Assembly (NCBI RefSeq): GCF_020480685.1
Contig: NZ_JAJAFU010000002.1
Location: 124,001-188,000 of the forward strand
Reading direction: 5' to 3'
DNA length: 64,000 nt
Source of the DNA: Deferrivibrio essentukiensis
Lineage (GTDB): Bacteria > Chrysiogenota > Deferribacteres > Deferribacterales > Deferrivibrionaceae
Shown: piece after piece, positions 1 to 64,000 of the stretch
How positions within the stretch are numbered: position 1 is the first letter of the stretch
How the letters are laid out: the number at the start of each line of letters is the position of its first letter
Made by a program: the position numbers and the translations under genes
The notes under the pieces: generated by a model
The model's input: only the letters and a program-made list of their open reading frames with translations
Databases searched by the model: none
What the model was told of the DNA's origin: nothing

Positions 1-471
1 CTTATATTTGTTGGTGTTTCAGGACTTGGCTTCATAGTAAAAAAAATGCCTATGCTATTAGTGGTTACTAAATATTTTGGTGTAATTTTTTTAACATATT
101 ATGGATTATTAAATTTATACTCTGCTTTAACTAAGTCACATTCATTAGAAATGACAAATCAAGTTAATAGCAATATTAAAAGTATTATAATATTAACATT
201 AGGTTTTACCTGGCTTAACCCTCACGTTTACTTAGACACAGTCTTATTGTTGGGCTCTATTTCTGTTCAATATGGCAATTATAAGTATTATTTTGTCATT
301 GGTGCTATGCTTGCCTCTTTCGTATTTTTCTTCTCCTTAGGTTATGGTGCAAAATTATTTGCTCCTATTTTTCAAAGGCAACTCTCCTGGAAAATACTTG
401 AATTGATTATAGGTATTACGATGTTGATTATCGCCTTGAAAATTTACAATATACCATTTAATAATCTTTAG
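1..471 (+). CDS. LysE/ArgO-type amino acid exporter, 3' part
   Basis: This is the C-terminal part of an inner-membrane amino acid exporter of the LysE/ArgO (YggA) family, which exports basic amino acids. The reading frame is open from base 1, so the start lies outside the window; the ATG at 46 is probably internal. The 156 visible residues contain several hydrophobic spans and the family motif around TLGFTWLNPHVYLDT, where a Trp-Leu-Asn-Pro-His stretch opens a membrane segment. The family usually has about 200 residues, so roughly a quarter is missing. Substrate specificity (Arg, Lys or other) cannot be read from this fragment. ilvE follows but has its own promoter. Confidence 0.85.
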   Translation, partial: LIFVGVSGLGFIVKKMPMLLVVTKYFGVIFLTYYGLLNLYSALTKSHSLEMTNQVNSNIKSIIILTLGFTWLNPHVYLDTVLLLGSISVQYGNYKYYFVIGAMLASFVFFFSLGYGAKLFAPIFQRQLSWKILELIIGITMLIIALKIYNIPFNNL

Positions 472-484
472 TTAAAACAGTTGC

Positions 485-513
485 TTGACTTTTTTATTAG
501 TTAGAAATATCAT
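485..513 (+). promoter_or_regulatory. Sigma-70-type promoter for ilvE
   Basis: TTGACT at 485-490 and TATCAT at 508-513 are separated by exactly 17 bases. The predicted start of transcription lies near 520, a short distance before the chosen ilvE start at 539. The TTG at 485 is part of this -35 box and so is unlikely to be a translation start. Confidence 0.6.
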
Positions 514-538
514 ATCTATCACTAATATGGGGGTAGTT

Positions 539-1630
539 ATGAAGATAAATTTAAAATTAAAAGATAGCTCAGAGAGACTTCAGTCACAACTTGCTCCAAA
601 AGAGAAATTACCTTTTGGAAAACTTCGTACTGACCATATGTTTGTGGCAGATTATATCGATAACGAATGGAAAAATGCTCATGTTATACCATATTCTGAC
701 TTCAGTATTGCACCAGGCGCAATTGTTCTTCATTATGCTCAAGCAATTTTTGAAGGTGCTAAGGCTTTTATGCACCCTGATAACGAAATTTATACCTTTA
801 GAGTTGACAAAAATGCTGAACGATTAAACATTTCAGCGGACTGTCTTTGTATGCCAAATATTCCTGTAGATTTTCAGATTGAAGCTATACATACATTAAT
901 AGATGTTGATAGACTGTGGTTTCCATTGCAGGAAGGTGCCTCACTCTACATTAGACCTTTTATGTTTTCAGTGGATGATTCCTTAGGCGTGCACCCGGGT
1001 GCAAAATATAAATTTGCTGTTATTCTTTCTCCAAGCGGCCCTTACTATCCTGATGGTTTTTCAAAGCCTATTAGGTTATTAATTACTAAAAAATTTCATA
1101 GAGCTACCCCAGGTGGCACTGGCTATGCAAAAGCTGCCGGTAATTATGCCGCTTCTCTCAGAGCTGGTGAGTTTGCAAAAAAATTCGGAGCAAATCAGGT
1201 ATTATACCTTGATACTACAAACACATACATTGAAGAAGCGGGAGCTATGAACCACTATCACATAACTGCTGACGGCACTGTTGTTATACCTGAATTTACA
1301 GATACAATTTTAAAATCTATAACATCTCTATCAATTATTGAGCTTGCTAATGAACTTGGTTTAAATGTTATTCAGAAAAGAATAAAAATAGATGAGTTTA
1401 TAAATGACGTAAAAGCTGGTAAAATTGTCGAAGCAGGCGGCTTTGGCACTGCTGCAGTAATTTCACCTGTGGGTGAATATGTTTTTGAAGACGGTACATC
1501 TTTAACTGTCGGCAACGGTCAGATTGGTCCTATCTCTAAAAAGATATATGAATATTATACCGGTCTGCAATATGGTAAAATTAAGGATAAAAAAGGTTGG
1601 TTAAAAAAGGTTGAAAGGAAGCATGCCTAA
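539..1630 (+). CDS. ilvE: Branched-chain amino acid aminotransferase (BCAT)
   Basis: A PLP enzyme of fold type IV that interconverts Val, Leu and Ile with their 2-oxo acids, using glutamate/2-oxoglutarate, in the cytoplasm. The 363-residue length and motifs match the long (eukaryote-like) BCAT group. The PLP Schiff-base lysine is Lys198 in GTGYAKAAGNYAAS, and EEAGAMNHYHI and a late GGFGTAAVISPV cofactor-phosphate loop are present. I chose ATG 539 because an in-frame TTG at 485 falls in the promoter; a GGGGG tract 5 bases upstream may act as a weak ribosome site. The stop codon abuts that of convergent gpsA and lies in a shared hairpin. Confidence 0.93.
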   Translation: MKINLKLKDSSERLQSQLAPKEKLPFGKLRTDHMFVADYIDNEWKNAHVIPYSDFSIAPGAIVLHYAQAIFEGAKAFMHPDNEIYTFRVDKNAERLNISADCLCMPNIPVDFQIEAIHTLIDVDRLWFPLQEGASLYIRPFMFSVDDSLGVHPGAKYKFAVILSPSGPYYPDGFSKPIRLLITKKFHRATPGGTGYAKAAGNYAASLRAGEFAKKFGANQVLYLDTTNTYIEEAGAMNHYHITADGTVVIPEFTDTILKSITSLSIIELANELGLNVIQKRIKIDEFINDVKAGKIVEAGGFGTAAVISPVGEYVFEDGTSLTVGNGQIGPISKKIYEYYTGLQYGKIKDKKGWLKKVERKHA

Positions 1631-1645
1631 TCAGGCATGCTCCTC
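1616..1645. terminator. Hairpin over the convergent ilvE and gpsA stop codons
   Basis: GCATGCC (1621-1627) and GGCATGC (1634-1640) form a perfect 7-bp stem with loop TAATCA, extended by an A-T pair (1620/1641) and by AGG/CCT after a bulge. The loop contains both stop codons, TAA for ilvE and TGA for gpsA. T-rich bases follow on the plus strand (CTTTTAG) and A/T-rich bases on the minus strand. A bidirectional terminator is the likely role, although the T tracts are short. Confidence 0.5.
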
Positions 1646-2620
1646 TTTTAGTGGTCTATTCATTAAATCTAACAACGATTGTTTAGGATTTTTATTGTTG
1701 TAAAGTATTTCGTATATTTCGTTTGATATTGGCATCTCTATATTCAGCTTTTCGGAAAGATTTTTTACTGCTTTTGCTGTAAAAACCCCTTCAGCCACCA
1801 TTTTCATATTTTTTAATATTTCTTCGAGTGTATACCCCTCTGCTATCTTAAGTCCTACACTTCTATTTCTACTTAAATCTCCCGTACATGTTAATACTAA
1901 ATCACCCATGCCACTTAAGCCCATAAAGGTTTCCTTTTTGCCACCAAGACTAATACCAAGTCTTGTTATTTCTGCAAGACCGCGTGTAATAATTCCTGCC
2001 CTTGCATTGTGTCCAAGTTGTAAACCGTCGCAAATACCTGTAGCAATGGCTATTACGTTTTTTATTGCACCTCCAACTTCTACTCCCACTACGTCATCAG
2101 TTGTATAAGCTCTAAAATATGAATTTGACAGTATTTCTTGCCATTTTTCTGCCTCTCTTTTATCTTTTGATGCAATACTTACTGCAGTCGGTTTCCTGTT
2201 TGCCACCTCTTTTGCAAATGAAGGACCTGAAAGAATTGACAGATTAGCATCTATCATATCTGAAATAATCTCTATTATTAGCTCACCCGTATTTATTTCA
2301 ATCCCTTTTGTTGCCACTATTATCGATTTACCTGCCAATAAACTGCCCATCTTCTTCAAAGTCTCTCTTGTAAATTGAGTTGGCACTGCCCATAAAACTT
2401 TGTCATACCCTCCCTTAAACTTTTCTAAAAATTCAGCTTTAAGATTTTTGTCAAGTATTGAACCTTTTAAAAATAGTGGATTTTCATTGTATAGATTTAT
2501 ACCTCTCACTACTTCTTGTTCTAATGCATATATTGTTACGTTGTAATCATTTTCGGACATAAGATTACCAAGTGCAGTGCCCCAACTTCCACCGCCAATT
2601 ACTGCTATTTTTCCTTGCAT
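1631..2620 (-). CDS. gpsA: NAD(P)H-dependent glycerol-3-phosphate dehydrogenase
   Basis: Reduces dihydroxyacetone phosphate to sn-glycerol-3-phosphate for phospholipid synthesis; cytoplasmic. The 329 residues begin with a Rossmann motif, IAVIGGGSWGTALG. The C-terminal half carries the family segment EVGGAIKNVIAIATG with the catalytic lysine, then GHNARAGIITRGLAE, and length matches the family. The ATG at 2620 is preceded by GGAGG; 13 more in-frame codons upstream are rejected because they would include that ribosome site. It is a single gene with ComFB-like divergent on one side and ilvE convergent on the other. Confidence 0.96.
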   Translation of the reverse strand: MQGKIAVIGGGSWGTALGNLMSENDYNVTIYALEQEVVRGINLYNENPLFLKGSILDKNLKAEFLEKFKGGYDKVLWAVPTQFTRETLKKMGSLLAGKSIIVATKGIEINTGELIIEIISDMIDANLSILSGPSFAKEVANRKPTAVSIASKDKREAEKWQEILSNSYFRAYTTDDVVGVEVGGAIKNVIAIATGICDGLQLGHNARAGIITRGLAEITRLGISLGGKKETFMGLSGMGDLVLTCTGDLSRNRSVGLKIAEGYTLEEILKNMKMVAEGVFTAKAVKNLSEKLNIEMPISNEIYEILYNNKNPKQSLLDLMNRPLKEEHA

Positions 2621-2642
2621 TTTATACCTCCGATGGTAAAAT
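2615..2642 (+). promoter_or_regulatory. Possible promoter for the ComFB-like gene
   Basis: TTGCAT (2615-2620) and TAAAAT (2637-2642) are 16 bases apart and end 27 bases before the ATG at 2670. The -35 overlaps the first bases of divergent gpsA. The match is moderate only. Confidence 0.3.
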
Positions 2643-2669
2643 GTATTATGTTGGTACAAAGGGGGTTTT

Positions 2670-2951
2670 ATGCCGAAAATTAATATATACGATTATGACA
2701 AAATACACAATATCAATGAGAAAAGGGTCTGGGAACTTTTAATTCAGCTCATTGAAAATGATGACACTATATGCACTTGTAGAGATTGTATACTTGATAT
2801 TGTTGCCATAACTTTGAACAATATTCCCCCACACTATCAGGTAAGTGAAGATGATTTTTCAGAAGCCTATAAAAAGATTAGCGATGAAGGTATACTTTCA
2901 GAGCTTTTAACTGCATCTGAAATTGTGAAAAAACATCCTCACCACTTATAA
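2670..2951 (+). CDS. ComFB-family small protein
   Basis: A 93-residue cytoplasmic protein of the late-competence ComFB family. The diagnostic segment is CTCRDCILDIVAITLNNIPP: Cys35, Cys37 and Cys40, followed by the helix and the Leu-Asn-x-x-Pro-Pro-x-Tyr motif. In Bacillus comFB sits in a competence operon, and some homologues bind nucleotide second messengers. Neither role can be inferred here, since no competence genes are adjacent. GGGGG lies just before the ATG. It stands alone on the plus strand between gpsA and the end of the nuo operon, and ends at a bidirectional terminator. Confidence 0.75.
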   Translation: MPKINIYDYDKIHNINEKRVWELLIQLIENDDTICTCRDCILDIVAITLNNIPPHYQVSEDDFSEAYKKISDEGILSELLTASEIVKKHPHHL

Positions 2952-2980
2952 AAAAAGCAGGCTTTTAGGCCTGCTTTTTA
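2951..2980. terminator. Bidirectional intrinsic terminator
   Basis: AGCAGGC (2956-2962), loop TTTTAG, GCCTGCT (2969-2975), flanked by an A run at 2951-2956 and a T run at 2975-2979. It can work on both strands, ending the ComFB-like gene (plus) and the nuo operon with its ferritin-like tail gene (minus). The minus-strand gene's stop codon (2978-2980) overlaps it. Confidence 0.85.
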
Positions 2981-3439
2981 ATTCTCACTGAGAACTATAT
3001 CCTCGTACATCTTTTGTATCGTATTTCTGTGTAACGACTCCTCAACAGCGAGTCGATTAAATACTTCCTCAGCAGGGGTACCACTATATTTTTCTGCGAG
3101 TTTTTCATAAAATACCCTTGAATTATCCTCATGCTTCATAGCTATTCTCAGAACATCCTGCACTGACATATCCTCAGTAATAACTTTTGGAAGGACAAGG
3201 TTAGTAATGCCAAGGTCTGTATAGTAGTATTTTGTATCAAGCCCCACACTGTCAATCTTACCGGTATCAATCATCTCCTGAATAAGATTTTTATGCTTAA
3301 CCTCTTCTTCTGCAAGCTCTTTTATTATTGTTTTGGCGCCCAAGTCACTTACGTAGTCATAAAGCTTCATATAAAACTCGTAAGCTAACTCTTCCTTTCT
3401 TTTAGCATCTTCCAATGCTTCTTTAATTGTTATTTCCAT
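2978..3439 (-). CDS. Ferritin-like diiron protein (rubrerythrin domain)
   Basis: A 153-residue four-helix-bundle protein of the rubrerythrin/ferritin-like superfamily. Metal ligands are visible as Glu16/Glu17 in the first helix, E46-x-x-H49 in EEEVKH, a third helix with HEDNSRVFYEKL, and EESLHR in the fourth. There is no C-terminal rubredoxin domain, so it is not a classical rubrerythrin. Likely roles are peroxide reduction or iron handling, but the substrate is unknown. It starts 8 bases after the nuoN stop with a GGTGAGGT ribosome site, so it is probably the last gene of the nuo operon. Confidence 0.8.
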   Translation of the reverse strand: MEITIKEALEDAKRKEELAYEFYMKLYDYVSDLGAKTIIKELAEEEVKHKNLIQEMIDTGKIDSVGLDTKYYYTDLGITNLVLPKVITEDMSVQDVLRIAMKHEDNSRVFYEKLAEKYSGTPAEEVFNRLAVEESLHRNTIQKMYEDIVLSEN

Positions 3440-3447
3440 ACCTCACC

Positions 3448-4875
3448 CTATACTAACATCATTTTTACTATGTTTATGAAAAATGATGGAAATACACCAA
3501 TTAAAAGGACAAATACAACTGCGATAAAAGTAGCAATTGAGCTGGCAGGCTTCATTTCAATTGAAGCATCGTATTCAGCCTCTTTGAAGTACATGTAAAT
3601 TGTTACTCTCATGTAGTAGTAACAAGCAATCGCACTATTTACCACACCGACTATAGCAAGCCACACAAGTCCACTCTTAATGGCAGCGGAAAATATATAA
3701 AATTTACCAACAAATCCAGCCAATGGCGGAATACCTGCGAGTGAAAACATAAATATTAACATTGCAAGTGAAGCAAGTGGATGCTTTTTGGAAAGACCTG
3801 CAAAACTTTCAAGTCTTTCATCATCAATTATTCCTTTATTTTTAAGCTGTCCAAGTATCGTAAAAGCACCAATATTCATAAAACCATAAATAATCATATA
3901 AAGGGCAATCGCTTTATATCCTAAATCATTTGCAGCAACAAGGCCAATTAGCATATAACCTGCATGTGAAATTGCGGAGTAAGCTAACATTCTTTTAACA
4001 TTGTTTTGTGCAATAGCCACAAGGTTACCATAAGTCATTGTAAGAACAGCTAAGATGGAGAAAAATAATTGCCACTGAACACTTGCTGGTTCAAGAGCAA
4101 CCATTACAAATCTTATAAGGGCGCCGAATGCAGCAGCTTTTGGTGCTACAGTCATAAACCCTGTAACCGGTGTTGGTGCTCCTGAATACACATCCGGAGC
4201 CCACATATGAAATGGCACAGCAGAAATTTTAAATGCAAATCCTGCAAGCATCATTACAAGACCAAGCTTAATGTTCAAGTTTTCTACGCCGTTTGTTCTC
4301 AACATTTCAGCTATGACAGAATACTTTGTACTTCCAGTATAACCATACACATAAGTTAAGCCGTACAACAGTATACCTGATGAAAAAGCACCAATTATGA
4401 AATACTTAATCCCAGCTTCATTTGATCTCTTATCCTTTTTATTGAAACCAGCCATTATGTACATAGCAATTGCCATTGTTTCAAGACCTAAGTAAAGTAC
4501 AGAAAGGTCTGTAGCGCTTACCATAAACATCATGCCAATTATACTAAAATATAGGATAGTATAATACTCACCCTTATTTATGCCATTAGCTTTCAAGTAG
4601 TCTACAGAGCCAAGCGTGGTTAGGATATAGGCAATTGCAAATACTATGAAAAATGCATATGCATACGAATCCCACACTAACATCTGATCAAACCCAACAA
4701 TCTTAAAACCTCCAACTGGCACAGATGCTAGCAGCGTTAGGAGGATAAAAGCGATTCCAAAATATCCAACTCCGGACTTTTTCTCATCCTTACTCATAAC
4801 ATCAATAACAATAAGCATTAATCCGAAAATGGTCATCAATATTTCTGGTAAAATTGAAACTATACTCTGACCCAT
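3448..4875 (-). CDS. nuoN: NADH-quinone oxidoreductase subunit N
   Basis: Membrane subunit of complex I, one of three antiporter-like proton-pumping subunits. The 475 residues are almost entirely hydrophobic with about 14 transmembrane segments. They include the conserved MYIMAGF, FKISAVPFHMWAPDVYSGAPTP region and AISHAGYMLIG. The Lys and His of that central segment belong to the proton path in known complex I. Length is normal. GGAGGGG precedes the ATG. It lies 13 bases downstream of nuoM and is the last nuo subunit gene. Confidence 0.96.
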   Translation of the reverse strand: MGQSIVSILPEILMTIFGLMLIVIDVMSKDEKKSGVGYFGIAFILLTLLASVPVGGFKIVGFDQMLVWDSYAYAFFIVFAIAYILTTLGSVDYLKANGINKGEYYTILYFSIIGMMFMVSATDLSVLYLGLETMAIAMYIMAGFNKKDKRSNEAGIKYFIIGAFSSGILLYGLTYVYGYTGSTKYSVIAEMLRTNGVENLNIKLGLVMMLAGFAFKISAVPFHMWAPDVYSGAPTPVTGFMTVAPKAAAFGALIRFVMVALEPASVQWQLFFSILAVLTMTYGNLVAIAQNNVKRMLAYSAISHAGYMLIGLVAANDLGYKAIALYMIIYGFMNIGAFTILGQLKNKGIIDDERLESFAGLSKKHPLASLAMLIFMFSLAGIPPLAGFVGKFYIFSAAIKSGLVWLAIVGVVNSAIACYYYMRVTIYMYFKEAEYDASIEMKPASSIATFIAVVFVLLIGVFPSFFINIVKMMLV

Positions 4876-4888
4876 CTTATCCCCTCCC

Positions 4889-6385
4889 TTAATTCATCGC
4901 TACTTTGATACTTTGAATCTGTTCTACCAGCTGTTTTACACTCTCATGCATATAAGAAGTAAAGGTCTCTGGGTATATACCTGTCCAAAATACCAAAATT
5001 ATTAGAGGCATTATATAAATTACTTCCCTTACATTCATATCAGTCAAATTGTGTAAACCAGTGTTGTAAGACTGGAAGAACACTCTCTGATACATCCATA
5101 GCATATACACAGCAGCAAAAATTACCCCTGAAGCTGCTATGATTGCCATATTTGAAAATGCTTTGAAGCTTCCTACCAGTACTAAAAACTCACCAATAAA
5201 GCCACCCATACTTGGTAGACCGATTGACCCCATTGTAAATATCAAGAAAATTGTAGCATATACTGGAACCTTTGATGCAATTCCGCCGTAATCTGCAATC
5301 ATCCTTGTATGAGTCCTTTCATATAACAAACCGATAAGTAGGAAGAGTGCACCCGTAATAATACCATGATTAAACATTTGAAGAATACCACCTTCTATAC
5401 CTGACTGGTTGAACGCATAAATTCCAAGTGTTACAAAACCCATGTGGCTAACTGATGAATAAGCAACTAGTTTCTTTATGTCCTCCTGAACCATGGCCAC
5501 AAGAGCACCATAAATTATCGCAATTACGGAAAGTATTGCAACAAAAGGCATAAAGTTAATAGACGCAATAGGTGTGATAGGCAAGCAGAACCTTAAAAGT
5601 CCGTAAGTACCCATTTTAAGAAGTACACCAGCAAGTATTACTGAACCCGCAGTCGGTGCTTCAACGTGTGCATCAGGTAACCATGTGTGTACCGGAAACA
5701 TTGGAACCTTTATAGCAAAGCCAACAAAGAATGCCAAAAATACTAATGTTTCAAACAATCCTCCACCATAAGATTGGCTTGATATCGCGAGAATATCAAA
5801 TGTGTAATTTCCAGTAATGCTACCATGTTTGAAATACAGTGCGATAATTGCAAGCATCATAAATACAGAACCTGCAAGTGTATAAAGAAAGAATTTAACT
5901 GCAGCATAAATCCTTCTTGCACCACCCCATACACCGATTATCAAGTACATAGGAATTAGCATTGCTTCCCACAAAATGTAAAAGAGGAAAAAGTCAAGTG
6001 CGACAAATACACCTACCATTGCTGCTTCCAATATAAGCATTGCAATGTAAAACTCTCTTTGTCTCTTTTGAATATATGTAAATGAGCCCAAAATAGCTAT
6101 TGCAGTAAGCAATGTGGTTAAAAATACCATTAAAATCGAAATGCCATCTACCCCAACATAGTACTGAATGCCAAATGAGCTGATCCAGTCGTACTTTTCA
6201 ACAAACTGCATGCCAGGATTAGATTTATCAAAATTTGTCATAAGCGGCATTGTCAACACGAGCTCGATAATACTTGCAATAAATGCACCCCACATTGTAG
6301 CCTTTCCACTTCTAAAAAAGAGGAAGAGAAAGAATGCAGCTAAAACCGGGAAGAAGATTAATATAGTCAAAATATTCGCCATCAT
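4889..6385 (-). CDS. nuoM: NADH-quinone oxidoreductase subunit M
   Basis: Antiporter-like proton-pumping subunit of complex I in the cytoplasmic membrane; 498 residues with about 14 transmembrane segments. Recognisable pieces are FYILWEAMLIPMYLIIGVWG, containing the conserved membrane Glu, KVPMFPVHTWLPDAHVEAPT and YSSVSHMGFVTLG. The start has two adjacent ATG codons (6385 and 6382), and the first is well spaced from a GGGGG tract. It sits between nuoL and nuoN with gaps of about 10 bases, indicating a single transcript. Mrp-type antiporters share this fold, but the full nuo context decides the call. Confidence 0.96.
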   Translation of the reverse strand: MMANILTILIFFPVLAAFFLFLFFRSGKATMWGAFIASIIELVLTMPLMTNFDKSNPGMQFVEKYDWISSFGIQYYVGVDGISILMVFLTTLLTAIAILGSFTYIQKRQREFYIAMLILEAAMVGVFVALDFFLFYILWEAMLIPMYLIIGVWGGARRIYAAVKFFLYTLAGSVFMMLAIIALYFKHGSITGNYTFDILAISSQSYGGGLFETLVFLAFFVGFAIKVPMFPVHTWLPDAHVEAPTAGSVILAGVLLKMGTYGLLRFCLPITPIASINFMPFVAILSVIAIIYGALVAMVQEDIKKLVAYSSVSHMGFVTLGIYAFNQSGIEGGILQMFNHGIITGALFLLIGLLYERTHTRMIADYGGIASKVPVYATIFLIFTMGSIGLPSMGGFIGEFLVLVGSFKAFSNMAIIAASGVIFAAVYMLWMYQRVFFQSYNTGLHNLTDMNVREVIYIMPLIILVFWTGIYPETFTSYMHESVKQLVEQIQSIKVAMN

Positions 6386-6395
6386 ACTCTGCCCC

Positions 6396-8315
6396 CTAAC
6401 CTATGTAGAATATTGTTAGCAGCAGGATGACACCTACTACCATGCTAAATATATATGTTTGAATTCTCCCGGTCTGTAGATGTCTAAGCACGCTACCGAG
6501 AAACTTTGCCACCCATCCGAATGCATTGACAATAAAGTCAATAACATTGGCATCAAAACCTTTCCATAAGAATTTTGATATCATGACCAATGGGTTAATT
6601 ATGAATGCCTGATATATCTCGTCAAAATACCATTTGTTGTAGAATAATTTGTAAATCGGACCTGCAGCCTTAGCAGTCTTAGCAGGCAATACATCCGGTT
6701 TTTGAACATAAAATACATAAGCTATGTAAATACCTATTATACCGATAACGGTTGAAAGAGCCATTAAACCATATGTTGTTGCATGGCTTAGATGATGTCC
6801 GCCTTCACCATGACCAGCTACAACATGAGAAAGCATTTTATGGATAATACCATTTTCTAATGGAAGACCAAACACTAGTCCAGCGAAAATTGCTGGTATA
6901 GAAAGTAATATTAATGGAACAGTCATTGTTAGTGGTGATTCATGTGCATGATCAAACTTATGTTTATCCCTTGGTGTGCCCTCAAATACAAGGAAGTATG
7001 ACCTAAACATATAAAATGCAGTCATTCCACCAACAACAGCTGTCACAAACCATGGGAAATAGTGTCCGCTTGCAAATGTCATTGCAAGGATTTCATCTTT
7101 TGAGAACCACCCTGACATCAATGGAACCGCACCAGAAATTGCCATACATCCTATTAAATATGTCCATCTTGTAATAGGCATCTTAGCCTTAAGTCCACCC
7201 ATTTTCCTAACATCAAGATCATTTTCCATTGCATGCATTACACTACCTGAACCTAAGAAAAGAAGCCCTTTAAAGAATGCATGAGTAAAAAGGTGGAAAA
7301 TTGCAGCTATGTATGCTCCTGCACCAGTAGCCATTATCATATATCCAAGCTGACTAACAGTGGAGTAGGCAAGGATTCTCTTAAGGTCAAACTGAGTAAG
7401 ACCTATTGTAGCACCCAATAATGCAGTGAACATACCTATATAGACGACTATATTACTTGTAATATGGGCTTCAGCAAATAATGGATTGCACCTAGCAACC
7501 ATATAAACACCTGCCGTTACCATTGTAGCAGCATGTATAAGGGCTGAAACCGGTGTAGGACCTTCCATTGCATCAGGTAGCCACACATGAAGTGGAAATT
7601 GGGCAGATTTGCCAATTGCACCGCAGAAAAGCCCAAAAGTCATTAAATCCAATAGGCTTAAATTCGCACCAAAAACTTTAAATGTTGCTTCTTTAACATG
7701 CACTATCGCTTCATGATTAAAGGCATCTGAATAGTTTAGACTTCTAAAAGTTACCAACACTAAAAGCAAGCCAACATAAAAACCAAAGTCCCCTATCCTG
7801 TTTACTACAAATGCCTTTTTGTTGGCATCTGCTGCACTCTTCTTCTCATACCAGAAACCGATAAGAAGGTAAGAGGACAGTCCAACTAACTCCCAACCAA
7901 CAAAAAGCATTAGGAAATTATTACCTAATACAAGAACTAACATTGAAAATGTAAATATTGAAAGATATGTGAAAAATCTCCAGTAACCAGGATCATCGTG
8001 CATGTAGCCAATGGAGTATATATGTACCATAGTACTTACAAAAGTTACCACCACAAGCATGTAAGCCGTTAGTTGGTCTACAAGTATTCCAAAAGGTATC
8101 TTTATATCTCCGGCTAAAACCCACTCATATACTACAGTATCTACAGTATGTCCCCCCATGACTCTGACAAAAGTAATCAGAGAAACAAGTAGAGACACAA
8201 GAACACCTGCTATTGCAATGTAATGAGCATTGTTTTTAATGTAAAGCCTTCCGAATATACCATTAATTAATAGGGCTGCTAAAGGTGCCAACAGAATTAA
8301 TAACTCTATCATCAT
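6396..8315 (-). CDS. nuoL: NADH-quinone oxidoreductase subunit L
   Basis: Largest proton-pumping membrane subunit of complex I; 639 residues. The N-terminal Proton_antipo_N region carries VGWELVGLSSYLLIGFWYE, and the core has GKSAQFPLHVWLPDAMEGPT and YSTVSQLGYM. A long C-terminal extension after about residue 500 matches the lateral amphipathic helix (HL) and final transmembrane anchor that embrace NuoM and NuoN. A His-rich loop (GHGEGGHHLSHA) is lineage-specific and probably exposed. AGGAGATA precedes ATG 8315. Part of the continuous nuo operon. Confidence 0.97.
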   Translation of the reverse strand: MMIELLILLAPLAALLINGIFGRLYIKNNAHYIAIAGVLVSLLVSLITFVRVMGGHTVDTVVYEWVLAGDIKIPFGILVDQLTAYMLVVVTFVSTMVHIYSIGYMHDDPGYWRFFTYLSIFTFSMLVLVLGNNFLMLFVGWELVGLSSYLLIGFWYEKKSAADANKKAFVVNRIGDFGFYVGLLLVLVTFRSLNYSDAFNHEAIVHVKEATFKVFGANLSLLDLMTFGLFCGAIGKSAQFPLHVWLPDAMEGPTPVSALIHAATMVTAGVYMVARCNPLFAEAHITSNIVVYIGMFTALLGATIGLTQFDLKRILAYSTVSQLGYMIMATGAGAYIAAIFHLFTHAFFKGLLFLGSGSVMHAMENDLDVRKMGGLKAKMPITRWTYLIGCMAISGAVPLMSGWFSKDEILAMTFASGHYFPWFVTAVVGGMTAFYMFRSYFLVFEGTPRDKHKFDHAHESPLTMTVPLILLSIPAIFAGLVFGLPLENGIIHKMLSHVVAGHGEGGHHLSHATTYGLMALSTVIGIIGIYIAYVFYVQKPDVLPAKTAKAAGPIYKLFYNKWYFDEIYQAFIINPLVMISKFLWKGFDANVIDFIVNAFGWVAKFLGSVLRHLQTGRIQTYIFSMVVGVILLLTIFYIG

Positions 8316-8321
8316 TATCTC

Positions 8322-8621
8322 CTATCCCTTAAAAAAGTTTACTTCATCTGCATTAATTGTCTCTTTATTTTTAAAGAGAGTAATGATCAGGGCTAAACCG
8401 ACCGCAGCCTCAGCAGCAGCAACTGCCATAACAAAAACTATAAAAACTTGGCCGTTCATTGCATGTAAATATTTAGAAAATGCTGCTAAATTTATATTTA
8501 CTGCATTAAGCATAAGCTCTAATGACATAAACATTACGATCAAGTTTCTCCTTACAAGAACTCCAGTCATCCCTATACCAAAAATAATTGCACTAAGTGC
8601 TAAATAATGCTGTAAAGTCAT
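8322..8621 (-). CDS. nuoK: NADH-quinone oxidoreductase subunit K
   Basis: Small membrane subunit of complex I, 99 residues, three transmembrane helices. Conserved acidic residues appear in [15 protein letters not shown] and in [17 protein letters not shown]; in known complexes these two membrane glutamates are part of the proton channel near the quinone module. Length is typical. A strong GGAGGAGG ribosome site precedes the ATG. Between nuoJ and nuoL. Confidence 0.97.
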
Positions 8622-8633
8622 AAACCCTCCTCC

Positions 8634-9134
8634 TTAATCCTTTTTAGCAAGAACTATTGCTCCAATCATTGCTATTAACAATAATATAGATGCAATTTCA
8701 AAGGGCACCAAATAGGTCGTAAAAAGCTCTTTACCGAACATTTTAACATTACCAAGTTCTTGCGCCAACTGAGGAGTTACCCATCCAAGTTTACCAATTA
8801 CTTCAGAGCTTTTAAGAGTCATAAGCACCTGAAACACTATTATAATAGATGCGACAACTCCGATTACATACCTGAACGGAACCTTTATAAACCCATGTGA
8901 TTTAGGGTTAAGAAGCATAACAACGAACAGGTATAAAACCAAAATTGCCCCTGCATATACCAATACCTGAATTGCAGCAACAAACTCTGCATCTAATTGT
9001 ACAAAGATTCCGGCAACTGCAAAAAAAGTAAGAAGCATCCATAATGCTGAGTGCACAGGGTTATTCCTAGTTATCATAAACAGGGACGAAACTATAGCTA
9101 CAAACGCAAGAATATAAAAAATCACCTGTTCCAT
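8634..9134 (-). CDS. nuoJ: NADH-quinone oxidoreductase subunit J
   Basis: Membrane subunit of complex I, 166 residues with five predicted transmembrane segments. The family motif is QVLVYAGAILVLYLFVVMLL in the third helix, the site of the pi-bulge and rotation seen in complex I structures. A short loop near residues 105-135 is poorly conserved. AAAGGAG precedes the ATG. Located between nuoI and nuoK in the operon. Confidence 0.96.
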   Translation of the reverse strand: MEQVIFYILAFVAIVSSLFMITRNNPVHSALWMLLTFFAVAGIFVQLDAEFVAAIQVLVYAGAILVLYLFVVMLLNPKSHGFIKVPFRYVIGVVASIIIVFQVLMTLKSSEVIGKLGWVTPQLAQELGNVKMFGKELFTTYLVPFEIASILLLIAMIGAIVLAKKD

Positions 9135-9137
9135 AAT

Positions 9138-9578
9138 CTATTCTCCTTTGACATTTTTCCTATTCTCTACCATGTATCTCATGTTGATAATATAATTATC
9201 CCTGGTGCTATCTACAGTATCATACCTGTCACTCATGTGAATTGCATCTTTAGGGCAAGCCTCTTCACAAAATCCACAGTAAATACATCTTGATAAATCT
9301 ATTTCAAACTTCCTTACCAATCTCTCACCGTTAGGACCGGCATCTGTTTCTATATGAATACATTCAGCAGGGCAGACCTTTTCACAAAGGTAGCAACCAA
9401 CACATTTGCTCACCCCTCTCTCATCGACATTCATATAATGAATCCCTCTAAATTTGTAGATAGGGGACTCTTCATAAGGGTACCTGACTGTTACAGGCTT
9501 TTTAAACATGTGCTTAAGAGTTACACCTAAGCCCTGGAATATTTCAGTAAAAAATATCGTATCAAATATATTCTTCAT
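9138..9578 (-). CDS. nuoI: NADH-quinone oxidoreductase subunit I (2x[4Fe-4S])
   Basis: Peripheral-arm subunit that carries clusters N6a and N6b, passing electrons from NuoG towards NuoB. The 146 residues contain two ferredoxin-type motifs, CVGCYLCEKVCPAECI and CIYCGFCEEACPKDAI, which give eight cluster ligands. The N-terminal helix and the RFRGIHYMN-like segment (KFRGIHYMNVDERG) are typical. A GGGGG ribosome site precedes ATG 9578. Lies 10 bases after nuoH. Confidence 0.97.
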   Translation of the reverse strand: MKNIFDTIFFTEIFQGLGVTLKHMFKKPVTVRYPYEESPIYKFRGIHYMNVDERGVSKCVGCYLCEKVCPAECIHIETDAGPNGERLVRKFEIDLSRCIYCGFCEEACPKDAIHMSDRYDTVDSTRDNYIINMRYMVENRKNVKGE

Positions 9579-9588
9579 TAAGCACCCC

Positions 9589-10575
9589 CTACCTTATCAC
9601 ATAAACAACTATAGATGTTATAACTATATTTGCTAAGGCAATAGGTATCAATATTTTCCAACCAAGCGCCATAAGCTGGTCAAACCTAAGCCTTGGCAAT
9701 GTAGCCCTTAGCCACAGGTAGAAGAACATGAAGAATAAAACCTTCAACACAAACCATACAAATCCCGGTAAAACAGGACCATTCCATCCACCAAGAAAAA
9801 CTATTGCAGCTATTGAAGAAACTACGTACATATTTGAATATTCTGCCAAAAAGAACATTGCAAACTTCATACTTGAGTATTCCACATGAAAACCAGCAAC
9901 AAGCTCTGTCTCTGCCTCTGGCAAGTCAAAAGGCGCCCTGTTTGTTTCGGCTATTGCAGAGATAAGGTATACAACAAATGCCACAAATTGTGGAACTATA
10001 TACCATAGCCCTCCAGCCTGAGCCTCAGTAATCCCTTTAAGGCTAACAGTGCCTGCCAAAAGAATCGGTCCAATAAGGGCAAGTCCCATTGCAGTCTCAT
10101 AACTAATAACCTGCGCTGAAGACCTCAAACTTCCAAGAAGCGCATACTTTGAGTTTGACGCCCATCCAGACATAATAAGCCCGTATGTACCAACAGATGA
10201 CAAAGCTAACACATAAAGAAGACCTATGTTGACATCACTGATGTATGGCTGGATCTGATAGCCAAACAGTGTAAACTTATCAGCAAAAGGGATAACCGCA
10301 AATGCTGATAACGCCGGAATTAAGCTTAATAGCGGAGCTATAATATAAACCGGCTTATCAACCATATCAGGAACTATGTCCTCTTTAGCGACAAGTTTCA
10401 GTCCATCTGCTATAGGCTGCAACAAACCTTTCCAACCTACATGTGTCGGACCAAGCCTTACCTGCATATGACCAATAACTTTTCTTTCAAGCCAGGTCAT
10501 ATAGGCTACACCTAAAAGTAAAACTGTGATAACGATTAGGATTTTGATTACTACTAAGAGAATCTGTAAAAGCAT
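9589..10575 (-). CDS. nuoH: NADH-quinone oxidoreductase subunit H
   Basis: Membrane subunit that forms the quinone-access chamber with NuoB and NuoD; 328 residues and about eight transmembrane helices. Motifs include [21 protein letters not shown] near the N-terminus and [20 protein letters not shown], the acidic loop that lines the quinone cavity. I chose ATG 10575, which lies 6 bases after GAGG; an in-frame TTG at 10581 directly abuts the ribosome site. The preceding gene is a TPR protein rather than nuoG, which is unusual. Confidence 0.97.
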
Positions 10576-10585
10576 AGCCAACCTC

Positions 10586-11353
10586 TTATAATTTTTTTAT
10601 ATCTTTAAAAACTTCAACCAACTTTTCAACTTCGGGGTTATTAGGATAATTTTTACTTGCAGTTTCAAGGACTTTTTCTGCCTCGCCATATTGCGACAAT
10701 CCTATCAGAGCTAAGGAATAATTAAGCAATAGTGTTATATCCATTATCCCTCTGCTGTATGCCTTAAAATAACATTTGGATGCCTCTTCATAATCGTGCC
10801 TTGTAAAGTATAAATCGCCAAGCTTTTTATAAGCATCCAAATAGTCACTGTTGATCGCCAGAGTCCTTTTAAATAGCTCTTCTGCTTCTTTAATATTACC
10901 TAAATAGTACTCACATAACCCCAAATAATATACAGCTGCTGCATTTTCTTCATTATTCTCTTTAATCTCATTAAATATTTTTTTTGCTTCTTGCAGGTTA
11001 CCAATCTTAAAATAGACTGTCCCTAGCATGTATTTGGCTCTCATATTATCTTCAGCCAACTCTAACGCCTTAGATAGATATTGTATCGCCTCGGAAAACT
11101 TCATCAGCCTTGCACATGCAAGCCCAAGCCTATAATAATATTTGGCACTTTTTGGATTAAGGGAAACTGCATTTTTAAAATACCTCTCCGACTCACTGAG
11201 TCTGCCTGAGTCATACAAGGAAAGACCAAGATAGTAATTGGCTAAACCATCACTATCTTTACTGTCCTGTATATACCCACTAAGTATCTCAATTGCTCCG
11301 GAATAGTTTCCCATATTATACATCCTCAAAGCTTCCTGTAATTTATTATCCAT
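10586..11353 (-). CDS. Tetratricopeptide-repeat protein inside the nuo operon
   Basis: A 255-residue protein made almost wholly of seven contiguous 34-residue TPR units, running from about residue 3 to 240. Each unit has the Leu/Tyr-Gly-Leu and Ala-x-x-x-Phe/Leu pattern, for example [20 protein letters not shown]. There is no signal peptide or membrane segment, so it should be cytoplasmic. It overlaps the 3' end of nuoG by 8 bases and ends 10 bases before nuoH, so it is cotranscribed and probably translationally coupled. TPR arrays bind proteins; the position suggests a complex I assembly or stability factor. That role is inference, and I recognise no named family. Confidence 0.85.
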
Positions 11354-13640
11354 TATGTTTAACTAAATCTACCTTTAAATACTTCCCTTTGTGGAAGAGA
11401 TCAGCTGTCTCTTTGAAATCATTAGGCAAAGAAACAACACCATCCGGCATACCTTTAACTACAGCAACTCTAAACTTTCTAGTTGTATCTTCAAACTTCA
11501 AAATTATATAATCCCCATCGGTCACGTTGAGCTTAGAGGCATCTGAGATGCTTATCTCGACTGCCGGCTCCGCATATACTTTGCTCAGATCTTTAGACCT
11601 TCTTGTAAATGAACCTGAATGAAGTCTTAATGAACCAGGAAAAACTTTAAATTTTCCTTTACCTTTTGGCGAAACCTTTTTAAGAGCAAATGCTCCGTCT
11701 AACACAAACGGATATTTGACTGTTCCACCATTAAAATCAACATCATTGTATAGCGGCACCTCTTTTCTGATTAAATCTTGAACCTCATCAATACCTTTAG
11801 GAAGGTTTACGCCTAACCTTGCAGATAGTAATGCCAAAAACTCAAGATCAGATATTACTCCATTGTCTACAGCCTTGTTTAAGCTCTGAACCCTTCCCTC
11901 AAAGTTAGTAAATGTACCATCTTTTTCAGCAAAAAGTGATACAGGTATATATACTTCAGATAGCTCCGCGACTTCACTCATAAACGGATCTGTAACTACC
12001 AAAAAGTCAAGCTTGCCTAAAATATCGCCAAGGTCACTATACTCAGGGTGTAATAGAGGATTTTCACCTAAGATTACAAGTGCCCTTAAGCTACCATCTT
12101 CCAACACCTTTCGAAAATCAGCCTGTGCTTCTGTTTTTACATAACCCGGTTTATAGTAAGGGGTACAACCCATATCTATAATACCTTGAGAGTTGTTCTT
12201 AATTTTGCAAGGTACTGTAATTACATTGCTAACCAGCGATTTTATCTCATTAACATAATATAAATCGAGTTCATCGTATGGATTATAGATTAAAACTGGT
12301 TTTTTGGCACTTTTAAAACTTTCTGCCAAATCTTTAAATTCTCCATCACCTTTAAGGCCATTTACAAAATTTTCTATCTTTTCATATACCTCTGACGGCT
12401 TGCCGGTAAAAAAGTTGGTTGCTACTCTCTTAAGTGAAGTCACTTTTGGGTAGAATACACTAAGTGTAGTCTCTTCTTTTCTGCCCATTCTTCTTACGGC
12501 ATAACCAAGCACAGGATTTGACTCGGTTACATCTATGTTTAGCACTACCAGATTGTCAGAGTTTTCCACATCCTCATATGTGCCTTCAGGCAAAGCATTA
12601 ACTGTTTCAAATGAGAAAACATTATTACTTCCGATTACTTCTCTGGCAAATTTTTGAGCAAGAAATGCTTCTTCGTTAGTTACTCTTGGAGAGACCAATA
12701 CCCCAATCGAATCAGCACCATACTTACCTTTTATTTCACCTATTTTAGCGGCAACATATTCTATTGCCTCTTCTATGCTGCTTTCTGAAAATTCCCCCGA
12801 TTTTTTAATCTTTGGAGTCTTCTCCCTTTCAGGCGAGTTAATAAGCTCATACCCGAATCTCCCTTTTGCACATAAAAAGCCATGGTTTACGCCTAAATCA
12901 GGATCTTCGGAGATTTTATAAACTTCATTATCTTCATGCTCAACTATAATTGAACATCCGCATGAACAAAAACCGCAAACAGACTCTGTCTTTTCAAGAT
13001 TCCAAGGTCTGTTTTTAAACAAATATACCCTGTTATTCAATGAACCGACAGGACAAACGCTCATACATTGACCGCAGTATTCACAATTCCACGGTTGGTC
13101 AAATGAGGTCCCAATGTATGTTTCCGTACCTCTGTTTATAAAGCTTATTGCCTGAATATTAACAACTTCGTCACAAATCCTTACACATTTTCCACACAAT
13201 ACACATCTATCAATATCTCTTTCAATAAATGGGTTTGTGTGGTCAAATGGCGTATCGTTTGGTTTCGGGTCAAACCTTACATTCGTAAGGCCAACCTCAA
13301 ATGTAAGATCCTGAAGCATACAGTCCCCACCCTTGTCACAAACAGGACAGTCTAACGGGTGGTTGATAAGGAGAAGCTCTATAACCGTTCTTCTCAATTT
13401 TTGTAGTTTTTCGTTCTGTGTAACTATTTCCATTTTATCAGTTACAGGTGTGGTACAGGCAGTCATAAGCTTAGGGTTTCCAACAACCTCGACCAAACAA
13501 ACACGGCAGGCTCCAAACGGATTTAATGTCTTATGATGACATAATACCGGAATATGGACACCAGCTTTTTCCGCAGCTTGTAAAATCGTGCTATTTGGCT
13601 CTACCTGTACTTCTCTGCCGTCTATTTTAACGGTAACCAT
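11346..13640 (-). CDS. nuoG: NADH-quinone oxidoreductase subunit G
   Basis: Large peripheral-arm subunit of complex I; 764 residues. The N-terminal [2Fe-2S] domain has CHHKTLNPFGACRVC. It is followed by HPLDCPVCDKGGDC (N5-type, His plus three Cys) and the CVLCGKCVRIC and CEYCGQCMSVCPVG cluster ligands. A molybdopterin-oxidoreductase-like domain from about residue 215 begins with CGFCSCGCS and FLCAKGR, the four-Cys pattern of the off-path N7 cluster kept by some bacteria such as E. coli and Thermus. No molybdenum is expected. GAGGGTG precedes ATG 13640. Its end overlaps the TPR gene. Confidence 0.96.
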   Translation of the reverse strand: MVTVKIDGREVQVEPNSTILQAAEKAGVHIPVLCHHKTLNPFGACRVCLVEVVGNPKLMTACTTPVTDKMEIVTQNEKLQKLRRTVIELLLINHPLDCPVCDKGGDCMLQDLTFEVGLTNVRFDPKPNDTPFDHTNPFIERDIDRCVLCGKCVRICDEVVNIQAISFINRGTETYIGTSFDQPWNCEYCGQCMSVCPVGSLNNRVYLFKNRPWNLEKTESVCGFCSCGCSIIVEHEDNEVYKISEDPDLGVNHGFLCAKGRFGYELINSPEREKTPKIKKSGEFSESSIEEAIEYVAAKIGEIKGKYGADSIGVLVSPRVTNEEAFLAQKFAREVIGSNNVFSFETVNALPEGTYEDVENSDNLVVLNIDVTESNPVLGYAVRRMGRKEETTLSVFYPKVTSLKRVATNFFTGKPSEVYEKIENFVNGLKGDGEFKDLAESFKSAKKPVLIYNPYDELDLYYVNEIKSLVSNVITVPCKIKNNSQGIIDMGCTPYYKPGYVKTEAQADFRKVLEDGSLRALVILGENPLLHPEYSDLGDILGKLDFLVVTDPFMSEVAELSEVYIPVSLFAEKDGTFTNFEGRVQSLNKAVDNGVISDLEFLALLSARLGVNLPKGIDEVQDLIRKEVPLYNDVDFNGGTVKYPFVLDGAFALKKVSPKGKGKFKVFPGSLRLHSGSFTRRSKDLSKVYAEPAVEISISDASKLNVTDGDYIILKFEDTTRKFRVAVVKGMPDGVVSLPNDFKETADLFHKGKYLKVDLVKHNG

Positions 13641-13657
13641 ACGCTCACCCTCTTTTC

Positions 13658-15448
13658 TTAATCTATTGCGTTAAAAGGACAGTTTACAATACATTCACGA
13701 CATTTAACACACTTGCTCTTGTCAATGTATGCCACTTTTCCTTTTTCCCAGGTAATTGCATTTACCGGACACACCTTAAAACAGATACCACATTTTTTAC
13801 ATGCGTCTTCTTGTACCTCAAACTTTACTAATTCGGTACATTCTCTACCCGGGCACCTTTTTTCTTTAATATGAGCCTCATATTCATGCCTGAAATATCT
13901 GATTGTCGTAAGAACAGGGTTAGGTGCAGTCTGTCCCAAACCACATAACGAAGAGACTTTAATATCTTGAGCCAAACTTTCCAGAAGCTCTATATCACCT
14001 TCTCTACCCTGACCTTTTGTAATCCTTGCAAGTATATCAAGCATTGTTTTTGTCCCTATTCTACACGGAATACATTTACCGCATGACTCACGCTGAGTAA
14101 ATGTTAAAAAGAAGTGTGCCACATTAACCATGCAGTTTGTTTCATCCATTACAACAACACCACCGGAACCCATCATTGCACCGGCAGCAATAAGAGAGTC
14201 GTAGTCAATTGGTGTGTCTAGCAAGCTCTCAGGCAAACAACCACCTGAAGGACCACCAAGCTGAACAGCCTTAAACTTTCTCTTTTTTGGGATACCTCCA
14301 CCGACTTCAAAGATAAGCTGGCGAACAGTAATACCCATTGGGACTTCTATAAGGCCTGTACTTTTAACTTTACCGCTAAGGGCAAAGATTTTTGTACCTT
14401 TAGATTTTTCGGTACCAATTGAAGCATACCAATCTGCACCATTCAAGATAATCATCGGCAAATTGGCAAAAGTTTCAACATTGTTTACATTTGAAGGCTT
14501 ACCCCATAACCCTTTTACAGCTGGGAATGGTGGCCTTGAACGAGGCATCCCTCTTTCCCCTTCAATAGAAGCCATAAGAGCAGTTTCTTCTCCACAAACA
14601 AACGCTCCGGCACCTTCTTTCAAGTGAAGATGAAACTCAAAGTCCGTACCTAATATATTTTTGCCTAAGAAGCCTCTTTCTTCAGCTACTTTCAAGGCTC
14701 TTTTTACTCTTTGAATTGCAAGTGGATACTCCGCTCTACAATATATATAACCCTCTTTACAGCCAATAGCATAAGCTGCAATAAGCATCCCCTCAATTAC
14801 ATCATGAGGATTACCCTCTATAATACTTCTATCCATAAATGCACCTGGGTCACCTTCATCTGCATTACAGATGAGATATTTTAAATCCCCGGGAGAATTT
14901 CTACAAAAAGTCCACTTAAGTCCTGTAGGGAAACCGCCGCCCCCTCTACCTCTAAGTCCTGACTTTTTAACCTCTTCAATCACCTGCTCAGGGGTCATCT
15001 CTTTTAATACTTTTTTAATAGCTTCATAACCACCATGCGCAATATAGTCATCTATACTATCGGGATCAACTTTGCCACAGTCTTTCAAAACATACCTTTT
15101 TTGATGCTCATAGAATTCATAATAATCCTTTTTTGCAGCCCATTTAGCTACAACCTCTCCACCGACGACATGCTCTTGCACAATGGTCGGTACCATTTCC
15201 GCCGTAACATGCTCATATGTTACAGGCTCTTTGCCAGGAATATAAATATCTACAAGAACGTCTCTAGCACAAAGACCTCTACAACCTGTAGCCTTGACTT
15301 TACAATTTCTTTCCTTTACTTCGGCTGGAAGCCCCGCATCTTCAAACGCTTTTCTGAAAGCTTCCATTACTTCAGTACCTCCGGAAGCAACTCCGGCTGT
15401 ACCCATACAAACATGAACTTCCAAATTTTCTACTACATATTCACCCAT
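13658..15448 (-). CDS. nuoF: NADH-quinone oxidoreductase subunit F, extended (HydB/HndC-like)
   Basis: NADH- and FMN-binding subunit that carries cluster N3. At 596 residues it is longer than the usual 420-450. The N-terminal ~100 residues form a thioredoxin-like [2Fe-2S] domain with cysteines in [18 protein letters not shown] and RGLCARD. The core has [13 protein letters not shown] (FMN), [19 protein letters not shown] and [12 protein letters not shown] (N3). The C-terminal ~50 residues hold two [4Fe-4S] motifs, [12 protein letters not shown] and [12 protein letters not shown]. This layout matches NuoF-like subunits of multimeric FeFe hydrogenases and formate dehydrogenases, yet the gene sits in a full nuo operon. 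GGGGT precedes ATG 15448. Confidence 0.93.
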
Positions 15449-15457
15449 GTTTTACCC

Positions 15458-15976
15458 CTACTCTTCTTTATTAGCATATTCTCTGAAAATCGCTCTTGCG
15501 TTTTCAGGGGTCAAGTTGCCATAGGTTTTGTCATTTATCATAATAACGGGAGCCATACCGCAAGCACCGATACAGGAAACCTCTTCCAAGGTAAATTTAA
15601 GATCGTCAGAAGTCTCTCCGTTACCTATTCCAAACTCTTCCTTAACCACTTCAGATATCCTTCCTGAACCTTTTACGTGGCAAGCAGTACCACGACATAC
15701 CCTAATTACATACTTACCTCTAGGTGTTGTATAAAACTGGGCATAGAAGGTTAGAACCCCATAAAGTTGGTGGGGAGAAACATTGATATTTTCACCTATT
15801 CTCTCTATCATCTCTTTTGAAAGATACCCATAATGCTCCTGGACCTGTTGTAAAACCGGAATAACCGCACCTTTCTTGCCGGCATACTTAGCACAAATTT
15901 CATCAACGCCGATTAAGTCTATCTCTTGTAAAACTTCTTCTTGGTTTTCTTGAGTTTCTAAAGTTTTATCAGACAT
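15458..15976 (-). CDS. nuoE: NADH-quinone oxidoreductase subunit E
   Basis: Peripheral subunit with the N1a [2Fe-2S] cluster, paired with NuoF in the NADH module; 172 residues. After an acidic N-terminal tail come a helical domain (QQVQEHYGYLSKEMIERI) and a thioredoxin-like fold with the four cluster cysteines in RVCRGTACHVKG and VSCIGACGMAP. Length is normal. AGGTGCAAT precedes ATG 15976. The N-terminal domain of the neighbouring NuoF carries a second, similar [2Fe-2S] fold. Confidence 0.96.
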   Translation of the reverse strand: MSDKTLETQENQEEVLQEIDLIGVDEICAKYAGKKGAVIPVLQQVQEHYGYLSKEMIERIGENINVSPHQLYGVLTFYAQFYTTPRGKYVIRVCRGTACHVKGSGRISEVVKEEFGIGNGETSDDLKFTLEEVSCIGACGMAPVIMINDKTYGNLTPENARAIFREYANKEE

Positions 15977-15983
15977 ATTGCAC

Positions 15984-17177
15984 CTACCTATCTATTTCAC
16001 CAAGAACGATATCTACGCTACCGATTATACCGACCAGGTCAGCTACCATAGCACCCTTAGCCATTTTATTTACTGCACCAAGGTTAACAAAAGAGGGCGC
16101 CCTAATCTTTAATCTATATGGTTTCTCTTCACCATTACTTACTATATAATAACCAAGCTCACCTTTAGGTGCTTCCACACAAGCATAGGTTTCACCCTTT
16201 GGAGTCTTAAAGCCTTTTGATATAAGGTAAAATCTTCTAATAAGCGCTTCCATCCTTTCATATACTTCCTGATGAGAAGGCATTGACACTCTCGGGTCAT
16301 CGGTCATCACAGGTCCTTCGGGAATCTGCTCTAAAGCTTGCTTTAAAATCCTGTTGGACTGCCTCATCTCCTCAATCCTTACCTGATATCTCGCATATAT
16401 GTCCCCTTCCTGCCTAACGGGAACATCAAACTCAAACCTATCATATATACCATATGACTCATCACGTCTGAGGTCAAAGTCAACACCAGAACCTCTCATT
16501 ATAGGACCGCTAACACCATAACTTAATGCATCCTCTTTAGAAAGGTAACCAATCCCCTTAGTCCTCATAAGCCAAATTCTATTTTTAGTCAAAAGCCTTT
16601 CATAAGTATCTATTCTTTCATCAAATATAGATACAAATTCAGCCAACTTTTCCATAAAAAGAGGTGGCACATCCTCTCTAATACCTCCAATTCTAATCCA
16701 TGAGCTCGTCATCCTTTGGCCTGTTGCTATTTCAAACATATCAAGAATGAGCTCCCTTTCCCTGAAAGCATACAAAAATACAGTCATGGCACCTATATCA
16801 AGAGCATGCGTAGCAATCCATACAAGGTGACTTGCAGCCCTTGAAAGCTCCGCAAAAATAACTCTCAAATACTCAGCCCTTTCAGGTATTTTTACACCAA
16901 AAAACTTCTCGACAGCCAAACAATAACCTAAATTGTTTGACAAAGGAGAAAGGTAGTCAAGTCTGTCAGTTAAAGGTATAAATTGATGGTAAGTTCTATT
17001 TTCAGCTAATTTTTCTACACCTCTGTGAAGGAAGCCTATGTCAGGTCTCACATCCACGATAGTCTCGCCGTCAAGATCAACTACAAGCCTCAAAACACCA
17101 TGTGTACTTGGGTGCTGAGGCCCCATATTGACCGTTATTATTTCACTCAAATTATCCTTTACGCTTATATTTTCCAT
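15984..17177 (-). CDS. nuoD: NADH-quinone oxidoreductase subunit D
   Basis: The 49-kDa-type subunit of complex I, related to NiFe-hydrogenase large subunits but without metal; it forms the quinone site with NuoB. The 397 residues include VNMGPQHPSTHGVLRLV at the N-terminus (quinone-site His in HPSTHG) and GFLHRGVEKLAENRTYHQ. The C-terminus has VNLGAVNKMAKGAMVADLVGIIGSVDIVLGEIDR. NuoC is a separate gene, not fused as in E. coli. It lies 16 bases after nuoC. Confidence 0.97.
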   Translation of the reverse strand: MENISVKDNLSEIITVNMGPQHPSTHGVLRLVVDLDGETIVDVRPDIGFLHRGVEKLAENRTYHQFIPLTDRLDYLSPLSNNLGYCLAVEKFFGVKIPERAEYLRVIFAELSRAASHLVWIATHALDIGAMTVFLYAFRERELILDMFEIATGQRMTSSWIRIGGIREDVPPLFMEKLAEFVSIFDERIDTYERLLTKNRIWLMRTKGIGYLSKEDALSYGVSGPIMRGSGVDFDLRRDESYGIYDRFEFDVPVRQEGDIYARYQVRIEEMRQSNRILKQALEQIPEGPVMTDDPRVSMPSHQEVYERMEALIRRFYLISKGFKTPKGETYACVEAPKGELGYYIVSNGEEKPYRLKIRAPSFVNLGAVNKMAKGAMVADLVGIIGSVDIVLGEIDR

Positions 17178-17193
17178 AATCTATCCCCAAACC

Positions 17194-17691
17194 TTATTTT
17201 GTAAATTTAATACCAAGGTTTTGTTCATCCGCCGAATTAAACCACTTTCTATCCTTCAAACCATAATCTTTCCTCAGCGGATGTCCCTCAAAGAAATCAG
17301 GCATAAGGATTCTTCTTAAATCAGGATGACCTTTAAAAGTAACACCTACCAAGTCATACTGCTCCCTTTCAAGGAAATCTGCCGATTTCCAAATATCTGT
17401 CACTGTTTCGTACTCAGGTTCAACCAATGCAATCTTTACGAAAACTCTCAATCTTGCATCTACATTAAGCAAATTATATGAAAGCTCAAACTTTTCCTTT
17501 TTCTTCGGCCAATGAATAGCAACGATATCTGCAAGATACTTAAACCCAAACTCACTGCTCAGACTTCTCAAAACATCCTTGCCTATTTCAGCCGGCACAT
17601 TTATAAAGTTACAACCATACTGGCTGTAGCCATTTATCTTGCCTTCATACTTTGCAGACAATTCTTTCAACAAACTCTCAAATCCCATCAT
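17194..17691 (-). CDS. nuoC: NADH-quinone oxidoreductase subunit C
   Basis: The 30-kDa-type structural subunit of the complex I peripheral arm, without cofactors. The signature is RILMPDFFEGHPLRKDYGL near the C-terminus, together with EREQYDLVGVTFKGHPDLR. I start it at ATG 17691 (a second ATG is at 17688), just after GAGGTGT. The in-frame GTG at 17700 overlaps both that ribosome site and the nuoB end. About 165 residues, normal for an unfused NuoC. Confidence 0.95.
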   Translation of the reverse strand: MMGFESLLKELSAKYEGKINGYSQYGCNFINVPAEIGKDVLRSLSSEFGFKYLADIVAIHWPKKKEKFELSYNLLNVDARLRVFVKIALVEPEYETVTDIWKSADFLEREQYDLVGVTFKGHPDLRRILMPDFFEGHPLRKDYGLKDRKWFNSADEQNLGIKFTK

Positions 17692-17696
17692 ACACC

Positions 17697-18173
17697 TCAC
17701 TTTCTCAAGACCTTGTTGCCTTTAATTTTCTCCTGCAATGCAACAATCGCATCAAGTAGCGCCTCTGGCCTTGGAGGACAACCTGGGATATAAAAGTCAA
17801 CAGGAACGATCTCATCTACCCCTTGGACTGTTGCGTAGGTATCAAATATACCGCCACTGGTAGCACAGCTTCCCATCGCTATAACCCACTTTGGCTCAGG
17901 CATCTGATCATACACTTTTCTTACAACCGGTGCCATTTTTCTGGTCACGGTACCGGCAACAATCATAAGGTCAGCCTGTCTTGGGGTAGCCCTAAATATT
18001 ACGCCAAGTCTGTCAAGGTCATATTTAGAAGCACCAACAGCCATCATCTCGATAGCACAACAAGCAAGACCAAATGTAACCGGCCAAAGGGAAGACCTTC
18101 TAGCCCAGTTTATAACACCATCAACAGTAGCAGTAATAATGTTATCTGAAAACTTATGCTCCATTAAGCCCAT
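17697..18173 (-). CDS. nuoB: NADH-quinone oxidoreductase subunit B
   Basis: Carries cluster N2, the electron donor to quinone. The 158 residues include [11 protein letters not shown] (two adjacent cluster cysteines), [13 protein letters not shown] and [14 protein letters not shown] with the other two. I chose ATG 18173, preceded by AAAGGAG 7 bases upstream, over the GTG/TTG-type extension to 18194 and the ATG at 18164 whose ATG overlaps the nuoA stop (TAATG). All choices overlap the nuoA end, indicating translational coupling. Confidence 0.96.
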
Positions 18174-18517
18174 TCTAACGCTCCTTTCTTCCAAGCATAG
18201 AAGTAACCAAATACTAAAATTACGATAAACAAAATCATTTCAATCAGACCAAATATCCCTAACATATCAAATGCTACCGCCCAAGGGAAAAGAAAAACTG
18301 TCTCCACGTCAAAAATAACAAAAAGCATAGCAATTACATAGAACCTTACGTTGTAACGCTTTCTTGCGTCACTAAATTCCGGCATACCACATTCATAAAC
18401 ACTGTACTTAACCTTTTCAGGTTTCCTAGGTCTTATCAAAAAACCTACACTCACACTGATAATACCTATCAGTGCAGAAATTACTAACATTAACGCTATT
18501 GGAAGATATCCGCTCAT
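18164..18517 (-). CDS. nuoA: NADH-quinone oxidoreductase subunit A
   Basis: First gene of the nuo operon. A membrane subunit of 117 residues with three transmembrane helices. The long loop after helix 1 has [21 protein letters not shown], containing the conserved Cys at the quinone chamber, then [27 protein letters not shown] lies 4 bases before ATG 18517. The region upstream holds a promoter candidate with TTGACA. Confidence 0.97.
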
Positions 18518-18551
18518 ATTCTCACCTCTGTATTTTGTATACAGTATGCAT

Positions 18552-18580
18552 TATGTATCATAGACATTAATAAGTGTCAA
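18552..18580 (-). promoter_or_regulatory. Candidate promoter of the nuo operon
   Basis: On the minus strand, TTGACA (18580-18575) is a perfect -35. At 17 bases lies TACATA (18557-18552), in an AT-rich run that also contains TATGAT and CATAAT at less favourable spacing. The first nuoA codon is about 35 bases further on. Confidence 0.5.
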
Positions 18581-18602
18581 CAAGAAACATCGTTTTATGA
18601 CA

Positions 18603-18633
18603 AGGGATATGGTTGTATAATCCCTCTTTTTTT
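18603..18633 (+). terminator. Terminator-like hairpin facing the plus strand
   Basis: AGGGAT (18603-18608) and ATCCCT (18620-18625) form a 6-bp stem, followed by C and seven T residues (18627-18633) on the plus strand. No plus-strand gene lies upstream, so it is an orphan. It could end an antisense or divergent transcript arising near the nuo promoter, or be chance. Confidence 0.35.
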
Positions 18634-18665
18634 ACTATAGATTATATTTAAAAAATCTATAATGA

Positions 18666-19586
18666 CTACATATTTTGTTTGAGATATTTGATAAGTTTAG
18701 CCATATCTTCAGGAACTTCTATTTCAAATTCCCTTAATTTATTATCAAAAGGGCAATTAAATCTAAGATAGTATGAATGGAGCGCCTGCCTTTTTATGGG
18801 ATAATTCAAAGAAATTTTATTCCCGTAAAGCTCATCTCCGATAATTGGAAAACCTAGATATGACATATGAACTCTAATCTGATGTGTCCTTCCTGTATAA
18901 ATTTTCACATCTGCTAAAAACTCATTATTAAACCTGTCCAAAATAAAAACATCTGTTTTAGCATGCTTACCATCTTCACGGACACACATCTTTTTCCTAT
19001 TAATCTTATGACGGCCTATATTGTTTTCAATTTTATAAGTATTTTCTTTTGGTTTTCCCCATGAAACACACTTGTATTTTTTTTCTATATCGCGATTTTT
19101 AAACAAATCTGCAAATTTCTCCTTAGCAATATAATTTTTAGTGATAATCATAAGTCCTGAAGTATCTTTATCCAACCTGTGCACTATCCCTGGCCTGAAA
19201 TCCCCCTCATCTACTTCAAACGAAAATTTATGTAAAAGTCCGTTTACAAGAGTATTATCAAAGTTACCCGGCGCAGGGTGAACAACCACATTTGCGGGTT
19301 TATTTATAATAATATATTCATCATGCTCATAAATTATCTCAAAGTCAATTTCTTTAGGCTCAAGATTGGGTTTTTCCTCTTCAGGTATCAAAACATTTAT
19401 AGAGTCACCAGTAATTACTTTAACTGAAGATTTTTCTACAATTTTGCCATTTATTTTTATTAGTCCCAAGTCTATAAGTTTTTGACAAAAACTTCTTGTT
19501 TTAGAAAGCTGTTCACTCAAAAAGATATCAACCCTTTTACAGTCGGTCTCTACTATAAAAGTATATTCTTCAACAATTTTATACAT
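18666..19586 (-). CDS. rluD: RluD-family 23S rRNA pseudouridine synthase
   Basis: Isomerises uridines to pseudouridine in large-subunit rRNA; cytoplasmic. The 306 residues have an N-terminal S4 RNA-binding domain (RSFCQKLIDLGLIKINGK, about residues 30-50) and a catalytic domain with GIVHRLDKDTSGLMIITK, where Asp in HRLDKDTSG is the nucleophile. YTGRTHQIRVHMSYLGFPIIGD is also present. RluC/RluD-type specificity cannot be separated by eye, so the symbol is provisional. Last gene of the rpsF operon, 10 bases after rsmB. Confidence 0.9.
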   Translation of the reverse strand: MYKIVEEYTFIVETDCKRVDIFLSEQLSKTRSFCQKLIDLGLIKINGKIVEKSSVKVITGDSINVLIPEEEKPNLEPKEIDFEIIYEHDEYIIINKPANVVVHPAPGNFDNTLVNGLLHKFSFEVDEGDFRPGIVHRLDKDTSGLMIITKNYIAKEKFADLFKNRDIEKKYKCVSWGKPKENTYKIENNIGRHKINRKKMCVREDGKHAKTDVFILDRFNNEFLADVKIYTGRTHQIRVHMSYLGFPIIGDELYGNKISLNYPIKRQALHSYYLRFNCPFDNKLREFEIEVPEDMAKLIKYLKQNM

Positions 19587-19595
19587 CTTATAATT

Positions 19596-20762
19596 TCACA
19601 CCTTTCTTAAAACAGCACCGAAAAAACCATCGCAACCTGTTTTATGAATTAGCGAATAAAAAAATCCGTCTTTTAGAAACGCTTCTGGCTCATCAATTTT
19701 AACTAACTCAAAGTCACTATTTTCTTTAAGAAAGCTCTTTACGATATCAACACCCTCTTCCTGTTCAAGGGAACAAACACTGTAAATAATAATCCCCTTA
19801 TCATTTAGAAGGTTGGATAATTTTGTTAGAAATTTATATTGGTTTGATGCATTCTTTTGTAGCAATTTTGGATTTCTAAAAAATTTGACCTCAGGGTGGC
19901 GTCTTATTGTACCCAACGATGAACAAGGAGCGTCAAGTAAAATTAGATCATACTTATCTGTATGTTCAAAACCGAGCACATCTTCATTGAAAACTTTAAC
20001 ATTTTGACAACCATACTTTTGAATGTTTTTATTAAGTTTTTCAGCTCTTTTTTTATCTTTTTCAAATGCATTTATATGCGAGTTACCGTGAAGTTTACTT
20101 AAAATAACAGTCTTTCCCCCAGGCGCTGCACATGCATCAAGTATTTTATGTGCATTGCACCCTTTGCTCAAAAGTGGAATATAAGCTGATGCTTTATCTA
20201 TCGCCAAAGCATCGCTTGGTACTTTTGAAAATTCATCATAAGGCAAAAATTTAAACACATTTAAGTCTAAGTAAAAATTTTGGGGCGGTGTATTATAAGC
20301 TTGCAATACTGTTTCTACCGATTCCTCTCCAAAAGTTTTTCTAACTCTATTAATAATCCACTCGGGGAAATCTTCTAACACATTGTAATCTTTTAAAATA
20401 ACTTCTTTATCAGAAATTACTTTCCTTAAAACAGCATTAACAAACCCCCTTTGCTTAGGTTTAAGTAAGTTAAGCGTTTCATTCACCGCAGCATAATGGG
20501 GGATATCATCCATAAAAAGAATTTGTACTGCACCTAATATTAAAGCTGCATATAACTCTACAGGGGTATCTTTCTTTAAATACTTTGAGATTGCCTTTTC
20601 TATAAATAATAGGTGCCTGAAGGTTTGAAAGTAAATCTTTCTGTATATTTTGCGGTAAGTAACATCTTCAAAATAATCTTCTGAAAGTTTGCCGCAGTAA
20701 AAATCAATAAGGAGGCTATAAAGCCTCCTTCTGTTATTATCCACCGTAAGCCATTCTCTCAA
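19596..20762 (-). CDS. rsmB: 16S rRNA m5C967 methyltransferase RsmB (Sun)
   Basis: S-adenosylmethionine-dependent methyltransferase for cytosine C5 in 16S rRNA. The N-terminal ~135 residues form a NusB-like RNA-binding domain; the rest is a Rossmann methyltransferase with [15 protein letters not shown]. Two catalytic cysteines lie in [16 protein letters not shown] and [11 protein letters not shown]. The start is uncertain: TTG 20762 or GTG 20744, both overlapping the htpX end. A perfect hairpin lies inside the first codons. The fmt-DUF116-htpX-rsmB order places it with translation genes. Confidence 0.92.
20709..20730 (-). repeat. Perfect hairpin in the start of rsmB
   Basis: On the minus strand AAGGAGGC (20730-20723), loop TTTATA, GCCTCCTT (20716-20709), followed by ATTGATTTTTA. 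The 8-bp perfect stem buries an ideal Shine-Dalgarno sequence and has a T-rich 3' flank. It lies about 30 bases inside the rsmB frame and just after the htpX stop. It may be an attenuator after htpX or a translation control element. Confidence 0.5.
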
Positions 20763-21588
20763 GTCTTTTAATTCTCTCCTCTACAGGAGGGTGAGTAGAA
20801 AAAAGATTCATCAAGCTTCTGCCTGATAAGGGGTTCATTATAAACATATGTGCAGTTGCAGGTTTTGCATCCATCGGCATTGACTCTACACCGTAAGATA
20901 TTTTTTTCAAAGCACTTGCAAGAGCAAGAGGATTTCCGCACAACGCAGCACCTCTTTGGTCCGCAAGATATTCTCTTGACCTAGAAATTGCCATTTGTAC
21001 CAATAATGCAGCAATCGGTGCGATAATCATGGCAATTATAGCTCCTACAGCGCCTAAAGGGTTATCTTCTTCATCCCTGTTTCCGCCAAATATCATCGCC
21101 CATCTAGCCCAATCTGCAAGCATCATAATAGCTCCAGCAAATGTAGCAGCGATTGTCCCAATCAATATGTCTCTGCCGTGGACATGAGCAAGCTCATGAC
21201 CGATAACACCCTCAAGCTCTTCTCTGTTTAGCAACTGCAATATACCGGTAGTTACAGCTACTGCTGCATGCTTTGGATTTCTACCGGTTGCAAAAGCGTT
21301 AGGAGCAGGATTTTGCATAATATACACTTTTGGCATTGGAAGTCCGCCCTTTTGAGCCAAATTTCTAACAATTGAATATAGTTCAGGAGCTTCCGCCTCA
21401 GTAACTTCTTTAGCTCTGTACATCGACAAAACAAGTTTGTCACTAAACCAATATGAAAAGAAATTCATTCCTAAGGCAAATATAAAGGCAAACATCATCC
21501 CTGTTCGCCCGCCAAGCATGCCCCCTAAAAGTATAAACAGTATTGTCAATAGCGTCATAAAAAATACTGTTTTAAGAGTGTTTCCCAT
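20737..21588 (-). CDS. htpX: HtpX-family M48 membrane metalloprotease
   Basis: Zinc protease of the cytoplasmic membrane that degrades damaged membrane proteins. The 283 residues have two N-terminal transmembrane segments, then the zinc motif [10 protein letters not shown] (HExxH) near residue 130. The distal ligand region is [17 protein letters not shown], and two more hydrophobic segments lie between. The C-terminus has the [18 protein letters not shown] signature. AGGAGG precedes ATG 21588. It overlaps DUF116 upstream by 17 bases and rsmB downstream by 26. Confidence 0.95.
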
Positions 21589-22357
21589 CTTTTCCTCCTA
21601 TATATATTCTTTTAATTAATTCCTCAATTGTATTAATGTTTACCTTTGTATTCAAACAGTCCCCAAAAGGTCTCTCGTTTAACACACCAATAACCGGCAA
21701 TGGATACGTATCCTGAATACCACTCAACAAGTCCCTCTCGCATGCAACCGCAATAATCAGATCAGGTTTTGTCTCTTTAACAATCCTTCTTGCAATAGTT
21801 CCGCAGGTTGCAACACTCATAATTAAATTATATTTCTCTGCTATATTTGCAAGCCCTTTTATATCACACTTTCCACACTTCTTACATACTTTGATATCTC
21901 TGGTAATTTTAAGTTCACAATCTTCTAACTGAATACAGTGTGGCAATAAAACAAGTGGCTTTCTCACCTTTTTGCCTAAAAGTGACTCCATAACAAGCTC
22001 ATTATTTACTGCTACAAAAGACCTGATTATTTTATCTTTATCAATCTTAAGAATCTTTGCTACCTTTAGCACTACTGGAAATAAAAATCTTGTAACAAGC
22101 CCTCTCATTCGTTTTGCCAACCTTGTCTGCTTACCAGAAACCACCGTCAAAACAATAATTAAAGTAGATACGCCAAGAAAAATCCCAAATAGAGCCACAA
22201 TCAGTGAAAAGATTATTCCGGCCAAATCCGAAAATCTTCCTATACCATAAAATGATACATACCAGACTAAGGCAAGTAACATTATTATTACTAAAGATGA
22301 CAGGCCTAAAAGGAAAATAAATAATCTTTTCTTTTCAGGCTTTAGGTTTTTATCCAA
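21572..22357 (-). CDS. DUF116 membrane protein
   Basis: A 261-residue protein of the DUF116 family, function unknown. Two N-terminal transmembrane segments (about residues 10-70) precede a cytoplasmic domain with Cys motifs: [10 protein letters not shown], then [13 protein letters not shown], then [14 protein letters not shown] and [12 protein letters not shown], ending in [16 protein letters not shown]. The repeated cysteines suggest a metal or Fe-S site (inference). It begins with TTG overlapping the fmt stop, with AAAGGGA upstream. In many anaerobes DUF116 sits next to fmt and rsmB, as here. Confidence 0.85.
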
Positions 22358-23279
22358 GAATAGTCCCTTTTTCTAATTTGTAACCGGAAAGAAAACTTTT
22401 TACATCCATTCTCTTCTTCCCTTCAAGCTGAATTTCCTGCAGTTTAAGTGAGCTCTTACCACATTTGACAACGATATTGTCACGGTTTATTTCATAAACA
22501 GTACCCGGCTTAATATTAGAATAATCTTCATCCACAACTTCACTTTTAAATATTTTAAATGTTAAATTATTCAATTTAGTAAAGGCTGAAGGCCAAGGGT
22601 AAAAACCTCTTATAAGCCTTTCAATATATTCGGCATCATTATTCCAGTCAATAAGTCCATCATCCTTTTTCATCATCGGAGCATATGTCGCTTTAGAGTC
22701 ATCCTGCTTGACAGGGGTAATCGTATCAAACTCTTTTAACGTCTTGAGAAGCAGCTTTGCACCTATATCAGATAACTCTATTAAAAGCTCCTCAGTATTT
22801 TTTTTGTCTATCAAAACACTCTCGACTAAAAGTACATCACCAGTATCAAGCCCTTCATCCATATGCATAGTAGCTACACCTGTCTCCTTCTCTCCATTGA
22901 TAATAGCCCAATTTACAGGAGCAGCACCCCTATATTTTGGTAAAAGGGAATAGTGCACATTTATAGGAGCTTTTTTTGGTATATCCAAAACCTCTTTTGG
23001 TAAAATCTTACCATAGGCTACAACTACAAGAAAATCTATACTGTAACTTTTAAGCTTTTTTAACGCTTCCTCGTTGTTTCTCAATTTATCAGGTTGAAAT
23101 ACTTCTATATTGTGCTCAATGGCTAACTCTTTAACAGGGGGCGGGGTAAGTTTATTCCCTCTCCCTTTCGGCTTATCCGGTTGACATACGACTAACTTAA
23201 CATTTATGTCAGGATCATCTATTAGACTTTTTAAAATGGGCACCGCAGTCAGCGGTGTCCCCATAAAAATTACATCCAC
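22350..23279 (-). CDS. fmt: Methionyl-tRNA formyltransferase
   Basis: Formylates initiator Met-tRNA with 10-formyl-tetrahydrofolate. The 309 residues contain VIFMGTPLTAVPILKSL at the N-terminus and INVHYSLLPKYRGAAPVNWAI, where the Asn-x-His motif is catalytic (VHYSLLPKYRG). GVATMHMDEGLDTGDVLL supplies the catalytic Asp region. The C-terminal OB-like tRNA-binding domain spans about residues 205-309. The start is GTG 23279 behind GAGGAGGAG. Located after dapL. Confidence 0.96.
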   Translation of the reverse strand: MDVIFMGTPLTAVPILKSLIDDPDINVKLVVCQPDKPKGRGNKLTPPPVKELAIEHNIEVFQPDKLRNNEEALKKLKSYSIDFLVVVAYGKILPKEVLDIPKKAPINVHYSLLPKYRGAAPVNWAIINGEKETGVATMHMDEGLDTGDVLLVESVLIDKKNTEELLIELSDIGAKLLLKTLKEFDTITPVKQDDSKATYAPMMKKDDGLIDWNNDAEYIERLIRGFYPWPSAFTKLNNLTFKIFKSEVVDEDYSNIKPGTVYEINRDNIVVKCGKSSLKLQEIQLEGKKRMDVKSFLSGYKLEKGTILG

Positions 23280-23297
23280 AACTCCTCCTCGTTAAAA

Positions 23298-24527
23298 CTA
23301 AAAAATAAACTCTTCCTCAGAAAGTCTTTTTGCTATTTCATTTATAACACGGTCCTCATCAGCCAAATCCTTTGCTTCAAAAGTTACAGTAAATCTGATA
23401 AAATTACCGGCATCATCCCAAGGGACAGAAGAAATAAGTTTTTCTCTGATAAGGTAATCACAAAACTCTTCGGCAGTTGTAAACTTCCTACCGCTCTTAG
23501 TCCCCTTTGGAATTTCAAAATAAAGGTAAAATGTCCCCTTAGGTTCATTAACAAAAAAGCCATTATCTTTTAAAATCTTAGCCAGCTTGTTCAGTCTTCT
23601 TTTATATTTTTCTCTAATAGGGGTAACTAATTCAGGATGGGATAAGGCATAAGCTGCAGCCTTTTGAATAGGAATAAACTGGCCTGAATCGTTATTGTCT
23701 TTTACTGTGGCAAAGGCTTTTACAAGTGTTTCATTACCACATACAAATGCCATTCTCCAGCCTGTCATATTAAAGGATTTTGAAAGTGAATGTATTTCGA
23801 CACCTACCTCTTTTGCTCCGTCGACAGACAAAAAGGACGGCTGCTCTTCACCGTAGGTCAATTCTATATAAGCTGCATCATGCAAAACTACTACATTATT
23901 TTTCTTCGCAAAGTCTACAACTTTTTTAAAGAAATCTCTATCTGCCAATGCCCCTGTAGGATTATTCGGGTAATTTAAGTAAAGTAACTTTGCCTTCTTT
24001 TTTATATCCTCAGGGATTGCATCAAGGTCAGGTAAAAAGTTATTTTCTTTTAAAAGTGGTAAATTGTATACTTCTCCACCAAGATATTTTGTAATTGTTC
24101 CGGTTACGGGATAACCCGGAATGGTCATCAATGCGTAATCACCCGGGTTTATAACGCAAAACGGAAACATTGCCAAAGCAGGCTTTGAGCCTATAGCATG
24201 ATTTATCTCAGTCTGAGTGTCTATATCTACACCAAACCTATCCTTCATATATTTTGCAGCGACATCTTTAAATTCCTGTATGCCATTATCAGAATAAAAT
24301 CTATTCTCCTTTTTCATAGCCTCTTCTTTAAGCACATTCACAATCTGAGCATCTGCCATATCATCAGGCTCTCCGACACCCATATCTATTAATTCCTTGC
24401 CAGGGTTTGCGGCAATAGCTGCCTTTTTTGCCCTTTTTATTTTCTCAAACTTGTAAATCTTGGTGTCCTTACCAAACATATTTCCACCAAGTCTTTCGGC
24501 AATTAAATTTTGAACAAAATCTGACAT
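23298..24527 (-). CDS. dapL: LL-diaminopimelate aminotransferase (DapL type)
   Basis: A fold-type-I PLP aminotransferase of 409 residues. It most resembles DapL, which makes LL-diaminopimelate from tetrahydrodipicolinate in one step for lysine and peptidoglycan synthesis. Motifs are MGVGEPDDMA, INPGDYALMTIPGYPVTG, LYLNYPNNPTGA and the Schiff-base lysine in HSLSKSFNMTGWRMAF. I chose ATG 24527 behind GGAGG, 1 base after the stop of the efflux gene, over the upstream extension to 24545. A general class I/II aminotransferase is the alternative. Confidence 0.85.
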   Translation of the reverse strand: MSDFVQNLIAERLGGNMFGKDTKIYKFEKIKRAKKAAIAANPGKELIDMGVGEPDDMADAQIVNVLKEEAMKKENRFYSDNGIQEFKDVAAKYMKDRFGVDIDTQTEINHAIGSKPALAMFPFCVINPGDYALMTIPGYPVTGTITKYLGGEVYNLPLLKENNFLPDLDAIPEDIKKKAKLLYLNYPNNPTGALADRDFFKKVVDFAKKNNVVVLHDAAYIELTYGEEQPSFLSVDGAKEVGVEIHSLSKSFNMTGWRMAFVCGNETLVKAFATVKDNNDSGQFIPIQKAAAYALSHPELVTPIREKYKRRLNKLAKILKDNGFFVNEPKGTFYLYFEIPKGTKSGRKFTTAEEFCDYLIREKLISSVPWDDAGNFIRFTVTFEAKDLADEDRVINEIAKRLSEEEFIF

Positions 24528-24528
24528 T

Positions 24529-25470
24529 TTATCCTCCACTTTCATTTTTCAGTTTATCTAACTCTATCCTTAATTTGGAATCATTGCAAGCATCAATCCC
24601 GGGGCAACTTTTAATATCGCAAGGGTCAATATGTATGGTAACGTCCAAATCGTCAATCTTGTTTTTTAATTTTCTCTCAATAGTATCTGCTATCTTATGT
24701 GCGTCTGAGATACTTAATTCTCTGCACAGAGTCAAGTGCAAATCAAGAAACTTTTGAGAGCCTGACTTTCTTGTCCTTACTCTATGAAAATCGATATGCA
24801 AATTATCAAAGCTATCTAAAATTTTAATTATATCACTTTTAATTGCCTCAGGTAACTCCACATCAAGCAAATCTTTAGAAACCTCAAAACTAAGCTTTAC
24901 TGCTGAATAAATAATATACAAAGAAATTACAGCAGAAATTATAGGGTCTACAACATGAAGTCCAAAATATTTTATAATAAAGAAGGATATCAAAATTCCT
25001 ACATTGGTCAGTATATCAATTTCATAATGCATCGCATCTGCTTTTAATATTGATGAATCTGACTTTTTAGCTACATACCGCAGATACAACGTTAGAGCTA
25101 CTGTAGATACTATTGAAAAAATCATCACATAAAGACCGGAATCTATATTATCTATTTTACCTTTTGTTATAAACTTACCATATGATTTGTATAATATATA
25201 ACCGCCAGATACCAATATTATTAAAGACTGTAAAAAAGTTGCCAACGATTCAAACTTGCCATGCCCAAAAGGATGTTTTTCATCGGGGGGCTCTTCAGAT
25301 TTTTTTATGGCAAAATAATTTATGGTTGATGATAAAATATCAAGTGTAGAATCAACTGCAGAAGACAAAAGTGCAAGCGAACCAATAGAAAAGCCTGCAA
25401 TACCTTTTACTACAGTCAGCATAACAGCAACACTTATACTAACTATGGAAGCTACTGACTTATTGCTCAC
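24529..25470 (-). CDS. Cation diffusion facilitator (CDF) metal efflux protein
   Basis: Proton-coupled exporter of divalent metals (Zn, Fe, Co or similar) in the cytoplasmic membrane. The 313 residues have six transmembrane helices. Metal-site residues are in SSAVDSTLDILSS (Asp-x-x-x-Asp) of helix 2 and DAMHYEIDIL (His-x-x-x-Asp) of helix 5. HPFGHGKFESLATF is the CDF signature. The C-terminal cytoplasmic dimerisation domain follows residue 205, and a Cys-containing tail (HIDPCDIKSCPGIDAC) may bind metal. Starts with GTG. Closest to FieF-like proteins; the metal is not determined. Confidence 0.92.
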   Translation of the reverse strand: MSNKSVASIVSISVAVMLTVVKGIAGFSIGSLALLSSAVDSTLDILSSTINYFAIKKSEEPPDEKHPFGHGKFESLATFLQSLIILVSGGYILYKSYGKFITKGKIDNIDSGLYVMIFSIVSTVALTLYLRYVAKKSDSSILKADAMHYEIDILTNVGILISFFIIKYFGLHVVDPIISAVISLYIIYSAVKLSFEVSKDLLDVELPEAIKSDIIKILDSFDNLHIDFHRVRTRKSGSQKFLDLHLTLCRELSISDAHKIADTIERKLKNKIDDLDVTIHIDPCDIKSCPGIDACNDSKLRIELDKLKNESGG

Positions 25471-25480
25471 AAACCTGCCT

Positions 25481-26410
25481 TTAGCTCATTTTTCTTTTAA
25501 AACTAATCTTCGTCATATCAAACCAGTTATCAAACAAACCGAGCACAGCTACAATTATTATCATATGCGGTTCGCTAAAAATAAGTATATATAATATCAA
25601 TTTTAAAAAATAACTCAGCTTCCACTTTAGAAAATAGAAATTTAAAATATCAAGCCCTTGAAAGAAAAATAGTGCAGTAAATATAATAAGAGTGTTATAA
25701 GACACTAATTTATACGAAAAATCCTTTGATAATATAAAAAAACCTCCAACAATAAGAAAAACTATCAATTTGTCATTAACTCTATACCTTACTTCAGGAA
25801 GACTAAGCCTTCTGAAATAATATTTTCGGCACATTACCGTTAAAAGTACAGAATATACAAAACTTAACGATGGCATCAAATGAACAATTGTGTATGCAAT
25901 CGTATCTCTGTTAGTTTTTAAATACTGCAAATATGAGTTTGATTCAAAGTTGCCACCCTGATTTTTATAATTTTCTGTAACAATATCAATATATTTGGCC
26001 ATATATTCAATAATTGCTGTCCTGTATTCATCCAGGAAAAATATTGTTATGAGTGCAAAAACAAACATCGGTAGTGCGCCAATAGCTACTACATCAATCT
26101 TTGTATTATTTTTTTTATTAAGGATTAAATTAACAATAAAAGCCGGATAAACGCATAGTAACAAAAAATATACAAAAAAGAATATTGAAAAAAAAGCAAG
26201 ACTACAGGTTAAAATTAATGCCCCAACATGCTCTTTTACAGTAACCCTGTCATCCATTAAATACTTAAGGATGAGAATTGGAGAAAAAAATGTTAGAATA
26301 AAGCCAAACTGCGGGAAAAATATGTTTGTAGAAAATAAGGCAACAGCAATAAGATAATTTATCAATGGATGCCACATAAAAGAAAATGCCGGACTATAGC
26401 CGGCACCCAT
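25481..26410 (-). CDS. DUF2232 polytopic membrane protein
   Basis: A 309-residue, strongly hydrophobic protein with about eight transmembrane segments, matching DUF2232 (YybS-like) by composition and by position after rpsR. Function unknown. Two starts are possible. ATG 26410 lies 2 bases after the rpsR stop but its first codons run through a terminator-like hairpin. ATG 26377 lies exactly after that hairpin's T tract. Neither has a clear ribosome site. No conserved catalytic motif was seen. Confidence 0.7.
   Translation of the reverse strand: MGAGYSPAFSFMWHPLINYLIAVALFSTNIFFPQFGFILTFFSPILILKYLMDDRVTVKEHVGALILTCSLAFFSIFFFVYFLLLCVYPAFIVNLILNKKNNTKIDVVAIGALPMFVFALITIFFLDEYRTAIIEYMAKYIDIVTENYKNQGGNFESNSYLQYLKTNRDTIAYTIVHLMPSLSFVYSVLLTVMCRKYYFRRLSLPEVRYRVNDKLIVFLIVGGFFILSKDFSYKLVSYNTLIIFTALFFFQGLDILNFYFLKWKLSYFLKLILYILIFSEPHMIIIVAVLGLFDNWFDMTKISFKRKMS
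26377..26405 (-). terminator. Terminator-like hairpin after rpsR
   Basis: On the minus strand TGCCGG (26405-26400), loop CTATAGT, CCGGCA (26392-26387), then TTTTCTTTT, which ends right at the ATG at 26377. It sits between ribosomal gene rpsR and DUF2232 in one long operon, so it probably lowers rather than stops downstream transcription. Confidence 0.6.
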
Positions 26411-26414
26411 ATAA

Positions 26415-26642
26415 TTATTTGCTTAATGTGAATGGTAAAAGTGCAACTATTCTTGCAGTTTTAACAGCAGATGCAAGCTTTCTCTGGTGTTTTGCACAAG
26501 TCCCAGTAAGTCTGCTAGGCATAATCTTGCCCCTTTCTGTAACAAACTGCCTCAAGAGATTTGAATCTTTGTAATCTATATCAAGTTTATCACTGCAAAA
26601 TCTACAAACCTTTTTCTTCTGAAATTTCTTCTTAAAGCTCAT
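26415..26642 (-). CDS. rpsR: 30S ribosomal protein S18
   Basis: Small-subunit protein that binds 16S rRNA with S6 as a heterodimer. The 75 residues contain the S18 core [20 protein letters not shown] and the C-terminal [23 protein letters not shown]. An N-terminal C-x-x-C (VCRFC) together with the C-x-x-x-H-like CAKH suggests the zinc-binding form. Third gene in the rpsF-ssb-rpsR set; rplI, which often follows, is absent here. Confidence 0.97.
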
Positions 26643-26657
26643 ATTTCCTCCTATTTA

Positions 26658-27056
26658 CTAAAAAGGTATATCGTCGTCAACAATATCTTCTGATACTGTA
26701 TCTATCTCATCATTTACAGCAGAACTTTCCTTTCTCTGAACAAGCTGAATATTTTCCGCAACTATTTCATGCTTGCTCCTTTTTACTCCGTCCTGCTCCC
26801 ATGTTCTAAAACTGAGCCTACCTTCAACCAATATTGGCATCCCCTTTACAATATATTCGCCAGCAAACTCGGCCAATCTTGAAAATGCAACAATATCTAT
26901 AAAGCAAGCTTCATCCTTAACTGAATCTCCAGACTTGTATCTCCTGTTAACAGCAAGCCCGAATCTTGCAGCAGGTGTGCCAGAGCCAGGAATATATCTC
27001 ACCTCAGGATTTTTTGTAACATTCCCGAGTAGGATAACTTTATTTAAGAATCCCAT
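26658..27056 (-). CDS. ssb: Single-stranded DNA-binding protein
   Basis: Binds single-stranded DNA in replication and repair as a homotetramer. The 132 residues have an OB fold (MGFLNKVILLGNVTKNPEVRYIPGSGTPAARFGLAV) through about residue 105, then a short linker and the acidic tip DDDIPF that docks partner proteins. The linker is shorter than in E. coli. AGAGG precedes ATG 27056. It lies between rpsF and rpsR, the usual arrangement. Confidence 0.97.
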   Translation of the reverse strand: MGFLNKVILLGNVTKNPEVRYIPGSGTPAARFGLAVNRRYKSGDSVKDEACFIDIVAFSRLAEFAGEYIVKGMPILVEGRLSFRTWEQDGVKRSKHEIVAENIQLVQRKESSAVNDEIDTVSEDIVDDDIPF

Positions 27057-27058
27057 TT

Positions 27059-27523
27059 TTATTCCTCTGCATTATCAGCCGGTGCCTCTTCAGCAGCATC
27101 AGCTTCAGTTTCTACCTCTTCTTTCTCAGTATCAGCCTGCTTTTCAAACTGCCTACCACCATCTCTTCTGAAATTCCTTCCGCCTCTTCTCGGTGCTCTT
27201 TGAGTCATATCAGAACGCTTCTTAAGCTTGAATTTTTTACCATCAATTTTAATAACAATAAATCTGATTACAGATTCGTCATACTTAAATCTTTTTTCAA
27301 GCTCAGCAGGAACATTCACATCAGAATTGAATTGAATTAGGAAATAATATCCTTCGGTCTTACGCTCAATCTCATACGCAAGCCTTAGCTTACCCCATGC
27401 CTCATCATTGATAATTTCGCTGCCATTTTCTGTGACAAGTGTCTTGAACTTCTCAAAGACAGAGACAGCATCTTCCTGAGTCAAATCAGGATTAACGATA
27501 AATAGTGTTTCGTATGTTCTCAT
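27059..27523 (-). CDS. rpsF: 30S ribosomal protein S6
   Basis: Partner of S18 in the 30S platform. The 154 residues have the S6 core MRTYETLFIVNPDLTQEDAV and AYEIERKTEGYYFLIQF (about residues 1-95). An unusual C-terminal extension follows, first basic (RAPRRGGRNFRRDGG) and then highly acidic and Ala-rich. ATG 27523 is preceded by an ideal AAGGAGG; nine upstream in-frame codons overlapping that site are rejected. First gene of the long operon ending at rluD, with its own promoter and a structured leader. Confidence 0.96.
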   Translation of the reverse strand: MRTYETLFIVNPDLTQEDAVSVFEKFKTLVTENGSEIINDEAWGKLRLAYEIERKTEGYYFLIQFNSDVNVPAELEKRFKYDESVIRFIVIKIDGKKFKLKKRSDMTQRAPRRGGRNFRRDGGRQFEKQADTEKEEVETEADAAEEAPADNAEE

Positions 27524-27555
27524 CTTACCTCCTTCTGGTTTAGCAGCCACAGGCT

Positions 27556-27575
27556 TTCACCCGCAGCAAGGTGAA
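27556..27575 (-). promoter_or_regulatory. Leader hairpin of rpsF, possible S6:S18 autoregulatory site
   Basis: On the minus strand TTCACC and GGTGAA form a perfect 6-bp stem around loop TTGCTGCG, followed by a small AGCC/GGCT stem and then the AAGGAGG of rpsF. Many bacteria carry an S6:S18-binding structure in the rpsF leader. Whether this one fits the known consensus was not tested. Confidence 0.4.
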
Positions 27576-27580
27576 CTGAG

Positions 27581-27609
27581 TTTTTAACAACTTTAAATAT
27601 CAATGTCAA
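27581..27609 (-). promoter_or_regulatory. Promoter of the rpsF operon
   Basis: Minus strand TTGACA (27609-27604), 17 bases, TAAAAA (27586-27581). A perfect -35 and a fair -10. Transcription would begin near 27574, giving a leader of about 50 bases before ATG 27523. Confidence 0.65.
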
Positions 27610-27672
27610 GTTTTTTTGTTCAAATTTATAGCCTATCTAGACGATGTAGTAAATTCAATCATTCTGTTTTGC

Positions 27673-27703
27673 AAAAAAAGAGGAGTTAAATTAACCCCTC
27701 TTT
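27673..27703 (-). terminator. Intrinsic terminator of the small Cys-tailed gene
   Basis: On the minus strand AAAGAGGGGTTAA pairs with TTAACTCCTCTTT (one G-T wobble), followed by a run of T residues. It begins 11 bases after the stop codon at 27714. A strong intrinsic terminator. Confidence 0.9.
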
Positions 27704-27713
27704 CAAAATCTTT

Positions 27714-27962
27714 TTAGTGGGAAGGACAACTACAACCGGAGCAGCCGCTTCCGCAACCGCCTGATTCGGATAGGTAAATCTCAAGCCACTCATTAAATTG
27801 AGTATCTAACCAGCTTTTATCATCATCAGACAGCTTAGTATATTGAGTTTCATAATAAGTTTTTGCTTCTTCAAGCTCTTCTTTTTCCTCTTCCGTAAGC
27901 TCATCAACAAAGTCCCGAGCAACTACCAACTCTTTTCTTAACTCTAATAATTCTAATCTCAT
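27714..27962 (-). CDS. Small acidic protein with Cys-rich tail
   Basis: An 82-residue protein that I do not recognise. The first ~65 residues are charged, helical and rich in Glu, Leu and Lys (LTEEEKEELEEAKTYYETQ, WLDTQFNEWLEIYL). The last 15 form a Gly/Ser/Cys tail, SGGCGSGCSGCSCPSH, with Cys70, Cys74, Cys77, Cys79 and a terminal His82. Such a tail could bind metal or an Fe-S cluster, or be a modified peptide; both are inference. ATG 27962 has GGAGG 5 bases upstream; a TTG at 27974 overlaps that site. It is monocistronic with its own promoter and terminator. Confidence 0.8.
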   Translation of the reverse strand: MRLELLELRKELVVARDFVDELTEEEKEELEEAKTYYETQYTKLSDDDKSWLDTQFNEWLEIYLSESGGCGSGCSGCSCPSH

Positions 27963-28000
27963 ATATGCCTCCAATTATTTTAGGAGTAAATTAGTCTTCT

Positions 28001-28029
28001 TTTATAAAAAAAGCAATAGTTTTATTCAA
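28001..28029 (-). promoter_or_regulatory. Promoter of the small Cys-tailed gene
   Basis: Minus strand TTGAAT (28029-28024), 17 bases, TATAAA (28006-28001). It lies about 40 bases before the ATG at 27962 and after the rpsI terminator, so it should drive this single gene. Confidence 0.6.
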
Positions 28030-28047
28030 TAAATATTTTGAGGCAAT

Positions 28048-28073
28048 AAAAAAGGCCGGACATAACCGGCCTT
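28048..28073 (-). terminator. Intrinsic terminator after rpsI
   Basis: Minus strand AAGGCCGG, loop TTATGT, CCGGCCTT, then TTTT. A perfect 8-bp GC-rich stem starting 10 bases after the rpsI stop. It ends the ffh-to-rpsI operon. Confidence 0.9.
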
Positions 28074-28082
28074 GAATTTTGA

Positions 28083-28469
28083 TTAACGTTTTGAGAACTG
28101 AGAACTTTTCCTTGCTTTAGGTTTACCAGGCTTCTTCCTTTCAACCATTCTTGGGTCTCTGGTAAGAAACCCTTCTGCCTTAAGGCTTTTTCTATATTCT
28201 GGATTGTATGTAATAAGTGCCCTTGCAAGACCGTGTCTTACAGCACCTGCCTGACCTGTCTTGCCGCCGCCGGTAACAGTGATGTAAAGGTCAAACTTAC
28301 CTGCACCCTTTACCACTTCTACCGGTTGCATAATAATTTGTCTCAAAATAGCCCTTTCAAAATACTCATCAAATGCCTTACCATTAACAGTAATTTTACC
28401 ATTACCTGGCTTTAAAAACACACGAGCAACTGATGTTTTTCTCCTTCCGGTTCCGTAAAAATAATCCAT
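28083..28469 (-). CDS. rpsI: 30S ribosomal protein S9
   Basis: Small-subunit protein whose C-terminal tail reaches the P-site tRNA. The 128 residues begin [20 protein letters not shown] and end with the basic tail [15 protein letters not shown], closing in Lys-Arg as expected. [22 protein letters not shown]-type core is present ([18 protein letters not shown]). Last gene of its operon, 10 bases after rplM, followed by a strong terminator. Confidence 0.97.
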
Positions 28470-28478
28470 CTATCCCCC

Positions 28479-28904
28479 CTAAAACTCTATTTTTTCAGGT
28501 TGCTGAGCTGAATGAGGATGCTCACTTCCGCTGTAAATCTTTAACTTCTTAAGCATCTGTCTTCCCAGTCTATTTTTTGGAAGCATTCTCTTAACAGCCA
28601 ATCTGATAACTTCTTCAGGCTTTCTGTCAAGCATCTGCTCCAATGTTTTTTCTTTGAGTCCACCAAAATATCCTGAATAAGCATAATAGACTTTATCAGT
28701 AAGTTTTTTTCCTGTCACTTTAATCTTTTCAGCATTAACAACTACTACAAAATCACCTGTATCCATAAATGGAGTATACACAGGTTTATTTTTGCCCATT
28801 AAAATCATGGCAATCCTTGTCGCAAGTCTTCCCAAAATCTTATCATTTGCATCTACAAGGTACCATTTTTTTTCGCTATCAGCTTTTGCCCAAGTCGTCT
28901 TCAT
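28479..28904 (-). CDS. rplM: 50S ribosomal protein L13
   Basis: Early-assembly large-subunit protein. The 141 residues show [20 protein letters not shown] at the start, [18 protein letters not shown] and [18 protein letters not shown]. The C-terminal [20 protein letters not shown] and [12 protein letters not shown] segments are also present, all standard for L13. Paired with rpsI, the usual arrangement, and cotranscribed with rplS. Confidence 0.98.
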
Positions 28905-28918
28905 CTTTAATACCCCTC

Positions 28919-29275
28919 TTAGAAGCCTTTTCTTCTTTCTTTAATTCTCGCTGCCTTACCACGAAGATCTCTAATATAGTAAAGCTTAGCCCTTCTAACC
29001 TTACCGCTCTTAACAAGTTCTATGGACTCTATCCTTGGAGAATACATCGGAAATGTTCTCTCTACACCAATATCTCCAACAACTTTTCTAACTGTAAATG
29101 TCGTCCTTGCACCAGCTCGTCTAATTCTAATAACGAGCCCTTCAAATGCCTGAACCCTTTCCTTATTCCCTTCAACAATCCTAAAGTTAACTCTAAGGGT
29201 ATCACCTGCACGGAATTCAGGAACATCCTTATTCATAAATTCTGCTTCAATAGCTTCAATTAGCTTGTTGTTCAT
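28919..29275 (-). CDS. rplS: 50S ribosomal protein L19
   Basis: Large-subunit protein at the 30S interface. The 118 residues include [32 protein letters not shown] and [28 protein letters not shown], ending in the basic [12 protein letters not shown]. It overlaps the 3' end of the trmD fusion gene by 20 bases, so translation is probably coupled. The trmD-rplS order is widespread. Confidence 0.98.
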
Positions 29276-30578
29276 CTTTATTTCCTCCTAAAAGGCCATT
29301 AATCTTATTTAAATATATAGCAACAGCACTTCTTACCGACAGATGATTAAAACTACCAGCACCTTTTATGGGCTCAATAATTACATCCACCAGTTTCATC
29401 AAATCTTCCGACATCCCCCATCCGGTGCCAAAAAGCAACAGTATGGGCTTGTCAAAATTCTCTTTAAGAAAGGGCTCAAGCTTCGCTCTATTCGGGGCAT
29501 CCTTAGCGGACGTGGCAACGAGCACAGGCCTGCATCCTTCCTTAGTCTCTATAAACTCAATTACTTCACTTAAACTCTCTTTAATTATGGTATACTCAAA
29601 AGCCTCCTTCCTATTAGGATTATAGGTAGCTCCGTAACCTTCCTGCCAGTGTGTTAAAACTCTTCTGGCAATTTCCCTTTGAGCCTCCAAAGGGTTTACA
29701 ACAAAATAATTTTTAACGCCAAAGGTCCTACATGACCTAGATATATCGTGTAAGTCCATATTGGTTATGGACGTAGCCACAATATCGCCATGTTTGTCTA
29801 CCATAGGATAGTGCAGCAAAGCAACATACAGACTCACACCCTTCTCAAACCTCTCAACTATTTGGGACACAAATCCACTACTTTCGACTTTAAGAGCCTT
29901 ATGTTTTAGCAAATCAGGTCTATTTTGTAAAGTAATTTTTAAAGATTCTTTATATCTCCACTCATTTATTTCCTTATGGTTGCCATTTACCAACACATCC
30001 GGCACCCTAAGTCCTTCATATTCATAAGGTCTTGTATAGTGTGGATACTCGAGCAAACCATCTCTAAAAGATTCTTCATGAAAAGACATTTCATCTCCAA
30101 GCACTCCCGGGATAAGTCTTGCCACAGAATCTATTATAACTGAAGCCGCAAGCTCGCCACCGGTCAAAATAAAATCACCTAACGAAATCTCTTCATCAAC
30201 CACAAGTTTTCTGACTCTTTCATCAACCCCTTCATACCTGCCACAGATAAAGGTAATGCTATCATATTCAAGTAACCTTTGTGCAACACTTTGAGTGTAT
30301 TTTTTCCCTCTGGGGTCCAACAAAATAACATGTGTATTTTTATCATTCGTTTTAATGCTTTTCACTGCATCACATATTGGTTCAGGTTTTAAAAGCAACC
30401 CTTGACCCCCGCCATATTGGTAATCATCAACTGTCTTATGTTTATCTTTAGTAAAATCACGTAAATTTACCGGATTTATATTAATAAGGTTCTTTTTAAT
30501 CCCTTGATAAATAACGCCATAAGAAAATATCGCATCTATCATTTCCGGGAAAATAGTTATTACATTATAAGTCTTCAC
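29256..30578 (-). CDS. trmD: TrmD tRNA (m1G37) methyltransferase fused to a second SPOUT domain
   Basis: A 440-residue fusion. Residues 1 to about 230 are TrmD, which methylates G37 of t[30 protein letters not shown] and [13 protein letters not shown] (the knotted SAM site) are all intact. From about residue 245, a second methyltransferase domain of the RNA_Me_trans_4 type follows ([35 protein letters not shown]). It ends in the knot-like [14 protein letters not shown] and [16 protein letters not shown]. Other bacteria encode that domain as a separate gene between trmD and rplS, so this is a fusion of neighbours. Starts with GTG overlapping rimM. Confidence 0.93.
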
Positions 30579-31083
30579 TTACCAAACCTGCTTCATCAAC
30601 TACGATAATTTTATTTTCTACATCAATTTTGGGGACATGAAACTCATTATTGGAGATAAGATACTCCTTACCGTTTTCACCTTCTATTACAAAAATTTCA
30701 TTGCCACCGTTATCATAGATATCGTTCAACACACCTATAGACTTACCCTCAGTGGTAATAACTTTTGCACCGATAAAATCATCCAAGTAGCACTCATCTT
30801 CACCCATATACTCTCTAAGCATCTCATGGGAAACATAAACAGCTAAGCCGGCAATTTTTTTAGCGCGGTCTATATCATCAATACCTTTACACTTGACAAT
30901 GAAATTCTTTTTATTCTCCCTTATCTCTTCCACTTCATAGGAAAACATTATCTTGTCATCTTTCCCCAAAAGAAGAAATTCCAAATCATAAAATATTTCA
31001 ACATCTTCTGTTTTTGGGATCAGCTTAAAGTGCCCCTTGAGGCCGTGACTGCCTGATATTATTCCAATTTTTGTGATTTTCAT
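30565..31083 (-). CDS. rimM: Ribosome maturation factor RimM
   Basis: Assists 16S rRNA processing and 30S assembly by binding S19. The 172 residues have an N-terminal barrel domain (GIISGSHGLKGHFKLIPKT) and a C-terminal PRC-barrel (GEDECYLDDFIGAKVITTEG). The ending VPKIDVENKIIVVDEAGLV is typical. The ribosome site is weak (AAAG before ATG), and a hairpin separates it from khpA upstream. It overlaps trmD by 14 bases. Confidence 0.95.
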   Translation of the reverse strand: MKITKIGIISGSHGLKGHFKLIPKTEDVEIFYDLEFLLLGKDDKIMFSYEVEEIRENKKNFIVKCKGIDDIDRAKKIAGLAVYVSHEMLREYMGEDECYLDDFIGAKVITTEGKSIGVLNDIYDNGGNEIFVIEGENGKEYLISNNEFHVPKIDVENKIIVVDEAGLVSEDL

Positions 31084-31097
31084 CTTTATTGATTTAT

Positions 31098-31121
31098 AAA
31101 AGAAGCCCCAAAACGGGGCTT
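31098..31121 (-). terminator. Intrinsic terminator between khpA and rimM
   Basis: Minus strand AAGCCCC, loop GTTTT, GGGGCTT, then CTTTTA. A 7-bp GC-rich stem just after the khpA stop. Because rimM begins only 15 bases further on and no promoter is obvious between them, it may give partial termination inside the operon. Confidence 0.7.
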
Positions 31122-31126
31122 ATTTA

Positions 31127-31357
31127 TTACTCCAAAATTTCCAATACTACTCTTTTGCCTTTTTTGATTCCAGCTGCATTTAAAATAGTTCTGATAGATC
31201 TTGCAGTTCTTCCCTGTTTTCCGATTACTTTGCCAAGGTCGGCAGGATCAACCCTAAGCTCAATTACAGTAGTCTTTTCACCTTCAACCTCTTCAAGCAT
31301 TACTTTGTCAGGATTGTCAACAAGAGACTTAACGATAAATTCCACTAACTCTTTCAC
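31127..31357 (-). CDS. khpA: KhpA-type KH-domain RNA-binding protein
   Basis: A 76-residue single KH-domain protein, the KhpA (YlqC) family, which binds RNA and often pairs with KhpB/Jag in cell-envelope regulation. The RNA-binding GxxG loop is GKQG in [31 protein letters not shown] and a C-terminal VVLEILE strand complete the fold. It lies between rpsP and rimM, the standard position for this family. Confidence 0.95.
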
Positions 31358-31373
31358 AGTGCACCTCCATCAT

Positions 31374-31646
31374 TTACTTAGCAGCTTTTGACTCAGCAAA
31401 CTTTTTTATAATACCTGCCCTACTTAAAATATTTTTAACAGTATCAGTAGGGATAGCTCCATCTGACAGCCACTTAAGAGCCTTCTCTTCGTCAATTTTT
31501 ACCTCTGCAGGCTCAACAAGAGGATTGTAATACCCCAAAATTTCGATGAATCTTCCATCTCTTCTTGCTTTACTATCAGCAACCACTACCCTGTAAAAAG
31601 GTCTCTTCTTTCTTCCCATTCTCATTAATCTTATCTTTGTAGCCAC
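31374..31646 (-). CDS. rpsP: 30S ribosomal protein S16
   Basis: Small-subunit protein, 90 residues. [39 protein letters not shown] is the family core, and [24 protein letters not shown] follows. Start chosen at GTG 31646, 8 bases after AGGAGG; an earlier in-frame GTG at 31655 overlaps that ribosome site. It follows ffh by 14 bases. Confidence 0.97.
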
Positions 31647-31660
31647 AGCTAACACCTCCT

Positions 31661-33010
31661 TTATCGCATTGGGAATATATTTCTTAACAATTTTTTGTCA
31701 ATTTTATTCTTCCCGCCTATTTTTTTTGTAAGTTTTTTCATCATTTTATTCGTTTGCTCAAGCTGATTAATCAGCTTATTGACATCATTTACCTGTACAC
31801 CAGCCCCTCTTGCAATCCTCTTCTTCCTACTTCCATTTATAATTTTATAATACTTCCTCTCTTTAGGCGTCATAGATGAAATAATTGCTTCAATCCTCTT
31901 AATATGCTTCTCGTCAATATCTATGTCACCCATTGCTGAAAAGCCCGGAATTAACCTCAATATACTTTCAAATGAACCCATACGCTTTATCATTTTAAAC
32001 TGCTGAAGCATATCATTAAAATCCATTCCATCTTTGCTTATCTTGCCCGCTATCTGTTCAGCTTCATCTTCATCAATAGCACTTTGTGCCATTTCAACAA
32101 GGGTAACTATATCCCCCATCCCAAGAATTCTGGAGGCCATCCTGTCAGGATAAAACGGTTCAAACGCATCTAATTTTTCACCGATACCAACAAACTTGAG
32201 CGGCTTACCAGTAACCTCTTTAATCGAGAGAGCAGCACCACCTCTCGCATCACCATCTAACTTTGTCAAAATTACACCAGTAATACCGAGAAGTTCATCA
32301 AACTTCGCTGCCACATTTACTGCGTCCTGACCTGTCATAGCATCAGCCACAAATAGTATCTCGTTAGGTTTTAAATGCTCTTTGATAGCGGCAAGCTCAT
32401 TCATTAAATCTTCGTCAATATGAAGTCTTCCCGCAGTATCTATTATCATTACATCTTTTGCCGATTTTTTGGCTACATTAAGCCCCTCTTCTGCGATTTT
32501 TACCGCATCACGTGTATCCCTATTGGCATAAACGTCACATTTTAACTGCTTTCCAAGGGTTTCCAATTGATCTATAGCTGCAGGTCTGTAAATATCATCC
32601 GCAACCAAAAGTACCGACTTGCCATTTTTCATAAAGTGGCACGCCAATTTACCGGCAGAGGTTGTTTTACCGGAACCCTGCAAACCAACAAGCATTATAA
32701 TAGTAGGGGGGTTGGAGCTAAGTTTTAGCTTACTCTCATCCTTATCACCACCAAGGATATTAGTAAGCTCATCATTTACAATTTTTATAAAAACTTGCTC
32801 TGGGGTTAAACTTTTTAAGACCTTTTCACCAAGGGCTTTTTCCTGAACATTTTGGATAAACTTTTTTACTACTTTATAATTAACATCCGCTTCAAGAAGT
32901 GCCATGCGCACTTGCCTAATAGCTTCCTTTATGTTGTCTTCACTAATTCTTGCCTGACCTTTAATATTTCTAAAGACAGACTGCAACTTCTCGTTTAATG
33001 CACCAAACAT
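31661..33010 (-). CDS. ffh: Signal recognition particle GTPase Ffh
   Basis: SRP54-type protein that, with SRP RNA, targets membrane proteins to the translocon. The 449 residues have an N domain (1 to about 90), a G domain with [15 protein letters not shown] (G1), DTAGR (G3) and TKLDG (G4), and a C-terminal M domain from about residue 300. The M domain holds the SRP-RNA binding helix ([20 protein letters not shown]). Methionine-rich stretches in the M domain are typical. First gene of the ribosomal operon, with a near-consensus promoter. Confidence 0.98.
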
Positions 33011-33052
33011 CTTAATCCATCCCTTGGCATCCTATTTAAATTTAGAAAGACT

Positions 33053-33081
33053 CTTATATTTCACGCCCAACAAGTTGTCAA
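33053..33081 (-). promoter_or_regulatory. Promoter of the ffh-rpsP operon
   Basis: Minus strand TTGACA (33081-33076), 17 bases, TATAAG (33058-33053). The closest match to a sigma-70 consensus found in the window. It lies about 45 bases before ATG 33010. Confidence 0.75.
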
Positions 33082-33138
33082 CTGTTTTTTACAACAGCTT
33101 CCCAAAATGCTAAATATTTGTTTTATCTTCTTCAAACG

Positions 33139-34386
33139 CTATAGCTCATTAATAACTAACCCTGTCTGAAGCTTAGGATAAAAGTATGTTGATTTTTGAG
33201 GCATAACTAATCCATTTTCGGAAATATCTCTAATAATATCTATGTCAATCCCTTTAAGCAAGAAAGAGGTAACTGGGAACTTTTTCGACAACTTCTCAAT
33301 TTCTTCCTCAGATTGAACAAAGTATATCCCCTCTTTTCTTAAAATTTTCTCTTCATCCATACCTAATGCTTCTTTTAATATTACTTCCTGTAAAATATAA
33401 GTATTAACTTTTCTATAAACAGTATGCAGCCCTTCAAAAACATTATCAAGTAAGGTTAAACCATAGTATTTATCTAAATGTTTCCACACTATTTTTTTGT
33501 TGCTGTCCTCGTTCAAAAATTGCTCTTTCTCGTCCTTTGCAATCTCTTTAACTGTAAAATAATTTTTCAACTTCTCTTTGAAATCTTTTTCGCTAAAACC
33601 CTCGTCAATCTTCACCACTCTATGTGTAGGAAATATTTTGAGCCCTTCATCATAAAAATTAACAAACATCATCATTACATAATCATAAGGTCTTGTATTT
33701 TCAGGGTCATCACCATTCAGCTCTCTCATATACTTTTTAAAATTCAATGCCGTTTCATATCTGTGATGACCATCAGCTATGTAGACAGCCTTATCTAGCA
33801 TAAACTTTTCTACTTTATCAATAACCTCAGGATCATTTACAGTCCATAATGTATTCTTAACCCCATAAATATCCACTGCTGAAGAAACGGCCATATCCTT
33901 TTTAACAGTCGAAAAAACTCTCTCAAGCTTATTCTCTTTGTCCATATAAAGCCCAAAAATTTGACTAAAATTTGTCCTACAGGCCTTCATCAGATTAAAT
34001 CTATCCTCTTTCGGCCCAGACAATGTTTTTTCATGAGGAAATACTTTACCTTTGCCAAGCTCTTCTAATTTTAGCAACCCAACAAATCCTGTCCTCACAT
34101 AAACTGTGCCTGCATATTCGTACTCTTGCTCATATATGTAAAATGATGGATTTTGATCTTTTATTAAGATACCTTCCTCTTTCCACTCTTTATACTCCTT
34201 AGCAGCCATCTCATACTTATCTTCCCCTTCAGGAAGAATTAACTTCACAATATTATAAGGGGATTTTGTAAGTAAGCTCTCTTTCATCTCCTTAGAAATG
34301 ACATCATATGGTGGAGCAATTACATTTTTCAGAAGAGACTTTTCCAAGTTATATCTAACACCCTTAAACGGTTTAACATACACCAT
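33139..34386 (-). CDS. DUF1015 family protein
   Basis: A 415-residue cytoplasmic protein of the DUF1015 family, function not established. Family segments are VKPFKGVRYNLEKSLL and VIAPPYDVIS near the N-terminus, FGLYMDKENKL mid-protein, and IADGHHRYETALNFKKYMRE, the conserved Asp-Gly-His-His motif. MMMFVNFYDEGLKIFPTHR follows. No signal peptide or membrane span is seen. GGGAGG precedes ATG 34386. Last gene of the long rho-to-DUF1015 cluster, 10 bases after tyrS. Confidence 0.9.
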   Translation of the reverse strand: MVYVKPFKGVRYNLEKSLLKNVIAPPYDVISKEMKESLLTKSPYNIVKLILPEGEDKYEMAAKEYKEWKEEGILIKDQNPSFYIYEQEYEYAGTVYVRTGFVGLLKLEELGKGKVFPHEKTLSGPKEDRFNLMKACRTNFSQIFGLYMDKENKLERVFSTVKKDMAVSSAVDIYGVKNTLWTVNDPEVIDKVEKFMLDKAVYIADGHHRYETALNFKKYMRELNGDDPENTRPYDYVMMMFVNFYDEGLKIFPTHRVVKIDEGFSEKDFKEKLKNYFTVKEIAKDEKEQFLNEDSNKKIVWKHLDKYYGLTLLDNVFEGLHTVYRKVNTYILQEVILKEALGMDEEKILRKEGIYFVQSEEEIEKLSKKFPVTSFLLKGIDIDIIRDISENGLVMPQKSTYFYPKLQTGLVINEL

Positions 34387-34396
34387 AATTTCCTCC

Positions 34397-35599
34397 CTAA
34401 CCTACAACTATTTTTGCAAATTTACGCTTACCAACTTTCAAAATGTACTCCCCTGCTTCCAAGATTGTATTTAAATCTGCAACTTTTTCACCGTTAATTG
34501 TAACCCCTCCTTGATTAGCAAGTCTTCTTGCTTCAGAGTTTGAACTAACAAAGTTTAATCTGTTTATAATTTCAATTACCCTAAGTCCAGTCTCAATACT
34601 GACTTCAACTAAATCATCCGGTATCTCTTTTTTGGAGAAAAGTGTTTCAAAATGAGTCAAGGCACCTTTAGCTCCATCCTCCCCATGATATCTTCTTACT
34701 ATCTCATAAGCTAAGTCCTTCTTTGCTTTCATAGGATGAAGTTTTTCAGATGCTATATCATTCTTCATTTTTTCTATATCTTCAAGGCTCTTTTCACTTA
34801 GCAAAAGATAATATCTAAACATTAATTCATCGCTGATAGACATTATTTTACCAAACATATCATTGGCCGGCTCGTTAATCCCAACATAATTACCAAGAGA
34901 TTTGCTCATTTTCTGAACGCCATCAAGCCCTTCAAGGATTGGAACAGTAATAGCTATCTGAGGCTTTTGCCCGTAATTTCTCTGTAAATCCCTCCCTACC
35001 AAAAGATTAAATTTCTGATCTGTGCCTCCCAATTCAACATCTGATCTTAGTGCCACAGAATCATACCCCTGCACAAGGGGGTACAAAAATTCATGTATAC
35101 TTATAGGTTTATTTGATTCATATCTCTTTGCAAAGTCATCCCTCTCAAGCATTCTCGCTACCGTATACTGAGAAGCAAGCTTTATAAGTCCAGTCGTCCC
35201 CATCTCAAGCATCCATTTACTATTGAATGCTATTTCAGTTTTTTCCGGGTCTAATATCTTAAATACCTGCTCTTTATAAGTTTCAGCATTTTTTAAGACT
35301 TCTTCTTTTGATAAAGCCTTTCTTGTCTCATTTTTGCCGGTAGGGTCTCCAATCATACCTGTAAAGTCGCCAATAAGAAATATAACGTGATGACCAAGCT
35401 CCTGAAAATGTCTCATTTTGTGTATTAAAACTGTATGGCCAAGATGCAAATCAGGTGCTGTAGGGTCAAACCCTGCTTTAACTCTTAAAGGGATATTGTT
35501 CTCGTATGAGTATGTTAACTTAGCTACAAGCTCCTCTTCTACAATAATCTCTTCTGTTCCTCTTTTAATCACCTTCAACTGTTCTTCAACCGGTAACAT
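34397..35599 (-). CDS. tyrS: Tyrosyl-tRNA synthetase
   Basis: Class I aminoacyl-tRNA synthetase charging tRNA-Tyr. The 400 residues carry the HIGH-like motif in [17 protein letters not shown] and the KMSKS motif in [13 protein letters not shown], with a C-terminal S4 RNA-binding domain ([20 protein letters not shown]). The long HLGH spacing and length suggest the TyrZ-like/TyrRS type 2 subgroup. Its ATG follows the pilD stop directly (TAAATG), and its ribosome site GGAGG is inside the end of pilD. Confidence 0.96.
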
Positions 35600-36397
35600 T
35601 TATCCTCCAAACATTGTATTTAAATATAAATTTACAAGGAAATCACCATAAAATATATATACAATAGTTGCAATAGAAATGAATGGTCCAAAAGGTAAAG
35701 GGAAATTTCTATCTTTTTTAATTAATATCACTGGAATTCCAATAATTGTACCAAAAATAGAGCTTAGCATAAGTATTAAGAACAATGGTTTATAGCCAAG
35801 AAATGCTCCAATCATAGCTAAAAGTTCCACATCACCAAAACCCATACCCTCTTTTTTTGTAATCAACTGGTATATAAAGCCTGGGAGCCAAATTATAAGC
35901 CCACCCACTAAAATACCTATTAATGAATCCAAAAATGTCTTTAACCCTGGTGCAACCATTAAAGATAAAATAACACCTAAAACAATCCCTCCTCTTGTCA
36001 AAACAACCGGAATTACACCGCATTCAAAATTATCTGAATCCAGAGAGGTAAAAAAATCCGTAAATGCAATTACTAACAGAAGATAAAGAAAAACAATCAT
36101 TTTAAGGGTTAAAACTGAAACCCCAAAATATTTGTAGGCAAATAAAAATGCAAACCCTGTCGCAAGCTCAACGAAAGGATACTGTATAGATATTTTAGTT
36201 TTACAGCTACTGCATCTTCCTTTTAAAAATATATAACTTAATATAGGGATATTTTCATAAAATCTTATTTTATGTCCGCAGGTTTGACAACTTGAGCTTG
36301 GGTAAACTATTGACTTACCGTAAGGGAGTCTGCAGATTAGCACATTCATAAAGCTTCCAAATATTAAGCCTAATATAAAAAAAATGATAGAATACAT
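35600..36397 (-). CDS. pilD: Prepilin peptidase (A24 aspartic protease and N-methyltransferase)
   Basis: Cleaves and N-methylates type IV prepilins and pseudopilins in the inner membrane. The 265 residues start with FILGLIFGSFMNVLICRLP, then carry two Cys-x-x-Cys pairs (CQTCGHKI and CSSCKTK) of the cytoplasmic methylase domain. The catalytic aspartates are in AFTDFFTSLDSD and GFGDVELLAMIGAFLG. About seven transmembrane helices follow. Its targets, pilins, are not in this window. It lies 5 bases after the CheX-like gene. Confidence 0.93.
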   Translation of the reverse strand: MYSIIFFILGLIFGSFMNVLICRLPYGKSIVYPSSSCQTCGHKIRFYENIPILSYIFLKGRCSSCKTKISIQYPFVELATGFAFLFAYKYFGVSVLTLKMIVFLYLLLVIAFTDFFTSLDSDNFECGVIPVVLTRGGIVLGVILSLMVAPGLKTFLDSLIGILVGGLIIWLPGFIYQLITKKEGMGFGDVELLAMIGAFLGYKPLFLILMLSSIFGTIIGIPVILIKKDRNFPLPFGPFISIATIVYIFYGDFLVNLYLNTMFGG

Positions 36398-36402
36398 CTA
36401 TT

Positions 36403-36867
36403 TTAGCTTTCTTTAAGAGCTACTTCCACCGTAAATTTCTCATCATCTATATTAAAAAATACTCCTAGGCACGGGACATTAGATGGCCTTTTTATTTTAT
36501 GCCCTTTCCCTACAATAACATTTGGAATAGAAATTTTAAACCTCAATCCTTTCTCGGAAAACACTTTTTTGGTACTTCCTGCAACCATATTGATAAGCTC
36601 TCCAACGGCATCCACAACATCATCATCCACTTGGTTCTTTTCCTCACCTAAAAACTTTGACACAACCTTTAAAGCCAATTTTTCAGGTAAACTAATTACA
36701 ACTGACCCTACAGCCTGACCGGCAAGACCGATAACACCGGAAATATCAAAAGAGGGCTCATCATCTTTTTTTAAATAAAGCTCACCTTTTTTGGGCTCTA
36801 TACCTATCATTGTATTAAACACTGAAAGTGTTGACTCTATAAATGGGTTTATATACTCCGCCTTCAT
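36403..36867 (-). CDS. CheX-like chemotaxis phosphatase
   Basis: A 154-residue protein of the CheX/CheC/FliY phosphatase superfamily, which dephosphorylates CheY-P. The active-site pattern E-x-x-x-N is in AVGELINMVAGSTKKVF. The N-terminal MKAEYINPFIESTLSVFNTMIGI is typical of CheX. Its position is unusual: between lpxI and pilD in the envelope cluster, with no chemotaxis genes near. It may act on a stand-alone response regulator, perhaps one linked to pili; that is inference. Confidence 0.82.
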   Translation of the reverse strand: MKAEYINPFIESTLSVFNTMIGIEPKKGELYLKKDDEPSFDISGVIGLAGQAVGSVVISLPEKLALKVVSKFLGEEKNQVDDDVVDAVGELINMVAGSTKKVFSEKGLRFKISIPNVIVGKGHKIKRPSNVPCLGVFFNIDDEKFTVEVALKES

Positions 36868-37674
36868 CTATGCCCCCTGCACCGAGATTAATGTTATTCT
36901 ATTCTTTTTAGCAAAGTTTTCACATTCTTTCTTGTCTACTATAAATGTCTTACCAGCCTCTACAGCCAACAGCCGGCCCTTATTATCCGCTATTTTTTTT
37001 AAAGTGTCAACTCCTACCGTCGGCACATCAAATCTTTCATCCTGGTCAGGCTTGGCTACTTTCACCACTATTCCACCTTTTTTGGCTAACTGTAACCCTC
37101 TTTCTATTGCTGCATCAGTACCTTCAATCGCCTCTAACGCCATTACCGCCTTGTTTTTAATAACTACAGTTTGACCAATATCAAGCCTTCCCAGCTCTTT
37201 TGCTATCTTAAATCCAAACTCTATATCCTCTTTTTCTTTATTTGTTGGGCTTTTCCCTATAAGAATATCTTCTTCTGCAAGAAGACTTTTTAGGACATCC
37301 GTCTGTTTTAAAACATTTATCCCCATTTTATCTAGTTCATTTATGACAGCGTTCATTATCGTATCGTCCTTTCTGTCTTTGAGAGAAAAAAGAATTTTAA
37401 CTGCCTTCATATCTAACTTCAAATTATTATAAAGGAGAGACTTGTTAACCTTTCCGGCAAAAACGACATCGGTAACATTCTCTTTCTTTAAAATATCGAG
37501 AATCTTACCTACCTGACCTACGCTAAGACTGTAAACGACAATGCCGTCAGTTTCTATACTTTGATTGAACTCTTCACTAAAGGTAATAACTATAAAATCT
37601 CTATTTGCCTCCTGCAATGACTTCACTGCAAATACAGGAAGCTTACCATAACCTGCTAGTAGAGCTATTTTCAA
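36868..37674 (-). CDS. lpxI: UDP-2,3-diacylglucosamine diphosphatase LpxI
   Basis: Hydrolyses UDP-2,3-diacylglucosamine to lipid X in lipid A synthesis; the LpxI type replaces LpxH in many bacteria. The 268 residues contain IALLAGYGKLPVFAVKSL at the start, FAGKVNKSLLYNN, and GQTVVIKNKAVMALEAIEGTDAAIERG. The last of these holds the conserved acidic residues of the C-terminal domain, with KPDQDERFDVPTVGVDT following. Starts with TTG behind GAGGTAAA and overlaps the previous stop by 4 bases. lpxB, which often follows, is not here. Confidence 0.92.
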   Translation of the reverse strand: MKIALLAGYGKLPVFAVKSLQEANRDFIVITFSEEFNQSIETDGIVVYSLSVGQVGKILDILKKENVTDVVFAGKVNKSLLYNNLKLDMKAVKILFSLKDRKDDTIMNAVINELDKMGINVLKQTDVLKSLLAEEDILIGKSPTNKEKEDIEFGFKIAKELGRLDIGQTVVIKNKAVMALEAIEGTDAAIERGLQLAKKGGIVVKVAKPDQDERFDVPTVGVDTLKKIADNKGRLLAVEAGKTFIVDKKECENFAKKNRITLISVQGA

Positions 37675-38645
37675 GGATTTACCTCACACCTGCCCTCTTT
37701 TTTCTTTAAAATTTTATCCACTTCAAGGGCAACTTTAAGGGACCTTAACTCGTGCTTTACAGAAACTATACGTGGCTTTTTCCCCTCAATACAATCAATA
37801 AAATGCTTTATTTCCAACTTTAAAGGGTTATCTTTATAAACAAAAAGTCTTTCTAATATATATTCATTTTTATATGTCAGCTCTTTATTCCCAAATATAT
37901 GCTGGGACAGACCCTTTCTATAAATATTAATATCCTGACTTGTGTAATCAAGATGGATAAATGCGTCTTCTTGGGAGATACTCATCGTCCTATCTTTCTT
38001 TTGAGTAATTCTACTTACAAGAATATTGGCAATAGCATTGTTTTCAAATACCAAACTAACAGATGCAAAGTCGGGTAAATTTGAATAGACCTTACTCCCT
38101 TTTGCTTCCACATCAATAACTTCCTTATTCATTATATTCAATATGATATCAATATCGTGAATCATCAAATCAAGAACAATGCTGTCATCCTTCATCCTTT
38201 CAACATACGGCCCAACCCTTCTTGATTCTATAAGATAGGGGTTGTCTACTATTTTTTTAAGCTCCTGCACGGCACCATTAAATCTTTCAACGTGCCCTAT
38301 ATGTAATACAAGATTATTCTTCTCGGCAATTTCAAAAAGCTCCACCGCTTCTTCAAAGTTTGTTGTAATTGGTTTTTCCACCAATACATGTTTCCCTTTC
38401 AACAAACACTTTTTTACTATTTCAAAATGAAATTTGGTAGGTGCGGCAACTGTTACAATATCTACCTTATCAAGTATATCTTCATAATTAACACTGGAAT
38501 AAACATTAAATTTCTCTGCTTTTTCTCTAAGGTTTTCTGCATCTACATCACTCAGTGCCGTTAGTTTTACAGAAGGTATTTCATCATATAAATTCAGATG
38601 GTATGTCCCCATCCGTCCGATACCAATCAAACCCATTCTTAGCAT
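37671..38645 (-). CDS. Gfo/Idh/MocA-family NAD(P)-dependent oxidoreductase
   Basis: A 324-residue dehydrogenase with an N-terminal Rossmann fold (MGLIGIGRMGTYHLNLY) and the family EKPITTNFEEAVEL motif (Lys in EKP). A C-terminal alpha/beta domain carries the DLMIHDIDIILNIM segment. Substrate unknown. Its place between lpxA and lpxI suggests action on a nucleotide sugar. Some lineages place such an enzyme with the GlcN3N-lipid A enzymes GnnA/GnnB, and this could be GnnA-like, but no aminotransferase partner is adjacent. Confidence 0.85.
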   Translation of the reverse strand: MLRMGLIGIGRMGTYHLNLYDEIPSVKLTALSDVDAENLREKAEKFNVYSSVNYEDILDKVDIVTVAAPTKFHFEIVKKCLLKGKHVLVEKPITTNFEEAVELFEIAEKNNLVLHIGHVERFNGAVQELKKIVDNPYLIESRRVGPYVERMKDDSIVLDLMIHDIDIILNIMNKEVIDVEAKGSKVYSNLPDFASVSLVFENNAIANILVSRITQKKDRTMSISQEDAFIHLDYTSQDINIYRKGLSQHIFGNKELTYKNEYILERLFVYKDNPLKLEIKHFIDCIEGKKPRIVSVKHELRSLKVALEVDKILKKKEGRCEVNP

Positions 38646-38647
38646 AA

Positions 38648-39418
38648 TTATCTCCTGGTTATCCCTCTTTTTGAACTTTTAAGGAATTCACAAAATTCAA
38701 CTACTTCATCACAGCCTGCAAGTTTTTCAATCTCAGCTATGGCATCTTCAAGAAGCAGGCTTCTATCTAAAAATATAGCAAGAGCTTTTTTTAGGCTGCT
38801 GCGTGCTTCAGGCCCTACACCGTTTCTTCTTAGACCAACTATATTCAGTCCGTGAACAATTGCCGGATTCCCTTCAATAAGACAAAATGGCGGCACATCT
38901 TTTACAATTCTTGACATCCCGCCCACCATAGCCATTTTACCAATTCTTACAAACTGATGAGTGCCGGTAAGCCCGGAAATAACTGCCTTATCCCCAACAT
39001 GTGTATGACCTGCAAGGGCCGCATAGCTCGTCATTATAACGTTATTCCCCACTTTGCAATCATGTGCTATGTGGACAGAGTTCATGATAAAACAATTATT
39101 TCCCACTTCAGTAATCCAATCTTCCTTGGTACTTGCTCTGTGAATTGTAGTAAACTCTCTTATCCTGCAATTTTCTCCAATCACAAGCTTAGTATCTTCA
39201 CCCTTGTAACTTAAATCCTGTGGAGCACCGCCGACGTGAACATTCGGAGACAGTATTGTACCTTTTTTTATTTCGGTATTTTCTTCAATTACACTGTTGA
39301 CACCTATTTGAACATTATCATGTATTATACAATTCTTACCTATAAAAACATTAGGTCCGATAATTGCACTTTCCGAAACTTCGGCTGTTTTGTCAATAAT
39401 TGCGGTATGATGTATCAT
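38648..39418 (-). CDS. lpxA: UDP-GlcNAc acyltransferase LpxA
   Basis: First lipid A enzyme, transferring a 3-hydroxyacyl chain from acyl carrier protein to UDP-GlcNAc. The 256 residues form a left-handed beta helix of hexapeptide repeats (IHHTAIIDKTAEVSESAIIG onwards). The catalytic His is in MNSVHIAHDCKVG, and MVGGMSRIVKDVPPF precedes the helical C-terminal domain. ATG 39418 overlaps the fabZ stop (TAATG) with GGAG upstream; a longer frame to 39457 is rejected. Confidence 0.96.
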   Translation of the reverse strand: MIHHTAIIDKTAEVSESAIIGPNVFIGKNCIIHDNVQIGVNSVIEENTEIKKGTILSPNVHVGGAPQDLSYKGEDTKLVIGENCRIREFTTIHRASTKEDWITEVGNNCFIMNSVHIAHDCKVGNNVIMTSYAALAGHTHVGDKAVISGLTGTHQFVRIGKMAMVGGMSRIVKDVPPFCLIEGNPAIVHGLNIVGLRRNGVGPEARSSLKKALAIFLDRSLLLEDAIAEIEKLAGCDEVVEFCEFLKSSKRGITRR

Positions 39419-39849
39419 TATTTCTCCTTTACCATAGCCATAAATTCGGCTTCGCATGCAACCTCACCTTCTACGGTTGCGACCCCTTTCATTCTCCAAA
39501 TATTTCTTTTCTTTTTAACTAACTCAACATCAAGCATTAATACATCCCCCGGGACAACGGGCCTTCTAAACTTGACATTATCTATTGCCATAAAATAAAC
39601 AAGTATATCTTCATGAGTCTTGTCACTTTGCTCATTAAGTGCAATAAGACCACCAGCCTGAGCCATTGCCTCTACAATCAAAACTCCTGGCATTACAGGC
39701 TCCCCCGGAAAGTGCCCCATAAAAAAATTTTCGTTTATTGTAACATTTTTAATAGCTTTTATAGATGTATCGTTAAGTTCAACCACCTTATCAACTAAAA
39801 GAAAAGGGTACCTATGTGGCAAATTTTTCATTATTGTTTTAATATCCAT
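39418..39849 (-). CDS. fabZ: 3-hydroxyacyl-ACP dehydratase FabZ
   Basis: Dehydrates 3-hydroxyacyl-ACP in fatty acid elongation and balances supply of 3-hydroxyacyl chains for lipid A. The 143 residues have LPHRYPFLLVDKV and the hot-dog active site GHFPGEPVMPGVLIVEAMAQ (catalytic His and Glu). It sits between lpxD and lpxA, as in most Gram-negative bacteria, with a 3-base gap to lpxD and an overlapping stop/start with lpxA. Confidence 0.97.
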   Translation of the reverse strand: MDIKTIMKNLPHRYPFLLVDKVVELNDTSIKAIKNVTINENFFMGHFPGEPVMPGVLIVEAMAQAGGLIALNEQSDKTHEDILVYFMAIDNVKFRRPVVPGDVLMLDVELVKKKRNIWRMKGVATVEGEVACEAEFMAMVKEK

Positions 39850-39852
39850 AAT

Positions 39853-40848
39853 TCACCCTTTCAAAAATTTATCAATTTGCTTGAGAGTATTTGCTATATC
39901 TTTAAGTGCAGATTGGTTTTTCAACCACTTTCTATGTTCAACCAAAGGGACTCCTGAATATACTCCAGGCTCAGTAATATCCGACATAACACCAGACTTA
40001 GAGGCCAACATCACACCATCAGAAATATTAACATGGTCAGCTATACCAACCTGTCCGCCAATTACAACAAAATTGCCGATTGTCGTACTACCTGCTATCC
40101 CAGTCTGGGAAACTATTATACAATGTTTTCCGATTTTAACGTTGTGACCAATTTGAACAAGATTGTCAATCTTAGTGCCTTCACCGATAACGGTAGACGA
40201 CAAAGCACCTCTGTCAATTGTTGTATTTGCACCTATTTCCACATTATCTTCAATCACGACATTTCCCACTTGCCTTATTTTAATATGACCTTTAGGCGTA
40301 TTCAGATATCCGAATCCATCTGCACCAATAATAGCACCTGAATGAATAGTAACATTGTCGCCAATTTTACAACCTTCATATATCACAACATTCGGATAAA
40401 TCTTTGTATTTTCACCAATTTCAACATCTTCGCCGATAATAACGTTTGCACCAATATAGGCATTTTTGCCAATCTTTACCCTATCTTTAATAACGGAAAA
40501 TGGCTCAACAACTATATTGTCACCTAAATTTGCGCTTTTAGAAACAAATGCTCTATCAGATACTTGCCCGACATGCTCCTGAGTAGGGTAAAAAAGATCG
40601 AGTAATACTATCATCGCACTTTTAATTTCATCTACGATAACAACAGGCTTATTAACATACTGCTGAAACTTCTTGGTAGTTACAACAGCCACAACATTAG
40701 GGTTGTCAATAAAACTAATCATTTTCTTTGAGTTTAATATTGACAAGCTCTTATCTTTTGGCATGTCTAAAGATGTAAAGTTTAAAATCTCAACATCTTC
40801 ACCTACAAGTTCAGCATTTAACTTCTTTGCAATCTCTGACAAAAGCAT
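39853..40848 (-). CDS. lpxD: UDP-3-O-acylglucosamine N-acyltransferase LpxD
   Basis: Adds the second acyl chain to UDP-3-O-acyl-glucosamine in lipid A synthesis. The 331 residues have an N-terminal uridine-binding domain (to about residue 100), then a long left-handed beta helix of hexapeptides. The catalytic histidine motif lies in NLVQIGHNVKIG, and ADGFGYLNTPKGHIKIRQVG and TTIDRGAL are family segments. It begins 2 bases after the ompH stop. Confidence 0.96.
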   Translation of the reverse strand: MLLSEIAKKLNAELVGEDVEILNFTSLDMPKDKSLSILNSKKMISFIDNPNVVAVVTTKKFQQYVNKPVVIVDEIKSAMIVLLDLFYPTQEHVGQVSDRAFVSKSANLGDNIVVEPFSVIKDRVKIGKNAYIGANVIIGEDVEIGENTKIYPNVVIYEGCKIGDNVTIHSGAIIGADGFGYLNTPKGHIKIRQVGNVVIEDNVEIGANTTIDRGALSSTVIGEGTKIDNLVQIGHNVKIGKHCIIVSQTGIAGSTTIGNFVVIGGQVGIADHVNISDGVMLASKSGVMSDITEPGVYSGVPLVEHRKWLKNQSALKDIANTLKQIDKFLKG

Positions 40849-40849
40849 G

Positions 40850-41368
40850 TTATTTCTTGTGCCACTCTTTGTTGTATCTGTCTATAAGAATATCCGTAAT
40901 ATCAATCTTTTTGGAGTTATACATTACACCTGACTCTTTTGCTTCAACTATCAAATCATAGTTAAGTTCTTTCCCAAGTTTTTCAACCAATTCAGCCAAC
41001 TCTTTTGCAATTTTTGCCACATAATCCTGCTCTTTCTTCTTAAGTTCATCATTAGCATCTTTTACAAGTCTTTGAACTTCTTTTAATTTTTTCTGATATT
41101 CATCAAGCTTCTTCTGTTTAGCTTCTTCTGTAAGAAGTGAACTCTGATTGTTTAACTCCTCTTGCATCTTCTTTAAAGTTTCGCTCTCTTTATTAATTTC
41201 CTGCTGCATCTGGTCATACTCTTTTTTCATCTTAGCAACAGCATCTTTCCCTGCATCACTCTCATCAAGGGCTTTTTGCATATTAACGACACCAATCTTC
41301 ACTTCCGCAAAAGCTCCCGTAGTAATAAACATGGATAAAACTAAAAGCACCCCTAAAATCTTTTTCAT
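40850..41368 (-). CDS. OmpH/Skp-family periplasmic chaperone
   Basis: A periplasmic holding chaperone that escorts outer-membrane proteins to BamA. The 172-residue precursor has a clear signal peptide (MKKILGVLLVLSMFITTGAFA, cleavage before EVKIG), then KIGVVNMQKALDESDAG and a long charged coiled coil from about residues 50 to 125. The C-terminal strand region has YDLIVEAKESGVMY. ATG 41368 follows GGAGG; the frame extended to 41428 lacks support. It sits between bamA and lpxD, the classical skp position. Confidence 0.92.
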   Translation of the reverse strand: MKKILGVLLVLSMFITTGAFAEVKIGVVNMQKALDESDAGKDAVAKMKKEYDQMQQEINKESETLKKMQEELNNQSSLLTEEAKQKKLDEYQKKLKEVQRLVKDANDELKKKEQDYVAKIAKELAELVEKLGKELNYDLIVEAKESGVMYNSKKIDITDILIDRYNKEWHKK

Positions 41369-41397
41369 AACATAACCTCCAAATATATTTTTATTTT

Positions 41398-43629
41398 TTA
41401 AAACATTCCGCCAATTGAGAAATCCCACCTGTCACTTGATTCCCCTTCTTTTTTATCTAATTTCTTACCATATTCAAGTCTTAATGGTCCAATTGGGCTG
41501 TACCATCTAAACCCAAATCCAGCTGATTTCCTTAAATCATATGAAAAATACGCTTCGCCCTCGTCATAAACCTGACCTGTATCATAAAATATCACACCCA
41601 TAAGATTTGCTGACTCTGAAATAGGAAAGACTGCTTCTACGTTAAACAACACATATTTATCTCCACCATAATCATAACCATTCTCATCCTTCGGCGAAAT
41701 ATCTCCATATTTAAAACCTCTTACACTGTACATACCACCCAATCTAAATCTTTCGTCAATAGGCAATGGATTGTTGTCAAGGGCAGTTAAGTAGCCAACC
41801 TCACCATGAACCATACCTACAAATTTCCAAAATAGCGGGAAAAATTGCGAACTTTCAAGCCCTATTTTAACATAATTATTATCACCACCAAGTACTCCAC
41901 CCGCATATTTTACGTATAACCTTGACTTATTCCCTTTTGATGGTGTCAAAGGGTGATTTGTAGTATTATAAGCAAGGGTCGGGGTAAAACTTATAGTAGT
42001 GGTTTTCCCTTCCTGCTCTTTAACATAATCTGACGCATCCGTGTCTATGTCATAAATATCTTCTACATCATATGCCAATTTGTAATACATATATAGTTTT
42101 CTTCCGATTACCGGATGCCCCAATCTTAATGCAACCCCTTCTGATTTTTTTGTATAGTCATAATAGCTTCTCTCAAGGCTATAAACGTCAAATCCAAATG
42201 TTATCGGCCTGTCAAACAACCATTTATTTGTAAAACTCAATGTATAGTCAGTCCTATTTGAAGAAAACTCACCCTTTAAATTCAAAGAATACCCCATCCC
42301 AAAAAGGTTATCTTTCTGTATCTGTAATGTACCCACAAAGCCATCTAATGTAGAATATCCAGCACCAATACTAAATGTACCCGTAGGCTTTTCTTTAACA
42401 TTTAGCTTTAATTTCATTTTGTTATCAGGCAAAGGCTCTTCAGTCATAGTTACTTCTTCAAAATAGTTCGTATATTGAACATTTTGTTTTGAATTTTTAA
42501 TCCTTGCACTACTATAAATATCCCCTTCAGCAATACTAAGCTCTCTTCTTATTACCCTGTCCCTTGTTTTCTCATTTCCAAATATCTCTATACGCTCAAT
42601 TCTATAAAGCATATTTTCTTCAATATTATAAGTTATTTTTACAATATGCTTCTCATCATCTACATTTGTTTCAGGGTCAACGTTAGCAAAGGGATATCCG
42701 ATTGAAGTAAATGCATCGGTAAGACTTTCTATATCTTTTTGAAATTTTTCACTGCTAAAATAATCACCCGGTTTTAAGCTGGCTCTATCAAGAAGTGTTT
42801 TTTCATCAATATGTATATTCCCTTTTACATTTATACTATCTATTTTATAGCGAGCACCTTCGACAATTCTAAAAATTAATGTAATTTTTGTTTTATCATC
42901 ATTATAAATGATTTCAGGCTCAGCCACCTGGACCCTCATAAACCCGTTATTGAGATAGTGTGCCCTGATTCTTTCTCTATCAAGTGCAAGCTCCTCACTA
43001 ACAAGCTTTCCACTCCCTGTTAGCCATGAAAAGAAGCCTTTTTCATCAGTTTCAAGAAGCTTCTTAATCTCTTTATCTTTATAAAATTCATTTCCAAGTA
43101 TTTCTATATTATAGACTTTTGCCTCTTTCCCCTCATCAATGCTAAAAATCAGATCGACACTATTGTTTTCCCTTTCCTCAATATCATAATTAATTCTAAC
43201 ATTAAAAAAGTTTTCATCCTGATACTTCTTTCTTATCTCTTTTATAGTTGCCTCAATTTTTCTTTTGTCAAAAGGCTCACCCTCATTAATAGCCAACTTT
43301 TCTTTTAAGCTTTCCTCGCTAATTTCATCATTTCCTTCAAAATATATTTTATTTACAAAAGGTTTTTCGGACACATTGTATATAAGAACAATTTCATCCC
43401 CTTCCACTTCCAAGTCAGCGCTAACATTTAAGAAAAGGCCTGTTTGATAAAGCTGCCTTATTGAACTGTCAATCTTCTCAAGGTCAAACTCACTTTTTTC
43501 ACTGACCGTATACAGTTTGATTTTAGATTCAGGCACCCTTTTGTTACCATTTATTTTAACCTTGTCTATCTGTGTCGCAAATACAACTGTACTTAAAAAT
43601 AAAATCAACAAAACAAATATTCTTTTCAT
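41398..43629 (-). CDS. bamA: Outer membrane protein assembly factor BamA
   Basis: Inserts beta-barrel proteins into the outer membrane. The 743-residue precursor has a signal peptide (MKRIFVLLILFLSTVVFA), five POTRA domains (about residues 20-390; for example VNKIYFEGNDEISEESLKEK) and a C-terminal 16-strand barrel. The barrel carries the RLGGMYSVRGFKYGD lid-lock motif and ends in Phe (SIGGMF). It overlaps hisG by 4 bases, an unusual neighbour, and is followed by ompH. Confidence 0.96.
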   Translation of the reverse strand: MKRIFVLLILFLSTVVFATQIDKVKINGNKRVPESKIKLYTVSEKSEFDLEKIDSSIRQLYQTGLFLNVSADLEVEGDEIVLIYNVSEKPFVNKIYFEGNDEISEESLKEKLAINEGEPFDKRKIEATIKEIRKKYQDENFFNVRINYDIEERENNSVDLIFSIDEGKEAKVYNIEILGNEFYKDKEIKKLLETDEKGFFSWLTGSGKLVSEELALDRERIRAHYLNNGFMRVQVAEPEIIYNDDKTKITLIFRIVEGARYKIDSINVKGNIHIDEKTLLDRASLKPGDYFSSEKFQKDIESLTDAFTSIGYPFANVDPETNVDDEKHIVKITYNIEENMLYRIERIEIFGNEKTRDRVIRRELSIAEGDIYSSARIKNSKQNVQYTNYFEEVTMTEEPLPDNKMKLKLNVKEKPTGTFSIGAGYSTLDGFVGTLQIQKDNLFGMGYSLNLKGEFSSNRTDYTLSFTNKWLFDRPITFGFDVYSLERSYYDYTKKSEGVALRLGHPVIGRKLYMYYKLAYDVEDIYDIDTDASDYVKEQEGKTTTISFTPTLAYNTTNHPLTPSKGNKSRLYVKYAGGVLGGDNNYVKIGLESSQFFPLFWKFVGMVHGEVGYLTALDNNPLPIDERFRLGGMYSVRGFKYGDISPKDENGYDYGGDKYVLFNVEAVFPISESANLMGVIFYDTGQVYDEGEAYFSYDLRKSAGFGFRWYSPIGPLRLEYGKKLDKKEGESSDRWDFSIGGMF

Positions 43630-44255
43630 AAGTTTTCTTCCAATGTATTTATTATTTTTTTAAGTCTGTCATGCTTATATTTCAGAAGATTTTTATTGGC
43701 AATAAGTCTTGCCGTAGACTCCATAATAGTCTCTACCTCTTTCAACCCATTTTTCCTAAGCGTCTCTCCCGTTGACACCAAATCAACGATAACATCGGAA
43801 AGATTCAATATAGGTGCTATCTCTATTGAGCCGTAAAGTTTAATCACTTCTATGAAGATACCTTTACCCTGAAAAAAGTTCTTTGCAATATTAACAAATT
43901 TAGTAGCTACACGCATATCATGATAATATGTGACATCAAAATTCTCAGGAGCAGCAACACACATCCTGCAAAATCCAAAACCGAAGTCAAGAAGCTCATA
44001 TACATCAGCTCTGGTTTCCAAGATTATATCCTTACCAACCACACCCAAATCACAAGCACCATACTCCACATATGTGGTGACATCCATGTTGCGAATCAAA
44101 ATAAATTTTATTTTATTCTTACTGTCTTCAAAAATCAGCTTCCTTGAGTTAAAGTCTATGCAACCTTTTTCAACAATATTAAGTTTTTCAAGCAAACTCA
44201 AAGTCTCTTCCGCAAGCCTACCCTTAGGCAGTGCAATTGTAATATAATCTTGCAT
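43626..44255 (-). CDS. hisG: ATP phosphoribosyltransferase, short form
   Basis: First step of histidine synthesis: condenses ATP and PRPP. The 209 residues match the short form (HisGS), which lacks the C-terminal regulatory domain and needs the HisZ subunit. ITIALPKGRLAEETLSLLEK and VEYGACDLGVVGKDIILE are present, with the PRPP loop DVIVDLVSTGETLRKNGL. No hisZ lies in the window. The murA-hisG order with prfA and prmC upstream is conserved in several phyla. Confidence 0.95.
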   Translation of the reverse strand: MQDYITIALPKGRLAEETLSLLEKLNIVEKGCIDFNSRKLIFEDSKNKIKFILIRNMDVTTYVEYGACDLGVVGKDIILETRADVYELLDFGFGFCRMCVAAPENFDVTYYHDMRVATKFVNIAKNFFQGKGIFIEVIKLYGSIEIAPILNLSDVIVDLVSTGETLRKNGLKEVETIMESTARLIANKNLLKYKHDRLKKIINTLEENL

Positions 44256-44257
44256 AT

Positions 44258-45514
44258 CTATTCTCTCTCTCTTCTAATATCTGCAGATAGAGCTCTTAAT
44301 TTCTCGTCAAACTTTTCATACCCTCGGTCAAGATGATATATCCTGTGAACCTGTGATTCACCTTCAGCAGCGAGTGCTGCTATCACAAGAGAAGCACTTG
44401 CTCTCAAATCAGAAGCCATCACTTGAGCTCCTGTAAGCTTATCTTCCCCTTTTATTACTGCTGACCTATCTTTTAATTTTATATTTGCCCCCATCCTCTT
44501 AAGCTCAGATACGTGCATAAACCTGTTTTCAAAGATATTTTCCGTAATCACAGATAACCCGTCAGACAAAGTCATCACTGCCATTAGTTGTGCCTGCATA
44601 TCTGTTGGAAATCCCGGGTAAGGCAAAGTTGTCACATCAACCGCTTTCGGTTTTTTATCCATAACAGCCACAATACTATCTTCACTAACTTCCATTTTAA
44701 GCCCGATTTCAGAAAATTTCTCCAAAACAGACGTCATCGCCCATACAGGACAATTAAGCAACTTTATTTTTCCGCCGGTAGCAGCCACCGCAGCCAAAAA
44801 TGTGCCGGCCTCTATCCTGTCAGTCATTACACTGTAGTCTACTGACTTAAGCTCACTTACCCCTTCTACCTCAATCGTTTTAGTCCCTTCACCAGTAATT
44901 TTAGCCCCCATCCCCTTTAAAAACCTTGCCAAATCTATTACTTCAGGCTCCTGAGCCGCATTTTTGATTACTGTTGTGCCTTCAGCCAAAGCTGCTGCCA
45001 TCATTATATTTTCAGTGCCTGTTACAGTGACAATATCAAAATTTATTATACTACCTTTAAGCTTATTGCATTTTGCATTTATATACCCATGCTCAACTTC
45101 AATATCTGCACCCATCTGCTTTAGGGCCTTGATGTGTAAATCAACCGGTCTTTCTCCTATAGCACAACCACCCGGCAAAGAAACTTTTGCTCTTCCTCTT
45201 TTTGCCAAAAGCGGTCCCAGCACAAGAATACTTGCCCTCATTGTCCTCACAAGCTCATAGTCAGCAGTAAAAAGCTCTAAATTTTCGGTATTGATAACTG
45301 TGACATCATTCTCTTTTTGCAATGATGAAACACCAAGTGTTTCAAGAAGCTTGAGCATAGTAGAAATATCTTTTAATTGTGGAATATTCTGAAGAAGGTA
45401 TTTACCTTCAGCAAGAAGCACAGCAGAAAGTATTGGCAAAGCAGAGTTTTTGGCACCACTAATTTTTACATCACCTGAAAGCTTTTTACCACCATTTATA
45501 ACTAATTTTTCCAA
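44258..45514 (-). CDS. murA: UDP-GlcNAc 1-carboxyvinyltransferase MurA
   Basis: First committed step of peptidoglycan synthesis, adding enolpyruvate to UDP-GlcNAc. The 418 residues start LVINGGKKLSGDVKISGAKN. The catalytic Cys is retained in LPGGCAIGERPVDLH, so fosfomycin sensitivity would be expected by family rule. TVTGTENIMMAAALAEG and PYPGFPTDMQAQLMAVM are also present. It overlaps prmC by 13 bases. Confidence 0.97.
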   Translation of the reverse strand: MEKLVINGGKKLSGDVKISGAKNSALPILSAVLLAEGKYLLQNIPQLKDISTMLKLLETLGVSSLQKENDVTVINTENLELFTADYELVRTMRASILVLGPLLAKRGRAKVSLPGGCAIGERPVDLHIKALKQMGADIEVEHGYINAKCNKLKGSIINFDIVTVTGTENIMMAAALAEGTTVIKNAAQEPEVIDLARFLKGMGAKITGEGTKTIEVEGVSELKSVDYSVMTDRIEAGTFLAAVAATGGKIKLLNCPVWAMTSVLEKFSEIGLKMEVSEDSIVAVMDKKPKAVDVTTLPYPGFPTDMQAQLMAVMTLSDGLSVITENIFENRFMHVSELKRMGANIKLKDRSAVIKGEDKLTGAQVMASDLRASASLVIAALAAEGESQVHRIYHLDRGYEKFDEKLRALSADIRRERE

Positions 45515-46344
45515 ATCATCACCCTTTTATGTCCAAAATAATCTTCAATAAACTCTATATTTTTTTCAAAATACAGCTCAGCAAGCCTTTCAGCCTGATT
45601 AGCGCCAATCTCGAAAAAAATTAATCCACCTTTTTTACATAATTTATCTAATATAAACAACATATTTTTATAAAAAAATGTATCATCACCATCAACAAAA
45701 AGTGCTATATCCGGCTCATACTTTATAAATTCACAATAATCACCCATCCTGCTAACATAAGGTGGGTTCATTGTAATAATATCAAACTTATCTTTAATAA
45801 AGCTGTCAATTTTAAGCACATCGCCATTTATCAGAAAAGCCCTGTCATTTAATCCTAAGTCATAAATATTTTTCCAAGCAACCTTTAATGCATCATAGCT
45901 TAGGTCAACACCATAACCAACAGAATCTTTAAGCTCCTTTAACAAAGCAATTAATATACAACCAGAGCCTGTGCATAAATCTAAAATTTTATATTTTTTC
46001 CCCCTATCAACACGTTTAAGAACGTTCTCTACAAGAGTTTCCGTTTCAACTCTCGGAATCAATACATTTTCATCTATATAGAGTTCATAACCAAAAAAAT
46101 CGTGTTTTTTTCTTAGATATGAGACAGGATATCCTTTTTTGACTAGTGCCACAGTACTGATAATTTTCTCATTTGTAAGGACAAGTTCATTAAGCTTTGT
46201 CAACACAACGCTTCTGTTAATACCTGTCAAATAAGATAAAAGATCTATGGAAGCTGCTTTTGAAAGATGTGGAATATAGGTCTGAATGTATGAAAAAAGC
46301 TCCCCTATTTTTATCGGCACATCTTTTTTCAGCTCAAAAGACAT
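45502..46344 (-). CDS. prmC: Release factor glutamine methyltransferase PrmC
   Basis: Methylates the GGQ glutamine of release factors; here next to prfA, its substrate gene. The 280 residues have an N-terminal helical domain and a Rossmann domain with ILDLCTGSGCILIALLKE. The catalytic NPPY motif lies in ITMNPPYVSRMGDY. VLIPRVETETLVENVL is the linker motif. It follows prfA by 7 bases and overlaps murA. Confidence 0.96.
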   Translation of the reverse strand: MSFELKKDVPIKIGELFSYIQTYIPHLSKAASIDLLSYLTGINRSVVLTKLNELVLTNEKIISTVALVKKGYPVSYLRKKHDFFGYELYIDENVLIPRVETETLVENVLKRVDRGKKYKILDLCTGSGCILIALLKELKDSVGYGVDLSYDALKVAWKNIYDLGLNDRAFLINGDVLKIDSFIKDKFDIITMNPPYVSRMGDYCEFIKYEPDIALFVDGDDTFFYKNMLFILDKLCKKGGLIFFEIGANQAERLAELYFEKNIEFIEDYFGHKRVMIWKN

Positions 46345-46351
46345 TTATAAT

Positions 46352-47422
46352 TTACAGACCTGCCTGTTTTAGCTTTTCAGTTTGGTCGAAGGTTATCAGC
46401 GCGTCTATAAGCTCATCCAACTCGCCTTCCAATACCCTGTCAAGGTGATAAATAGTAAGATTTATCCTGTGATCAGTAACCCTATTTTGAGGGAAGTTGT
46501 AAGTCCTTATCCTTTCACTTCTATCACCTGAACCTACCTGAAGCTTTCTATTTTCTGCAACCTCCTCAGCTTGTTTCCTTATCTCCATCTCAAGAAGTTT
46601 TGCTTTTAGAAGCTTCATCGCTTTTTCCCTGTTTTTAATCTGACTCCTCTCATCCTGGCAGGTAACAACTATACCTGTAGGTTCGTGGGTAATACGCACT
46701 GCCGAATCAGTAGTATTTACGTGCTGACCTCCCGCACCACTACTTCTGTACACATCAATCCTTAAGTCAGTAGGATTTATTTCTATATCAACATCTTCTG
46801 CCTCAGGTAAAACTGCAACAGTGCAAGCAGATGTATGAATCCTTCCGCCAGATTCAGTAGTCGGTATCCTCTGAACTCTATGCCCGCCTGCTTCATATTT
46901 TAACCTGCTGTATGCTCCATACCCCTTAATTAAAACAACTACCTCTTTGTAACCACCTACGCCTGTCTCGTTAAAATCCACAATCTCTGCTTTCCACCTT
47001 CTCATCTCAGCATAACGTGTATACATCCTTAAAAGATCCCCGGCAAAAAGTGAAGCCTCATCACCACCGGTACCCGCTCTAATTTCAAGATAAATATTTT
47101 TTTCATCATATGGATCTTTTGGCAAAAGTAGTAATTTTAATTCCTCTGTTAACTTTGCAATCTTTTCTTTATTTTCATCAATATCCATTTCTGCCATTTC
47201 AACCAGCTCTTTATCATCAGAACTTTTTAGAATCTCTTTAGCTTCGTCAATAACAGTCAATACTGCTTTATACTCTTCATATTTTTCAACTATAGGTTTT
47301 AAATCTGATAACTCTTTGGCAAGTTTTTGATACTTTTCCTGATCGGATATTATTGCAGGGTCACTTATCATTCCTGTTATTTCATTATATTTATCAACAA
47401 TTTCCTCAAGCTTACTAAACAT
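46352..47422 (-). CDS. prfA: Peptide chain release factor 1
   Basis: Terminates translation at UAA and UAG. The 356 residues include the anticodon-like recognition region, where [16 protein letters not shown] is visible, and the catalytic GGQ loop [20 protein letters not shown]. No programmed frameshift is present, which would mark RF2, and the PxT-type signature supports RF1. It overlaps the DUF1385 gene by 8 bases. Confidence 0.97.
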
Positions 47423-48317
47423 ATATCAACTCCTCAGAATCATTATTTTCACCAAGTGCTTCTTTTATTGATATAAGTGCAACTTCAAGCTGAGAATCAT
47501 CCGGCTCCCTTGTAGTGATTTTTTGAAGCCATAGTCCCGGTTTTATAAGCATATTTACAATAAAATTATCTTTATACTTACTGCTTAATTTTAGCACTTC
47601 ATATGAAATGCCTGCAATCACAGGTAGCAAAATCAATCGGGATGATAATTTTATGAGAAAATGAGAATCTTTGGGTATTAGAGAAAATACAAAAATACTG
47701 ACTATCATAACAATCAGTAAAAAGCTTGTCCCGCATCTGGGATGAAGCCTACTCATCCCTCTGGCATTTTCAACTGTCAAGGGGAGTCCGCTTTCATATG
47801 TAAAAATCGCCTTATGCTCAGCACCGTGATACTCAAAAACCCTTTTAATATCTTTCATAAAAGAAATCAGATATATATACGCAATAAAAAATATTACCCT
47901 AATTGCGCCATCTACCGCATTAAATACCAAGAATGAGTCCTTAACAGCTGGTACAATATGCTTTAGCATCTCTGTCAAAAAAAGCGGGAGAAAAACAAAA
48001 AGAAGTGCACCAAGCCCAAGTCCCATTACCATTGCTACAAATATCTCTTTCTTAGTGACTTTTTCACACCCTTCCCCCATTGCATGATATGCACTGAAAT
48101 TAAGTGCCTTAACGCCTAAAATAAGCGCATTATAAAGTCCTATTAACCCTCTAAGAAAAGGTTTTTTAAATAACTTATTATTATCTATCTTTATCTTATC
48201 TTTCTTCACTACAATTTTTTTATCTTCACGGCGAACAGCTATAACCAAGCTCTCAGGGGCTCTCATCATTACACCCTCAATCACAGCTTGACCGCCAATA
48301 TCTACACATTTTCCCAT
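47415..48317 (-). CDS. DUF1385 (YqhQ-like) membrane protein
   Basis: A 300-residue membrane protein of unknown function. Family motifs are [15 protein letters not shown] at the N-terminus, [14 protein letters not shown] and [11 protein letters not shown], with about four transmembrane segments between residues 90 and 250. The GxEHK and HPRCG motifs suggest a metal or catalytic site (inference). The rpmE-DUF1385-prfA-prmC order is conserved across Firmicutes, Thermotogae and related groups. Confidence 0.92.
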
Positions 48318-48338
48318 ATTTTCACCTAAGAAAAAGAG

Positions 48339-49079
48339 CTAGTTAAGTCTACCGCTCTCTTTTAGAAATTTTTTATACTTTTCCCTGACCTCACTCGCCT
48401 TTCCACAAGTGAACTCATTTTCCGGACAAGGACCGAAAACACATCCAGGGCCTGCTTTAGAAAAAATAGAAGGAGCCACCTTGATGCACTCTTCAAGCAT
48501 CTTTTCAGCCATTTTGCGAATTTCCCACTGCGCTCTGTTACAACATCTAATCCTAAAAAAGTGTAACAACTCCCTTGCATTCATAGTTACTATGATTTTA
48601 GTTTCGCAGGCATTAGGAAGAACATATCTGGCATCCTCACTTGGTATGCCTAAGCTTACCAACTCATCATAGAAAGATGCTATCTCTCCCATCAACTTTT
48701 CATATTTTCCCGCTATATCACTATTTTTTATTGTGTCGGGGAAAACATACTCAAACCCATCCTTATGCTTTACATATCTCTGAGATTTTTGAGAATAACT
48801 TGCTATTCTATGTCTTACAAGCTGATGTGTCAAAGCTCTTGAGACACCCTCTATACCAAATGAAAAACTAACATGCTCAAGAACTGAATGATGTCCGATT
48901 CTTACAATTTTTTCAATAAATGACTCCACATCACTTTTAGAAAGCTTCTCACTCAAGCCATCTATATCAGAATCGGTATAGCATAGTTTTGCCGCCAAAG
49001 CAGCCAAGTTTTCAGGATCAAAGGTATGCCTTAAAAGACATACCTTTACATCGACATTTTTAGACAAAGCTCTTACCAA
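48339..49079 (-). CDS. thyX: Flavin-dependent thymidylate synthase ThyX
   Basis: Makes dTMP from dUMP using FAD, NADPH and methylene-tetrahydrofolate. The 246 residues contain the ThyX motif RHR-x7-S as RHRIASYSQKS, plus VLEHVSFSFGIEGVSRAL and NARELLHFFRIRCCNRAQWEIR. The C-terminal tail carries extra cysteines, CVFGPCPENEFTCGK, beyond the core fold, perhaps a metal site. Start is TTG 49079, 2 bases after rpmE; TTG 49067 is an alternative. It is cotranscribed with rpmE. Confidence 0.94.
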   Translation of the reverse strand: MVRALSKNVDVKVCLLRHTFDPENLAALAAKLCYTDSDIDGLSEKLSKSDVESFIEKIVRIGHHSVLEHVSFSFGIEGVSRALTHQLVRHRIASYSQKSQRYVKHKDGFEYVFPDTIKNSDIAGKYEKLMGEIASFYDELVSLGIPSEDARYVLPNACETKIIVTMNARELLHFFRIRCCNRAQWEIRKMAEKMLEECIKVAPSIFSKAGPGCVFGPCPENEFTCGKASEVREKYKKFLKESGRLN

Positions 49080-49081
49080 AT

Positions 49082-49303
49082 CTACTTAAATTTTTTATTT
49101 GTATTAGCTTTATCGTATTTTTTCATAAACTTTTCAACCCTACCGGCTGCATCTACAAATTTCTGTTTACCGGTAAAAAATGGGTGACAAGCTGAACAGA
49201 TAGCAATAGTGTCCCTTTTAGCTGTGGACTTAGTAACTATCTCATTTCCACAAGCACATTTAAATATTACTTCCTTATATTCAGGATGAATTCCTTCTTT
49301 CAT
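49082..49303 (-). CDS. rpmE: 50S ribosomal protein L31, zinc form
   Basis: Large-subunit protein bridging to the 30S head. The 73 residues keep the zinc-binding (C+) pattern: CACGNEI and [27 protein letters not shown] 49303 follows AAGGAG by 7 bases, so the longer frame to 49354 is rejected. A rho-rpmE pair is widely conserved. Confidence 0.96.
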
Positions 49304-49384
49304 ATCTCTACTCCTTTTATAAAAAATATCTACGCAAGATTTCTCTACTAACACACTTAAACTATTTTATCAACAAAAATCATA

Positions 49385-50626
49385 TTACTTATTCATAGAT
49401 TCCAAAAATTCTTTATTGGTTTTTGTCCCCTTTATCTTATCAAGGAAAAATTCCATAGCATCTACCGAATTCATATTATTTAAGAATCTTCTCAAAATCC
49501 AAACCTTATTAATTTCATCCTTATCAAGAAGAAGCTCTTCCCTTCTCGTGCCTGATTTATTAATATCAATTGCAGGGAAAATCCTCCTTTCAACAAGCCT
49601 TCTATCAAGATGAAGCTCCATATTACCGGTACCTTTAAACTCTTCAAAGATAACTTCATCCATTCTTGAACCGGTATCAATAAGTGCCGTAGCAATGATT
49701 GTCAAACTGCCACCCTCTTCTATATTTCTGGCTGCTCCAAAAAATCTTTTAGGCTTATGCAATGCATTTGAGTCAACACCACCTGACAAAACTTTTCCAC
49801 TTGGTGGCTCAATAGAGTTGTAAGCACGGGCAAGCCTTGTGATACTATCAAGGAGAATACATACATCTCTTCCTGTTTCAACCAGCCTCTTAGCTTTATT
49901 TAAAACCATTTCCGATACCTGAACATGTCTGTAAGCAGGCTCATCAAAAGTAGAACTCACAACCTCAGCATTAACAGACCTTTTCATATCTGTAACTTCT
50001 TCCGGACGCTCATCAATAAGCAAGATAATCATGTAAACTTCAGGATGGTTTTCAGTAATGCTATTGGCAACAGATTTTAACAGCATCGTTTTACCTGTCT
50101 TAGGTGGAGCAACAATCAATCCCCTCTGACCCTTACCTATTGGAGAAATCATATTAATTATTCTGGTATCATACTTGGTAGGGAAAGCCTCCAAGTTAAG
50201 TCTTTCTTCAGGGAAAAGCGGAGTTAGGTTTTCAAAAAGATTTCTCTGGCGATTTGGTTCAAGAAAGTTTATTTTTTCAATCTTTAAAAGGGCAAAATAC
50301 TTCTCATTGTCCTTAGGTGGTCTAATTTCACCCTCTATGGTATCACCATTTCTAAGCCCAAACTTTCTTATTTGAGCCGGTGAAACATATATATCATCAG
50401 GTCCCGGCAGATAGTTATACCCCGGCGATCTTAGAAAGCCAAAACCGTCAGGAAGTATTTCCAAAACACCCTGACCGTAGATCTGACCATTGTTAGCACT
50501 TGTGGCCTTTAGAATTTCAAAAATTAACTCTTGCTTTAATAAACCCTGAGGATTTTCAACACCTGTTTTTTCAGCAATTTCAACCAGCTCCTCAATAGTG
50601 CATACCTTTAAATCGGATAAATTCAC
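49385..50626 (-). CDS. rho: Transcription termination factor Rho
   Basis: Hexameric RNA helicase that terminates transcription. The 413 residues have an N-terminal helix bundle ([19 protein letters not shown]), the cold-shock-like RNA-binding domain ([20 protein letters not shown]) and the ATPase with Walker [13 protein letters not shown]. The Q-loop/R-loop region includes [31 protein letters not shown]-type sequence. Starts with GTG 50626 behind AAGAGGTG. First gene of its cluster with its own candidate promoter; autoregulation is common in the family. Confidence 0.97.
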
Positions 50627-50732
50627 GATCTACACCTCTTTTTTCGAATAATTTAGTCAATCGACATAAAAATTTTGTTTTGTAAGGTTTCCTTCACATT
50701 TCTTTGGATTTTGAAGACCTTCGGATAACCTT

Positions 50733-50761
50733 TTTTTAAACTCATCAAAAATTAAAGTCAA
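50733..50761 (-). promoter_or_regulatory. Candidate promoter of the rho cluster
   Basis: Minus strand TTGACT (50761-50756), 17 bases, TAAAAA (50738-50733). Transcription would begin near 50726, leaving a leader of about 100 bases before the GTG at 50626. The same -10 sequence is used by the rpsF promoter candidate. Confidence 0.45.
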
Positions 50762-50785
50762 GTTTTTTATAATTATTTTTTTTGC

Positions 50786-54774
<3,989 letters not shown>

Positions 54775-54785
<11 letters not shown>

Positions 54786-55413
54786 AATTAACCACCATCA
54801 CTCCGTTTCCTATTGGCAACAATGTATAATTTTTACATTTACTTTTAATCTCATTATAAAATTCTCTTAAGTGTCTTACCCCTTGCATATATTTGTAGGG
54901 TATCTCGCAATCTTCCTGCAACAAGTAACCATACAACATAAAGTCATCAAAAACTACAGTTGCCCCGTTTAAAATTACCCTTTTTAAGTAATACCAAATT
55001 TTGCCATAATCTTTTTTTACAGAGTCCACAAAAACAAAATCATACTTCTTAACAGTATTCTGCAAAAAATTTTCCGCAAAATCGTGATGAAATGTCACGT
55101 TATCAAATCCGGCAAAATTTTCTTTTGCAAGATTTATTCTTATTAGATTTGAATCAACAGCATCAATTGTAACCTCATTAGTATAATTTAACATATATGT
55201 GGAAGCACCAGCACCGCAACCAATTTCCAATATATTTTTTGGTTTGATAGAATTTACCATACTTTTTAAAAAAAGTGCCACATCCAACTCAAGCACAGGT
55301 ATATTGTAACAATTAGATAAATGATAAATTTTAAGAAAATTGTCGTCAAAAAGCTCTCTTCTCTGCTTTTCGGAAAAAGCTCTTGAGAAAATTGATCTTT
55401 CAGTCCTAATCAT
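54775..55413 (-). CDS. Class I SAM O-methyltransferase family protein
   Basis: A 212-residue methyltransferase of the COG4122 (O-methyltransferase/TrmR-like) group. The SAM-binding motif is NILEIGCGAGASTYML, followed by an acidic residue after the second strand (IDAVDSN). YDFVFVDSVKKDYGKIWYYL and GATVVFDDFMLYG match the metal-site aspartates. Some relatives methylate tRNA wobble carboxyl groups (TrmR), which fits the adjacent U32/TrhP gene; that pairing is inference. It starts directly after the motE stop (TAAATG). Confidence 0.85.
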
Positions 55414-55899
55414 TTATTTTAACTTGTTTTTAGTTGGTGTCAAACGCTCACTTATTTTTGAAGCAAATTCTGAATCTATATTTGCAATTTCGGTTAATAT
55501 TTTCCCCGCCGTCATTGGAGCCATTTTTTGAAACAAGCTTACAGCCTTGTCAAGCTCCATCTTTACAATCGCCTTTGCTGCCGATTTGGCCTTAGTAGAG
55601 CCATAGACCTTTGCAAGCTTATCGAGGTTTTCATCTTCAACAACTCTTATCTTATTATAAAGCTCTTCCAACTTTGCCCTGATAGCAATCAGCTCTTTCT
55701 CTTTTTCTATCAAAGACTGCTCAAAACTTTTTAGCTCTTGCTCTTTTTTATTAAGCTCTGCTTCCTTTTTATTAAGCATTTCCTCTTTTTGTTTCAAATT
55801 ATCTGCAATAGATTTCAACTCATTATAGTCTATTGTTTCTGCAAAAACCGTAAAACCAAATACACAAACTATAAATAAAATAATATTAAAAATTCTCAT
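55414..55899 (-). CDS. MotE-family periplasmic flagellar protein
   Basis: A 161-residue secreted protein of the MotE (MgtE N-domain-like) family, found next to fliJ in many bacteria and linked to stator or motor function. It has a signal peptide (MRIFNIILFIVCVFGFTVFA), a charged coiled coil from about residues 35 to 85, and a C-terminal domain (KLAKVYGSTKAKSAAKAIVK; KMAPMTAGKILTEI) typical of MotE. ATG 55899 has GAGG upstream and overlaps fliJ by 14 bases; a longer start at 55926 is less likely. Confidence 0.8.
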   Translation of the reverse strand: MRIFNIILFIVCVFGFTVFAETIDYNELKSIADNLKQKEEMLNKKEAELNKKEQELKSFEQSLIEKEKELIAIRAKLEELYNKIRVVEDENLDKLAKVYGSTKAKSAAKAIVKMELDKAVSLFQKMAPMTAGKILTEIANIDSEFASKISERLTPTKNKLK

Positions 55900-56317
55900 T
55901 ATTAAACCTCGTAACCACAAGCTCATCTATCATTTTCATCTCTTCCTTATTGAGATACATAAGATAATTTTTTATATGTTTATCTTTCAGCTTTTCAATT
56001 ACTTTTACGTCATTCATGGCATTGACAACACTTTTCTTCTGTTTTTCAATATCACTTTCCAATCTTTTTTTCAAACCTTTTAGCTCTTCTAATTCTTTTT
56101 CGAGCTTTTCTATGTAAAGTTCATACATTTTTATAAACTGAAAATTCCTTGCATCCTTCATTTCAATTATATTTTTATTTATGTCGGATAAAATCTTCTC
56201 AATACCAAAATTAGCCTCTTTCAGTTTATTTTGAAGCTCGGTCAGCTTTTTCTTTTCAAGCTCAAGCTTCCTTTCCCTATATTCAAGGACTTTTTGCAAT
56301 TTAAAATCTTTTTTCAT
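55886..56317 (-). CDS. fliJ: Flagellar export chaperone FliJ
   Basis: Cytoplasmic chaperone of the flagellar type III export ATPase, resembling the gamma stalk of F-ATPases. The 143 residues are an almost unbroken antiparallel coiled coil, starting FKLQKVLEYRERKLELEKKK, the usual FliJ opening. It starts 1 base after the fliI stop and overlaps motE. Sequence is diverse in this family, so the call rests on coiled-coil form plus position. Confidence 0.9.
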   Translation of the reverse strand: MKKDFKLQKVLEYRERKLELEKKKLTELQNKLKEANFGIEKILSDINKNIIEMKDARNFQFIKMYELYIEKLEKELEELKGLKKRLESDIEKQKKSVVNAMNDVKVIEKLKDKHIKNYLMYLNKEEMKMIDELVVTRFNNENF

Positions 56318-56318
56318 A

Positions 56319-57626
56319 CTAACTCATTGCAATTTCTTTAACTTTTTTAATAGAATCTTCAAAGTTCCACTTTTCATTTACTTTCTGCTTCAAGAAATCG
56401 TTAATTTTTTCAATTTTAGCAATAGCCTCATCTATCCTTTTATTTGAACCTTTAACATAAGCACCAATATTTATTAAATCCTCAGCTTCATTGTAAGATG
56501 CTATTAAATCTCTTATTTTTCCTGCCATATCAAATATATCTTCATCAACTATCTCTTTCATCAATCTGCTTGCACTTGAAAGTACATCAATGGCTGGAAA
56601 ATGATTTTTGGCGGCAAGTCTTCTGTCAAGCACAATGTGACCATCAATAATAGACCTCACCGAATCCGCGATAGGGTCATTCATATCATCCCCTTCAACC
56701 AAAACGGTATAAAGCCCAGTCACTGTCCCTTCACCCTTTTTTGTGCCTGCCCTCTCAAGTAGCTTTGGCAATAGTGCAAATACTGATGGGGTATAACCTT
56801 TAGATGTGGGAGGCTCTCCAACGGTAAGTCCTATCTCTCTTTGTGCCATTGCAAACCTTGTCACCGAGTCCATCATAAACATCACATTTTTACCTTGTTT
56901 TCTAAAAAACTCAGCTATTGCTGTAGCAACAAATGCACCTAACTTTCTCACTAACGGAGACTGATCGCTGGTTGCTACAACGACAACACTCCTTTTAAGC
57001 CCTTCTTCCCCTAAATCCCTCTCTATGAATTCTCTTACTTCTCTCCCCCTTTCCCCAATAAGAGCAATTACATTTACTTCCGCAAGTGTATTTCTGGCAA
57101 TCATCCCAAGCAAAACACTCTTACCAACGCCACTACCGGCAAAAATACCTACTCTTTGTCCTTTGCCAACTGTAATCAAAGAATCTATTGCCTTAATCCC
57201 TGTAGGTATGGCATTTTTAATAATTTCTCTCTCCATAGGTTTGGGCGGCTCCGAATAAACAGGTACCAATTCATAATCTTTAATATCCCCTTGCCCATCA
57301 ATAGGGTTACCAAGGCCATCAAGGACTCTCCCCAGCAAATTTTCGGATACTTTAACAACATTTCCGTAGGAAACATTTTTAACTATACTCCCCGGAGCAA
57401 TCCCTTCATTCTCACCATATGGCATAAGCACAATTCTATCGTCCTTAAAACCTACAATCTCAGCTAAAACCTTTGACCCTGCAATATTTGTTACTTCACA
57501 TCTTGTGCCTATTCCAAGAAGGGGCCCGTCAGCTTCAATTGTAAGCCCGACTATTTTCGTGACCTTACCTTGAAGGGTAGGAGAAATTTTGGGATTAACT
57601 TTTTTAAGAACTCTTAAATTCTTCAT
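56319..57626 (-). CDS. fliI: Flagellar export ATPase FliI
   Basis: Hexameric ATPase that promotes export of flagellar proteins. The 435 residues have Walker A in VGIFAGSGVGKSVLLGMIAR, IALIGERGREVREFIERDLG, and the Walker B region NVMFMMDSVTRFAMAQREIG. GEPPTSKGYTPSVFALLPKLLERAG is diagnostic of FliI over F1-ATPase. It overlaps fliH by 23 bases, and the first 20 codons are lineage-specific. Confidence 0.97.
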   Translation of the reverse strand: MKNLRVLKKVNPKISPTLQGKVTKIVGLTIEADGPLLGIGTRCEVTNIAGSKVLAEIVGFKDDRIVLMPYGENEGIAPGSIVKNVSYGNVVKVSENLLGRVLDGLGNPIDGQGDIKDYELVPVYSEPPKPMEREIIKNAIPTGIKAIDSLITVGKGQRVGIFAGSGVGKSVLLGMIARNTLAEVNVIALIGERGREVREFIERDLGEEGLKRSVVVVATSDQSPLVRKLGAFVATAIAEFFRKQGKNVMFMMDSVTRFAMAQREIGLTVGEPPTSKGYTPSVFALLPKLLERAGTKKGEGTVTGLYTVLVEGDDMNDPIADSVRSIIDGHIVLDRRLAAKNHFPAIDVLSSASRLMKEIVDEDIFDMAGKIRDLIASYNEAEDLINIGAYVKGSNKRIDEAIAKIEKINDFLKQKVNEKWNFEDSIKKVKEIAMS

Positions 57627-58332
57627 AAAGCAGTTCTTTAAATTCTTTTATAAGACTATCGATTGTAAAATCTATCATCCCTATATTGGTTTTAACTTTC
57701 AAACCGCCTTTTAAAATATTTGGATCTGTCTCAATATCATAACCCAAATTCATATCTTCCACTGTCTCTTTATCTGAAGGTGAAACAATAAACGTAACAT
57801 CACTATACTCTTTTAATTTATCCAATATATTTTTTATAACACTTTCTATCAGTTTATCATTTACCTTTCTTTCAACACCTATTATTTCTGTTATAAAGGA
57901 AACGATCAATTTGGGCAGGCTTTCATCAAGCTCATCTATACTCTTCTTTATTTCTGACAATGTGTTGTTTACCTTTTCATATTCACTTGTAAGCATGTTC
58001 AGGTAATCCTTTTTCTCGGCTTCATACTTAGTTTTCTGTTCTGACAAAGCCTCATTTTTACCCTTCTTAAGCCCTTCTTGAAAACCCTTTTCATATCCTT
58101 TTTTTTCTGCCTCTTTCAGCAATTTTTCATCAAAAACAGGCTTCACATCTTTTATTTCTCCACCTGACTCAACTTTTAACCTTTCTATACTGTCAGGATT
58201 ATTAGCTGCACTGAAAGATGTAAGCTCTTTAAAGGGAAATTTTTTAACCCCTCTCTCCGCTGAAGTAAATGTTTTAAATGAATATGTCTGAACTTTACCG
58301 GTCGTTGATGACTTTATAATCTTTTTAGGCAT
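57604..58332 (-). CDS. fliH: Flagellar assembly protein FliH
   Basis: Binds and regulates FliI and links it to the export gate. The 242 residues have a low-complexity N-terminus, a charged coiled coil with the GxxxG-rich segment GYEKGFQEGLKKGKNEAL (about residues 78-95), and a C-terminal V-type ATPase E-like domain (SFITEIIGVERKVNDKLIES; GGLKVKTNIGMIDFTIDSLI). Situated between fliG and fliI as expected. Confidence 0.93.
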   Translation of the reverse strand: MPKKIIKSSTTGKVQTYSFKTFTSAERGVKKFPFKELTSFSAANNPDSIERLKVESGGEIKDVKPVFDEKLLKEAEKKGYEKGFQEGLKKGKNEALSEQKTKYEAEKKDYLNMLTSEYEKVNNTLSEIKKSIDELDESLPKLIVSFITEIIGVERKVNDKLIESVIKNILDKLKEYSDVTFIVSPSDKETVEDMNLGYDIETDPNILKGGLKVKTNIGMIDFTIDSLIKEFKELLYEEFKSS

Positions 58333-58340
58333 ACTTTATC

Positions 58341-59348
58341 CTAAACATATTGCTCTTCATCGCCACCTGAAATACTGACAACACCTTCCTCATCAAGTTC
58401 TCTTACTATTTCAACAATCTCATGTTGAGCTTTTTCCACATCTTTAAGCTTCACAGGACCCATGTAGTCCATCTCTTCCTTCATTGTCTCAACAGCTCGT
58501 TTTGACATAGATTCAAAAAACCTATTTTTAAGCTCTTCATCAGCCCCTTTAAGTGCAAGTGTAAGTGTGTTTTTGTCAGCTCTCTTTAAAATCTCCTGAA
58601 TAGCCTGCTGTCCAAGGCGCTTAATATCTTCAAACACAAACATCATATCTCTAATGCTTGCCACAAGCTCCGGAGCATCTTTTTCAAGCCTTTCAAGCGT
58701 CTGCTTACTTGTAGTCCTGTCCATACGGTTAAAAATTTCTGCTACCGACTTAACTCCACCTACCTCTACATTATAGGAGCTAATGGACTCAAATCTTTCT
58801 TCAAGCACTTTAGAAAGGGTCTTAACTACTGACGGTGAAATGTCTTGAAGGTTAGCAATCCGTATAGCCACCTCTGCCTTCAAATCTTCAGGAAGCTCTG
58901 CCAAAGACTCAGCCGCCTGAGTTGGATCAAGATGAGCAAGTATCAAGGCAATAGTCTGAGGGTGCTCATTTTGTATGAATTTTGCTAACTGTTTTGGTTC
59001 TATTTTTGTAAGAAATTCAAAGCCTGAAGATTGTTCTAATAATTTAGTTAATCTGTCTATAATTTTTCTTGCCCTTTCAGGACCGAGAGATTTTGTCAAT
59101 ACACTTTTAGCATAATCAAGACCACCTTTACTTATGAATTTCTTAGCCAAAAGCATATTGTAAAACTCTTCCACAACTGCTTCCATTGTATCAGGGTCAA
59201 CCATTTTTGTAAGGGCTATCTCCCTGGAAATATCTTGAACTTCGTCATCATCAAGCTCTCCCAAAATTTTGGAAGAAAGCTCCTCTCCTAATGTTATCAG
59301 AAGCATAGCAGCCTTTTTAATACCTGTCATATTTTGAGTATCAGCCAT
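58341..59348 (-). CDS. fliG: Flagellar motor switch protein FliG
   Basis: C-ring protein that contacts the stator and sets rotation. The 335 residues show GIKKAAMLLITLGEELSSKI at the start, the EHPQTIALILAHLDPTQAAESL armadillo segment, and the C-terminal torque domain MFVFEDIKRLGQQAIQEILK and MSKRAVETMKEEMDYMGPVK with conserved charges. Length is normal. It begins 4 bases after fliF. Confidence 0.97.
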   Translation of the reverse strand: MADTQNMTGIKKAAMLLITLGEELSSKILGELDDDEVQDISREIALTKMVDPDTMEAVVEEFYNMLLAKKFISKGGLDYAKSVLTKSLGPERARKIIDRLTKLLEQSSGFEFLTKIEPKQLAKFIQNEHPQTIALILAHLDPTQAAESLAELPEDLKAEVAIRIANLQDISPSVVKTLSKVLEERFESISSYNVEVGGVKSVAEIFNRMDRTTSKQTLERLEKDAPELVASIRDMMFVFEDIKRLGQQAIQEILKRADKNTLTLALKGADEELKNRFFESMSKRAVETMKEEMDYMGPVKLKDVEKAQHEIVEIVRELDEEGVVSISGGDEEQYV

Positions 59349-59352
59349 ACGC

Positions 59353-61029
59353 TTAAGCTCCGCCCTCTCTTATCCACGCTTTTATAAGATTTGCTATCAT
59401 TTCAGGGTCTTCATTTGCTGACTCTTCAATCTTTTTGAGCATAACCTTTGCTTTAACAGAATCAACATCCATTGGCACGCTTTCATCAAGCTCGGATTCT
59501 ATCTCTTTTTCAAGCTCCTCAAGTGTTTTTGGAAACTTTATATCATCATCTACCAACAGATTTAGCCCTTCACCTTTTCCAGCCGCTGCCCCGCCACCTA
59601 CTGCTGCAAGTGTGCCATATTTTGTTTCCTTAACCTCGCCAAGCCTTTTTATAATCCTTTTAAACACAAGGAGATAAAAAAGTAAAAATACCAAGACAGC
59701 AGACAAATATTTGGCACCTTTAAGTGCGTAATCTATGTACATTTGCCTTTTAGCTATAGTCACCTCACTAGCCGAAGCGGTAGTATCAAAAGAAACATTT
59801 GATACCTCTATTTTATCACCTCTATTCTCGTTAAAACCAACAGCATTAGCAACAAGATTTTTGATTCTTTCCACCTCTTCTGTAGTTCGCGGTACAAATT
59901 TTTGAACTTTTTTACCATTTACCTCTTCAATAACTACCTTATCATTTAAGACAACAGCAACAGTAAGCCTTTTTATCTCACCAGGACTTTTTAACTGCTT
60001 TGTAACGGTCTTACCAACCTCAAAATTTTGTACCTCATCCGTCTTACTGTATTGGGAATTACCACTATTTCCAGTAATATCAGGCTCTGCCAAGTTTGAT
60101 TGAACACCTGGTACACCTTGTGGCACATTTTTTGAGTTAGTACTTGACACTTCCGTAGACTGCTGAGACCTAAGCACCGGGTTAGGGTCATACTCCTCTT
60201 TAGTGACTTCTTCTTTATTGAAATCCATTTCAAGGCTTACCTGTACTACTGCATTACCTGCTCCCAACACACTGTCAAGAAGACTTGAAACTTTATTTTT
60301 TAAATATGACTCCCTTTTCTTTGTATATTCAAGCTGAGTCTGACTAAGCATTACACCCAGATTATCTTCATTCAAAAAATCACTTAAAAGTCTGCCCTGA
60401 GTATCTACTATCTGAACATTTTCAAGTTTTAGACCTTTTACTGCGCCGGCTACAAGGGACGCAATAGCTTTTACCTGACCTCTATCGATAGGGCCATTTA
60501 AATTTAAGATGACCGCTGCCTTAGCTTCACTTTCCTCACTTATAAAAAGTCTCTCCTTAGGGATAGTAAGATGTACCCTTGCCTCTTTCACTTCATTCAG
60601 GCTTGCGATTGTCCTTGCCAACTCACCCTGCAATGCTCTTTGATAGTTTACATTCTGGACAAATTCAGTCATCCCAAAGCTTGTCTTGTCAAACAGTTCA
60701 AATCCTGCCCCGCCACCGCTTGGAACACCCTCTTTTGCCAGTTCAATCCTTGTTTCATATACAAAATTTTGAGGAACCTCTATAGTCCTACCACTATCTT
60801 TCAACTGGTAAGGCACTTGCCTTTCCTTTAACTTTTCTATAACAGATGCGGCATCTTGTTGATTTAAATTATAATAAAGGGTCTTGTAAACAGGCTTGTT
60901 TGCCCAGACGATAAGAACAATGGATGAAATAATTACTGCAAAAACAGCTCCCACAATGGAGACCTTTTGCATCAGATTCATTTTTGAAAAAACTTCAAGA
61001 AACTGCGAATAAATATCTTTTAAAGTCAT
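59353..61029 (-). CDS. fliF: Flagellar MS-ring protein FliF
   Basis: Forms the MS ring in the cytoplasmic membrane, the base of the flagellum. The 558 residues have a first transmembrane helix (about residues 22-45), ring-building motifs with VPSGGGAGFELFDKTSFGMT and ARVHLTIPKERLFISEE, and a large periplasmic loop. A second helix (about 445-465) and the C-terminal FliG-binding tail (EDPEMIANLIKAWIREGG) complete it. It follows fliE by 3 bases. Confidence 0.97.
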   Translation of the reverse strand: MTLKDIYSQFLEVFSKMNLMQKVSIVGAVFAVIISSIVLIVWANKPVYKTLYYNLNQQDAASVIEKLKERQVPYQLKDSGRTIEVPQNFVYETRIELAKEGVPSGGGAGFELFDKTSFGMTEFVQNVNYQRALQGELARTIASLNEVKEARVHLTIPKERLFISEESEAKAAVILNLNGPIDRGQVKAIASLVAGAVKGLKLENVQIVDTQGRLLSDFLNEDNLGVMLSQTQLEYTKKRESYLKNKVSSLLDSVLGAGNAVVQVSLEMDFNKEEVTKEEYDPNPVLRSQQSTEVSSTNSKNVPQGVPGVQSNLAEPDITGNSGNSQYSKTDEVQNFEVGKTVTKQLKSPGEIKRLTVAVVLNDKVVIEEVNGKKVQKFVPRTTEEVERIKNLVANAVGFNENRGDKIEVSNVSFDTTASASEVTIAKRQMYIDYALKGAKYLSAVLVFLLFYLLVFKRIIKRLGEVKETKYGTLAAVGGGAAAGKGEGLNLLVDDDIKFPKTLEELEKEIESELDESVPMDVDSVKAKVMLKKIEESANEDPEMIANLIKAWIREGGA

Positions 61030-61032
61030 AAA

Positions 61033-61338
61033 TTATACCTGAGTCCTCATTATCTCCTGATAAGCTTCCAAAAGCTTATTCCTTACTTCCATCATAAGTT
61101 TCAAAGAAACATCGGCCTTTTGCAAAGCTATCATGGTTTCATGTATATTTTGTGTCTCTCCGTTTAATACTTTTTTTATCGCCTCATCTGCATTAAGCTG
61201 AGCATCATTTACATCCTTGAGTGCATCTTTAAGCAAATCTCCAAAGTTAACGTTACTCTCACTGCCTTTAGATTCACTCTTTTTTTCAGTATCAAGTTTG
61301 TTTGGCAACAAAAAATCTATTCTGTTAATCTCAGCCAT
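61033..61338 (-). CDS. fliE: Flagellar hook-basal body protein FliE
   Basis: Connects the MS ring to the rod. The 101 residues contain NFGDLLKDALKDVNDAQLNADEAI and the C-terminal MIALQKADVSLKLMMEVRNKLLEAYQEIMR, both standard. GAGGGAG precedes the ATG. An 80-base gap separates it from flgC and holds only AT-rich sequence with no clear terminator. Confidence 0.96.
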   Translation of the reverse strand: MAEINRIDFLLPNKLDTEKKSESKGSESNVNFGDLLKDALKDVNDAQLNADEAIKKVLNGETQNIHETMIALQKADVSLKLMMEVRNKLLEAYQEIMRTQV

Positions 61339-61418
61339 AGCTCCCTCTTTTTTAATTATAACAAAAATATTCTTATTTACAATACTATAATTTATCTATT
61401 CACTCTATATTTTAAACC

Positions 61419-61823
61419 TTAAGCCCTGCCAATTTCAAGCGCTCTTAAGGCAAGCTGCTTTGCAGTATTTAAAACAGTTAAATTAGACTCATAACTCCTT
61501 TGTGCCTCAAGCATATTAACCATTTCCTCCACGGGATTAACATTGGGATATCTCACATACCCTTCTTCATCGGCATCAGGATGCCCCGGCTCAAATTTCA
61601 ATATAAAAGGTTTGTCATCCTCAATAACGTCTTGCACCTTAACTCCCCCAGCCATCTCACCTTCCAACACTTGCTCAAAAATCACATCCTTTCTTCTGTA
61701 AGGCTCGCCATTTTCACCCCTCGTAGTATTGGCATTGGCAAGATTGGCGGAAATTACATTAATTCTTATTCTTTGAGCAGACAATCCTGTCGCAGATAAT
61801 TTCATTACATCAAAAAAACTCAT
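61419..61823 (-). CDS. flgC: Flagellar proximal rod protein FlgC
   Basis: Rod subunit exported by the flagellar type III system. The 134 residues have the rod-family N-terminal motif SATGLSAQRIRINVISANLANANTTR and the C-terminal VEEMVNMLEAQRSYESNLTVLNTAKQLAL. The interior YVRYPNVNPVEE is typical of FlgC. It starts 9 bases after flgB. Confidence 0.97.
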   Translation of the reverse strand: MSFFDVMKLSATGLSAQRIRINVISANLANANTTRGENGEPYRRKDVIFEQVLEGEMAGGVKVQDVIEDDKPFILKFEPGHPDADEEGYVRYPNVNPVEEMVNMLEAQRSYESNLTVLNTAKQLALRALEIGRA

Positions 61824-61832
61824 ACTCTACCC

Positions 61833-62234
61833 CTATCTACCTGTTATAGCGGTTTTTAGTTTTGTAAACTGATAACCTGTTAACTGGGATAACTCCGAAT
61901 ATAAAACCCCATTAGCTGATAATTCATACATTTCCAAATCTATATTTACATCATTTCCATCATTCCTCAGTGAAGGACTATTCCTAAATTCGGTATTAAT
62001 AAAACCTGCACTGCTACCACTGCTTTTTATATGCTTTTCATCAGTAGTTTTAAGTGATAATTTTTGCCCACCAGAAAAATATTCCTGCATAGCTTTTTTA
62101 AAATCTATATTTTTTGACTTATAGCCTGGTGTATCTATATTTGCTATATTTTCCGCTATTACCTTATTTTTTAATGATGACACGTTTAGTGCCGTACTTA
62201 AATCATTTATCAATCCGGTGTTTAAAAATTTCAT
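61833..62234 (-). CDS. flgB: Flagellar rod protein FlgB
   Basis: First gene of the basal-body operon and a rod subunit. The 133 residues carry the family motif NKVIAENIANIDTPGYKSKNIDF and end LSQLTGYQFTKLKTAITGR, typical of FlgB. AGGAGG lies 5 bases before ATG 62234. A sigma-54-like promoter lies about 30 bases upstream. Confidence 0.96.
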   Translation of the reverse strand: MKFLNTGLINDLSTALNVSSLKNKVIAENIANIDTPGYKSKNIDFKKAMQEYFSGGQKLSLKTTDEKHIKSSGSSAGFINTEFRNSPSLRNDGNDVNIDLEMYELSANGVLYSELSQLTGYQFTKLKTAITGR

Positions 62235-62259
62235 ACCTGCCTCCTGATGCTAAACTATT

Positions 62260-62276
62260 ATCAAAATACGTGCCAA
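62260..62276 (-). promoter_or_regulatory. Sigma-54-like promoter upstream of flgB
   Basis: Minus strand TTGGCACGTATTTTGAT matches the sigma-54 consensus TTGGCACGnnnnTTGCT at all but one fixed base, with A instead of C at the -12 GC. Transcription would start near 62250, 16 bases before flgB. Sigma-54 control of early flagellar operons is well known in several phyla. Confidence 0.55.
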
Positions 62277-62315
62277 TTTGACCAATAAAAATAAAATCTA
62301 CAAATTTATCTGATA

Positions 62316-62333
62316 GCAATAAATTTTTATTGC
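62316..62333. promoter_or_regulatory. 18-bp perfect palindrome in the divergent region
   Basis: GCAATAAA and TTTATTGC flank a 2-base spacer (TT), giving a perfect 8+8 inverted repeat. It is centred about 75 bases upstream of the predicted flgB transcription start and overlaps the -35 of the plus-strand gene. A regulator binding here could control both genes. Confidence 0.45.
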
Positions 62334-62347
62334 CAAATAAATTTTTA
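62318..62347. repeat. 12-bp direct repeat, 18-bp period
   Basis: AATAAATTTTTA occurs at 62318-62329 and again at 62336-62347. The first copy lies within the palindrome. AT-rich repeats can arise by chance, but the exact match and the position between divergent genes make it worth noting. Confidence 0.4.
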
Positions 62348-62356
62348 CTTTATAAT
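62330..62356 (+). promoter_or_regulatory. Possible promoter of the pseudokinase-FapA gene
   Basis: TTGCCA (62330-62335), 15 bases, TATAAT (62351-62356). The -10 is perfect but spacing is short. Transcription would begin near 62363, that is after the ATG at 62359 and only about 5 bases before the ATG at 62368, implying an almost leaderless message. Confidence 0.35.
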
Positions 62357-62358
62357 CT

Positions 62359-64000
62359 ATGTTAGATATGGAATTCGCAGACAGATATATAACAAAAGAC
62401 TTTTTGGGAGATTCCCCTGCGGGAAAATATTTTGCCGGTGAAGATAAGAAATTTAACAGAAAAGTATTAATCAAGATTCTCGACAATGCTAATGAAGATA
62501 CCAATAAAGATATTGAGAAGCGTTTTGACAACCTAACAAAGCTCTCCGGGCAACTTATCCATCCCAATATCTTAACAACAATAGATTATTTCAAAACGGA
62601 TGATAAACTTGTGTCTGTTCACGAATATATTGACCCAAACCGCACAATGCTTGATTTAAAAAAGATTTCTCTACTCTCAATGCAGGAAAAGCTTAAAATT
62701 GCAATAAACCTCGCCGATGCATTGGATTTTTGTCACAAAATAGGTTTTTTCCATAATAATATTTTGATGGATTCCCTTTATCTAAATGACAATATTAACA
62801 TAAAAATAGACCACTGCGGATTAAAAAGGGTGGTAAAAAACGAAACCCTTTACAGTGAGCTCGGCATAGAATCAAAAACGCCATTATTTTACCCTCCTGA
62901 ATATTTCAAAAAAAGCTACAACCATTACTCTGTAGATATTTTTCAGTACGGCTGTTTTCTATATACTCTGTTTGTGGAAATTTACCCTTTCGGAGAAGAG
63001 ATTTCCGAAGAAAATATAAGAAAATTAAAAAATCTTGAATATTTTGACCCATCTTGTTTTGCAGATGTAAACAAGAATATAATCAGTATCATTAAAACAT
63101 GTCTTAACAAAAATCCGGAAGAAAGATTTAGAAACTTTACTGATATACTATTTGAGCTCAAAGATGCAGAAGATGAAAAAAAGATAAAAGCTGCAGGTTA
63201 CAGTTTTAAAATAAAAGACAATAAGACTTTTATGATTGTGCCTAAAGGGTACAAAGCCGATATTGAGGAGATAGAAAAAAAACTTATATCTCAAAATATA
63301 TACAATTATGACATCAACAAAATCAAGTATGCTATCCTTTACTCTAACGGAAAAGAGATTGAAATCGGTGAAAACTTCAAAAAAATTGACCCTACACTTT
63401 TTGAACAAACCGAAATTGAGATTAATAAAGACGCTACTAAAGCTTTTTTTGTCAAGAAGAAAACTTTACAACTGACACCTGAGGAAATAACTTTTATACT
63501 CAAAAAAAATGGTATCAAACACGGAATAGTGCCTGAAAATATACAAAAAATTATCGATTCAGAGCCTGAGCAGTCAATCCTTATTGCTGAAGCTACCCCA
63601 CCTGAAGATGGGCTTGATTCTTATTTTGTCTACTTTTTTGAGAAAGATAATGTACTTAAACCAACTATAGAAAATGATATAGCAGATTTTAAAAATATAT
63701 CGGTATTCCAAGAAGTTAAAAAAAATGAGATATTATGTTTGAAAATTCCATTTACTTTGGGAAAAGATGGAAAAGATGTTTTTGGAAGACCTATAAAAGC
63801 AAAACCCGGAAAAGATTTTAAAATGCCTGCAGGCAAAAATACTTATATCTCAAGTGATGGGTGTAAGTTAATGTCCACCATTGACGGACTTATAGATTAT
63901 CAGAATTCAAAAATTAATGTTAAAGAAGTGATTATAATCCACGGAGATGTAGACTATTCTACCGGCAACATAAAATATCATGGAGATGTAATAATAAAGG
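62359..64000 (+). CDS. Pseudokinase fused to FapA/DUF342, 5' part
   Basis: An open frame running off the window (at least 547 residues). Residues 5 to about 265 have a protein-kinase fold: the VAIK lysine is kept (VLIK, Lys39), but the HRD loop reads His132-Asn133-Asn134. The DFG position reads His152-Cys153-Gly154 (KIDHCGL). PPE (179-181), DIFQYG (193-198) and NPEERF (252-257) keep the C-lobe signature. From about residue 270 the protein becomes FapA-like: PEDGLDSYF (415 on), GKDGKDVFGRP, and GDVDYSTGNIKYHGDV at 529 onward. FapA proteins act in flagellar assembly. Loss of both catalytic aspartates suggests a pseudokinase. Starts possible at 62359 or 62368; no ribosome site is visible. Confidence 0.85.
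   Translation, partial: MLDMEFADRYITKDFLGDSPAGKYFAGEDKKFNRKVLIKILDNANEDTNKDIEKRFDNLTKLSGQLIHPNILTTIDYFKTDDKLVSVHEYIDPNRTMLDLKKISLLSMQEKLKIAINLADALDFCHKIGFFHNNILMDSLYLNDNINIKIDHCGLKRVVKNETLYSELGIESKTPLFYPPEYFKKSYNHYSVDIFQYGCFLYTLFVEIYPFGEEISEENIRKLKNLEYFDPSCFADVNKNIISIIKTCLNKNPEERFRNFTDILFELKDAEDEKKIKAAGYSFKIKDNKTFMIVPKGYKADIEEIEKKLISQNIYNYDINKIKYAILYSNGKEIEIGENFKKIDPTLFEQTEIEINKDATKAFFVKKKTLQLTPEEITFILKKNGIKHGIVPENIQKIIDSEPEQSILIAEATPPEDGLDSYFVYFFEKDNVLKPTIENDIADFKNISVFQEVKKNEILCLKIPFTLGKDGKDVFGRPIKAKPGKDFKMPAGKNTYISSDGCKLMSTIDGLIDYQNSKINVKEVIIIHGDVDYSTGNIKYHGDVIIK

Follow-up and report, generated by a model that had tools for sequence, protein, structure and literature searches.

The window, by which we mean the whole stretch of 64,000 nucleotides that was analysed (G000:C2:124001-188000 of a 2.36-Mb genome), ends inside a gene whose product joins a protein-kinase fold to a FapA-type domain. 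Its reading frame first opens at the ATG at position 62359 and remains open to the window edge. The gene itself probably starts at the ATG at position 62368, because only this ATG is kept in both congeners. A basal-body operon lies on the opposite strand and diverges from the fusion gene, with a sigma-54-like site between the two (Table 1).

Table 1. Features of the fusion locus. Positions are those of the window unless a contig is named.
Feature	Position	Strand	Remarks
flgB-flgC-fliE-fliF-fliG-fliH-fliI basal-body operon	56319..62234	-	Divergent from fusion gene; genes named from a reading of their sequences
Sigma-54-like site TGGCACGTATTTTG pointing to flgB	62262..62275	-	Outline conserved in two congeners; putative function
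Pseudokinase-FapA fusion gene	62368..64000, continuing past the window edge to the stop at G000:C2:188773	+	804 aa counted from ATG 62359
Pseudokinase domain	62392..63129 (residues 12-257 of the 804-aa frame)	+	Pfam Pkinase, AlphaFold2, Foldseek
Beta3 lysine (K39 of the frame, K36 from ATG 62368)	62473..62475	+	Lys in 8/10, Arg in 2/10 orthologues
HNN replacing HRD	62752..62760	+	His and second Asn invariant (HxN) in 10/10 orthologues
HCG replacing DFG	62812..62820	+	Asp position is His, Asn or Phe in orthologues
Linker module of ~70 aa (residues about 281-348)	63199..63402	+	Resembles FapA_N alpha-beta hairpin; alignment, profile matches
FapA_N domain	63412..63906 (residues 352-516)	+	Pfam PF20250, E=2e-41
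Start of FapA beta-solenoid (MinC_C-like)	63928..64000	+	Pfam PF03961, E=3e-54; AlphaFold2

An initial annotation, made from the letters of the window, had read a kinase fold and a FapA-type domain in one frame, and the profile search and structure prediction that it proposed bear out this architecture. The Pfam Pkinase model matches the kinase region with E=9.9e-27 and 94 bits (cut-off 31.7), FapA_N scores 141.7 bits (cut-off 27), and FapA scores 184.8 bits over residues 524-799 (cut-off 31); no other Pfam domain in the fusion protein exceeds its cut-off. Scores so far above the cut-offs are not attributable to chance, and ten intact orthologues rule out a chance frame or a sequencing artefact. 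The 804-aa protein is therefore a member of the FapA family with complete FapA_N and FapA domains. The part of it inside the window comprises only the kinase, FapA_N and the opening strands of the FapA solenoid; beyond the edge the beta-solenoid goes on, with a helical hairpin in the AlphaFold2 model. The linker module that precedes FapA_N is also found at the N terminus of kinase-less FapA proteins of other phyla, and its profile matches begin at model positions 235-284 in G105, G150, G229, G363, G084 and G240. One linker-module FapA (L113, G240:C36, 4630-8885) adjoins genes that resemble those for a sensor protein and for a regulator of the sigma-54 activator type, a possible two-component unit.

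The kinase part on its own is modelled by AlphaFold2 with a pLDDT of 87.7 and a pTM of 0.89, and the whole fusion protein with a pLDDT of 79, both from an alignment of the ten orthologues. In Foldseek, the kinase-part model matches structures of Aurora A with a best E of 3e-15 and TM-scores of about 0.7-0.85, and the best PDB sequence matches are the S. aureus PknB/Stk1 chains 4eqm and 9ymt. By the Pkinase score, the pTM and the Foldseek match alike, this region has a bilobal kinase fold.

The changed HRD and DFG motifs and the kept PPE and DxxxxG motifs, on which pseudokinase status was initially proposed, are all present, and the loss of catalytic residues extends deeper than had been noted. 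None of the ten orthologues retains the HRD Asp, the DFG Asp or the catalytic-loop Lys and Asn of an active Hanks-type kinase, the Lys being replaced by Leu, Tyr or Phe and the metal-binding Asn by Ser in every one. The glycine-rich loop and the alphaC Glu have likewise gone from all ten, with GxGxxG reduced to PxG. What is kept consists only of the beta3 Lys (or Arg) and of fold-stabilising residues, namely the invariant APE Pro-Glu, the alphaF Asp and Gly, and the Arg partner. The beta3 motif is VLIK and not the VAIK first reported, and two orthologues carry Arg in place of its Lys. The pocket nevertheless has an invariant set of its own (H129, N131, D135, S136, K146 and D148, numbered from the ATG at 62368), in which D135 and D148 each stand one residue ahead of a canonical metal ligand; the hinge Glu86 and the Asp codon directly before HCG (62809-62811) are invariant as well. 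A shifted alignment that takes D148 as the DFG Asp was rejected, since K146, hydrophobic residues and F150 fix the register.

Several uses of such a domain can be weighed against these residues. In one, ATP or some other nucleotide would occupy the pocket without being turned over, and FapA would be switched by the energy charge. The retained beta3 Lys/Arg, the invariant hinge Glu86 and a pocket set that includes D135 and D148 are consistent with such a sensor, but the P-loop glycines, alphaC Glu, DFG Asp and metal-binding Asn, and with them the nucleotide and metal ligands, are gone in all orthologues. ATP sensing, which the initial annotation had put forward, is weakened as a result, and we consider a nucleotide sensor of any kind quite improbable. 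It could also be argued from the lost catalytic motifs that the kinase part is non-functional baggage of a gene fusion. This is hardly credible, because the fold is kept in ten orthologues over four families and the dN/dS of the kinase part, about 0.04-0.14, is similar to that of the FapA part, which indicates strong purifying selection and not decay. Judged by its sequence, the domain is dead as a kinase yet under selection.

Full-length fusions occur in four families of the order Deferribacterales, in 10 of its 46 genomes, and the metagenome-assembled genome Deferribacteraceae bacterium M2_7_5_bin.3 is 70% identical over the fusion. Between families the orthologues are 33-46% identical, and the pocket columns remain invariant across this divergence. 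Such conservation would fit an alternative catalysis on the kinase scaffold, of the kind for which SelO and SidJ set a precedent, for example AMPylation or glutamylation (PMC12599244). We regard this as very unlikely: the metal-binding pair is missing from its canonical position, and the signature is unlike that of any known active pseudokinase compared. More broadly, the kept Lys/Arg and the conserved pocket are compatible with an unusual ligand or reaction, ATP sensing being less likely.

The FapA parts of the fusions form one clade (support 100/100) that groups with the linker-module FapA proteins of other phyla and not with ordinary Deferribacterales paralogues (93/92). Ordinary paralogues are also present in carriers of three of the families (f1, f8 and f6). 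The two ordinary paralogues of the genome analysed here (L005:3919-5523 and L006:3892-5427) adjoin PAS/receiver and GAF histidine-kinase-like genes and not flagellar genes. The f3 genomes G004 and G011 lack both FliG and a full FapA; a 270-aa frame with a weak FapA-like match is all that they keep.

A survey for further kinase-FapA proteins, as initially proposed, found both domains covered by a full-length profile only at the ten Deferribacterales loci among 385 genomes. We rejected the idea that such fusions are widespread, as the long FapA frames of other phyla consist of repeated FapA and Jag-like parts or carry a receiver domain, with no kinase; one of those fetched (G036:C33) is an ordinary FapA. 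Besides the fusion, no Pkinase match above the Pfam cut-off was found in the nine carriers searched. Genomes of family f2 have an extra weak, sub-threshold match in a protein of ~560 aa, and the non-carrier G038 has a strong one. A role as allosteric partner to an ordinary active Hanks kinase is thereby excluded for the fusion, the sole above-cut-off match in these nine carriers, and thus the pseudokinase appears to lack any such partner in the cell. Being the only kinase-like protein found in the carrier genomes searched, the fusion probably serves in binding or sensing and not as an enzyme.

For most pseudokinases known so far, the accepted role is to partner an active kinase, and mycobacterial MviN works alongside active PknB. 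In MviN and in EssB/YukC, as in the fusion, the pseudokinase is a protein-interaction module joined to a cell-envelope or machine component; unlike MviN, the fusion comes from a genome in which the search turned up no active Hanks kinase. Compared with the bacterial Hanks-type Ser/Thr kinases PknB/Stk1, the fusion shares the fold but has none of the catalytic residues except the beta3 Lys, and no transmembrane or PASTA part was found in it. Here the sole detectable member of the kinase fold in its genome is kept in four families as part of a flagellar factor. Scaffolding or ligand binding is thereby uncoupled from phosphotransfer, which provides a natural test of what the kinase fold does without kinases.

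A 2025 review recognises seven bacterial pseudokinase families, ActPs1-3, GLW, CP1, DYD and DLHK, in which, as here, a cytosolic dead-kinase domain is joined to another domain (PMC12599244). By the families' descriptions, none of the seven fits the fusion. In CP1 the three motifs likewise suffer scattered losses, but membership requires a COG3899 domain, and the fusion has none by Pfam models, the models used in our search. DLHK keeps the HRD Asp where all ten orthologues have HxN, and GLW is defined by a GLW motif that the fusion does not fit. The text of the review has no mention of FapA, DUF342, flagella or Deferribacteres. The claim that the fusion was undescribed also held: among open-access papers on FapA/DUF342 with kinases or pseudokinases, we found no account of a kinase or pseudokinase fused to FapA or DUF342. 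The architecture is new, and the domain, set apart from the described families by their descriptions, probably represents a new pseudokinase family.

The role of the FapA part was assessed from its neighbours and from co-occurrence. The initial annotation had taken placement opposite the basal-body operon as support for a flagellar function. The divergence from flgB does hold within the fusion's own genus (three genomes), but it is found only there, and in three other families the neighbours are unrelated; HDOD genes adjoin the fusion in f2, moaE in f1 and f8, and arg/sdh genes in f6. Among genomes outside the phylum, FliG is present in 82 of the 87 that have FapA and in 62 of the 247 that do not (odds ratio 49, p=9e-32, near relatives unweighted). 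FliG is also present in all ten fusion carriers, which is weak evidence by itself because most of the order is flagellate, and FlhF is above the cut-off in each of the five carriers tested. In flagellar superoperons, FapA is also a neighbour of flhF, flhG and sigma-28 genes (PMC11607428). The patchy occurrence of the fusion within the order implies that it is dispensable for flagella.

In five carriers searched, no MinC was found above the cut-off, and the only MinC_C-like matches were to the fusion solenoid itself (three of the five, all sub-threshold). We considered whether the fusion replaces MinC and rejected this, as a sub-threshold MinC_C match of the solenoid is all that would link the two. 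The missing MinC, the neighbours that vary by family and the two ordinary paralogues beside histidine kinases could be reconciled with a non-flagellar regulator, in which the FapA part would be a cytoplasmic scaffold for division, polarity, two-component or HDOD signalling and the proximity to flgB would be accidental. Set against the strong association of FapA with FliG across phyla and a flagellate host in every case, this explanation is unlikely. A flagellar role is favoured, because FapA genomes outside the phylum are overwhelmingly flagellate and FliG is present in the ten carriers.

In Vibrio, FapA is regulated by dephospho-EIIA-Glc and is brought to the pole by HubP (PMC6877527, PMC12918733). 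Like Vibrio vulnificus FapA, a representative of the FapA/DUF342 proteins (PF03961 with PF20250), the fusion has a complete FapA_N, a beta-solenoid with coiled coil and flagellate hosts. It differs in its added N-terminal pseudokinase, and EIIA-Glc (PTS_EIIA_1) was absent from all five carriers tested. The comparison points to FapA inputs that can be swapped for one another: Vibrio FapA binds EIIA-Glc, the fusion carries a pseudokinase, and L076 has a receiver domain. The last of these (G169:C126, frame 2062-4065) is a FapA of another phylum that ends in a response-regulator receiver-like domain, and is another fusion of FapA with signalling.

We propose that the protein is a FapA-type flagellar factor with an orphan, dead Hanks-type kinase as its input domain, which would not phosphorylate but would bind a partner or ligand, and to this reading we give an even chance. 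The fusion would act in the polar assembly or placement of flagella, with the kinase fold retained as a docking or ligand-binding platform that fills the role played by EIIA-Glc for Vibrio FapA. A bound partner protein or small molecule would alter the assembly of FapA_N and the solenoid, pole finding or target binding. We infer this direction from input to output, and with it the switching of FapA by the kinase-like part that was proposed initially. The target of the solenoid could plausibly be the MinD-like ATPase FlhG, because the solenoid resembles MinC_C, albeit below threshold. Somewhat doubtful, and offered as a tentative extension, is the more specific possibility that a new pseudokinase family, with no active Hanks kinase detected in its host, takes in the signal for a FapA flagellar factor, and that its non-canonical pocket (HxN...DS, KxD) binds a ligand or performs a reaction through which a metabolic or surface signal, instead of EIIA-Glc, is coupled to the assembly or position of flagella.

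Two further genes deserve a brief description. A MoaE-like gene (L004:4775-5170; G000:C2:188775-189170) starts one base after the stop codon of the fusion; it is the sole MoaE match in the genome, has counterparts directly downstream of the fusion in the f8 genomes and, by eye, seems to be without a counterpart of the second catalytic lysine at the C terminus of E. coli MoaE. Elsewhere in the window, a TPR-repeat gene (10586-11353) separates the nuoG-like gene from the nuoH-like gene within the operon for NADH dehydrogenase (nuo).
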